From: Ignisphaera sp.
Lineage (GTDB): Archaea > Thermoproteota > Thermoprotei_A > Sulfolobales > Ignisphaeraceae
Assembly (NCBI GenBank): GCA_038831005.1
Contig: JAWBKZ010000005.1
Span: 216,146-257,268, forward strand
Length of the DNA: 41,123 nt
Direction of reading: 5' to 3'
In this document: positions 1 through 41,123 of the stretch, one piece after another
How the letters are laid out: every line of letters starts with the position of its first letter
How positions within the stretch are numbered: position 1 is the stretch's first letter
Program-made: the position numbers and the translations under genes
Notes under the pieces: generated by a model
Database searches by the model: none
Seen by the model: the letters and a program-made list of their open reading frames with translations, nothing else
What the model was told of the DNA's origin: nothing

Positions 1-17
1 ATTAAGGTATGAACAGC

Positions 18-89
18 CTATATAAATTTTGTCTCTTGTTTTAGATCCAAAATATCCACTATTAATAAACTTCCACACTACTATTAAAG
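18..89 (+). promoter_or_regulatory. Two TATA-like elements upstream of the nuclease-like gene
   Basis: CTATATAAAT at 18-27 and ACTATTAAAG at 80-89 both resemble archaeal TATA boxes. The distal one would give a leader of roughly 60 nt, and the proximal one an essentially leaderless transcript starting near the GTG at 109. Which is used cannot be decided from sequence. Confidence 0.35.
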
Positions 90-108
90 TTGTCCCCACA
101 CTAATCTA

Positions 109-945
109 GTGGATGATCCACATATGTCTGCCAAAAGAAGATGGCTTGCAAGCGAGAGAATAGCTCTAACTCTCTTAGATGATCTAGGTTATAGAGTTCT
201 CGAAACTAGAAAGAGAATAACAATAAACGGTATTGATGTTGGTGAAGTAGATGCCTTAGCCACAGATAATGATGGAAATGTATACGCTATAGAAATTAAG
301 GCTGGAAGAATAGATATTACAGGTATTCGTCAAGCATACATAAATGCTGTTCTCCTGAACGCTAAACCTATGGTTATATGCAAAGGTTTTGCTGATGAAG
401 CTGCTAAAGAACTATCATCAAAACTAGGTGTGCACGTAATCCAGTTGTCAGATGTATTTCTTGTCGAAAGTGAAGAGTTGAATATAGTGATAAGAGAAGT
501 TATTGAAGAAACACTAACAGAGTATTTAGAGATTTTCTATAGCTATAATCCCGACACTAAGTCAGAACATATAGAGCTGCTAAATGCTATCTATTCATCA
601 TCGTCAATTAACGAAGCAGCTGAAAAATTGGGTCTAGATATCTCAACTTTTTCTAAAAAACTTGAAGAGCTTAGACGTATAGGCGTTATACCTAAATGGG
701 CAAAGAAATACAGCTCGATAAAGAGAGTTGCACAAATATTGCTTCAAAAACAAAGCATTGTAAGTGCTCTAGAAGAAACTAGAAGGCTGATTGAGACTAT
801 TAAAGATGTTGCTGAACAGGTAAAAAATCTACAGAATGCATTGTATTCTGTGAATCAACAAGTACAAAAGTTTTTGTCATATATATCTAGAATTGAGTCA
901 AAGGTACAGGATCTAGCAGTAGAGCATGAAATAAAGAGTAAATAA
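109..945 (+). CDS. PD-(D/E)XK nuclease-like protein with winged-helix and coiled-coil regions
   Basis: Predicted nuclease-fold protein of 278 aa, of a type common in Crenarchaeota and often labelled RecB-like. The sequence shows E16, D48 in a GEVDA motif and E62-x-K64 in EIKAG, which together match the PD-(D/E)XK active-site pattern in the first 70 residues. Residues of about 155-195 (INEAAEKLGLDISTFSKKLEE) look like a helix-turn-helix. The last 55 residues are a likely coiled coil. The GTG at 109 lies about 23 nt after an ATTAAAG element, which would suit a leaderless mRNA; ATG at 124 is the alternative start and suits the homologous MSAKRRWL beginning. It is convergent with asd and shares no pathway with it. 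DNA cleavage is a family-level inference; substrate and role are unknown. Confidence 0.8.
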   Translation: MDDPHMSAKRRWLASERIALTLLDDLGYRVLETRKRITINGIDVGEVDALATDNDGNVYAIEIKAGRIDITGIRQAYINAVLLNAKPMVICKGFADEAAKELSSKLGVHVIQLSDVFLVESEELNIVIREVIEETLTEYLEIFYSYNPDTKSEHIELLNAIYSSSSINEAAEKLGLDISTFSKKLEELRRIGVIPKWAKKYSSIKRVAQILLQKQSIVSALEETRRLIETIKDVAEQVKNLQNALYSVNQQVQKFLSYISRIESKVQDLAVEHEIKSK

Positions 946-971
946 ATCGTAAATCTTAAATAATGATCTTT

Positions 972-2036
972 TTACACGATATTTTTCTTAACCATAAGCT
1001 CTGCTATAAGAACTCCTGTACCCGCTGCTCCCCTGATGGTGTTATGTCCTACGACAAAGTACTTTATACCACCTAGAACTTTGTCTTCTCTAATTCTTCC
1101 CACAACAACGCTCATACCATTACCTTCCATTCTATCCAATCTCGGTTGAGGTCTATCCTGCTCTCTTCTAACAACTACGGGTTTCTTTGGAGCTGTAGGT
1201 AGGTCAAGCTCTCTTATCTTATTATTCTTGAACTCCTCCATAATCTTCATCACATTCTCTGCATCAGCTTTCTTTTCGGTTTCCACAAATACTGCTAGAG
1301 AATGTCCCTCTAAAACCATAACCCTATGACAGCTAGCTGTAACTCCAAAGCTATTGTTCAACTCTATAGAGTTCTTGCCTAGAACACCTAGTATCTTTCT
1401 AGATTCTGTCTCTACCTTCTCTTCTTCGCCCTCAATAAAGGGTATAAGGTTGTCTAAGATGAACATAGAGGGTACACCTGTCAAACCTGCGCCAGAAAGT
1501 CCTTGCATAGATGCTACTACGACACGTTTAATACCATATTCATCATATATGGGTTTTAAACTTAATGTAAGTATTGCCGTAGTACAGTTCGGAACTTTAA
1601 CAATAACCCCACTCCATCCCCTTATCTTTCTTTGAACCTCAACTATCTCTATGTGATCTGCATTTATCTCTGGATTAAGCAGAGGTATATCTGGTTCCAT
1701 TCTCATGTTACTAGCATTAGAAACTACTGCCACTCCTTTCATGGCCAACTCGGGTTCCATAGTCGACGCAACCTCCTTGGGCAGAGCTATGAAGGCAATA
1801 TCTATCTTCTCTCTGACTATAGCATCAACATCTAGTGGATCTATTACTAGCTCTGCTACAGAACTGGACATGGATTTCTCTATAACCCATTTAACGGATT
1901 CTGAATACTTTTTACCTACAACCTTCTCTGAAGCTGTTACCATCACTAGATCAAACCAGGGATGGTTATCTAGTAGCGACACAAATCTTTGACCAACAAT
2001 TCCTGTAGCACCTAACACAGCTACACGTCTTTTCAT
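972..2036 (-). CDS. asd: Aspartate-semialdehyde dehydrogenase
   Basis: Reduces aspartyl-4-phosphate to aspartate-4-semialdehyde with NADPH in the cytoplasm, feeding homoserine, threonine and methionine. It is 354 aa, usual for the archaeal/fungal-type family. The N-terminal Rossmann motif is AVLGATGIVGQRF (about 6-18). The catalytic cysteine is C151 in PNCTTA, and the base and substrate residues lie in SCHRVMVLEGHS (H237, R238, H245). The start codon overlaps the lysC stop by 4 nt (ATGA), so translation is probably coupled to the kinase that supplies its substrate. It is the last gene of the thrB-hom-lysC-asd operon. Archaeal malonyl-CoA reductase is a related alternative, but the operon context argues for Asd. 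Confidence 0.95.
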   Translation of the reverse strand: MKRRVAVLGATGIVGQRFVSLLDNHPWFDLVMVTASEKVVGKKYSESVKWVIEKSMSSSVAELVIDPLDVDAIVREKIDIAFIALPKEVASTMEPELAMKGVAVVSNASNMRMEPDIPLLNPEINADHIEIVEVQRKIRGWSGVIVKVPNCTTAILTLSLKPIYDEYGIKRVVVASMQGLSGAGLTGVPSMFILDNLIPFIEGEEEKVETESRKILGVLGKNSIELNNSFGVTASCHRVMVLEGHSLAVFVETEKKADAENVMKIMEEFKNNKIRELDLPTAPKKPVVVRREQDRPQPRLDRMEGNGMSVVVGRIREDKVLGGIKYFVVGHNTIRGAAGTGVLIAELMVKKNIV

Positions 2037-3157
2037 ATGTGTTCACCTTCAAATAAAACTCTGTGCAATTTTTTTAAAGTATCATAACTGTTTTCTCTGT
2101 CTACGTAAAGTACGATTGATGGTCTATGAATATATGATTGAATACCTCTGATCTCTATACCTAAATTGACAACATAATTAAGAATATCCTTTATGAATAC
2201 CGTCTTAGAGGTTCCCTCACCTATTATAGCTATATACGAATATTCCGCGATATCTTTTTTCATCACAAGTTTAGGTCCTTTAAACTCCTCCGCTATCCCC
2301 TTCGATATAGTTGTACCAAACATTTTCCACGATCCTATTAAAACATTACTACCGTAAACTTTTTCGAGAGGATCAAATGACTTTGGATTAATGCCTTTTG
2401 CTCCATGCATTGATGCTTCTAGAGCTTCACTATAGCTCATATACTTGACCAGTTTTGCTGTAGGCACTAGATCTGGATCAGTCGTCATGATGCCCTCAAC
2501 ATCAGTCACGAGATACACTCTATTAAGTTTCAGAAGCGATGCTATAGTTGTTGCAGTATAGTCGGAACCCCCTCTACCGAGAGTTGTAATTACGCCTTCG
2601 GGTGTTGCACCTATGAATCCCTCTATCACGGGTACATAAACGCTATCCCTAATTACTGTATAAACTTTCTCAAGAGCTATTGAAGTGGCTATATAGTCTA
2701 TCAAAGCATCTCCATGGTTGTTATTCGTTATTATAACATCTTTAGCGTTCAATTCAAAAGCTTTTATGTCGCTAAGTTCTAGGGCTTGGACTAATATCAT
2801 CTTACTGATTTTCTCGCCATACGATAATACAATATCCAAAAGCGCTAGATCTATACTCCCTATACTTTCAACTATTCTTCTTAAATTCTTCAGCTCTTCA
2901 TCAATTCTCTTGACAAGTTTTATCGAACCTATCTCTCTAGCCACCTCTGTATATTTTGATTCAACCTCATTAAGTGCTTCCCTAGACCCTCTCGCTGCTT
3001 GAAGCAACCTATCTGTTATACCCTTCATAGCCGATACTACAATAATAGGTCTGATACCTCTTTCCGCAAAAACCTCCTTTATGTTTTGTGCAACCTCTAT
3101 ATAGGATTTACCATCTCTAAGTAAGGAACCACCTATCTTTACTACTACATCTTCTAT
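2033..3157 (-). CDS. lysC: Aspartate kinase, no canonical start codon (AUA proposed)
   Basis: Phosphorylates aspartate, the first step to threonine and methionine. The AAK fold is clear: V-V-V-K-I-G-G-S at the N-terminus, GRGGSDYTATTIASLL in the middle, and one ACT-like domain over the last 65 or so residues. From an AUA at 3157 the protein is 374 aa, shorter than typical 450-470 aa enzymes with two ACT domains. The first in-frame ATG (3028) would remove the first 43 residues including the nucleotide-binding KIGGS, so it cannot be the real start. No ATG, GTG or TTG lies between that motif and the in-frame TAA at 3163-3161. AUA at 3157 sits 5 nt after a perfect AGGTGAT Shine-Dalgarno. The alternative is a 1-nt indel: GTG at 3167 overlaps the hom stop and would give MIK(I)EDVVVKIGGS after skipping one A. 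Confidence 0.88.
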   Translation of the reverse strand: MEDVVVKIGGSLLRDGKSYIEVAQNIKEVFAERGIRPIIVVSAMKGITDRLLQAARGSREALNEVESKYTEVAREIGSIKLVKRIDEELKNLRRIVESIGSIDLALLDIVLSYGEKISKMILVQALELSDIKAFELNAKDVIITNNNHGDALIDYIATSIALEKVYTVIRDSVYVPVIEGFIGATPEGVITTLGRGGSDYTATTIASLLKLNRVYLVTDVEGIMTTDPDLVPTAKLVKYMSYSEALEASMHGAKGINPKSFDPLEKVYGSNVLIGSWKMFGTTISKGIAEEFKGPKLVMKKDIAEYSYIAIIGEGTSKTVFIKDILNYVVNLGIEIRGIQSYIHRPSIVLYVDRENSYDTLKKLHRVLFEGEHI

Positions 3158-3163
3158 TCTTTA

Positions 3164-4198
3164 TCACCTTTCCGAAGATAAAGCTATAGCTAAAACATCA
3201 TCTAGTACTGAATGAGCTGTCTCTACTCCACCACCACCTTTACCAACAAAGAAGAGATCTCCAGTATTGCTTTTAATTCTAACAGCATTTAAAGTACCGT
3301 TTATCTGAGCAAATACATCATTTCTCGATATCCTCGAGATCCTAACGGATGCTTTTCTTCCTTGAACATCCAGGGAGGCTATGTACTTAATTGTGTAGCC
3401 TTCTTTGAATGCTTCAACAACATCTCTAAGCTTAACTTTCGATAAGCTTTCTCTTTCTACCTCATCAAGTTTTAGTTCATGGCCAATAACGTAGGATAGT
3501 ATTACTAATTTTGCAGCTGCATCAACACCATCTATATCAAGTGTTGGATTAGCTTCTGCTATACCCATTGCTTGAGCCCTTTTCAAAGCTTCCTCAAAGT
3601 CTATAAGTTTTTCATGCATTTCTGTAAGTATGAAATTTGTTGTAGCATTCAATATTCCGTCTATTCTCTCTATATCTTCGCTCTTCAAACTCATAAGCAT
3701 ATCAATAAGTGGTGTACCCCCCATAACCGTTGATCTAAATCTGATGCTGATCTTCTTACTTCTAGCTAAATTCATTAACTCTTTAAACCTTAAGACAAGA
3801 GGTGCCTTATTTGCTGTGACTACATGGATTCCTCTACTTAACGCAAAAGTTATATCGCTTAATCCTGGCTCACCATTAATGTAGTTAGCTGGTGTAAGTT
3901 CTATATGGATATCAGGTTGTACAGTATCATACATGTGATGCAAATCCACATAGTTATATGCGTAAGGAACAAACAGGTTTACTCCAGATCTAGGTACTTC
4001 ACTAAGTTTTAGAAGCTCATACTCAGTAAAGCCTTCATTCTTCATGGCCATACCTTTGGAATCCACTATCCCTACAACGGATAATGCTACCCCATACTTA
4101 TCTTCAATCATTTTTCTCTTCAGAGCGAGAACTCTAGCAAAAGCTCTGCCAACAGAACCAAATCCTATTACAACAATTCTAGAGGTCCTCAAATCCAT
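3164..4198 (-). CDS. hom: Homoserine dehydrogenase
   Basis: Reduces aspartate semialdehyde to homoserine. The Rossmann motif VVIGFGSVGRAF is at the N-terminus, TANKAPL marks the cofactor/active-site region, and ATTNFILTEM with ANPTLDIDGVDAAAKL corresponds to the substrate-binding and catalytic region. The start at ATG 4198 gives 344 aa and is preceded at 4 nt by GGTGAG; ATG 4222 lies inside thrB and lacks such a site. There is no C-terminal ACT domain, as in other short archaeal enzymes. One base separates it from the thrB stop, and its own stop overlaps the Shine-Dalgarno of lysC. It is placed directly between the enzyme that uses homoserine (ThrB) and those that make its substrate. Confidence 0.93.
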   Translation of the reverse strand: MDLRTSRIVVIGFGSVGRAFARVLALKRKMIEDKYGVALSVVGIVDSKGMAMKNEGFTEYELLKLSEVPRSGVNLFVPYAYNYVDLHHMYDTVQPDIHIELTPANYINGEPGLSDITFALSRGIHVVTANKAPLVLRFKELMNLARSKKISIRFRSTVMGGTPLIDMLMSLKSEDIERIDGILNATTNFILTEMHEKLIDFEEALKRAQAMGIAEANPTLDIDGVDAAAKLVILSYVIGHELKLDEVERESLSKVKLRDVVEAFKEGYTIKYIASLDVQGRKASVRISRISRNDVFAQINGTLNAVRIKSNTGDLFFVGKGGGGVETAHSVLDDVLAIALSSER

Positions 4199-4199
4199 A

Positions 4200-5150
4200 C
4201 TACTCACCCAAGATCTCCACACCTTTGTGACTTACCCTGGTTACTATGAGATCTGAGTATAGACCCTTATCATTGAGAAAAGATATAAGCTTTTTACCCA
4301 CATTAAGAGCCTCTTCACCAGATCTATATATCGAGAATACCGCTGGTCCTGCACCACTTATGTTGAATCCCAAGGCTCCGAGTTTTAATGCCAGTTCCTT
4401 TAGTTCATAGTAGTAGGGTATAAGATTGGCTCTATAAGGTTCAGCAATAAAGTCTGTTGATATTGCTTCACCGAAAAGCTCTATATCATTATTCATTAAT
4501 GAGTACATAAGTTTTGCGATAGCTGAAGACTGTTTAACGTGTATAGCTAGGTCTATACTCTTGGGTAAAACAGATCGTGCAAACTCTGTCTTTCTACTAA
4601 CCTTAACCACACCTTTGGGAATAACTACAGCTATATGGATTGAAAAACCGGGCTTTATTTTGTACACTCTTTCTTTATTCAAATCAAGAACAACTATACC
4701 TCCAAAAAGGCTTGCCGCAACATTATCGTAGTGTGGTGTACCTACAGCTGCAACTTCACCTTCTCCTGCGATTTTAAGCATTTCGTATTCATCATATTCT
4801 CTATTAAGAAACTTCATAAATGCATAAGCAGTAGCAGCTGAAGAAGCTCCTGAGCTACCTAACCCACTTGCTGGTGGAACACCTTTAACGACATTAATTA
4901 CTATATCAATGTTGTATAATCCGTATTTCTTGATAATGTTTTGTGCAATAGCATAGACTATATTGTCTTTCCCCGAAGGAACATCCAAACCTCCTGCTTT
5001 AACATCGATTAAACCATTTCCTCTACATATAGTAATTTCAACGATATCATAGATCCCTTCTATTGCCATAGCAAGAATATCGAATCCCGGACCTATATTA
5101 GCTATAGATGCAGGTGCCCTTACCTTAACATTTGTACAATATTTATCTAT
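4200..5150 (-). CDS. thrB: Homoserine kinase, no canonical start codon in frame
   Basis: GHMP kinase that phosphorylates homoserine for threonine synthesis. The N-terminal family motif APASIANIGPGFDILA is encoded at about 5070-5117. The phosphate loop GVPPASGLGSSGASSAA and the C-terminal GFNISGAGPAVFSI motif follow. The first ATG in frame (5069) lies after the N-terminal motif and would delete part of the fold. Reading upstream, the frame stays open to TAA at 5077-5075 without any ATG, GTG or TTG. The only near-start is AUA at 5150, giving 316 aa. A strong AGGTGAT site points instead to ATG 5165, which is in another frame and stops after five codons (M-R-Q-T-L). Either reinitiation at AUA, or a real or assembly frameshift, is needed. 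thrC is not in the window. Confidence 0.85.
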   Translation of the reverse strand: MDKYCTNVKVRAPASIANIGPGFDILAMAIEGIYDIVEITICRGNGLIDVKAGGLDVPSGKDNIVYAIAQNIIKKYGLYNIDIVINVVKGVPPASGLGSSGASSAATAYAFMKFLNREYDEYEMLKIAGEGEVAAVGTPHYDNVAASLFGGIVVLDLNKERVYKIKPGFSIHIAVVIPKGVVKVSRKTEFARSVLPKSIDLAIHVKQSSAIAKLMYSLMNNDIELFGEAISTDFIAEPYRANLIPYYYELKELALKLGALGFNISGAGPAVFSIYRSGEEALNVGKKLISFLNDKGLYSDLIVTRVSHKGVEILGE

Positions 5151-5165
5151 AGTGTTTGGCGCATC
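5148..5165 (-). other. Five-codon upstream ORF (MRQTL) preceding thrB
   Basis: ATG at 5165-5163 lies 4 nt after the AGGTGAT Shine-Dalgarno (5178-5172 region) and reads M-R-Q-T-L before TAG at 5150-5148. The TAG overlaps the candidate AUA start of thrB (A-TAG), an arrangement like the ATGA couplings between other genes here. It may be a leader peptide, or the remnant of the true thrB start after an indel. The role is inferred only. Confidence 0.35.
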
Positions 5166-5202
5166 AAAATCACCTTACCTACTATTCTAACACGATAGCG
5201 TT

Positions 5203-5214
5203 TAAAAATTTTTA
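5203..5214 (-). promoter_or_regulatory. AT-rich palindrome / TATA region of the thr operon
   Basis: A perfect 12-bp palindrome, TAAAAATTTTTA, lies between the lysM stop (5222) and the thrB Shine-Dalgarno. Read on the minus strand it is followed by about 25 nt and then the leader containing AGGTGAT, so it fits a TATA box for thrB-hom-lysC-asd. The T-run might also end lysM transcripts. Confidence 0.45.
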
Positions 5215-5221
5215 GGTAGTT

Positions 5222-5641
5222 CTAGACCCATGTTCTTAGCACTATCATTGTGTATGTACTTACAACACCAGGTATAGATCTTATCTCATCTATAAATCTA
5301 TTTATTGTATCAACACCCGTAGCTCTAGCGATGACTATGATATCGTATTCGCCAGTAACTTCGTAAACCAAATCAACGCCAACAATTCTCCTGATGTTTT
5401 TCGAAACATCTGGTACAGGTGTTGGTGGTTGTGTTTTTACGAGAATTACTGCTTTTACTTCATTTTCAAGTTCGTACTCTATGGTCATTTTCTTAATTAC
5501 TCCATTTTTAACTAATTTCGATATTCTTTTTCTAACAGCTCCTTCACTTATCCCAAGTTCTCGAGCAAGTTTAGAGTAGGAAGTTCTGGCATTTTCTTTT
5601 AGAAGTTGAAGAAGTTTGAGATCTATGTCGTCTATAGGCAT
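5222..5641 (-). CDS. lysM: Lrp/AsnC-family regulator LysM
   Basis: Transcription factor of 139 aa. The N-terminal HTH (DDIDLKLLQLLKENARTS, then SKLARELGISEGAVRKRISKL) is followed by a RAM/ACT-like effector domain (residues about 70-138) with VYEVTGEYDIIVIARATG. In Sulfolobus the LysM protein controls the LysW-lysine genes in response to lysine, and the position directly behind lysZ supports the same job here. Start ATG 5641 follows GGGGA by 4 nt and the lysZ stop by 1 nt; ATG 5668 inside lysZ is an alternative with less support. It lies between the lysine genes and the thr operon, so it could coordinate both. The dyads in the lysY-lysW intergenic region are candidate binding sites. Confidence 0.88.
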   Translation of the reverse strand: MPIDDIDLKLLQLLKENARTSYSKLARELGISEGAVRKRISKLVKNGVIKKMTIEYELENEVKAVILVKTQPPTPVPDVSKNIRRIVGVDLVYEVTGEYDIIVIARATGVDTINRFIDEIRSIPGVVSTYTMIVLRTWV

Positions 5642-5642
5642 T

Positions 5643-6452
5643 TTATCCCCTAATAATTGCTGTACCACCTCCTCTTAAAGCATTTAGGATGGGATCTTCA
5701 ATTAATCCTGAGGATATTACAACTTTTTCTACGCCTTCTTCAACAGCTTTCTTTGCTAACATTATCTTTCTGTTCATACCCATTCCTATTTTATCGATAA
5801 TGTTATCTACATCAGATGTCTTTATTTCTCTAACCATAGAATTGTCTAGCATTACTCCATCAACATCAGACATCATTATCAATGCATTGGCTTTAAGTGC
5901 TACAGCTATAGCGTATGCAGCTTGATCTCCATCAACATTAAGCAACGTACCCTCGCTATCTATAGCTATAGGCGATACCACAATAACGTAATTTTCGTCT
6001 ATTAGCTTCTGGATCAAGCTCGTTTCAACTCTAATTATCTTACCTGTATAGCCTCCATCTATAACCCTCTTTCTACCCTTTTCATCTACAATTACTATCC
6101 TTTTCTTTCTCTCAGCAATAAGTGTAGGACCATCTGCCCCGCTAATCCCTATAGCCTTAACATTGAACATAACCAGTCTGGATACAATAGCTTTATTTAT
6201 CTTGCCGGCCATGACCATTACGTAGACTTCGAGCTCATTTTCATCTGTATACCTACTCCTGATACCTTCGGGAGACACCACAAATTTCGGTTCGATACCT
6301 AATTTTCTACACGTTTCTGTAACAGCATCTCCGCCACCGTGAATGAAGACAATCTTATCTCTATCAACCACATTAGCTATACCTCTAACTATCCCGTTTA
6401 TGTTCTTATCTAAGGCTCTTCCACCAGCTTTAACAACAATAACCATAACCAT
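5643..6452 (-). CDS. lysZ: [LysW]-aminoadipate/glutamate kinase
   Basis: ArgB-like amino-acid kinase that phosphorylates the side-chain carboxylate of aminoadipate (possibly also glutamate) while it is attached to LysW. The sequence shows VIVVKAGGRAL at the N-terminus, FIHGGGDAVTE, the carrier-type signature SPEGIRSRYTDENELEV, INVDGDQAAYAIA-like NVDGDQAAYAIAVAL, and GMNRKIMLAKKAV. It is 269 aa from ATG 6452, or 267 aa from ATG 6446, which has better spacing to GGGTG and matches the usual M-V/I-V-V-K start. It lies between lysY (8 nt gap) and lysM (1 nt gap). SPEGIRSRYT is shared with characterised LysZ enzymes and separates it from acetylglutamate kinases; this is from family knowledge. Confidence 0.93.
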   Translation of the reverse strand: MVMVIVVKAGGRALDKNINGIVRGIANVVDRDKIVFIHGGGDAVTETCRKLGIEPKFVVSPEGIRSRYTDENELEVYVMVMAGKINKAIVSRLVMFNVKAIGISGADGPTLIAERKKRIVIVDEKGRKRVIDGGYTGKIIRVETSLIQKLIDENYVIVVSPIAIDSEGTLLNVDGDQAAYAIAVALKANALIMMSDVDGVMLDNSMVREIKTSDVDNIIDKIGMGMNRKIMLAKKAVEEGVEKVVISSGLIEDPILNALRGGGTAIIRG

Positions 6453-6460
6453 AGCACCCT

Positions 6461-7531
6461 TTAGACAGGTTTTAATGGTACAATCTCTAGGCCCGCTTTT
6501 TCGTCAAATCCCACAGCTATATTAAATGCTTGAACAGCTTGACCTGCAGCACCTTTCATTAGGTTGTCTATTGCGCAAAACGATGTCAACCTCTTGATCC
6601 TTCGTTCAACAGCGAACCCTACATCAGCATAATTACTTCCAACAACATATTTGGGATCTGGATACCCTGGAGGAACCCTATAAACTACTCTAACGAATGG
6701 TTCACCCTTATATGTATTTACATATGCTTTAAGTATCTCCAAATCTTCGAGATCTTCAACCAGCCATGTATGTGTAGATGCAAGAGCTCCTCGTATAGCT
6801 CCTACTGCATGAGGAACCATAGATATCGTTATTTCTCTTCCAGCTAGCAAACTTATCTCTTGTTCAACTTCTGCCGCATGTCTATGACCCTCAGGATCAT
6901 AGGGTCTTATGCATCCTTCTCTTTCAGGATGATGATCACCTACAGAGGGTTTAGAACCTGCTTCGCTACTTCCAACCTTTACATCAGCAACAATCTTCTC
7001 TAAATTTATTAATTTATTCTTAACTAAGGGTATTAACGAAAGTATAGTTGCTGTAGCATTACATCCTGGAGAAGCAATAAGCCGTGCTCCTCTCAATTCA
7101 TCTCTATGGAGCTCAGGTAAACCATATACAGCTTTTTTCAATAGGTCTGGATATTTATGTTCAATACCGTACCATACTTTATATGCTTCAGGATTCTTTA
7201 GCCTAAAATCAGCACTTAAATCAACAACTTTTAGACCTACTTCAAGAAGTCTTGGCACATACTGAAGAGAGACACCATGAGGTAGGGACAGGAATACCGC
7301 ATCACAATTGCTGGTTATCTCATCCAAATCAATGTTACTAAACTTCAGATTTCTATACATGCCCCTAAGATTGAAATGGACATAGTGAACAGGCTTACCC
7401 ACATACTCCCTAGATGTTACTACTGTGACTTCTACATGTGGATGTTGAACAAGAATTCTTAATAATTCTCCTCCTGTATACCCTGAACCCCCTAACACAC
7501 ATACTTTTATCTTACTGCTCAATATTGTCAC
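6461..7531 (-). CDS. lysY: [LysW]-aminoadipate/glutamate semialdehyde dehydrogenase
   Basis: ArgC-family NADPH-dependent reductase that converts the LysW-bound acyl phosphate made by LysZ to the semialdehyde. Rossmann motif VCVLGGSGYTGGELLR is at about 10-25; the catalytic cysteine C157 is in ASPGCNATATIL; the substrate and catalytic His region is SMVPHAVGAIRG. Length is 356 aa from GTG 7531 or 353 aa from TTG 7522. The TTG has GGTGAC 4 nt upstream, while the GTG lies within that motif, so TTG 7522 is quite possible. First gene of lysY-lysZ-lysM, divergent from lysW. Carrier-type rather than free acetylglutamate chemistry is inferred from the surrounding lysW, X, Z, J and K. Confidence 0.93.
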   Translation of the reverse strand: MTILSSKIKVCVLGGSGYTGGELLRILVQHPHVEVTVVTSREYVGKPVHYVHFNLRGMYRNLKFSNIDLDEITSNCDAVFLSLPHGVSLQYVPRLLEVGLKVVDLSADFRLKNPEAYKVWYGIEHKYPDLLKKAVYGLPELHRDELRGARLIASPGCNATATILSLIPLVKNKLINLEKIVADVKVGSSEAGSKPSVGDHHPEREGCIRPYDPEGHRHAAEVEQEISLLAGREITISMVPHAVGAIRGALASTHTWLVEDLEDLEILKAYVNTYKGEPFVRVVYRVPPGYPDPKYVVGSNYADVGFAVERRIKRLTSFCAIDNLMKGAAGQAVQAFNIAVGFDEKAGLEIVPLKPV

Positions 7532-7561
7532 CGGTTTTCAGGAAAGGCTAAAACTTTGTTC

Positions 7562-7572
7562 TAATTTAAGAA
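7562..7572 (-). promoter_or_regulatory. TATA box of the lysY-lysZ-lysM operon
   Basis: On the minus strand, TTCTTAAATTA lies about 30 nt upstream of the first possible lysY start codons. That places transcription start near 7540 with a very short leader carrying GGTGA. Confidence 0.45.
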
Positions 7573-7622
7573 TTTTTCAGCTACATAAGCTCTAGTACAC
7601 TCAACTATGTGTTAGAGACTCT

Positions 7623-7636
7623 ATCAGAAATCTGAT
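7623..7636. promoter_or_regulatory. Dyad ATCAGA-AA-TCTGAT, candidate LysM operator
   Basis: Perfect 6-bp arms around a 2-bp centre, 14 bp in total, which is the size of typical Lrp/AsnC sites. It lies in the lysY-lysW intergenic region, some 70 nt upstream of the lysW TATA box. LysM in Sulfolobus acts from upstream of the lysW promoter, so location and symmetry fit. Binding is inferred. Confidence 0.4.
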
Positions 7637-7652
7637 GTTCGTTATATAGTTA

Positions 7653-7691
7653 GGTACGAATCTGAACAAATGTTTTACATAAACTCGTACC
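7653..7691. promoter_or_regulatory. Inverted repeat GGTACGA / TCGTACC in lys divergent promoter
   Basis: Perfect 7-bp arms at 7653-7659 and 7685-7691 separated by 25 bp. The arm centres are 32 bp apart, about three helical turns, so two protein dimers could sit on one face of the DNA just upstream of the lysW TATA box. Function is inferred. Confidence 0.35.
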
Positions 7692-7705
7692 AACTATTAG
7701 TAGTT

Positions 7706-7716
7706 TTACATATAAC
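7706..7716 (+). promoter_or_regulatory. TATA box of the lysW-lysX-lysJ-lysK operon
   Basis: TTACATATAAC lies about 60 nt upstream of lysW. Expected transcription start is near 7735, inside the large dyad at 7719-7755. Confidence 0.45.
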
Positions 7717-7718
7717 CC

Positions 7719-7755
7719 CTGTTTCAGTAAAGAGGCTACATCTTGACTGAAACAG
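7719..7755. promoter_or_regulatory. Perfect 10-bp inverted repeat at the lysW transcription start
   Basis: CTGTTTCAGT at 7719-7728 and ACTGAAACAG at 7746-7755 are exact reverse complements with a 17-bp spacer. The element starts just after the lysW TATA box and spans the expected transcription start. It could be an operator with half-sites 27 bp apart, or partly a leader hairpin. A 10-bp exact match in a 243-bp spacer is unlikely to be chance. Confidence 0.5.
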
Positions 7756-7774
7756 AATCTAGGTTTGGTGGAAC

Positions 7775-7945
7775 ATGCCTGAAGTAAAATGTCCTATATG
7801 TGGAGGGAGCGTAGAACTGCCAGATGATGTAGTATCAGGAGAAATAGTGGAACATGATTGTGGGGTTTCACTAGAGGTAGTTATTGAAGGTAAAGAACTG
7901 AAACTTAAACCATTTGAAGATGTAGGTGAGGATTGGGGAGAATAA
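7775..7945 (+). CDS. lysW: Amino-group carrier protein LysW
   Basis: Acidic carrier protein of 56 aa whose C-terminal glutamate gamma-carboxylate forms an isopeptide bond with the amino group of aminoadipate (or glutamate), holding intermediates for LysZ, Y, J and K. The N-terminal zinc-binding part has CPICGG (C6, C9) and E-H-D-C-G (H27, C29), a His/Cys form of the second ligand pair that I recall from other crenarchaeal LysW proteins. The diagnostic C-terminus EDWGE is complete. ATG 7775 follows GGTG by 4 nt. First gene of lysW-X-J-K; the gap to lysX is only 4 nt, suiting a carrier made together with its ligase. Confidence 0.95.
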   Translation: MPEVKCPICGGSVELPDDVVSGEIVEHDCGVSLEVVIEGKELKLKPFEDVGEDWGE

Positions 7946-7949
7946 GTAG

Positions 7950-8819
7950 GTGGGGTTTATTGCCCAAGTCGGTATAGCTTATGAAGTAATCAGATGGGAA
8001 GAGAAGTCATTAACTGAAGCAGCAAAAGAACTCGGCCTTGAACCGAAGCTTATCCACCTTCACTCTACATATCTTCTTGTTGGACTTAATGGAAAGAAGA
8101 GCCTAGATCCTGCTTTATCAGTTGTTCTACAGAGAGCTATAAGTCATGCCATAGCATTAAACTCTACATTAGCGCTCGAATCCATGGGTCTTAGAGTTGT
8201 AAATAACTCACTATCAACAGCCATAGCCATGAACAAGTTATGGACAATAAAGACGTTATCTAACATAGGAATATCTGTACCAAATACTGCTATATCTTTC
8301 GACTTCGATTCTTGTCTAAAGGCTACAAATGTATTGGGGTATCCAGTAGTCATTAAGCCTATAGATGGTAGCTGGGGAAGACTCATAGCTATGGCTAGAG
8401 ATGAAGAGGAATTGAGAGCTGTAATAGAGCATAGAAGCTATATACCGAACCCAATAATGAAGGTAAACATGCTCCAAGAATTTGTTAAGAAACCTAATAG
8501 AGATATAAGGGTATTCGTTATCGGTGAAGAAGTTCCAGCAGCAATATATAGAGTGAGCAACCATTGGATAACAAATACTGCGAGAGGAGGTATAGCTGTT
8601 CCAGCTAAAGTAGATTCAACACTAGAGGAATTAGCATTAAAGGTGGCCAGATCAATAAATGCTGAAATAGTTGGTGTTGATGTATTCGAGGACCCTGAGA
8701 GAGGTTACATAGTTAATGAAGTTAATGCTATTCCGGAATTCAAGAATACCGTAAAGGCTACGGGATGCCCTATACACATGAAGATAATGGAGTATATAAA
8801 GAGTTTGGTGAAAAAATAA
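7950..8819 (+). CDS. lysX: LysW-aminoadipate (or glutamate) ligase LysX
   Basis: ATP-grasp ligase of 289 aa that attaches the substrate to the C-terminus of LysW. It shows the N-terminal GIAYEVIRWEEKSL, the ATP-grasp elements YPVVIKPIDGSWGRLIAMA and EHRSYI, the RDIRVFVIGEEVPAAIYR strand, NHWITNTARGG, and the metal and substrate segment NEVNAIPEFKNT near residue 255. These mark it as a LysX/ArgX-type RimK relative. Start GTG 7950 has GGAG at suitable distance inside lysW; an AUU at 7959 has AGGTGGG ahead but is less likely. Only one such ligase is in the window, so whether it takes aminoadipate, glutamate or both cannot be settled here. Its stop overlaps the lysJ start by one base. Confidence 0.93.
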   Translation: MGFIAQVGIAYEVIRWEEKSLTEAAKELGLEPKLIHLHSTYLLVGLNGKKSLDPALSVVLQRAISHAIALNSTLALESMGLRVVNNSLSTAIAMNKLWTIKTLSNIGISVPNTAISFDFDSCLKATNVLGYPVVIKPIDGSWGRLIAMARDEEELRAVIEHRSYIPNPIMKVNMLQEFVKKPNRDIRVFVIGEEVPAAIYRVSNHWITNTARGGIAVPAKVDSTLEELALKVARSINAEIVGVDVFEDPERGYIVNEVNAIPEFKNTVKATGCPIHMKIMEYIKSLVKK

Positions 8820-10018
8820 TGTTGAAGTACTTAATGCTGTATGAGGATAGAGGTCTAGATATAGAGTATGCCGAAGCACAATACGTGTGGGATAAGGATA
8901 GAAGAAGATATCTAGACATGTATACAGGTCATGGAGTAGCCTTCCTAGGACATAGACATCCACGTGTAGTTGAAGCATTAATTGATCAGATTAACAACAT
9001 AACGACTCTACCAACATCATTCAGGATAAGAGTAAGAGATGAAATGCTTGAAGTTCTCTCGAAAATTATTCCAAAGAGATATGAATATGTTTATCTACTT
9101 AATAGTGGTAGTGAAGCTGTTGATTTTGCTCTAAAGATCTGTAGAAGGATTATGGGACGTAGAAAGATTATCTATTTTACAGGCTCGTTCCATGGAAGAA
9201 CATATGGAGCATTATCAGTTACATCTAATCCTAAATATAGAGAGGGATTCGAACCACTTTTACCAGAAACCGTTCAGATAAAATTCAATAGTATAGATGA
9301 TGTGGATAGATATGTTGATGATGCTACAGCCTGTGTTATTTTAGAACTTATACAAGGTGAAGGAGGTATCAACATAGCTGATGAAGAATTCGTAAGATTT
9401 GTAAGAAAGAAAACAGAAGAAGTGGGAGCATTAATGATTATAGACGAGATACAGACTGGTTTCGGTAGAACCGGATCTGTATGGCTCTTCGAGCAATACA
9501 GTATTGAACCTGACATGTTTCTAGCTGGAAAGGCAATTGGTGGAGGATTTCCTGTTAGCGCTATATTTCTACCTAGAGATATAGGTGAGAAAATGGAGAT
9601 TGGGAGTCATGGATCTACCTATGGCGGTAACCCGCTAGCATGTGCAGCTGTAAAAGCATCTACAGAGGTTCTTGTAGAAGAGAAGGTAGCTTTACAAGCA
9701 GGAGCAAAAGGGAGAATGCTCATAGATATGCTTAAGAATAAGTTGAAGGATTACAGAATAGTTAAGGAAGTTAGAGGTAGAGGACTTATGATAGGTGTTG
9801 ATCTTAGACTAAGACCTGGGGAAATCATTAAGTGTATGCAGCAGAACGGAGTGATAGCCCTTAAAGCCGGTAACACCATCGTGAGATTTTTAGCTCCGTA
9901 CATGATCACCAATAACGATATAGAGCAATCGGTGGAGGTTCTTGATAAATGCATCAACCAAGAACTTAGCAGTAGACATGCTTCTGGATTTACTCAAGAT
10001 CTACAGCCCCCCACGTAG
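8819..10018 (+). CDS. lysJ: [LysW]-aminoadipate semialdehyde/glutamate semialdehyde transaminase
   Basis: PLP-dependent class-III (ArgD-like) aminotransferase that converts the LysW-bound semialdehyde to LysW-lysine or LysW-ornithine. Motifs: YVWDKDRRRYLDMYTGHGVAFLGHRHP at the N-terminus, SGSEAVDFALK (phosphate binding), GSFHGRTYG, IIDEIQTGFGRTG, and Schiff-base lysine K238 in LAGKAIGGGFP. Start ATG 8819 overlaps the lysX TAA by one base and gives 399 aa; an in-frame ATG at 8765 lies inside lysX. The last 25 residues (after VLDKC) are encoded in DNA that also encodes the lysK N-terminus in another frame, and look like a non-conserved tail. Confidence 0.93.
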   Translation: MLKYLMLYEDRGLDIEYAEAQYVWDKDRRRYLDMYTGHGVAFLGHRHPRVVEALIDQINNITTLPTSFRIRVRDEMLEVLSKIIPKRYEYVYLLNSGSEAVDFALKICRRIMGRRKIIYFTGSFHGRTYGALSVTSNPKYREGFEPLLPETVQIKFNSIDDVDRYVDDATACVILELIQGEGGINIADEEFVRFVRKKTEEVGALMIIDEIQTGFGRTGSVWLFEQYSIEPDMFLAGKAIGGGFPVSAIFLPRDIGEKMEIGSHGSTYGGNPLACAAVKASTEVLVEEKVALQAGAKGRMLIDMLKNKLKDYRIVKEVRGRGLMIGVDLRLRPGEIIKCMQQNGVIALKAGNTIVRFLAPYMITNNDIEQSVEVLDKCINQELSSRHASGFTQDLQPPT

Positions 10019-11027
10019 AGAAAGACAGGCAATAGAAGTCCTGAAAAAGTATGCAGAGGAACTAGGATATGAATATATTGAGGTAGATGGTGCTGGAAAC
10101 CTTATAGCAGGTTACGGTGAAGGTAACACAATTCTGGCATCTGTAGGACACATAGATACTGTTCCCTGGGAAATACCTGTAAAATTTGATGGCTATACCG
10201 TATCTGGAAGAGGTGCTGTAGATGCTAAAGGACCACTTGTAGCTGCATTTATAGGATTTGCTTTAGCGAAAGATATGATAGATAGGAAAAGATTTAAGGT
10301 TTACGCTATAGCGGCTGTTGATGAGGAGGGAGATAGTTTAGGAGCTAAGCATCTCCTTAAATCAGGATTTAGAGCTGATGGACTAATAGTTTCTGAGCCT
10401 AGTAATGGTAATGGTGTTGTTGTTGGTTATCGCGGAAGCATGAGAATAAGAATTGTGTGCACAGGCTCTGGAGGACATTCCTCGTCGTATTCCGAAGACT
10501 CTGCATGTGAAAAACTCATATCTATATGGCAAAGACTTAGAAGTAACTATGGTGTCATTGATGTTAAGAGAAATACAGCATCATTATTGAAACTCTTCTG
10601 TGGTGAAGATGCGCCAATAAATCCGAGATATGGCGAGTCTATAATAAGTATAAGGATATCTATAGATGGAGATATATTGAATTTGAAGACAGATATAAAT
10701 AACATTATCAACGATTTTAGTAGCTGTAACTGGTATATACTTGACTATACGAAACCTGTTAAAACATCTATGAATAATCCTATTGCAAGAGCTTTGACAA
10801 GAGCTATTATAAAGAATGGATTGAGGCCGCGAATACTCTATAAATATGGTACTAGCGATATGAATATATTCTATCCAGAGGTTTCTCAAAACATAGTTGC
10901 TTATGGTCCTGGACGATCTGAGCTAGCCCATACAGCAGTAGAAGAAATATCTGTTGATGAGCTTTTGCAAGGAATAGAGGTGTATAGAGCTGCTGCTGGT
11001 GAATTCTTTAACATAATCAGACTTTAA
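9942..11027 (+). CDS. lysK: [LysW]-lysine/ornithine hydrolase
   Basis: M20-family metallohydrolase that releases lysine (or ornithine) from LysW. Metal ligands are visible in SVGHIDTVPWE, GRGAVDAKGP and DEEGDSLGAK; the C-terminal YGTSDMNIFYPE and GPGRSELAHTAVEEIS complete the family pattern. The start TTG 9942 follows GGTGGAGG and gives 361 aa with the 12-residue lead-in seen in homologues; ATG 9978 is the alternative. Either choice overlaps lysJ (77 or 41 nt). The stop lies within a 16-bp tandem duplication. Last gene of the lysW operon, convergent with livF. Confidence 0.92.
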   Translation: MINASTKNLAVDMLLDLLKIYSPPRRERQAIEVLKKYAEELGYEYIEVDGAGNLIAGYGEGNTILASVGHIDTVPWEIPVKFDGYTVSGRGAVDAKGPLVAAFIGFALAKDMIDRKRFKVYAIAAVDEEGDSLGAKHLLKSGFRADGLIVSEPSNGNGVVVGYRGSMRIRIVCTGSGGHSSSYSEDSACEKLISIWQRLRSNYGVIDVKRNTASLLKLFCGEDAPINPRYGESIISIRISIDGDILNLKTDINNIINDFSSCNWYILDYTKPVKTSMNNPIARALTRAIIKNGLRPRILYKYGTSDMNIFYPEVSQNIVAYGPGRSELAHTAVEEISVDELLQGIEVYRAAAGEFFNIIRL

Positions 11028-11037
11028 CATAATCAGA
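11006..11037 (+). repeat. 16-bp perfect tandem duplication across the lysK stop
   Basis: CTTTAACATAATCAGA occurs twice in direct succession (11006-11021, 11022-11037). The first copy encodes the end of LysK, and the second contains its TAA. Without the duplication the protein would end ...NIIRS instead of ...NIIRL, so it looks like a recent, almost neutral event. Confidence 0.9.
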
Positions 11038-11055
11038 TCTTGATCTCTTTAGAGT

Positions 11056-11763
11056 CTATAGACCTAGATAAAGTTTCGCAAATTCTTCATTTTCTAGAAG
11101 ATCCTTAGGAGAACCTTCATATCTAATCTTGCCAGAGACAAGGAGATAGGCTTTATCACTAATCTCTAGAGCTCTTTTAGCATACTGCTCCACCAGAACT
11201 ATCGTAAGCTTCAATTTATCCCTTAACTCAACAATTATGTCAAGAACCTTCTTAACAATTATTGGTGCTAGATCTGTTGTTACCTCATCTAGGAGCATTA
11301 TCTTAGGCTTCTTCATAAGCCCCATAGCTATTGCAAGCATCCTTCTTTCTCCACCACTAAGAGTACCTGCTTTCCTATTTAGAAATTCTTTAAGTCTTGG
11401 AAATGCATCTAAAACCCAACTAATTCTGTCTCTTAGCTCATTTCTATCCATCTGATAGCCAGCCAATAAAAGATTCTCATAAACCGTTAGTTCTGCAAAT
11501 ATGTTACCCATTTGAGGAACATAAGATATACCTAGATGAGCCCTCTTGTAAGGTTTGAGATAAGTTATGTCAATTCCATCAAATATGATCTTACCGTTAT
11601 AGACATCGGCCAATCCATAAATGCTATTGAGCAACGTTGATTTACCTGCACCATTGGGACCTACAATAGCCGTAATACCATTCGGTACAGCTGCAATATT
11701 GATTCCGAACAGAACCTTGAGTTTTCCATATCCTGCAAAAAGATCTACCGTACATAGACTCAA
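11056..11763 (-). CDS. livF: Branched-chain amino-acid ABC transporter ATP-binding protein LivF
   Basis: Second ATPase of a Liv-type importer. Of 235 aa, it has Walker A GPNGAGKST (about 34-42), the Q-loop region YVPQMGNIFAELTVYENL, the signature LSGGERRMLAIAMGL, Walker B IMLLDEV and the H-loop-type VLVEQYAKRALEISD (Q/Y in place of His, normal for LivF). TTG 11763 is the start, with GGTGA upstream that overlaps the livG end. It is the distal gene of a minus-strand group with livG and the binding protein. The permeases are on the other strand upstream. Confidence 0.92.
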   Translation of the reverse strand: MSLCTVDLFAGYGKLKVLFGINIAAVPNGITAIVGPNGAGKSTLLNSIYGLADVYNGKIIFDGIDITYLKPYKRAHLGISYVPQMGNIFAELTVYENLLLAGYQMDRNELRDRISWVLDAFPRLKEFLNRKAGTLSGGERRMLAIAMGLMKKPKIMLLDEVTTDLAPIIVKKVLDIIVELRDKLKLTIVLVEQYAKRALEISDKAYLLVSGKIRYEGSPKDLLENEEFAKLYLGL

Positions 11764-11766
11764 AAT

Positions 11767-12546
11767 CTATTCACCAACATATACCTCAACAACCTTAGGA
11801 TCTTTATAGACTATGTCTGGCAAACCTTCAGCTATAATTTTTCCTCTATCCATTACATATACGTAGTCAGCAAAAGGTAACGCTATATCTATTCTATGCT
11901 CTACTACCACAAACGTAATATCCATTTCACTCTTAATTTTCCTGAGTTTCTCGAAAATAGTTTTAGCGTATCCAGGATCAGTACCACCTATAGGTTCATC
12001 AAGAGCTACGAGTCTAGCATTTGCTGCTAATGCTCTAGCCACCTCTAGCATTTTAAGCTGACCTGCACCAAGTTTGTAAGCCTCCACATCCCAATAATCA
12101 TCAAGACCTACAAGCTTTAGTACCTTGAATGCTTTCTCTATATATTCTTCTTCAATTTTTCTCCACATAGATCTGAATATAGCGTATAGTGGATCTTCAC
12201 CTCTACTGGTGAAAACAGCTAATACATTCTCTAGAACTGTCAACGATAAAAATGGTTGCGGAATTTGGAAAGATCTAACAAAACCAGATTTATATACTTC
12301 ATGAGGGGGCCAGCCGGTTATATCAATTACACCATTGCCTGTAGGCGAAAATAAAACTTGACCTTTATCAGGTTTCAGTATTCCTACACAAGTATTTATG
12401 AGTGTTGATTTACCTGCACCATTAGGACCTATCAAGAGTGTCAACGAGTTTCTCTTGATGTTAAGGTTCACATTATCTAGTGCTATAAGACCTCCGAAAC
12501 GTTTTGTTAACTCAATAGTTACTAGAACTACACCATCATGCTTCAT
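11767..12546 (-). CDS. livG: Branched-chain amino-acid ABC transporter ATP-binding protein LivG
   Basis: First ATPase of the Liv-type importer. It shows Walker A GPNGAGKST, VRSFQIPQPFLSLTVLENV (Q-loop), signature LGAGQLKMLEVARAL, Walker B LVALDEPIGGTDP and VVEHRIDIALPFADYVYVMDRG (switch His). Start ATG 12546 has GAGGT 7 nt upstream and gives 259 aa; TTG 12561 is possible. The Liv-family D-loop insertion is short but present. Three nt separate it from livF. The 103-nt gap to the binding-protein stop holds its own TATA-like stretch and a 15-bp dyad, so the ATPases may be controlled separately. Confidence 0.92.
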   Translation of the reverse strand: MKHDGVVLVTIELTKRFGGLIALDNVNLNIKRNSLTLLIGPNGAGKSTLINTCVGILKPDKGQVLFSPTGNGVIDITGWPPHEVYKSGFVRSFQIPQPFLSLTVLENVLAVFTSRGEDPLYAIFRSMWRKIEEEYIEKAFKVLKLVGLDDYWDVEAYKLGAGQLKMLEVARALAANARLVALDEPIGGTDPGYAKTIFEKLRKIKSEMDITFVVVEHRIDIALPFADYVYVMDRGKIIAEGLPDIVYKDPKVVEVYVGE

Positions 12547-12590
12547 GTTTCTATACCTCAAATATCTTTAAGTTTGATGATCTCGCTTTT

Positions 12591-12605
12591 ACCTTATACT
12601 AAGGT
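12591..12605. promoter_or_regulatory. Dyad ACCTTA-TAC-TAAGGT upstream of livG
   Basis: Perfect 6-bp arms with a 3-bp centre, 15 bp in total, a common Lrp/AsnC operator size. On the minus strand it lies just downstream of a TTTTTAAAC TATA-like stretch (about 12602-12615) and about 45 nt upstream of the livG start. A repressor site for livG-livF is inferred. Confidence 0.4.
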
Positions 12606-12649
12606 TTAAAAAGTTAAAAATGTTTTAAATCTTTATGGTTATAAGAATA

Positions 12650-13918
12650 CTAATACCATTGAACGTCATCTCTCTCTCCATCATATAGGCCTACAATCTT
12701 CCATTCGTACCTATCATCAACCTTGGCCACAGTCCAAATATCATAATAAGCTAATGCTCTATCACCATTTTCGTCAAGTGCTATTTTTCCTGAAGCACCT
12801 TCGTAGTCAGCAAGTACTTCAGGCAACTTGTTTTTAACAGCTACAGCATCGTATTCACCAACGTTATCTAGTGCTAAAGCTATTGTCCAAGCTATATCAT
12901 ATGCAAAGTACGTATAACCCATAGGATCTCTACCAAGTTTTTCTCTAATCACATTTCTTACAACTTCAGACTTAGGTGAGGCACCTGGAGAGGCCATAGT
13001 GTTCAAGAACTTTACCTCTACAACGATATCAGCTATACCTGGATCAAGTAACTGCACTATGTTTGCTGTACCATCAGAGCCTTGCCATACTACCTCGCTT
13101 AGTATTGCATAACCTTTTGCAGAAGCAAAAACACTCGCAGCTTCTTCAAATGATATCAGTAGTACACCAACCCTATCTCTTCCATATTTTCCTGTAGCAT
13201 CGCTAACTAATGCAGCTAATTGTGAGACTTCTGCTGAAAATTCTTTAGCTGATGGATCGTACCTTATGCCAGGCTCTATAACACCACAACTTTCACCACT
13301 AGCTCTACATATCTCCTTAAACCTATCTATAGCAGCTCTTGCAAGACCATCACCCCATGTATCCCCCCTCCATATAGGTATAAGCCATCTAATTCCTCTA
13401 TTCCACATAATCCTGGCTATAGCTTTTCCTTGATACTGATCCGACGGTGCATAACGTAGAGCCATATCTGGGAGAGATAGTGCAGGTGATGTTGATGATG
13501 GCGATATAATGAGTATATTGTTAGTATTACAGTAGCTTAATGCTTCAGAAAGTTCTGCACTAGAGATGCCACCTATAAATATCTTTACGCCTGCTGCATG
13601 TAGCGCCATAAGCTTCTCTAGATGTGTTCTAGGATCTCCAGCGGTATCCTCTACAACAAACTTTATTCTCCATGTTCTACCTTTGGAAGCTAGATAATCA
13701 TTTATTTCTCTTTCAGCATACTCTATAGCTGTTTTGAGCTCTGCAGCGAATGACGAAAGCGGTCCAGAGAGTGGAAGAAGTGCACCTATCTTTACTTCCC
13801 CACTTAGTTTATATTGTGTAGGTGGTGATAACAACATTTGGTAGTACAGTATTCCTCCAGCTATTGCTACAATAACTATAGCTACAATTAACGCATAGAG
13901 AACAGTTTTGCTCACCAT
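12650..13918 (-). CDS. Amino-acid ABC transporter substrate-binding protein
   Basis: Extracellular binding protein of 422 aa for the Liv-type importer. An N-terminal hydrophobic segment (about 5-29, TVLYALIVAIVIVAIAGGILYY) acts as signal or membrane anchor. The type-1 periplasmic-binding fold starts with VKIGALLPLSGPLSSFAAELKTA and contains IFIGGISSAELSEAL, IISPSSTSPALS, YTYFAYDIAWTIALALDN and GASGKIALDENGDRA, as in LivJ/UrtA-like proteins. The ligand cannot be assigned: members bind branched-chain amino acids, but also urea or amides. First gene of the minus-strand group, divergent from livH, start ATG 13918. Confidence 0.9.
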   Translation of the reverse strand: MVSKTVLYALIVAIVIVAIAGGILYYQMLLSPPTQYKLSGEVKIGALLPLSGPLSSFAAELKTAIEYAEREINDYLASKGRTWRIKFVVEDTAGDPRTHLEKLMALHAAGVKIFIGGISSAELSEALSYCNTNNILIISPSSTSPALSLPDMALRYAPSDQYQGKAIARIMWNRGIRWLIPIWRGDTWGDGLARAAIDRFKEICRASGESCGVIEPGIRYDPSAKEFSAEVSQLAALVSDATGKYGRDRVGVLLISFEEAASVFASAKGYAILSEVVWQGSDGTANIVQLLDPGIADIVVEVKFLNTMASPGASPKSEVVRNVIREKLGRDPMGYTYFAYDIAWTIALALDNVGEYDAVAVKNKLPEVLADYEGASGKIALDENGDRALAYYDIWTVAKVDDRYEWKIVGLYDGERDDVQWY

Positions 13919-13962
13919 GTTGTCACCAGATTCGTGTTTATACTTATTGAAACTTATTTAAA

Positions 13963-14010
13963 GGGTATATAAGGTTTTGATATTTTAACGAAGTCTATCA
14001 AACTTTTTAA
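13963..14010. promoter_or_regulatory. Divergent promoters of the liv locus
   Basis: CCTTATATACCC (minus strand, 13963-13974) is about 45 nt upstream of the binding-protein ATG, which has GGTGAC at its leader. CTTTTTAA (plus strand, 14003-14010) is about 25-30 nt upstream of GTG 14034. Each is a plausible TATA box for its side. Confidence 0.45.
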
Positions 14011-14019
14011 CCGTACTAT

Positions 14020-14032
14020 AGCTTAATAAGCT
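14020..14032. promoter_or_regulatory. Dyad AGCTTA-A-TAAGCT at the livH start
   Basis: Perfect 6-bp arms about a single central base, located directly at the expected transcription start of livH and 1 nt before GTG 14034. The half-site (TAAGCT) resembles the TAAGGT arm upstream of livG. A regulator site is inferred. Confidence 0.4.
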
Positions 14033-14033
14033 G

Positions 14034-14999
14034 GTGTTATTGTTATTTGCTAAAACCAACTTGGTGTATACAATGTTAGATGTGACGCTGATAGCAAAGG
14101 CTATAGTGTATTCAATAAGTATAGCTCTAGGTGCTGCAGGTATAACCTTGATCTATACTGCCACAAAAACATTTAATTTTGCTCATGCATCAATGGTTGG
14201 ATGGGGTGTATATATAGTATTCACATTCCTATATTTCTACGGTGGAATACCCCATGTGTATCTACCTATAGCTTTTCTGTTCTCTGGAGCTCTAGGCATT
14301 ATAACATACCTATTGGTGAACAGACGTTTAATCATGGTTAAAGCTTCCGACATAAACCTCATGATGTCCACCTTAGGTGTAGACCTGATCTATTTTGCCT
14401 TCCTTAACATATTCGCCGATTACCTCATGTATACACATAAAATTGGTATCGCAAAGAACTTTGTTTTAGAGGCACGCGATATTGAACTAAATGTATATGG
14501 AGCTAATATAAAGTTAACCTGGATTATATCGCCAATAGTATTGGTAACCGTATTTGTATGGCTATATACGCTATTCACAAGAACTAGACTAGGAATCGCT
14601 ATGAGAGCAACTATAGAAAATCCTGAACTCGCTCAACTCCAGGGAATTAATCCAGATATAGTCTATCTCTTGTCATGGTTTATAGGCGGAGGTATGGCTG
14701 GATTAGCTGGCAGTATACTAGCAATGATTTTCACAGGCAGACCAAGTATAGGAATGGAGACTGTAGTAACATTTTTTGCAGGTTCAATTGTTGGAGGACT
14801 ATATACAGTATACGGAAGCTTTATTGGAGGATTTCTTGTAGGTCTAAGTGAATACCTTATACCGTCTCTATTGGCACCAGTTATAGGTAGCTGGATATAT
14901 TCTTTCAAGATGGTTATACCATTGATTATAATGGTTGTAACCCTGCTTCTTCAGCCATCAGGTCTAGGGATGCTAATAGAAAAGGTGATAAAACGATGA
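14034..14999 (+). CDS. livH: Branched-chain amino-acid ABC transporter permease LivH
   Basis: Integral membrane subunit with about eight hydrophobic helices. The family beginning GAAGITLIYTATKTFNFAHASMVGWGVY (compare TLIFG..NFAHG in LivH) and the coupling-helix segment RTRLGIAMRATIENPELAQLQGINPDIVYLLSW are clear. 321 aa from GTG 14034 if leaderless; ATG 14073 has GGTG 7 nt upstream and starts closer to the first helix. It overlaps livM by 4 nt (ATGA). Divergent from the binding protein; works with LivM, LivG and LivF. Confidence 0.9.
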   Translation: MLLLFAKTNLVYTMLDVTLIAKAIVYSISIALGAAGITLIYTATKTFNFAHASMVGWGVYIVFTFLYFYGGIPHVYLPIAFLFSGALGIITYLLVNRRLIMVKASDINLMMSTLGVDLIYFAFLNIFADYLMYTHKIGIAKNFVLEARDIELNVYGANIKLTWIISPIVLVTVFVWLYTLFTRTRLGIAMRATIENPELAQLQGINPDIVYLLSWFIGGGMAGLAGSILAMIFTGRPSIGMETVVTFFAGSIVGGLYTVYGSFIGGFLVGLSEYLIPSLLAPVIGSWIYSFKMVIPLIIMVVTLLLQPSGLGMLIEKVIKR

Positions 15000-16078
15000 T
15001 AGAGTTAAACCCAATCATAGAGCTCATAATCCTCAATTTCTCGATAGGGTTGATAGTGACTATAAGCTTGAATATAGAGGTAGGTTTCTTAAGAATTCCA
15101 CAATTTGGAAGACTTCTAGCCGTTATTGCTGGAGCTATAAATGTTGCAGCTATACCTGGTAGAATTCTTGCATTATATCTAGGGCTACCTGCAGGTATTG
15201 AATATTCTGATCATATGTACAATGCCAGGATAGTTCTCCAAATCGATAACTGGTTATCTCAAAATCCTCTACTGTCTGTATGCATTTTCTTATTCTCACT
15301 AATTTTAGCAGCAATTATTGGAGGCATTATCGGATATCTATGTGCCTATCCTGCTATTCGATTAAAAGGTGCTTACCTAGGTATAACATTGCTAACCTTT
15401 GGAGAAATACTAGCTAGTATTGCATGGAATTATCCGCATCTTGTAGGAGGTACAACAGGCATATTCGTCATAAATCCATTCAAGTTCATAGGAAAAGGTG
15501 TTTCTTCCTTAATAACGTTAACCATCTTAGCTATAGCTATACTCCTCTTTATATACTCAGAACTGCTCGCAAGATCACCATTTGGTAGAATGCTTAAAGC
15601 TATCAGAGATTCTGAAGTAGCAGCAGAAGTATATGGTAAAGATGCTGTTAAAGCTCGATCACAAACGTTAATTATAGGTGGAGCTATAGCTGCTGTAGCT
15701 GGTGCTTTATGGACTCTCTATACAGGTAGTATGAAAGCTGCAACATATACTCGACTAACATGGACTTTCTGGCCTTGGGCTTTCATGATGCTTGGAGGTG
15801 TTGGTAATAATCTTGGGATATTTGTGGGGGTGTTACTGTTTACATTTACGAGAATAGGCATAATTCTCTATAAACATCAGCTAGGAAACATATTACCTAT
15901 AGCTACAGAATGGCTTGAGTATATACTGGTTGGCCTAGCTATAATTGTCATAATACTATTTAGACCTCAAGGCCTTATACCAGAGAGACCTACATTAACG
16001 CTTCCACGCCAGGATATCGAGATAATAAAGAGAAAAGCTATCGAATCCTCAGATACTGAGACTAGTCAGGTTAGATGA
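14996..16078 (+). CDS. livM: Branched-chain amino-acid ABC transporter permease LivM
   Basis: Second membrane subunit, 360 aa with eight to ten hydrophobic segments. Diagnostic features are CAYPAIRLKGAYLGITLLTFGEIL in the middle and RSPFGRMLKAIRDSEVAAEVYGKDAVKARSQ, the coupling loop that contacts the ATPases, followed by LFRPQGLIPERP near the C-terminus. Start ATG 14996 overlaps the livH stop. The N-terminal part (1-75) has a longer loop than usual. Convergent with the ACT-domain gene 55 nt downstream. Confidence 0.9.
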   Translation: MIELNPIIELIILNFSIGLIVTISLNIEVGFLRIPQFGRLLAVIAGAINVAAIPGRILALYLGLPAGIEYSDHMYNARIVLQIDNWLSQNPLLSVCIFLFSLILAAIIGGIIGYLCAYPAIRLKGAYLGITLLTFGEILASIAWNYPHLVGGTTGIFVINPFKFIGKGVSSLITLTILAIAILLFIYSELLARSPFGRMLKAIRDSEVAAEVYGKDAVKARSQTLIIGGAIAAVAGALWTLYTGSMKAATYTRLTWTFWPWAFMMLGGVGNNLGIFVGVLLFTFTRIGIILYKHQLGNILPIATEWLEYILVGLAIIVIILFRPQGLIPERPTLTLPRQDIEIIKRKAIESSDTETSQVR

Positions 16079-16133
16079 GCTATTGTTACTGCATCTTAAA
16101 GATCTATTATTTAATGACTATCTATACTACGTG

Positions 16134-16841
16134 TTATTTATCTGGGTTAGTTACCGAGTGTTGGTTTATGGTTAATAGTTTCTTAGATATGTCGATATGT
16201 TTTGAGAGAACTTGGAATGCTTTAATTAGATCTTCTCTCGATACAACTATTATTGTGTCTGTATAGCATGATTCTATATGGACTATGTTTATGTTATTGA
16301 GTGCAAGTATGTTGGTTATGTAGGAGAGTACACCAGGGGTATACATAATCTCTATCGGACTCACAATGACTATTGCTGAATAATCTCTCTGGATACTCAT
16401 GATATCGTCTTTGTTAAGTCTAGATATAATTTCTTCGGATGATTCATCATCTAGAATTAATGTTGTTACAAGTATGCTTTGCATTATTGCTAGAAATCTA
16501 GATCTTGTGGAGAGAAGCGGTATGTATTGAGCTATTCTAGAAAAAGCTGCATTTCTTATAGTCACTATGGTTATTCCTGTTCTAATTTCAATGCTAGATC
16601 TAGCCAACACCTGGGCTACGTCTCTTTTCAGTATATTGAATTCTTTGAATATTTTTTCAGCAAACCTTATTAAAGCCATCTTAATAGTATCTACTGATAC
16701 CTCATGACCAATGGCTTCACTTACCAATGGCTTCAATTTTTTCGATAATTTTGTATAATTTACTATGTCGTTAAGTATGCACTGAAGAGTAGATGGATCT
16801 GAAGATACTATCTCTTTAACTATATGGGATATCGAGCTCAT
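16134..16841 (-). CDS. ACT-domain protein, candidate regulator of the arg genes
   Basis: Protein of 235 aa resembling archaeal predicted regulators of amino-acid metabolism with ACT domains. The N-terminal half is helical (SISHIVKEIVSSDPSTLQCIL, then a segment up to about residue 90 that may be an HTH: KPLVSEAIGHEVSVDTIKMAL). The C-terminal half has two possible ACT units, of which SAIVIVSPIEIMYTPGVLSYITNILALNNINIVHIESCYTDTIIVV is a good match in strand-helix order with P-G-V-L at the ligand turn. The start ATG 16841 is immediately flanked by a 16-bp dyad. Divergent from argG across 117 nt, which suggests control of argG-argH-carA-carB and of itself; this is inference. An enzyme regulatory subunit is the alternative. 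Confidence 0.75.
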   Translation of the reverse strand: MSSISHIVKEIVSSDPSTLQCILNDIVNYTKLSKKLKPLVSEAIGHEVSVDTIKMALIRFAEKIFKEFNILKRDVAQVLARSSIEIRTGITIVTIRNAAFSRIAQYIPLLSTRSRFLAIMQSILVTTLILDDESSEEIISRLNKDDIMSIQRDYSAIVIVSPIEIMYTPGVLSYITNILALNNINIVHIESCYTDTIIVVSREDLIKAFQVLSKHIDISKKLLTINQHSVTNPDK

Positions 16842-16857
16842 TGTTCTAGCCAGAACA
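16842..16857. promoter_or_regulatory. Dyad TGTTCT-AGCC-AGAACA at the ACT-protein start
   Basis: Perfect 6-bp arms around AGCC, directly next to the start codon of the ACT-domain gene and just downstream of its TATA box. The position suggests autorepression or control over the divergent argG promoter. Confidence 0.45.
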
Positions 16858-16874
16858 TATTATGGTCTAGATGG

Positions 16875-16882
16875 TTATATAT
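16875..16882. promoter_or_regulatory. Shared TATA element of argG and the ACT-protein gene
   Basis: TTATATAT reads as a TATA core on both strands. On the minus strand it is about 35 nt from the ACT-protein ATG; on the plus strand it predicts an argG transcript starting near 16900-16905 with a leader of about 55 nt. Confidence 0.4.
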
Positions 16883-16958
16883 GTATCGCCAAATAGAAAA
16901 GTCCGTTACCCACAACAAATAGTAGTAAGGATGTAGTTTAATTCAGTGAGTGATTGCA

Positions 16959-18164
16959 ATGAGAGTTGTACTAGCTTATTCAGGTGGATTAGATACTTCA
17001 ACAATACTTGTCCTACTTAGGAAAAAGTACAAAGCTGATGTTATTACAGCAACAGTTGATGTAGGTCAAGAAGAAGAGCTAAAGAGTATTGAAGAAAGGG
17101 CATATAGTCTTGGAGCAATAAAGCATTACACAATAGATGCAAAGAAAGAGTTTGTTGAAAATTATGTATTTGAAGCTATAAAAGCAAACGCTCTTTATGA
17201 AGGTAAGTACCCTCTTGGAACTGCACTAGCTAGACCGCTTATAGCAGAGAAAATCGCTGAAATAGCCATTAAGGAGAATGCGGATGCTGTTGCCCATGGC
17301 TGTACAGGTAAGGGAAATGATCAAATCAGATTCGACTTAACATTGAAGGCCTATCTAAAGCACGATATAAAGATTATCGCACTTGTAAGAGAGCTTAGAT
17401 TAACCAGAAGCGAGAACATAAAGATACTCAGCGAGTATGGATATGAGGTATCCACATCTCATAAAAAGTACAGTATTGATGAAAACCTATGGACAAGAAG
17501 TATAGAAGGGGGGATTCTAGATGATCCTTATACAGAACCTCCTGAAGAAGTTTTTGAATGGACTGTAGATCCTGAAAAAGCACCAAATGAACCTTTATAC
17601 CTTATGATAGAGTTTGATAAAGGGATTCCATATAAAATCAATGGCGAGAAAATAGATCGTGTTGAACTAATTAGATTTCTAAATAAGACGTTGGGTATGC
17701 ATGGCTATGGAAGAATAGATATGATTGAAAGCAGAGTTATAGGACTGAAGAGCAGAGAAGTATATGAGGCACCTGCTGCTCTAGCCTTAATAGAAGCTCA
17801 TCAAGATCTTGAGAGAATGGTCTTAACACCTAAAGAGCTTAGATTCAAGCATTCAGTAGATGAAATGTGGAGCGATCTTGTGTATCAAGGACTTTGGATA
17901 GATCCTATGAGAATTCATCTAGATAGGGTTATAGACTCTATCAACAATTATGTTTCAGGTGAGGTTAAAATCAAAGTCTATAAAGGAACGCTAAGAATTG
18001 TTGGAAGAAGAAGTCCATACTCACTATATTCACAAGAACTCATAGACTATAACACAGGTTGGTATCCTTCTGATGCAGAAGCAAGAGGATTTATATCAAT
18101 CCACGGATTCTATGCACTTTCAGCCTCTAGAATCAGAGGTTTACCAAAAGATGAAAAGATATAA
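16959..18164 (+). CDS. argG: Argininosuccinate synthase
   Basis: Joins citrulline and aspartate using ATP, the penultimate step of arginine synthesis. The PP-loop VVLAYSGGLDTSTI opens the protein; GCTGKGNDQIRFD, the citrulline/aspartate-binding STSHKKYSIDENLWTRSIEGG and LDDPYTEPPEEVFEWT follow. 401 aa from ATG 16959; GTG 16950 would add three residues. It overlaps argH by 14 nt. Ornithine carbamoyltransferase (argF) is not in the window, although carbamoyl-phosphate synthase is. The divergent ACT-domain protein is the best local candidate for control. Confidence 0.96.
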   Translation: MRVVLAYSGGLDTSTILVLLRKKYKADVITATVDVGQEEELKSIEERAYSLGAIKHYTIDAKKEFVENYVFEAIKANALYEGKYPLGTALARPLIAEKIAEIAIKENADAVAHGCTGKGNDQIRFDLTLKAYLKHDIKIIALVRELRLTRSENIKILSEYGYEVSTSHKKYSIDENLWTRSIEGGILDDPYTEPPEEVFEWTVDPEKAPNEPLYLMIEFDKGIPYKINGEKIDRVELIRFLNKTLGMHGYGRIDMIESRVIGLKSREVYEAPAALALIEAHQDLERMVLTPKELRFKHSVDEMWSDLVYQGLWIDPMRIHLDRVIDSINNYVSGEVKIKVYKGTLRIVGRRSPYSLYSQELIDYNTGWYPSDAEARGFISIHGFYALSASRIRGLPKDEKI

Positions 18165-19560
18165 GGTTTTCGTTGGAGGTGTATCTAAAGATTCTATCGA
18201 TAGTTATGTATCGAGCATAGATTTCGATAGAAAATTAGCTAAATACGTAGCTATGGTTATGTTGGCTCACTTAAAGAATCTGGTAAATAGTCATCTAATA
18301 ACTATAGAAACAGCCAAGAAGATTTCTTACGAACTTATAAAAATTATTGAAACCGAAGGAAGGAGACTATATGAGTGGATAGAAAAAAGGGAAGAAAAGT
18401 TTGAAGATGTTTTTGAAGCTCTTGAAATCTATCTATTTAGTGTTGTGGGTGAGGATGCGGGCAGAATTGCTATAGGTAGAAGTAGAAACGATCATATATC
18501 TGCTGTACTAAGGCTGTCTATAAGAGACCACATGATTAAGCTATTGCTCAAGCTTCTAGATTTAAGAGAAGCCTTTATCGATAAAAGTAACAAATATAGA
18601 GAAACCTTATTCCCATTTTTTACACATGCACAGTTAGCTCAATGTGGTAGCGCTACACTCTACTTCTTGACTTATGAATATGCATTTAGTAATGTATGGA
18701 AAATACTTCTAGAATTACTAGAGCTCGTTAATCAAAATCCTCTTGGTTCTGGAGCTTCTGCTGGTACCTCAGTTCCACTCAATAAAGATGTTTTTGCAAA
18801 ACTCTTGTGTTTTGATTCAACACCTCTACCACCTTATTATGCCACAGGATCAAGACTGTTCATGTTGTCTGTAGCCTCTATATTCACAATTCTTATGGCC
18901 GAGATAGGGAGATTTGTGGAGGATATGATGATAATGAACAACATTGTTCCTCATGGTCTAGAAGTTCCTAGAGAACATATATCGACAAGTAGTATAATGC
19001 CACATAAAAGGAATCTAGTTACACTTGAGATTGCGAGAGCTAAGGTCTCTAGAGCTATAGGGCTCTTAACAGCTCTTTTATCGAGCTACAAGTCTGTTCC
19101 CTATGGATACAACCTAGATTTCCAGGAGATGAATATCTATTTCTACGAACTAGTTAAAGATCTAGATAGCACACTAGAAATAATTACTGATTTTATAAAA
19201 GGTTTAGAGATCAATAGCGATGCTATTAATAACTACCTTAGCGATAAACCTTGCTGGAGTAGTGATATAATAGAGTATATATCCATTAACACAAACATAC
19301 CTGTAAGAAACCTATACGCTAGACTAGCTGAAGCTCTTCAAGAATATTGGAGGAATAATACAGATCCATTAAAATCGTTCCTCAAATCCTATGGACTTGA
19401 ACTTGCTGATGTGTGGAAAATAGTAAAACAGAAACCTATAGAAAAAGAGCTCGATGTATTAATGAATTTAGCTCGAGAGCGTATTGCTAGAGATTATGAA
19501 AGAGTCAAGCAGATCAATACAGTTTTAATGCAATGTAGCGAAGAGCTTATAAAGATCTAA
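18151..19560 (+). CDS. argH: Argininosuccinate lyase
   Basis: Cleaves argininosuccinate to arginine and fumarate. 469 aa from ATG 18151, with AGAGGT 10 nt upstream inside argG. Family segments: GRIAIGRSRNDHISAVLRL (substrate binding), THAQLAQCGSATLYFLTYEY, LGSGASAGTSVPLN, and the fumarase/lyase signature STSSIMPHKRNLVTLE with the flexible catalytic Ser loop. TQ..QPA of many homologues is THAQLAQCGSA here, a common archaeal variation. Second gene of the arg operon. Confidence 0.95.
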   Translation: MKRYKVFVGGVSKDSIDSYVSSIDFDRKLAKYVAMVMLAHLKNLVNSHLITIETAKKISYELIKIIETEGRRLYEWIEKREEKFEDVFEALEIYLFSVVGEDAGRIAIGRSRNDHISAVLRLSIRDHMIKLLLKLLDLREAFIDKSNKYRETLFPFFTHAQLAQCGSATLYFLTYEYAFSNVWKILLELLELVNQNPLGSGASAGTSVPLNKDVFAKLLCFDSTPLPPYYATGSRLFMLSVASIFTILMAEIGRFVEDMMIMNNIVPHGLEVPREHISTSSIMPHKRNLVTLEIARAKVSRAIGLLTALLSSYKSVPYGYNLDFQEMNIYFYELVKDLDSTLEIITDFIKGLEINSDAINNYLSDKPCWSSDIIEYISINTNIPVRNLYARLAEALQEYWRNNTDPLKSFLKSYGLELADVWKIVKQKPIEKELDVLMNLARERIARDYERVKQINTVLMQCSEELIKI

Positions 19561-19582
19561 ATGAAAGAGTAGGTGAGGGTTT

Positions 19583-20755
19583 TTGATTTACACATCTATA
19601 GCCAAGATATGGTGTAGAGAAACAGGACTTAGAGCGAGACTACTACTAGAGGATGGTACAGCAGTAGAGGGTTGTGGCTTTGGATACGCTGATACAAGAG
19701 TTGGTGAAATTGTTTTCTCGACAGGTATGACAGGTTATACAGAAGCTTTAACTGATCCTAGTTTTGCAGGTCAAATACTTGTGTGGACACATCCCATGGT
19801 TGGCTGTTATGGGGTTCCAACTACAAAGCACTCAATAGCTGATGTGCCAATAAATTTTGAATCAGATAGAATCCAAGTTGAAGGATTTATAGTAACATTT
19901 CTACCACCTCCAAATCATTATCTAAGTGTAGCATCATTAAATGAATGGTTAAGAAATTCACAAGTTCCAGGTATGTATGAAGTCGATACTAGGGCTCTTG
20001 TCAAGAAGCTACGAGAATACGGAGTTATGATGGGTGTACTATCTGTTTTTCCCGAGAATGAAGTTATCGAATGGACGGAACTTGAAAAGAAGTTGAAAAT
20101 AGCTGAAAGATACGATTTGAAAGATTTCACATACCTAGTATCACCAAGAACTACAATAGTTCACGAACCCCCATCAAGACCCGAAGCAACTATAGCTGTA
20201 CTTGATTGTGGTATAAAGTACGGTATAATTAGGTGGCTTCTGAGTCTAGGTTTTAGAGTAGTTAGATTCCCATGCTGGTCATCAGCTAGCGAATTACTTG
20301 AAGCCGGAGATGGTATAGTTATCAGCAATGGTCCTGGAAACCCCGTGGTACTCAAAAAACAAATCGATACAGTAAAAGAGATAGTCTATTCTGGAAAACC
20401 TGTACTAGGTATATGTCTAGGTATGCAACTAATTTCACTAGCTCTAGGTGCTGAAACCTACAAGCTCAAGTATGGCCATAGAGGTCCAAATAAAGGCGTA
20501 ATAGATGTGCTAACTAAGAAGGGATATATAACTACACAAAATCATGGTTATGCCGTGAAAGAAGATTTGCTTGACAATGCCGAACTTGTAGCATGGTTTA
20601 AGAACATAGATGATGAATCGATTGAGGGTGTAGTACATAAAAAGTTGCCAGTAATAGCTACACAATTCCATCCAGAAGGTGGACCAGGACCTCATGATAC
20701 CGTATGGGTTTTTGAAAAATTCAAGAAGATGGTTATGAACCATGGAAACACCTAG
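19583..20755 (+). CDS. carA: Carbamoyl-phosphate synthase small (glutaminase) subunit
   Basis: Hydrolyses glutamine and passes ammonia to CarB for carbamoyl phosphate, used for arginine and pyrimidines. Residues 1-180 are the CPSase small-chain domain (ARLLLEDGTAVEGCGFGYADTRVGEIVFSTGMTGYTEALTDPS). The class-I glutaminase domain follows, with nucleophile C278 in GICLGMQLI and the His/Glu pair in ATQFHPEGGPGPHDT. Starts at TTG 19583, preceded by a strong AGGTGAGG site; 390 aa. It overlaps carB by 14 nt. Confidence 0.95.
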   Translation: MIYTSIAKIWCRETGLRARLLLEDGTAVEGCGFGYADTRVGEIVFSTGMTGYTEALTDPSFAGQILVWTHPMVGCYGVPTTKHSIADVPINFESDRIQVEGFIVTFLPPPNHYLSVASLNEWLRNSQVPGMYEVDTRALVKKLREYGVMMGVLSVFPENEVIEWTELEKKLKIAERYDLKDFTYLVSPRTTIVHEPPSRPEATIAVLDCGIKYGIIRWLLSLGFRVVRFPCWSSASELLEAGDGIVISNGPGNPVVLKKQIDTVKEIVYSGKPVLGICLGMQLISLALGAETYKLKYGHRGPNKGVIDVLTKKGYITTQNHGYAVKEDLLDNAELVAWFKNIDDESIEGVVHKKLPVIATQFHPEGGPGPHDTVWVFEKFKKMVMNHGNT

Positions 20756-23700
20756 AAAGGTTCTTATAATAGGTTCGGGATCTATTAAAATTGCTGAAGC
20801 TGCCGAATTTGATTATAGCGGTAATCAGGCACTCAAAGCGGTGAAGGAAGAGGGTATAGAGGTTATTTTAATTAACCCCAACATAGCTACTATACAGACT
20901 AGCTACAAGTTTGCTGATAAGGTATACCTACTGCCACTAAAGCCCGATTTTGTGTCTAAGGTTATTGAAAAAGAGCTCCCGGACGGAATCATGGTTGGAT
21001 TTGGTGGACAAACGGCTCTCAGCTTAGGTGTAAGACTTTATGATGATGGTGTACTAAATAAATATGGTGTTAAAGTTCTCGGTACACCTATTGAAGGTAT
21101 AAGAAGAGCTCTATCCAGAGACCTTTTCCGAAAAACAACAAAAAAATTTGGTATCCCTATACCACCAAGTAGAGCTGTATATAGTGTTGAGGAAGCTCTA
21201 GAGATTGCCGAAGAATTTGAATACCCCGTTATGATCAGGGTAAGTTTTAATCTTGGTGGAGCTGGAAGCTTTGTTGCATGGGATAAGAATGATCTTCAGA
21301 AGAGGATTATCGCTGCATTTGCTCAGTCTGAGATAGGTGAAATACTTGTTGAAAAATATCTTCATCACTGGAAAGAGATAGAATTCGAGGTTGTTAGAGA
21401 TGCTTATGATAATGTTGCAGCAGTAGCGTGTATGGAGAATCTGGATCCAATGGGGATACACACAGGTGAGTCGATAGTCATAGCTCCTTGTCAAACACTC
21501 ACAGATTACGAATATCAACTCTCTAGAAACCTGTCTATAGCTACTGAAAGAGCCATCATGCTTGTCGGTGAAGGAAATGTACAGGTAGCTTTAAATCCAT
21601 GGAATAGCGAGGAAGCATATGTGATAGAAACTAATCCGAGAATGTCTAGAAGTAGTGCATTGGCTAGTAAAGCTACAGGTTATCCTTTAGCCTACATAGC
21701 TGCTAAACTGGCTCTAGGCTATAAACTCTATGAGATCATTAACAAGGTGACGGGAAAAACTTCTGCATGTTTCGAGCCCAGCCTAGACTATGTCGTTATA
21801 AAGGTTCCGAGATGGAATCTAGACAAATTCGAGTATGTTAATAAATCTATAGGGACGGAAATGAAAAGTGTTGGAGAGGTTATGGCTATTGGTAGAACAT
21901 TCCAAGAAGCTTTACAAAAAGCTTTACGCATGCTCGACATTGGTGAACCAGGTGTTGTTGGAGGTCCTGTCTACGAGGATGACGGTATATCACTTGATTA
22001 CGTAATGGATAAGCTTAGGAAAAGAGAGCCCTACTGGCCTATATGGGTAGCAAAAGCCTTTAAACATGGAGTAGATGTTGACACAATTTATGAGATAACA
22101 GGTATAGATAAACATTTCCTTAAACAGGTTAAAGAGATAGTTGATTTTTATGAGGAATTGAAGAAAAGCTCTAAGAACATATATCCATCACCATTAATTA
22201 TAGCTGAAGCTAAAAGAATGGGGTTTAGCGACGAACAGATATCTAGAGCATTAGGTGTATTGGCTGACGATATCAGAGCATTTAGGAAGAAGTATGGTAT
22301 GGAGCCTGTTGTTAAGCAGATAGATACACTAGCTGCTGAATGGCCTGCCCAGACTAATTACCTATATCTAACGTATAATGGTTGGGAACATGATATATCA
22401 TTCAATAGTATGAAGCCAAAAGTGATGGTTCTAGGTGCTGGAGGATTTAGGATAGGTGTAAGTGTGGAATTTGATTGGAGTATAGTTACATTTACAGATG
22501 AAGCTAAATCCCTTGGATACGAGGTGGTAGTCGTAAACTATAACCCCGAAACTGTTTCTACAGATTGGGATATAAGCGATAAACTCTATTTCGATGAGAT
22601 AACAGTTGAACGTGTTTTAGACATATATGAGCTCGAGAACCCTGAAGGTGTTGTAGCTTTCTTGGGTGGACAAATATCGAATAATATAGCGTGGGCTTTA
22701 GAGAAAAGAAAAGTAGTACTTTTGGGTACACCAGGTATAAGTGTTCATAGAGCCGAAAACAGAGCTCTATTTAGTGAACTACTAGATAAGCTAGGAGTCA
22801 AACAACCTAGGTGGGTAGTAGCTACAAATATTATAGAAGTGATAAGGTTTGTTGAAGATGAAGGGTTTCCAGTACTTGTTAGACCTAGCTATGTTCTTAG
22901 CGGATCCTCTATGGCTATAGCAAACAGTCTCGATGAAGTACTGGAGTTTATATCTAGAGCCGCAAAAATATCTCCTGAGTATCCCGTAGTTATCTCGAAA
23001 TTTATTGATAATGCTATTGAATTCGAGTTCGATGGTGTTGGTCTTAAGGATACTGTTGTTGGTGCATTTATAGAGCATATAGAGCCTGCAGGTGTTCATA
23101 GCGGTGATGCTACAATGGTTCTACCACCTCGATACCTGCCGGAAAAAGCATTAAAGAAGGCTGCAGATATCGTTATGAAGCTTAGTGCTGAACTGAATAT
23201 AAAAGGACCTTTCAATCTACAGATGCTCTATAAAGATGGTGAAGTCTATGTGATAGAACTTAACTTGAGGGCTAGTAGGTCTATGCCCTTTACAAGCAAA
23301 GTTACAGGATATAATCTGATGAAAGCTGCAGCAGAAGTGTCTCTAAAAGGTAGCCTAAACAATAGTATTGAGTCTCACAAACTTAATGTACTTAAACCTA
23401 AATGGTATGGTGTTAAATCACCGCAGTTCTCATGGTCTAGGTTAAGAGGCTCTTACCCCTTCTTAGGGCCTGAAATGAGAAGTGTTGGAGAAGTAGCGTG
23501 CATTGCTGATACCTATGAAGAGGCATTGATCATGAGTTGGCTCAGTGTTCAAGGAAGTAGGTTACCAGAAAAAAAGGAGAAGATACTGATATATACACCT
23601 TTAGGTCATGTGGATATACTTAATGAAGCAGCAAAAATATTGCTAGACATAGGATACAGAATTGCTACAGTAGAGAATATGACTATAAACTATGGCGAAA

Positions 23701-23957
23701 TTCTAAGTATAAAGCAGATAGAGAAGGATTTTATAAGCAGATCAATAGGGCTAGTCATGACCACTGGATACAAGCCCGAAAAGGATTATGCTGTAAGGAG
23801 AATGGCTGCGGAAATGGTTGTACCGCTTATACTTAATCATAAACTTGCATACGAATTTTCTAAATCACTAAAGTATGTAAGGGATAAGGAACCTATAATA
23901 AAAGACATGAAGGAGTATTGGAAAGACGTAAAGGAAATCATAGAAGTGTATGGCTAA
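20742..23957 (+). CDS. carB: Carbamoyl-phosphate synthase large subunit
   Basis: Makes carbamoyl phosphate from bicarbonate, ammonia and two ATP. At 1071 aa it has the full duplicated architecture: carboxyphosphate half (N-terminal, VLIIGSGSIKIAEAAEFDYSGNQA; ATP-grasp with ETNPRMSRSSALASKATGYPLA), an oligomerisation region, the carbamoyl-phosphate half (MVLGAGGFRIGVSVEFDWS; ELNLRASRSMPFTSKVTGYN), and a C-terminal MGS-like allosteric domain from about residue 935. The glycine-rich loop of the second half is diverged, as is common in Crenarchaeota. Start ATG 20742 lies within carA. Last enzyme gene of the arg operon; the Nudix gene begins shortly after. Confidence 0.96.
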   Translation: METPRKVLIIGSGSIKIAEAAEFDYSGNQALKAVKEEGIEVILINPNIATIQTSYKFADKVYLLPLKPDFVSKVIEKELPDGIMVGFGGQTALSLGVRLYDDGVLNKYGVKVLGTPIEGIRRALSRDLFRKTTKKFGIPIPPSRAVYSVEEALEIAEEFEYPVMIRVSFNLGGAGSFVAWDKNDLQKRIIAAFAQSEIGEILVEKYLHHWKEIEFEVVRDAYDNVAAVACMENLDPMGIHTGESIVIAPCQTLTDYEYQLSRNLSIATERAIMLVGEGNVQVALNPWNSEEAYVIETNPRMSRSSALASKATGYPLAYIAAKLALGYKLYEIINKVTGKTSACFEPSLDYVVIKVPRWNLDKFEYVNKSIGTEMKSVGEVMAIGRTFQEALQKALRMLDIGEPGVVGGPVYEDDGISLDYVMDKLRKREPYWPIWVAKAFKHGVDVDTIYEITGIDKHFLKQVKEIVDFYEELKKSSKNIYPSPLIIAEAKRMGFSDEQISRALGVLADDIRAFRKKYGMEPVVKQIDTLAAEWPAQTNYLYLTYNGWEHDISFNSMKPKVMVLGAGGFRIGVSVEFDWSIVTFTDEAKSLGYEVVVVNYNPETVSTDWDISDKLYFDEITVERVLDIYELENPEGVVAFLGGQISNNIAWALEKRKVVLLGTPGISVHRAENRALFSELLDKLGVKQPRWVVATNIIEVIRFVEDEGFPVLVRPSYVLSGSSMAIANSLDEVLEFISRAAKISPEYPVVISKFIDNAIEFEFDGVGLKDTVVGAFIEHIEPAGVHSGDATMVLPPRYLPEKALKKAADIVMKLSAELNIKGPFNLQMLYKDGEVYVIELNLRASRSMPFTSKVTGYNLMKAAAEVSLKGSLNNSIESHKLNVLKPKWYGVKSPQFSWSRLRGSYPFLGPEMRSVGEVACIADTYEEALIMSWLSVQGSRLPEKKEKILIYTPLGHVDILNEAAKILLDIGYRIATVENMTINYGEILSIKQIEKDFISRSIGLVMTTGYKPEKDYAVRRMAAEMVVPLILNHKLAYEFSKSLKYVRDKEPIIKDMKEYWKDVKEIIEVYG

Positions 23958-23979
23958 CCATATGTTTCACTGTGTATAG

Positions 23980-24477
23980 GTGAAACAGCTGGTGAGTTCT
24001 AGAGTACGTCCTCTATATGCAATAACTGCTGTAGGAGCTGTTGTATTACGCAACAATAATGTTCTGATAGTGAAGAGAGGTTTCAATCCTGGTAAAGGGT
24101 TGTGGTCTATTCCTGGAGGTGTTGTTGAAGCTGGTGAAAACATATATGAAGCTGCTAGAAGAGAACTTAACGAGGAAACAGGTATAGATGCTAAACCATT
24201 GGGAGTTTTGCTCATAATAAACAACATAGTTAGAGACAGTACATCGAGAATCGTATATCACTATCTTATACTGGATGTATTGTTTGATGAAAAATCAGTC
24301 AAGGGTAGTCCAAGACCAGGAGGAGACGCTATTGACGTAGCTTTCATACCTATCGATGAAGTTGTTAAGAGAAGTGATGTAACTAGGTCAACAAAATACC
24401 TAGTTAACCTACTAGCCAAAGAGAATGGTAATAGGTTACAATTACTAGATGTATATGAGCTTGATGTTTTTGACTAG
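23980..24477 (+). CDS. Nudix hydrolase
   Basis: Small pyrophosphohydrolase of 165 aa (161 from GTG 23992, which has GGTGA 8 nt upstream). The Nudix box GGVVEAGENIYEAARRELNEETGI fits the G-x5-E-x7-R-E-x2-E-E-x-G pattern completely. WSIPGG just ahead is usual for ADP-ribose or nucleotide-type members; the sequence also has a downstream PGGDAIDVAFIPIDEV. The substrate cannot be told. It lies 22 nt after carB and could be co-transcribed, perhaps as a general housekeeping enzyme without a link to arginine. Confidence 0.88.
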   Translation: MKQLVSSRVRPLYAITAVGAVVLRNNNVLIVKRGFNPGKGLWSIPGGVVEAGENIYEAARRELNEETGIDAKPLGVLLIINNIVRDSTSRIVYHYLILDVLFDEKSVKGSPRPGGDAIDVAFIPIDEVVKRSDVTRSTKYLVNLLAKENGNRLQLLDVYELDVFD

Positions 24478-24527
24478 ACAGTATAGATATGTGTAGTTGT
24501 TCATGATGGTTAAATAGATTTTCTTCT

Positions 24528-24567
24528 ACTATAATTTAGTTGCTTAACGGTTAACCAAATAGGTGTA
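24528..24567 (+). promoter_or_regulatory. Promoter and Shine-Dalgarno of the thioredoxin-reductase-like gene
   Basis: ACTATAATTTA (24528-24538) is a TATA-like element; AGGTGTA (24561-24567) is the ribosome-binding site 3 nt before the ATG. Between them is a perfect 8-bp palindrome, GGTTAACC (24549-24556), at the expected transcription start. Confidence 0.4.
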
Positions 24568-24570
24568 GAT

Positions 24571-25551
24571 ATGTCAGATACCGATATATATGATGTTATA
24601 GTAATAGGTGGTGGTATTGCAGGCCTTTCTGCCGCACTATACACCTCTAGACAGGGGCTTAGGACCTTAGTTGTATCTATAGATATTGGAGGTCAATTAT
24701 CTTATGCAAGTGTTATTGAGAACTATCCTGGAATAGAATCTGTTTCAGGGCTAAATCTTGTGCTAAAGATCCAGAAACAAGCAACTTCATTTGGAGCAGA
24801 AATAGTTATAGATGAGGTTACGTCATTAAGTAGAGAAAATGGTTTATTTGTTGTTAGAACCAGAAAAGGAAGTACATATAGAGCTATAGCTGTTATTGCT
24901 GCATGCGGTAAAGCACCTAAACGACTTGGTTTAGTTAACGAAGATAGCCTTATTGGTAAAGGTGTTAGCTATTGTGTTACATGTGATGCTCCTCTCTATA
25001 GAGGTAAAGAGGTTGCTCTTGTTAGTTTTGGTGAGAAAGGAATAGAATCTCTAGAAATACTATCTTCTTTAGCTAGTAAGGTGTACTATATAGTGTCTAA
25101 CAACAATGATTCAAGTATACAGATAGCTAAACAACTACCAAACGTCGTTATTTATCCAGGATACCAAGTTAAAGGTTTAGTTGGATATGATCATATCAAA
25201 GAAGCAGTCATAGGCAATAGAGAGGGTAATGAGGCTAGATTAAAGGTTGACGGAATTTTCGTAGAGCTTGGTTTTGAAATAAGTGCCCATTTCTTAAAGG
25301 ATTTTGTAGATTTCAATGATAAAGGTGAGGTTATCGCAGACGCGTTTGGTAAAACTAAGACTGAAGGTCTTTTTGTTGCTGGAGATATTGTAGACATACC
25401 ATATAAGCAGGCTGTAATAGCTGCTGCCTCTGGCGTTATTTCAGCTCTTTCAGCTATTAATTACGTGTATAGATATAAGGGTATGGAAAAGTCTATAACA
25501 AGCGATTGGAAGAAAAACCTAAAGATACCAAAAAGATCCTTAAGACTCTAA
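24571..25551 (+). CDS. Thioredoxin-reductase-like FAD disulfide oxidoreductase with degenerate NADPH site
   Basis: Flavoprotein of 326 aa. The FAD Rossmann motif VIVIGGGIAGLSAALYTSRQG (9-29), redox pair C135-V-T-C138-D-A, and the second FAD motif TEGLFVAGDIVDIPYKQAVIAAASG are all present. The NADPH domain is not normal: in place of GxGxxA/G there is LVSFGEKGIESLEIL (about 150-164), and in place of the HRRxxxR loop that holds the NADP phosphate there is YYIVSNNNDSSIQIA (173-186). It may use NADH or another donor, or be a ferredoxin/other-partner type like the pyridine-nucleotide-independent archaeal homologues. Start ATG 24571. Convergent with aroD only 8 nt away. Confidence 0.87.
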   Translation: MSDTDIYDVIVIGGGIAGLSAALYTSRQGLRTLVVSIDIGGQLSYASVIENYPGIESVSGLNLVLKIQKQATSFGAEIVIDEVTSLSRENGLFVVRTRKGSTYRAIAVIAACGKAPKRLGLVNEDSLIGKGVSYCVTCDAPLYRGKEVALVSFGEKGIESLEILSSLASKVYYIVSNNNDSSIQIAKQLPNVVIYPGYQVKGLVGYDHIKEAVIGNREGNEARLKVDGIFVELGFEISAHFLKDFVDFNDKGEVIADAFGKTKTEGLFVAGDIVDIPYKQAVIAAASGVISALSAINYVYRYKGMEKSITSDWKKNLKIPKRSLRL

Positions 25552-25559
25552 ATAAACCT

Positions 25560-26237
25560 TCAGCGCAATTCTCTTCTATCATCAACACCACTCAAATGCG
25601 GTGGAGGCTCATCATCTAGTCTAAGTCTCTTGAATTCAGCTAATATTTGTTTAATTTCATCACACTTAGGTTGACCTGATGCTGTTGGTGTAGATATGTA
25701 ACAGTACAGGAGTTTAGAGCCAAGTAAAGCAAAAGCAATCCTCTCAATAGGACTTGAACCTATAGGCATGACAGCTACATTATTACTCAATTCGAGAAGC
25801 TCCATCAGGAAGGTTCTATAGCCGGGAAAAGGTTTCGTAGCTACTTTAACTACAAATGCTTTATCTATAAAGCTTTCAACGTCTTTCTTAACAGATTTAA
25901 GGTCAATGCTGTATGGATTCAATATATGTATAGATACTATTTTGTTCCTATAGTCAACACCATATTTCTTAACAAACCTCATTTCAACATCATACATTAT
26001 CCCAAGCTCTACAAGTTTGTTAAGTAGAGATAATTTAATTTCATCGCTATGCTTCTTAACACCACCCTCCTGAACATCTCTAAGTGTCACAATGATTTTT
26101 GAATTCTTGATTAATGAATAGTTTATTGATAGAGGATCATCGCTATAGTCAACCCTAAGTTCGATAAAATCTACATCAGTACAACAGCTATATACCTTCA
26201 GTACATCATCAGCATATCTCACAGGAATAGAAGCCAC
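25560..26237 (-). CDS. aroD: 3-dehydroquinate dehydratase, type I
   Basis: Dehydrates 3-dehydroquinate through a Schiff base. 225 aa. Active-site candidates are the His in VSIHIL and Lys in VVKVATKP, with PIGSSPIERIAFALLGSKLLYCYISTPTASGQ forming the usual C-terminal barrel end. Start GTG 26237 has GAGG at a good distance; however, it begins at ASIPV and so cuts the first barrel strand short. A CTG at 26252 (M-R-L-Q-L-V-A-S-I-P), 5 nt after AGGTGAT, would restore that strand and is worth noting. Last gene of the aromatic operon, 25 nt after aroA. Confidence 0.92.
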   Translation of the reverse strand: MASIPVRYADDVLKVYSCCTDVDFIELRVDYSDDPLSINYSLIKNSKIIVTLRDVQEGGVKKHSDEIKLSLLNKLVELGIMYDVEMRFVKKYGVDYRNKIVSIHILNPYSIDLKSVKKDVESFIDKAFVVKVATKPFPGYRTFLMELLELSNNVAVMPIGSSPIERIAFALLGSKLLYCYISTPTASGQPKCDEIKQILAEFKRLRLDDEPPPHLSGVDDRRELR

Positions 26238-26262
26238 AAGCTGTAGCCTCAGTATGGATCAC

Positions 26263-27510
26263 CTAAATAATCTCTATTTTTCCTCCTAGTTTCACTATAT
26301 CGTTCCAAAAGTTTGGATTACTCTTCTCAACGCATTCAGCTCTATCTATTACTCCACCAACTCTTAATGCTATTGGTGTTGCCATCATAGCTATCCTGTG
26401 ATCATTAGGACACACTACTTTACCACTTACAGGTTTACTTCCATGTATTCTTATTCTCTTGTAATCAGTATACACCTCTATACCAAAACTTTTAAGGACC
26501 TTAACAATCTCAGTTACTCTATCGCTTTCTTTTATCCGTAGTCTCGAAACATTCTCTATGTTTGTGATTCCATCAGCTATGGAAGCTAAAGGAACTATGG
26601 ATAGAGCCATGTCCGGTGAATCCTCTACATCTATATCAATACCTCTATAACCTTTATGACTTTCAGAAGCCTCAGCAATCCACACACCATCTATGTATAT
26701 GCTTTGAGCTCCCATTGCCTCATATACATCAACTATAGTATGGTCTCCCACATACTCTTCCGGTTGTGGAAGATTCCTTACCTCTATACGTCCATTAGTA
26801 AGAAGTGCTGAAGATACGTAAAATGATGCTAACAGATAGTCTCCAGGTACCTTACCTGTATATCCAGATACTCTATCCTTTACATCAATCTCTATCCTAT
26901 TGCTATACACATTTACATCTACACCAATCTTCTTGAGTATTGATGCTGTTAGATTTATGTAGCTCTTAGAGACTATGGGAGGTGTTATCTTTATTGTACC
27001 CCCACCAGCTATAGCAAAAGCTATCATGAATCCAGACACATATTGACTACTTTCGTATCCAGGTATCTCAATGTATGTATCTCTTAACTTTCCCTCTATA
27101 GTTAGCGGTAGACTTCTTGACGAGAATTTAATTCCTTTATCCTCTAAACTTTCTATAATTGCTTTTAAAGGTCTCCTACGTAGAGACTCATCACCATCAA
27201 TCGTTATCTTACCACCCACAATCAATGCAATAGGTATGAACATCCTCAAGGTTGTGGCTGATCCACGTAAATATAGATAGTCTTTAACTATTTTAAGCTC
27301 CTCACCCTTCTTTACAAACTTGCCACCAGTATACTCTATACCTAATACCTTAACAGCTTCTATAGCATCTTCAACATCATTCGATAAAGCAAGATCGTAG
27401 AGTTCTATAGGTGCTATCGTTGAGCAAAATATGTATCTAATTGCATAACTCTTCGATTGAGGAGCATCTATGGTGCCAGAGATTCTCGAAGGTGATACTA
27501 TTACCTTCAT
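26263..27510 (-). CDS. aroA: 3-phosphoshikimate 1-carboxyvinyltransferase (EPSP synthase)
   Basis: Joins shikimate-3-phosphate and PEP. 415 aa. Clear family segments are ISGTIDAPQSKSYAIRYIF at the N-terminus (PEP/shikimate contacts), LRGSATTLRMFIPIA, GYESSQYVSGFMIAFA and VEDSPDMALSIVPLA with the catalytic Asp, then RLRIKESDRVTEIVKVL and CPNDHRIAMMATPIALR near the C-terminus. The start overlaps aroK by 4 nt (ATGA). Confidence 0.96.
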   Translation of the reverse strand: MKVIVSPSRISGTIDAPQSKSYAIRYIFCSTIAPIELYDLALSNDVEDAIEAVKVLGIEYTGGKFVKKGEELKIVKDYLYLRGSATTLRMFIPIALIVGGKITIDGDESLRRRPLKAIIESLEDKGIKFSSRSLPLTIEGKLRDTYIEIPGYESSQYVSGFMIAFAIAGGGTIKITPPIVSKSYINLTASILKKIGVDVNVYSNRIEIDVKDRVSGYTGKVPGDYLLASFYVSSALLTNGRIEVRNLPQPEEYVGDHTIVDVYEAMGAQSIYIDGVWIAEASESHKGYRGIDIDVEDSPDMALSIVPLASIADGITNIENVSRLRIKESDRVTEIVKVLKSFGIEVYTDYKRIRIHGSKPVSGKVVCPNDHRIAMMATPIALRVGGVIDRAECVEKSNPNFWNDIVKLGGKIEII

Positions 27511-28301
27511 GTACCTCCTACACCAACTATGTCAACGACCTTGATCGTATCTACATAACGTTTGAATAAATCGATAAAATATTGTTCATCACCCTTTCTA
27601 CAGAGAGCAAACATAGATGGTCCATTACCGCTAATACCTGCAGCAAGTGCTCCCCTCCCAATAGCTTCTCTTATTGGCTCTTCATCATATCCAAGGATTC
27701 TTGCTACAGCGATACCATTGAGCTTTATCGCCTCTAGAATATTTCCTTCAAAAGCTTTATCAAATATTTCATAGAATACATGAGAATATCTACGCATAAT
27801 ATTCGCATCAATTCTCTTCTCTCTATACCCCTTAATGGCTAGTACAACAGATAGATCAAGTTTTGGATCAAATACTCTAAGTATCTTCATATTCAGATTA
27901 TCTGTCAGTACAGCTCCACCATAATAAGCTGCTGCAGCATCATCAAGTGCACCTGTTATAGAGGCTCCAGCTTGAATAGATAATTCAGCGGCTAATCTTG
28001 GTATTGATTTCTCATATATTCCATATTTTTCTGTAATAGCTCTTATAATTGAAACAGCTACAGCACTACTACTCTTTAGACCACTCATTGGGGGAATTTC
28101 TGAAGATATCTCTACTTCGAATAATGGTAGAGAGTACTTTCTAACGAAATATTGAACTATTGTTTCAACGAGTTTTGAAGTGTATCTACAAGGCTCTTTA
28201 CATGTCTTTATAGCGCTATGCACCCTCAGGTTTACAGCCATGGTTCCTCCAAACCAAGAAGGAATTGCATTAATTATTGATATTCCTCCGAAGGCCTGCA
28301 T
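27507..28301 (-). CDS. aroK: Archaeal (GHMP-type) shikimate kinase
   Basis: Phosphorylates shikimate; archaea use a GHMP kinase for this instead of the P-loop bacterial AroK. Motifs are [19 protein letters not shown] (N-terminal), [21 protein letters not shown] (ATP-binding) and [17 protein letters not shown]-like [19 protein letters not shown] near the C-terminus. Start ATG 28301 gives 264 aa and has AGGT upstream at about 10 nt; ATG 28322 would add seven residues and overlap aroC further. It lies between aroC and aroA, the usual archaeal neighbours. Relatives such as homoserine kinase are excluded by context and by the existing thrB. Confidence 0.93.
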
Positions 28302-29446
28302 AGAGATTTGTACCTCTCCCATCTCTCTTGTATAGTTTCTACATCTCTATCTGAAAGCCTTACAGCAGGTATAACATTAGCTCTAATACTATGATCTACT
28401 AACGTTATTGCCACCATTGCCTCAACAACAGCTACACCCCTAATGGCTATACATGGATCATGTCTACCACGAATAGAAACTGTTTTCTCTTCAAAAGATC
28501 TTATATCCACAGTTTTCTGTGGAAACCTTATAGATGATGTTGGTTTGAAAGCACATCTAATAACTATCTCTTCACCAGTTGTTATACCCCCTAGTATACC
28601 GCCAGCATAATTGTATCTCCACCGAATACTGCCATTCTCTACGAATACCTCGTCTGCTACCTCGCTACCTCTCTTCTTTGCATAGTTAAATCCAAGACCA
28701 TATTCGAAACCAGTAACACCAGGTATAGACATTACAGATTTCGCTAAATCAGCTTTAATCTTATCGAAAACCGGTTCACCTAAACCCGCAGGTGGATTAA
28801 ACACATGCACCTCTACGACTCCGCCATAGCTATCACCATCATTAATTGCATTGCGTAATATTTCAGCAAACTTAGATTCGGTTTCGGGTTTACATGCTCT
28901 TAACGGACTACATCTAGCGTAAACAAGGTCTCTGAAACTTATTTTGTCTTCGACAGAGATAGTGCCTATCGACTTAATGCATCCTAGAACTAGCGTATTG
29001 CTCGACATGAGGAGTTTCTTGGCCAATGCTCCAGCTATTACACGAGCAACTGTTTCCCTACCACTAGCTCTTCCACCACCTCTGTAATCCCAATTCTCAT
29101 AACCATACTTAATGATATAGGGGATATCAGCGTGATTAGGTCTTGGGGTGTACTTGATCTCTTCGTAGTAACTCGAGTCTACATCTATATTCCTCACAAT
29201 AACAGTTATTGGTGCACCCGTAGTCTTGCCATTGAATATACCACTAATGATCTCTACCCGATCTAGTTCCCTTCTAGGTGATGTAAACGCTTTCCCTGGT
29301 CTCCTCAATCTAAGCTCGATTTCTATATCATCTGTACTGATAGGTAATCCAGCTGGAACACCATCAATTACAACCCCTACAGTAGGTCCATGACTTTCCC
29401 CAAATGTTGTTACCTTGAAGAATCTACCAAACGAGTTTCCTGGCAT
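28274..29446 (-). CDS. aroC: Chorismate synthase
   Basis: Removes phosphate from EPSP with reduced FMN to give chorismate. 390 aa, normal length. Family signatures: [31 protein letters not shown] at the N-terminus (contains the catalytic His), [57 protein letters not shown], and [20 protein letters not shown] at the C-terminus. Start ATG 29446 overlaps aroE by 23 nt and its end overlaps aroK. Confidence 0.97.
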
Positions 29447-30227
29447 ACAGATAACCTATAACCTCTTCATATGGTATCCTTACTTCACCGAACCATATCT
29501 CTTGAGCTTCCAATGCTTGTTTAACTAGGATCTCGAGCCCATTTATCACCTTAATTCCTCTCATTTTAGCTTTAACAACGAGCTGTGTTTCAACAGGTCT
29601 ATACACAAACTCTATAACAACATCTGTATTGAGACATACCTCCGGTACTATTTCCGGATTAGGTGTAGCATTCGCAACAACTCTTGATCTATTCTCACAT
29701 GATTCACCTATTTCAGCATCTACGCCGTATTCCGCGAGGTCTTTAACCAGTTTTTCAGCTCTCGATCTACTTCTATTAATTATCACAATCCTACAGCCCA
29801 GTTTTCCTAAAGCGAAAGCTGCTGCTCTCGCTGCTCCACCAGCACCATAGATATAACATAAATCTCCATCCAGATTGTTCAAATTCTCTTTAACAAGCAC
29901 CTCTATTGCTATATAGTCGGTATTGTATCCAACACCCTTGTGTACGGTATTTACAGCTCCGATAGCTTTAGCTATAGGATCTAAGTCCTCTAGAAACCCT
30001 ATAACCTTCTCTTTATACGGAATCGTTATGTTCAGACCTTCGCATAACTCCATCAAAGCTGGAAATAGATATTGAAAACGTTCTTCCGGAATATCGAAAG
30101 CTAGATACACAGCATTATGTCCCGTCTTTCTAAACACGTAATTGTGTATAGGTGGTGAGAGAGAGTACTGTATGTTTCTGCCTATGACGCCGAATAGTTT
30201 GGTGGAGGCATTTATTATCCAATCCAT
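29424..30227 (-). CDS. aroE: Shikimate dehydrogenase
   Basis: NADPH-dependent reduction of 3-dehydroshikimate. 267 aa. [23 protein letters not shown] gives the shikimate-binding [22 protein letters not shown] has the catalytic Lys; [19 protein letters not shown] the Asp; [20 protein letters not shown] is the Rossmann loop, and [11 protein letters not shown] carries the Arg expected for NADP. Start ATG 30227 overlaps aroB by 13 nt. Followed by aroC with a 23-nt overlap. Confidence 0.96.
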
Positions 30228-31279
30228 TTAGTTATACCCTCCTCAATTCTATCTATGGTTATCTCACGTTTAACCCATGTACCTATATCAACTAAAATAG
30301 GCATAGATATGCTGTTACCCCTTCTCTTCTTATCTCTAGCTATAGACTTTATTACCTCACTTATATCAATAGCGATTGATAGATCCTTTATTGAGATTGG
30401 TAAAGAGTATTCTCTCAACACATTTTCTACAAGCTTGACACAGCTATTATTTGTTATTCCTAATTCAGTCCCAAGTACTGTCTCAATAACCATGCCTATT
30501 GCTACAGCTCTACCATGAGATACAGCAAATCCCGATGCAGCTTCAATAGCATGACCAACGGTATGACCGAAATTCAGCACTATTCTTACACCCTTCAATT
30601 CATAGGGATCCTCCTTGACCACATTAAGCTTGTTCAGAATTGCTCTATACACTATGTACTCTACTGCATCATCTCTCCGACTGATAATACCGTCTACATT
30701 ATCCTTTAAATAACTGAATAACGTTTTATCTAGTACAACACCATATTTTATGACTTCGGCTAATCCATTCAAATACTCGTTTTTTGGAAGCGTATCTAGA
30801 AAACCTATATCAGCTATAACTACATATGGTTGATAGAAGGTCCCTATAACGTTTTTGATTTTCCTGAAGTTAACAGCATTTTTACCTCCGATTGCTGCAT
30901 CGACCATACCGAGTAGTGTTGTAGGTATGTTTATAAGCTTCATTCCCCTCATGTATATCGATGTAGCAAAATCTACAACATCAGTAAGGGTTCCTCCACC
31001 AACAGCTATAACATAATCGTTTCTCTGAAAACCTTCTCTATATAGATAATCAATTATATTGATTACTGTATCCAGATCTTTATCTTGTTCACCTCCCTCG
31101 AGGACAAACTCATGTATTTCGTCTCCTAAAACCTCAACAATTCTATCTATACTTATGGACTTCTGTCTGACTATCAGTACCTTACCATTCTTGACTACTT
31201 CTCTTAGATATTTAATTGCATTCCTACCTACAAAAATCTTTGTATCAACACAACATATTCTTTCCTCGATTATCTTCAA
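30215..31279 (-). CDS. aroB: 3-dehydroquinate synthase
   Basis: Cyclises DAHP to 3-dehydroquinate with NAD and a metal. 354 aa. Motifs: VLEGGEQDKDLDTVINIIDYLYREGFQRNDYVIAVGGGTLTDVVDFATSIYMRGMKLINIPTTLLGMVDAAIGGKNAVNF in broken segments (cofactor and substrate), GLAEVIKYGVV, and FGHTVGHAIE with metal His. Overlaps aroF by 4 nt and aroE by 13 nt. The DAHP-using form, not a DHQS-II type, matches the presence of DAHP synthase in the operon. Confidence 0.96.
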   Translation of the reverse strand: MKIIEERICCVDTKIFVGRNAIKYLREVVKNGKVLIVRQKSISIDRIVEVLGDEIHEFVLEGGEQDKDLDTVINIIDYLYREGFQRNDYVIAVGGGTLTDVVDFATSIYMRGMKLINIPTTLLGMVDAAIGGKNAVNFRKIKNVIGTFYQPYVVIADIGFLDTLPKNEYLNGLAEVIKYGVVLDKTLFSYLKDNVDGIISRRDDAVEYIVYRAILNKLNVVKEDPYELKGVRIVLNFGHTVGHAIEAASGFAVSHGRAVAIGMVIETVLGTELGITNNSCVKLVENVLREYSLPISIKDLSIAIDISEVIKSIARDKKRRGNSISMPILVDIGTWVKREITIDRIEEGITKWIG

Positions 31280-32265
31280 ATCGATCTACCTATTGCTTGA
31301 GCCACAGCCTTAATTCCCTCCATAAGATTTTCGAACTCTTTCACAGTCAATTGTTGTTCAGAATCGCTTAACGCCTTACTGGGCTCTGGATGCACTTCTA
31401 CCATAACTACATCAGCTCCTGCTGCTACAGCTGCTAATGTCAGCGCCTCTACGTATTCTCTTTTTCCTGATGGATGACTTGGATCAGCTGCTACTGGCAA
31501 GTGTGACGTCTTTTTTGCTACAACCATACCAGCTATATCGAAAGTGAACCTAGTTGTACTCTCAAAAGTTCTTATACCTCTTTCACAAAGCACAACTTGT
31601 CCATTTCCTTCTAACAAAATGTATTCAGCCGATAGTAACCATTCTTCGACAGTCATACCGAAACCTCTCTTAAGCAGTACTGGTTTACGGCTTTTACCAA
31701 CTTCTTTCAATAATGGATAGTTCTGAGCATTTCTCGCCCCTATCTGAAGCACATCAACATATTCGCTAACCGTATACACATCTCTTGGATCCATAACCTC
31801 AGAAACTATCGGTATACCAACAACATCCTTGACCTTCTTTAGTATATTTAACCCCTCTAAACCCAATCCCTGAAACGTATATGGACTTGTTCGAGGCTTA
31901 AACGCCCCACCCCTAATTAGTGAGGCTCCAGCTCTCTTAACGGCTCTAGCCACTTCAATCATTTGCTCCTCATTCTCTACAGCACAAGGACCAGCTATGA
32001 TAACTATCTTTCTGCTACCAATCTCGATGCCATCGATATTAAAGATCGTTTTCTCTCTCCACTCATTAGATGTTAGAGGAAACTTATATCTAGACCTTAT
32101 TTTTAGTTCAACATCTTCATCAATGACATCTTCAACAAGTTTATCAGGCCAAGCGATCACGATTCTTCTACCATAGAGATCTACAACTCTATATGACGCA
32201 GATCTTGATCTGATGCTCTCTACAATTTTTGACTCATCTCTATTCGGTTTCAATATGAACATCAT
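31276..32265 (-). CDS. aroF: 3-deoxy-7-phosphoheptulonate (DAHP) synthase, type I-beta
   Basis: Condenses PEP and erythrose-4-phosphate. 329 aa: an N-terminal ferredoxin-like domain of about 75 residues (possible feedback domain), then the barrel with IIAGPCAVENEEQMIEVARAVKRAGASLIRGGAFKPRTSPYTFQGLG in segments, QIGARNAQNYPLLKEVG, LLKRG, and ADPSHPSGKREYV. The combination is the type I-beta form also known from Thermotoga and Aeropyrum-like organisms. ATG 32265 overlaps the tyrA stop (ATGA); the second ATG directly after is equally possible. It precedes aroB, next in the pathway. Confidence 0.95.
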   Translation of the reverse strand: MMFILKPNRDESKIVESIRSRSASYRVVDLYGRRIVIAWPDKLVEDVIDEDVELKIRSRYKFPLTSNEWREKTIFNIDGIEIGSRKIVIIAGPCAVENEEQMIEVARAVKRAGASLIRGGAFKPRTSPYTFQGLGLEGLNILKKVKDVVGIPIVSEVMDPRDVYTVSEYVDVLQIGARNAQNYPLLKEVGKSRKPVLLKRGFGMTVEEWLLSAEYILLEGNGQVVLCERGIRTFESTTRFTFDIAGMVVAKKTSHLPVAADPSHPSGKREYVEALTLAAVAAGADVVMVEVHPEPSKALSDSEQQLTVKEFENLMEGIKAVAQAIGRSI

Positions 32266-33320
32266 ATCCTACCACCTAATCTTTCGACAATTTTTCGAAA
32301 AAGCACAAAGATTTTTTCATGAACAAGAGGAGAAAAACTGTTATTCTTCTGAATCTCGTAGACAACGTCCTTTATTTCATTAAGCCTTATGCTTATGGCA
32401 GTAAGTTCCCTAAATGTTGGTGTTGAAAGCTTTAGCGGATCTATACCAAGTTCTTTCGATAGTTCTTCTACACCTAATTGAAACAATAGTATAAGCATAT
32501 GAGTTAAAACTTGAACTACTGCCATGGCCTTCTCGTGCTCTTCGTAGCTCACTACAACAGGGTCTAGACCTACACACCTCCAGAAATCAACAACATCTTC
32601 TAGAACATCTTTCCCTGATCCTGATGGTATTACTGCTATCTTCTGACCATATGCTGATGTAGATGGACCGAAAAGCGGATGTGTAGACACATATGCAAAT
32701 CCATATACATGTGAGAGCTTCTCGACATATTCGTATACCAAGTTTTTTGATGAGAGTATATCCATTACGATTTTACCAGACATATGCCTGGCGATAATGT
32801 CTACAAAACCATCTAGATAAGCTTGTAGTGAAAGTGCTAAAATTATGTGATTACATGTTGTTAATGCTTTCTCGAGCTCTATAGCGCTACAGCCCAACTC
32901 TCTCGCTACAGTCTTGGCTTTATCAATATCTCTCCCAGTGATAACGACCTCGAATCCTCTACGTATAATCTGTGAACCAAGTGCCTTCCCCATCTTACCG
33001 TAACCAACAATAGCTACACGAGCTCCATAAACGCTTCTACATCCATCAATAGATTTAATCACATCTAATTGCAATTTCTTCGAATGCTTCAAGATCTCCT
33101 CAAGTATTTGTTCCACAAGGTCCGGTGGAACTCCATATGTTGCTGCAAGTTTTCTCCACTTTATTGATAGATCTATTTCCCTTGCTTCATCATTGATGCT
33201 CAAACCATAGCTACGTTTATGCTCAGCTATACTCTTAACTAATTCCAGTCTCCTAGACAGCAACTCGATTATCTGTCTATCTATATCATCTATCTTCTTC
33301 CTAATTTCGGCTATGTCCAT
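32262..33320 (-). CDS. tyrA: Chorismate mutase / prephenate dehydrogenase fusion
   Basis: Bifunctional enzyme from chorismate to 4-hydroxyphenylpyruvate. Residues 1-90 form an AroQ-type mutase (IRKKIDDIDRQIIELLSRRLELVKSIAEHKR with catalytic Arg and Lys); from about 98 comes a Rossmann fold VAIVGYGKMGKALGSQIIRRGF followed by STHPLFGPSTSAYGQKIAVIPSG, the prephenate dehydrogenase region. 352 aa from ATG 33320, which has AGGTTCT 5 nt upstream; ATG 33347 lies deeper in tktC. No pheA (prephenate dehydratase) lies in the window, so the operon reaches tyrosine only. Overlaps aroF by 4 nt. Confidence 0.94.
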   Translation of the reverse strand: MDIAEIRKKIDDIDRQIIELLSRRLELVKSIAEHKRSYGLSINDEAREIDLSIKWRKLAATYGVPPDLVEQILEEILKHSKKLQLDVIKSIDGCRSVYGARVAIVGYGKMGKALGSQIIRRGFEVVITGRDIDKAKTVARELGCSAIELEKALTTCNHIILALSLQAYLDGFVDIIARHMSGKIVMDILSSKNLVYEYVEKLSHVYGFAYVSTHPLFGPSTSAYGQKIAVIPSGSGKDVLEDVVDFWRCVGLDPVVVSYEEHEKAMAVVQVLTHMLILLFQLGVEELSKELGIDPLKLSTPTFRELTAISIRLNEIKDVVYEIQKNNSFSPLVHEKIFVLFRKIVERLGGRI

Positions 33321-34254
33321 GATTAAGAACCTCACGGCATTTCTCAATAATTGCTCTCGAACTAAGGTGGAAGTACTCCCACAGCTCTTTCACACTTCTA
33401 CCTGATCTTCCATAACTTTTTGCACCCACAATTCTCATAGGGACTGGATATTTTTGAACAAGAACTTCGGCAATAGCACTTCCGAGACCACCATACACCA
33501 TATGCTCTTCAACTACAACTATACGCCCCGTCCTACGCGCATATCTTTCTATAAGCTCGATATCAAGAGGTTTAACCGAGATCATGTTTATAACAGCTAC
33601 ATTAATACCTTCACGCATCAATTCTTCTGCTGCTATAAGAGCTTCATAAAGTATGGGACCTGCACCAACTATCGTTACATCATGTCCTTCTTTAAGTATG
33701 TATCCTTTACCAAGCTCAAAAACATAGTCATGATCAGCTGATACCGGTGGCGAGTAATCTCTGCCAACCCTGTAGTATAAGGGTCCATAAACATTTTTGA
33801 TTACATGAGGAAGACTTCTCTCAACATCATACGTATCTGCAGGTACAACTATCTTCATGTTAGGTAATACCCTCATCAAAGCCACATCCTCTAGTGATTG
33901 ATGACTAGAGCCATCAGCATGATCACTATATCCTGCATGTGTTCCTATGATCTTAATATTGAGATTCATCCTATCTACACTATTTCTTATTTGTTCCCAA
34001 GCTCGCATCAAGAACATCGAGAAAGCTATAACTACTGGTTTAGCACCTGCGGAAGCGAGTCCTGCTGCAAACGATAACATATGTTGTTCAGATATACCCA
34101 CATTGAAGTATCTATCCGGAAATCTTTTACCGAATAGGTGAGCTCTGGTTGGTTTTCCTACATCTGCTGTGACAACCACTAGATCCTCTAATTCTTCACC
34201 TAATGTCTCTAGAATGTAACCTACAGTATCCCTGAAGGATTTCAATTCCTGCAT
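33301..34254 (-). CDS. Transketolase, C-terminal subunit
   Basis: Pyrimidine-binding and C-terminal domains of a split transketolase, 317 aa. FRDTVGYILETLGEELEDLVVVTADVGKP, FNVGISEQHMLSFAAGLASAG (catalytic Glu in ISEQ), GTHAGYSDHADGSSHQSLEDVALMRVLPNM and NMISVKPLD/VVVEEHMVYGGLGSAIAEVL are the family landmarks. It pairs with the N-terminal subunit gene 20 nt upstream. In organisms without an oxidative pentose-phosphate path it makes erythrose-4-phosphate for DAHP synthase, which fits its place in the aromatic operon. Overlaps tyrA by 20 nt. Confidence 0.93.
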   Translation of the reverse strand: MQELKSFRDTVGYILETLGEELEDLVVVTADVGKPTRAHLFGKRFPDRYFNVGISEQHMLSFAAGLASAGAKPVVIAFSMFLMRAWEQIRNSVDRMNLNIKIIGTHAGYSDHADGSSHQSLEDVALMRVLPNMKIVVPADTYDVERSLPHVIKNVYGPLYYRVGRDYSPPVSADHDYVFELGKGYILKEGHDVTIVGAGPILYEALIAAEELMREGINVAVINMISVKPLDIELIERYARRTGRIVVVEEHMVYGGLGSAIAEVLVQKYPVPMRIVGAKSYGRSGRSVKELWEYFHLSSRAIIEKCREVLNHGHSRN

Positions 34255-34274
34255 ATCTTTGAAACCCTTTTTGA

Positions 34275-35078
34275 TCAGCTTTTGTTCATCTCTTTTGCTA
34301 CATCACCATTGTTTGTATTGTTTCTACAGTTTTCTTTAATTGTTTTTGCAAATATTACTGTAGGTCTATCTGATTCTAGTGCCTCTTCTACAGCTAATAT
34401 GATGCTTGATATGCTATGACCATCACACCATAGAACCTTCCAGCCTACCATCCTCCATATGAAGGGCATGTAGCTTTTGGGTTTGACATCCTCTGTGTTC
34501 CCATCAAGTTGACATTCATTGAAATCAACTATAACTATCAGGTTGTTAAGCTTCAGCAGAGGTGCATTCGTAATAGCCTCCCATACTTGACCTTCATCTT
34601 GTTCGCCATCACCTAGGATTACAAACACTCTTCCTTTTCCTCCACACCGCTTAATCCATGCTGCTACACCTATACCGAAACTGATTCCCTGTCCTAAACT
34701 ACCTGTAGACATATCTACTCCAGGTATCGATATATCTGGATGGTTTTGGAGAATAGAGTTAACGCTATTTATTTTGAATAACTCATTTCTATCTATTACA
34801 CCAATTTCTGAAAGTATTGCATAGAGAGCTGGTGCTGCATGACCCTTACTCAGAATTAGCCAATCCTTATCAAGCTTGATTGGACTATTCCTAAGGAATC
34901 TTGTGGCTATTGTAGCTATTATGTCGAGTGAACTCAATGAAGATTCTAGATGAATGTGTTTTTCCTGTTGGCTTACCAGAAGAAGGGTTTTTCGAGCATT
35001 CTCTGCTATTTCCTTTATCTGGTTTATGCTATTGGATATGTTCTCTAATATTGGAGCTGCATCTCCCTTCACCCACAA
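34275..35078 (-). CDS. Transketolase, N-terminal (TPP-binding) subunit
   Basis: Thiamine-diphosphate domain of the split transketolase, 267 aa. LILSKGHAAPALYAILSEIG, NHPDISIPGVDMSTGSLGQGISFGIGVAAW, and the metal/TPP motif VILGDGEQDEGQVWEAITNAPLLKLNNLIVIVDFNECQLDG in segments. Start TTG 35078 has no close Shine-Dalgarno; GTG 35072 is another option. The tail after VIFAKTIKENC is short and hydrophilic. First gene of the ten-gene aromatic operon, divergent from the leuC-like gene. Confidence 0.9.
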   Translation of the reverse strand: MWVKGDAAPILENISNSINQIKEIAENARKTLLLVSQQEKHIHLESSLSSLDIIATIATRFLRNSPIKLDKDWLILSKGHAAPALYAILSEIGVIDRNELFKINSVNSILQNHPDISIPGVDMSTGSLGQGISFGIGVAAWIKRCGGKGRVFVILGDGEQDEGQVWEAITNAPLLKLNNLIVIVDFNECQLDGNTEDVKPKSYMPFIWRMVGWKVLWCDGHSISSIILAVEEALESDRPTVIFAKTIKENCRNNTNNGDVAKEMNKS

Positions 35079-35138
35079 AATTCCATCTAGCCCACCATAT
35101 TGTAACAGGATTCAGCTGACCATACATCTATTCTAGAG

Positions 35139-35150
35139 GGTATATATAAA
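35139..35150 (-). promoter_or_regulatory. TATA box of the aromatic operon
   Basis: TTTATATATACC on the minus strand, about 60 nt upstream of the transketolase start, predicts transcription from near 35120. It is the only clear promoter for the ten minus-strand genes down to aroD. Confidence 0.5.
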
Positions 35151-35193
35151 GTTTGTGTTTACATGGTACATACAAATTTATTCAGCTTAGAAT

Positions 35194-35204
35194 GATTTAA
35201 ATTT
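35194..35204 (+). promoter_or_regulatory. TATA box of the leuC-leuD pair
   Basis: GATTTAAATTT is centred about 23 nt before ATG 35221, and no Shine-Dalgarno is visible, so the mRNA is probably leaderless. Confidence 0.5.
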
Positions 35205-35220
35205 CCTGTACCCTAACAAA

Positions 35221-36492
35221 ATGAATGCTTTGGTGTTGAAATATATGCAAACCTTGATGGAGAAGATAGTTAGTAGAGCTGCTGGAAAGTCTATAGCTCC
35301 TGGAGATATTGTTGAAGTAGGAGTAGATATCGTAGCTTTTCATGATCTGACAGGATACCACGTAATAGAGGTTATGGAGAGCGCGGGTCTCAAGAAGATA
35401 CACAAGCTTGAGAGTATTGTTGTGGCTTTCGATCATCTGGTACCACCGCCAGATACTAGAAGCGCTGAGATTCAGCAAACTATAAGGAGATTTGTTAGAG
35501 AAATGAATGTTACTAAATTTCATGATGTCGGTTACGGAATATTGCATCAAGTTCTCGTAGAAAGGTATGTTCTTCCCGGCCAGGTTGTTGTTGCAGCTGA
35601 TAGCCATACAACAACATCTGGTGCTTTAGGTGCTTTTGCTCAAGGTATGGGTGCCAGTGATATAGCTGCAGCAATTATAACGGGCAAGACGTGGCTCACC
35701 GTACCCCAACCCTTTAAAATAATTCTAGAAGGTAAGCTTAAGAATGAGTTTGTTACGGGAAAAGAGGTTGCTCTCGAGATTTTGAGAGTATTTAAAGCAG
35801 ATTACTTCGTAGGTATGTCTATAGAGGTATTTGTCAAAGAACCTTCAGCCTTTCCCATGGACTACAGGATAACCGTTGCTAATATGGGCATAGAGATGAA
35901 TGCTGATGCCCTCATGTTTATACCAGATATTGTTACAGAAAAATATCTAATGGATATGAGAGGTATTGAGGTAAAACCTGTGCAACCAGATCCGGGAGCT
36001 AAATACATTGATGAGTATACAGTTGAACTTGATAAGGTAGGCTTCTTAGTAGCTGCACCCCATAGCGTTGATAACGTTAAATATGTCGAAGAAGTAGACG
36101 GAGAAGAAGTGGATATGGTTTTCATAGGCTCTTGTACTAATGGTAGACTTAGCGATTTCGAGATAGCGGCAAAAATCATGAAAGGCAGAAAGGCAAAAAC
36201 AAGGTGTATAGTTATACCGGCCTCTTGGAATGTGTTTAGAAAGGCTATGGAGTTAGGCTATATACAGACACTAGTTGAAGCTGGCTGTATAGTTACATAC
36301 GGTACATGTGGACCATGTATAGGTGGTCACTTCGGCATAGCTGGGCCCAATGAAGTAGTTGTATCTACATCGAATAGAAACTTCATAGGGAGGATGGGTA
36401 GTCCACAAGCAAAAATATATCTCTCAGGACCAGCTATAGCTGCAGCTACAGCTATACTCGGAAGAATAGCCGAACCAGGTGATGTAATATGA
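35221..36492 (+). CDS. 3-isopropylmalate dehydratase / homoaconitase large subunit
   Basis: Aconitase-family [4Fe-4S] hydro-lyase, 423 aa. Cluster ligands are C305 in GSCTNGR and C363/C366 in [45 protein letters not shown] and VPQPFKI are conserved substrate and structural segments. It belongs to the LeuC/HacA/LysT group; sequence of this subunit does not separate leucine from homoaconitate duty, but the small subunit suggests homoaconitase (see there). Start ATG 35221; ATG 35245 is an alternative. It overlaps the small-subunit gene by 4 nt. Divergent from the aromatic operon. Confidence 0.92.
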
Positions 36493-36986
36493 TTATCGAG
36501 GGAAAGGTCATAAAGTTAGGAGATAAAATAGATACAGATGTAATTATACCTGCTAAACACTTAAGATTCACAGACCCACAGTACCTCGCACAACATGTCT
36601 TTGAACCCATTGATCCAGAATTTCATAAGAAGGCCCGAGGAGCAGTGATAGTAGCTGGAAAAGTATTTGGCATGGGCTCATCTAGAGAACAAGCAGCTAT
36701 AGCAATAAAAGCTGCAGGTGTTAAAGCAGTTATAGCGGAATCGTTTGCAAGAATATTCTATAGAAACGCTATAAACAATGGTTTACCTGCAATAGTATGT
36801 CCTGGGATATCTAAAGAAGTTAACGAGGGAGACATAATTGTAGTAGATATAGAGACTGGAGAAGTTAGAGTAAGAGGTAACAAAACTGTAAAATGTAGAG
36901 GTATAACAGGCATGGCACTAGAAATCCTAAAGAGTGGAGGACTCATTGAGTATCTGAGAAATCTAGATAAAGAAAACATAAAATAA
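36489..36986 (+). CDS. 3-isopropylmalate dehydratase / homoaconitase small subunit, homoaconitase-like loop
   Basis: Small (swivel) subunit, 165 aa. [57 protein letters not shown] are typical. The specificity loop reads H24-L-R26-F. In studied archaeal enzymes isopropylmalate types have Y-L-V-Y here, while homoaconitases have Y-L-R-T, with the Arg binding the extra carboxylate. R26 therefore points to homoaconitase (LysU) or a dual enzyme, in keeping with LysW-lysine synthesis in the same window. ATG 36489 overlaps the large-subunit stop. Followed by a small hairpin. Confidence 0.92.
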
Positions 36987-37008
36987 CTGAATGACATGAA
37001 CATAATAT

Positions 37009-37029
37009 AGTAAAAACACGTATTTTACT
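37009..37029 (+). terminator. Hairpin after the hydratase genes
   Basis: AGTAAAA and TTTTACT (7-bp arms, 7-nt loop) start 22 nt after the small-subunit stop. A weak AU-only stem with a T-run may mark the 3' end of leuC-leuD transcripts. The rest of the 200-nt gap has only TATA-like stretches. Confidence 0.35.
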
Positions 37030-37138
37030 GTCCTCTATCCTAGCGTTGATGTTTATAAATGATACATAGGTTTGGATTACACTACTGATTTACCTTTGTT
37101 TTAACTATTTTTCCTATCCAATAATACGATCAGTCAGC

Positions 37139-37184
37139 TATATATATATCCTTAACCTCGCTATGTAGGAATTCAGTAGGTGGG
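37139..37184 (+). promoter_or_regulatory. TATA box and Shine-Dalgarno of the subtilase gene
   Basis: CTATATATATATC (37139-37151) is a strong TATA element about 40 nt before the start. AGGTGGG (37178-37184) lies 3 nt before TTG 37188 and decides the start codon. Confidence 0.55.
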
Positions 37185-37187
37185 ATT

Positions 37188-40100
37188 TTGATTTCCAGAA
37201 AGAACCTGCTTGCATCAATAGCTATAGTTGTATTACTATACTTATCAATAGTAAGCCACTTCGTGATGCAGAGCTACAGAAATTATAATAATACTAGTGA
37301 TGTTCAAGCTGGTTGGAACCCTAACTTTCAACTACCTAAAATTAAGATCAGTAGTGATGAAGATATTCTAAATCTGGGTGAAGATATTGAAGGTCTTAAT
37401 GAAGGAGAAACCTTGAGTGTAACACTTATAACAGGAGACTCTGTAACTATACTGAAGAAAGACGGTAAGATATCTGTGGCTATAGATGCTGTTGATATTA
37501 GGAAGAACTTCTATGTATTTCCAAAGGGTAACACAATATATGTTGTCCCTGAAGATGTGGATTTGAAAAAGTTTGATATAGAGCTCTTTAACATTAGGCT
37601 TCTTGCTGACCATATAAATATGACTAGAGGCAGAATTCCGCTAATAATCAAGGTTCGCAATAATGTTCCTTTAGAACATGTAGTGAAACGCGTAGAAAAA
37701 ACTACTGAAGAACTAAAGGAACTAAAACACAGGAATCTGGAGATAATTAGTTCTGTAGCACTTAGAGTACCAATACAAGAAAGAGAGAAAGTTCTTAAGA
37801 CACTCTATAAGGTTTTAGCAAACGATTCATCCATAGATAAGATTGTATTGGACAGAATCCACAGAGTAAGTAGTAAAGGAGAGGATATAGGCATTCAGCT
37901 ATACGAAAGTATCCCACTTATGAGTATACCAGATCTCTGGAACATAGACATAAATGGTAGTGGCTACACTATAGCTGTTCTTGATACAGGTATTGATCCG
38001 AACCATCCAGATTTCTATATAGATGGTGAGACCAAGATTGTTGCTATGGAAAGCTTTGTTGATTTTGATTTTGATGATGAAGCAGATGAATCCCCGATTG
38101 ATGGTCATGGACATGGAACTCACTGCGCAGGTACTGCTGCTGGTGTTGGAGGTTATCTTGATATTGTCAGAGGTGTAGCTCCAGGAGCTAATCTAATAAT
38201 AGGTAAAGTTCTGTCTAATCTAGGTTATGGTCATGATTCATGGATTATTGAAGGTATTGAATGGGCTGTTGAAAATGGTGCAGACGTTATATCTATGAGC
38301 TTAGGTGGATCAGCAACCCTTTCCTACGATCCTCTAGTAGCTGCTGTCAATTGGGCTGTAGAACAAGGTGTTGTAGTTGTTGTGGCTGCAGGTAATAGTG
38401 GCCCGAGCTACTTTACTATAGCAAGTCCTGGTGTAGCATCCAAGGCTATAACTGTTGGAGCAGTAGACAAGGAGCTAAATATAGCAGAATTCTCTAGTAG
38501 AGGTCCAACACCAAATGCTACACTAAAACCAGATGTAGTTGCACCAGGTGTGTATATTGCTTCTTCAAGAGCTTGGAAAACATATATGGATGAACCTGCA
38601 TCAATATATCATGTCTATGCATCTGGTACATCAATGGCAACACCACATGTAGCAGGTTATGCAACACTAGTGTTACAGTTACTGGGGGAGTATGGAATTT
38701 TAAACAAAATTGTTGAGAGTCTTGGTGTCAATAGAGCTGAAGTAGTTAAGGATATTATAATTTCGACAGCACTAGATCTGGATCTAGATCCATTTACACA
38801 AGGTGCGGGATTCGTTGAAGCTTCAAAACTTCTGGAACTACTATTAAATGAAAAACTTGTTATTGTGCATCCTGCACGTATAGATGTTGTTGCATTTGAA
38901 AATACTATAGAAGTCATTAACTTAACTCTATACAATCCATTTAATGAAGATGTAAGTATTACAGTGGATCTAGAGTTTAAGCCTTGGATTAGCTTGATGT
39001 ATGATCCAGTAGGTGATGATATTGTTGTAGTAGATCCACAAGAAGTCACAATTCCTGCAAACAGTTCCATAAACGTTAGCTTAAGTATAGATTTCTCACA
39101 AATTCCTACAGGATATCATGCTTTAATTCTAAAAATCATCAGTAGTGACACGGAAATAGGAAAGGCATTGGTGGGGATCTCTAAACCACAAATACTAGCG
39201 GTATCAGCATCATTTGAAGGCACTCCTGAACCAATATTTGTCTACGCCACCGGTTTCTCACCCGCTCTAGGCCAAAGTCTATCTCTCTACGGGTATGATT
39301 GGGGCTGGATAGGTTACAGCTATGAGGGTGAGGTTATACTCTATCCTCTATATCCAGACACCATATACCTTATCGAGATCGCATCGCTTATCAATCCATA
39401 TATAGTGTATACAGTAATCTCAACCGATAATGTAACGAATATTTATAGCCTAGAAATAGACTTTGCTGAAGTAGAACCTACATATATCACTACAGCTAAC
39501 GAGCTCCAAGGGTATGCTTTCGTATCCTACGGAATCAATATGATGATTAGAGATCCTGCTAACAATATTATTGAAAACATCACATATAGCGATGGAACTC
39601 TAATCTATCTATATCCTTCAGAGAGTGCTGAGATAAGATATGGAATCATAGATGGATTCTCTACACCCAACTACATAATTGAACTGAATTCAGGATACTT
39701 TGGTATTAAAGCAGAAACATATACTGATAGGCCAGAACTCGTATGGGTATTCTATAGAGTTTATACAAGTGTTCCAATAAACGAGTATATCGTTGTAGAG
39801 CCTAAGACCGTAAATGTCACACTATACCATGTCCATAGCGCTATATCGGATGATGAAGTAATCGGTAAAGGTGCTCTATTTCTCTTTGGAGGAGTTGTAG
39901 ATTTAGATAGTAGCATATATAGGGATACTCCCTATCCATCATATACAGTATATCTTGTTGATACAAATGTAACACTATCATTAGGTCGAGCTCTTGATAA
40001 ACATGCAATACAATCAGAAGATGGTGATACTCTAAATGTATTAGCATATCAATTCCACGGTCTTAATATTGATGGTGGTTACCTCTATGCACCTCTCGCA

Positions 40101-41123
40101 TCACCTTTAGCAGGTACAACTATTTGGAGTTACTCAATGTTGTTAGAAGGGCTTGATTCACACAACTTTACGTATGGCTTTGGACGAGGCCATACATTTA
40201 GATCTACATTTACTAAAAGCTATAGCATATACTCGCAAATATATCCCATATCTTATGCTCTGTTGACAATTAATAATGAATCCATCATTGAGATGTTTGA
40301 TACTTATGCACTTACATACTATCTCGAAGGATTCAATTGGAATAATACTGAGCTAGCTAAAGTTCGTTACGACTTTACCCTAGATTTATCAAGATATCCC
40401 TTAATTAAGGTGTCCAATCATGTAAGGTCGTCATCTGTATCACAATTTAATGAACCTAACTATACAGCATATGAAAAAATAAATGCTTTCGGTTATGGTG
40501 TTGGCGTAAGAGATATACTCATAGTGGGAGAATTTGATTATCTATATAACTATCTACCAGAAAATGCGTCTACATACATGTACCTATTCATAAATAGACC
40601 GGTAGATGGAAACTTTGCATTGACTAAACATAGATTAACACTTATTGGATATACTGATGGATCTTCACAAGAAATCGAGTTACCACTTAACATTGTATCA
40701 ACAGGACCATCGTATTATATAGGCTTAGTAGAAATTAATTCTCAAGAAATACTTTTGCAAGCATCTCCAGGACCCTTTGATCTAGTCGTCAATCTTTTGT
40801 ACAATAATAGCTTAACTGGAGATACAATAAATTATGAACTGTATATAGATAACGCTATCTATATAGGAACATCTGTGTATACCCCGGTAACGCCTACTCC
40901 AACAGTACCAACAACAACAACAGTAACAGTACCAACAACAACAACAGTAACAGTACCAACAACAACAACAGTAACAGTACCAACAACAACAACAGTAACA
41001 GTACCAACAACAACAACAGTAACAGTACCAACAACAACAACAGTAACAGTACCAACAACAACAACAGTAACAGTACCAACAACAACAACAGTAACAGTAC
41101 CAACAACAACAACAGTAACAGTA
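37188..41123 (+). CDS. Secreted subtilisin-like serine protease with Pro/Thr/Val stalk (3' end outside window)
   Basis: Open frame of 1312 codons running off the window. TTG 37188 is the start. Residues 5-22 (NLLASIAIVVLLYLSIVS) are a signal peptide. About 50-250 is a propeptide-like region (GETLSVTLITGDSVTIL; SVALRVPIQEREKVLKTLYKVL). The S8 catalytic domain follows with D266 (AVLDTGIDPNHPDF), H309 (GHGHGTHCAG), N403 (AAGNSGP) and S482 (ASGTSMATPHVAGY). Some 700 residues of beta-rich, aromatic and Asn-containing sequence come next, possibly S-layer-associated. From codon 1241 a perfect 8-residue repeat PTTTTVTV forms a likely glycosylated stalk; a C-terminal membrane anchor is expected but lies beyond the edge. 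Similar large surface proteases occur in other Desulfurococcales (stable/pyrolysin-like). Its role would be extracellular peptide supply. Confidence 0.93.
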   Translation, partial: MISRKNLLASIAIVVLLYLSIVSHFVMQSYRNYNNTSDVQAGWNPNFQLPKIKISSDEDILNLGEDIEGLNEGETLSVTLITGDSVTILKKDGKISVAIDAVDIRKNFYVFPKGNTIYVVPEDVDLKKFDIELFNIRLLADHINMTRGRIPLIIKVRNNVPLEHVVKRVEKTTEELKELKHRNLEIISSVALRVPIQEREKVLKTLYKVLANDSSIDKIVLDRIHRVSSKGEDIGIQLYESIPLMSIPDLWNIDINGSGYTIAVLDTGIDPNHPDFYIDGETKIVAMESFVDFDFDDEADESPIDGHGHGTHCAGTAAGVGGYLDIVRGVAPGANLIIGKVLSNLGYGHDSWIIEGIEWAVENGADVISMSLGGSATLSYDPLVAAVNWAVEQGVVVVVAAGNSGPSYFTIASPGVASKAITVGAVDKELNIAEFSSRGPTPNATLKPDVVAPGVYIASSRAWKTYMDEPASIYHVYASGTSMATPHVAGYATLVLQLLGEYGILNKIVESLGVNRAEVVKDIIISTALDLDLDPFTQGAGFVEASKLLELLLNEKLVIVHPARIDVVAFENTIEVINLTLYNPFNEDVSITVDLEFKPWISLMYDPVGDDIVVVDPQEVTIPANSSINVSLSIDFSQIPTGYHALILKIISSDTEIGKALVGISKPQILAVSASFEGTPEPIFVYATGFSPALGQSLSLYGYDWGWIGYSYEGEVILYPLYPDTIYLIEIASLINPYIVYTVISTDNVTNIYSLEIDFAEVEPTYITTANELQGYAFVSYGINMMIRDPANNIIENITYSDGTLIYLYPSESAEIRYGIIDGFSTPNYIIELNSGYFGIKAETYTDRPELVWVFYRVYTSVPINEYIVVEPKTVNVTLYHVHSAISDDEVIGKGALFLFGGVVDLDSSIYRDTPYPSYTVYLVDTNVTLSLGRALDKHAIQSEDGDTLNVLAYQFHGLNIDGGYLYAPLASPLAGTTIWSYSMLLEGLDSHNFTYGFGRGHTFRSTFTKSYSIYSQIYPISYALLTINNESIIEMFDTYALTYYLEGFNWNNTELAKVRYDFTLDLSRYPLIKVSNHVRSSSVSQFNEPNYTAYEKINAFGYGVGVRDILIVGEFDYLYNYLPENASTYMYLFINRPVDGNFALTKHRLTLIGYTDGSSQEIELPLNIVSTGPSYYIGLVEINSQEILLQASPGPFDLVVNLLYNNSLTGDTINYELYIDNAIYIGTSVYTPVTPTPTVPTTTTVTVPTTTTVTVPTTTTVTVPTTTTVTVPTTTTVTVPTTTTVTVPTTTTVTVPTTTTVTVPTTTTVTV
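40908..41123 (+). repeat. Nine perfect 24-bp tandem units in the subtilase stalk
   Basis: Nine identical units, each coding for PTTTTVTV, fill 216 bp to the last base of the window. Even third codon positions are identical (ACA, GTA and CCA only), which points to recent expansion by slippage or recombination. The true copy number is unknown since the array is cut by the edge. Confidence 0.97.

Follow-up and report, generated by a model that had tools for sequence, protein, structure and literature searches.

The window analysed here, a 41,123-nucleotide stretch of an Ignisphaera genome of 1.70 Mb in nine contigs (G000), carries on its minus strand an operon whose Pfam domains give the order thrB - hom - aspartate kinase - asd. 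The first gene, thrB (homoserine kinase, 4200..5164), has the GHMP kinase N and C domains, and a homology search gave its product 53-60% identity to the five closest relatives in the genus over nearly the full length. It is followed by homoserine dehydrogenase (3164..4222; PF00742, PF03447), aspartate kinase (2033..3157; PF00696) and, as the last gene, aspartate-semialdehyde dehydrogenase (972..2036; PF01118, PF02774). The initial annotation of this DNA had reported that thrB lacks a canonical in-frame start ahead of its conserved core, and the sequence confirms this: the open stretch of the ThrB frame begins behind TAA 5177-5175 (given earlier as 5077-5075 by a slip of the pen) and contains no ATG, GTG or TTG until ATG 5069-5067, which lies within the core, downstream of APASIANIGPGFD. 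The Shine-Dalgarno (SD) sequence AGGTGAT (5169..5175) is spaced for ATG 5164-5162, in agreement with the genome-wide GGTG-to-ATG spacing, and this ATG opens a five-codon leader ORF, MRQTL (5147..5164), that is conserved in relatives and reads ATG 5164-5162, CGC 5161-5159, CAA 5158-5156, ACA 5155-5153, CTA 5152-5150 and TAG 5149-5147. The SD and the ORF that it serves had both been described before and are real, with the ATG and the TAG each lying one position away from where they had been placed (5165 and 5150-5148). Relative to this ORF thrB occupies the -1 frame, and an AUA overlaps the leader stop at 5150-5148, as previously noted. A TATA-like element read from the sequence about 40 nt upstream of the leader ATG (AATTTTTAAA, 5201..5210) is a candidate promoter and would make the 5' UTR short; many relatives likewise have an A+T-rich box, roughly between -40 and -50. 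The tRNA set of the genome includes tRNA-Thr TGT, GGT and CGT and tRNA-Asn GTT.

Six genomes of the genus Ignisphaera, the window's own included, have this form of thrB, and at all six loci SD - ATG - C[GT]C CAA ACA NNN TAG is found with thrB in the -1 frame. Counted from the leader ATG, the AP[AG]S core is at a distance of 41, 47 or 59 nt; each of these values is 2 modulo 3, which puts thrB in -1 and the ATG out of the ThrB frame at each of the six. Because the same arrangement recurs at six independent loci, the sequencing error that had been left open at first is excluded for thrB. Extended to the whole set of leaders described below, an explanation by error, pseudogene formation or chance has a negligible probability, given that intact, full-length ORFs show the arrangement repeatedly in independent genomes, genera and families. 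More distant members of the order (G019, G039 and G049) have ordinary thrB starts. Searching 214 genomes of the order with the pattern ATGCNCCAAACANNNTAG, for which no frame or gene condition was set, gave matches in 12, including one match per genome in 8 of the 11 genus genomes. Ten of these 12 matches lie at threonine genes, and a reversed-pattern control on the same 214 genomes gave none. Three of the ten are at genes other than thrB: in G119 the gene is thrC, and G005 and G006 have a small ORF plus hom there. As a separate observation, the leader at L198, L199 and L200 (G004, G005 and G006) is followed by a -1-frame ORF of 114-146 codons ahead of hom, and these ORFs resemble each other by eye in G004 and G005.

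Reading of operon heads widened the motif to a start (ATG, GTG or TTG) followed by NNC, CAA and ACA, ACG or ACC, and a second form, start - GAA - ACN - stop, was met at thrC loci without the CAA core. The thrC gene of the window genome itself carries this GAA form (C5:192231, TTG GAA ACA TAA), as does thrC of G009, in which no canonical start of the ThrC frame precedes +137. When 229 genomes of the class were searched with a sequence-only model of the leader, further members came to light at thrB of G100, aspartate kinase of G063, hom of G083 and thrS of G026, the last identified as threonyl-tRNA synthetase by its PMNCPGH and RGFTQDD motifs; matches above E 0.02 were inspected only in part, and at two model matches from these 229 genomes (G165 and G219) a matching leader was absent. 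Of the 10 thrS genes closest to that of G026 in a protein search with its ThrRS, 8 proved to have the leader, among them that of G013, a member of the window's own family.

Together these form a collection, as opposed to a random sample, of 80 leaders spread over 75 genomes and nine families, located before thrB, thrC, hom, aspartate kinase or thrS, all of these genes lying in the -1 frame. The frame was left free in the ATGCNCCAAACANNNTAG pattern search, in the 229-genome model search and in a homology fetch of thrC from family f11 (see below). The common core is start - X XAA ACN - stop, where C CAA ACN or G GAA/GAT ACN is present in 79 of the 80 leaders; this invariance is by construction for the part of the set in which CCAAAC or start-GAA/GAT-AC was in the search pattern, and is independent for the six thrB, for G053, for the GAA family as first noticed and for the homology-fetched f11 and thrS sets. 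With codons named for the sites that they would occupy in the slip proposed below, the P-site codon is GAA in 39 leaders, CAA in 38 and GAT in two (G GAT ACN), and the base preceding it equals its own first base in 79 of 80. The A-site codon is ACA (60), ACG (15) or ACC (4), the exception being a single ATG; judged from this synonymous variation in 79 of 80 leaders, the Thr codon is conserved at the amino-acid level. Of the Thr and Leu codons to which attention had been drawn in the MRQTL leader of a threonine operon, the former is kept and the latter is not. Leaders start with TTG (38), ATG (31), GTG (10) or ATA (1) and stop with TAG (38), TAA (33) or TGA (9) at a position ranging from the 4th to the 10th codon, and an SD-like motif lies upstream of 78 of them. 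Between the opening of the -1 frame and +60, 18 of the 80 lack a canonical start in that frame, and several more have only a GTG inside the SD. At thrS of G026 and thrC of G039 and G159 the codon of the -1 frame with which the leader start overlaps comes directly after a stop.

A few members deviate individually. In G161 the thrB gene (L219:2581), which lies behind thrC, has its own leader, ATG CGC CAA ATG CTT TAG, with ATG replacing the Thr codon. G147 and G146 (L217, L218) have an extra upstream leader copy, ATG CGC/CAC CAA ATT, with an Ile codon in place of Thr and in frame with the GTG CGC CAA ACA copy. The thrC leader of G157 (L223) starts with ATA (ATA CTC CAA ACC AGT TAG), the rest being conserved.

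Non-canonical starts in the window genome bear on how thrB might be expressed. The initial annotation had pointed to two neighboring genes with the same defect, and aspartate kinase indeed has no canonical start before its core; its case has a separate cause, in that AUA 3157-3155 (minus strand) lies at SD spacing behind AGGTGAT 3169-3163 and gives the expected N-terminus, EDVVVKIGGS. Aspartate kinase thus probably starts at this AUA, which is common to G001, where it overlaps the hom stop TAG. In gene starts across G000, counts of codons at a spacing of 6-7 from GGTG, compared with expectation, were 25 versus 5.0 for ATA, 20 versus 1.8 for ATT, 13 versus 0.9 for CTG and 158 versus 2.9 for ATG, which suggests that non-canonical starts are in use, the statistic being a rough one in which ACG is also enriched. 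Examples of genes without a canonical start are found at C1:299866, C1:326256, C4:221845, C4:258762, C3:6406 and C5:20825. Another is a citramalate/isopropylmalate synthase-like gene, KSVEILDTTLRDG..., at C3:52050-53627 (plus strand), whose frame opens right after a TAG, behind AGGTGGTTGGTGG. The short contig C9 contains low-complexity, valine-glycine rich ORFs (C9:23-1339). A loose scan of G000 for shifted leaders on other genes returned 21 candidates in -1 and two in +1, with X XAA ACN nowhere except at thrB and thrC; in many of the -1 matches the start codon falls within the SD, and we claim no excess over the genome as a whole. LysX (window position 7950, plus strand; TTG CCC AAG ... TAG) was considered as a lysine analogue and rejected, since its relatives have an ordinary in-frame GTG or ATG there.

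We propose, with a probability of roughly 0.57, that the leader is a threonine-responsive switch acting through a -1 frameshift at a hungry Thr codon. A ribosome would load on the SD, start at the ATG (or GTG or TTG) and reach XAA (CAA Gln or GAA Glu) and then the Thr codon. When Thr-tRNA is plentiful, the Thr codon would be read and translation would stop after three to nine codons, yielding no enzyme. When Thr-tRNA is scarce, the empty A site would allow the P-site tRNA to slip one base back, from C CAA to CCA or from G GAA to GGA with pairs 1 and 3 kept, so that AAC (TAC after GAT) would become the A-site codon, Asn-tRNA would enter at AAC, and the ribosome would continue in the -1 frame into ThrB, ThrC, Hom, AK or ThrRS. 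The sensor would be the ribosome itself, monitoring Thr-tRNA. At the window thrB the putative slip site is C CAA ACA (5153..5159, minus strand; CAA in the P site, ACA in the A site), its -1 reading is CCA AAC, and the predicted product is MRQN-TIDKYCTNVKVRAPASIANIGPGFD....

Several observations are in line with this proposal. In 79 of 80 leaders, ahead of threonine genes and thrS, the presumptive A site has a codon for the amino acid that would be limiting, and the shifted main ORF behind an SD-served start is conserved and lies in -1 in every listed member. Scarcity would switch the enzymes on, so the sign of regulation fits. Base-pairing considerations indicate that re-pairing after the slip would give two Watson-Crick pairs and a G-U for GAA. 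Counting against the proposal are the middle C-U mismatch for CAA and the GAT ACG of two f7 leaders, a still weaker slip site than C CAA, as well as the loss of the Thr codon from the G161 thrB leader and the ATT of the extra copy in G147 and G146. The core is not a classical slippery heptamer, since neither C CAA ACN nor G GAA ACN matches X XXY YYZ. According to a 2021 review, hungry -1 shifts require just P-site slippage and an empty A site, with no stimulatory structure (PMC8211752).

The mechanism offered by the initial annotation was termination-reinitiation on AUA. In a generalized form, a ribosome that has read the leader as far as its stop would begin anew in -1 on the overlapping NTA or NTG codon, and the Thr codon would tune the share of ribosomes that reach the stop. 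We regard this as unlikely. The overlap codon is ATA in G000 and in most genus thrB, G000 seems to make genuine use of AUA starts with an SD, given the excess of ATA described above and the aspartate kinase start shared with G001, and the overlap codon is a canonical ATG in thrS of G013 and in five f11 thrC genes. Nevertheless, over the whole collection this codon is CTA (24), ATA (20), TTA (19) or GTA (8) in 71 of 80 leaders, and TGA stops, which give NTG, account for merely nine. Because the stop-overlapping codon is not conserved, reinitiation on AUA does not hold as a general mechanism; the comparison of relatives suggested at the outset thus upholds the short ORF and not the AUA. Reinitiation also leaves X XAA ACN unexplained, and under it threonine scarcity would reduce expression, which is the wrong sign. 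Moreover, moving the stop should move the N-terminus, and this is not what the thrS genes show. In six species the thrS core sits displaced by 3 nt (one codon) from the start, still in frame, and in four of these six the stop shifts between the 6th and the 9th codon position with the length of the -1 N-terminus constant, the -1 protein of these four retaining PN-x-x-x-LKPEVLARA.

The thrC genes of family f11, which we take to be Sulfolobaceae, provide a second view of the frame in use. All 30 loci fetched by protein homology alone have TTG GAA ACR with an SD in front and thrC in -1; in a pattern control, the SD pattern matched the thrC site once per genome in 30 of 31 genomes, and the remaining matches were at about the level of the reversed control. 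The fourth codon is GG plus any base, this Gly codon varying in its third base only. Between the slip site and the ATG, in leaders with the ATG five codons behind GGA AAC, single-base codon differences were synonymous/nonsynonymous 115/63 in the -1 frame versus 35/205 in the leader frame, these being differences from related pairs and not independent counts. This coding constraint suggests that the -1 frame is translated ahead of the first in-frame ATG in f11. Along with the constant N-terminus of the thrS products, it agrees better with a shift at X XAA ACN than with a restart at the stop.

The same data bear on whether the leader only gates access, with translation of the enzyme beginning independently at a downstream or non-canonical start in the enzyme's own frame. 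In 28 of the 30 f11 thrC genes an in-frame ATG lies 8-23 nt behind the leader start, thrC of G000, G001 and G135 has one at +26, and thrB of G112 and G100 has a main-frame ATG upstream; expression would be possible without a shift at these genes. However, no such start precedes the core in the genus thrB, in thrS of G026 and others, or in thrC of G009, G008, G019, G039, G119 and G158, and in f11 coding constraint acts on the -1 frame ahead of the very ATG in question. Accordingly, we rate an independent start as less probable still than reinitiation. A constitutive programmed frameshift, by -1 at X XAA ACN, that set a low fixed level of enzyme with no sensing of threonine would fit the slip geometry and the frame data equally well, and a backward pull on the ribosome might come from the SD behind the start, in the manner of SD stimulators elsewhere (PMC8211752). 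It would not explain why the leaders found are restricted to threonine genes and thrS, nor why the Thr codon is conserved as an amino acid, and it appears improbable to us.

The proposed threonine switch shares parts with several known systems. In prfB, encoding bacterial release factor 2 (RF2), a short ORF ends early, and slow termination at UGA leads to a +1 frameshift at CUU UGA, with an SD just upstream, so that RF2 is sensed and the product relieves its own shortage. Common to both would be a short leading ORF, an upstream SD and a slow A-site event that shifts the ribosome into the frame of the enzyme, whereas the threonine leader would shift by -1, right where the gene begins, sense a Thr codon and be shared by several genes. 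Bacterial T-box leaders place synthetase and biosynthesis genes under the charging state of one tRNA through a large fold that binds the tRNA directly; the threonine leader would likewise join synthetase and biosynthesis genes under the charging of one tRNA, with the ribosome, rather than an RNA fold binding the tRNA, as the proposed sensor. Like the attenuation leaders thrL, hisL and pheL, it is a short leader with a codon for the regulated amino acid before a biosynthetic operon; unlike them it has a single Thr codon, no room for terminator and antiterminator hairpins, and an enzyme frame that overlaps at -1. A transcription attenuator leader peptide was therefore ruled out, the -1 overlap with the gene leaving no intergenic space. 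Hungry-codon frameshifting is said to have been studied in E. coli, by Gallant and Lindsley, under imposed starvation; as may happen at the threonine leader, the A-site codon lacks charged tRNA and the P-site tRNA slips. Frameshifting at pheL has been described as incidental (PMC5009743). The sole cellular -1 frameshift reported from an archaeon, as of a 2021 review, is in fucA1 of Saccharolobus solfataricus, with an A AAA AAT heptamer, a putative stem-loop inside the gene and amino-acid sensing not known (PMC8211752). The threonine leader would be a further cellular -1 frameshift in an archaeon of what is probably the same order, and differs from fucA1 in having no A AAA AAT heptamer, in the position of its site at the gene start and in the Thr codon proposed as its sensor.

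A 2016 review knew of no examples of hungry-codon frameshifting used to make starvation-specific trans-frame proteins (PMC5009743). In the open-access literature searched we found no description of this leader element, and no amino-acid-sensing leaders in Archaea turned up there. There is about an even chance that the leader constitutes the first natural hungry-codon frameshifting sensor, controlling an order-wide archaeal regulon of threonine biosynthesis and threonyl-tRNA synthetase. If so, it would supply the natural example that was lacking in 2016, and Archaea would gain a minimal sensor of tRNA charging, of about 20 nucleotides, that needs neither an RNA fold nor a protein. Standard gene callers would then be bound to misplace the starts of these genes or to call them broken. 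Since the Sulfolobaceae, for which genetics is available, appear to have the leader before thrC, a direct test of threonine sensing by this element should be feasible.
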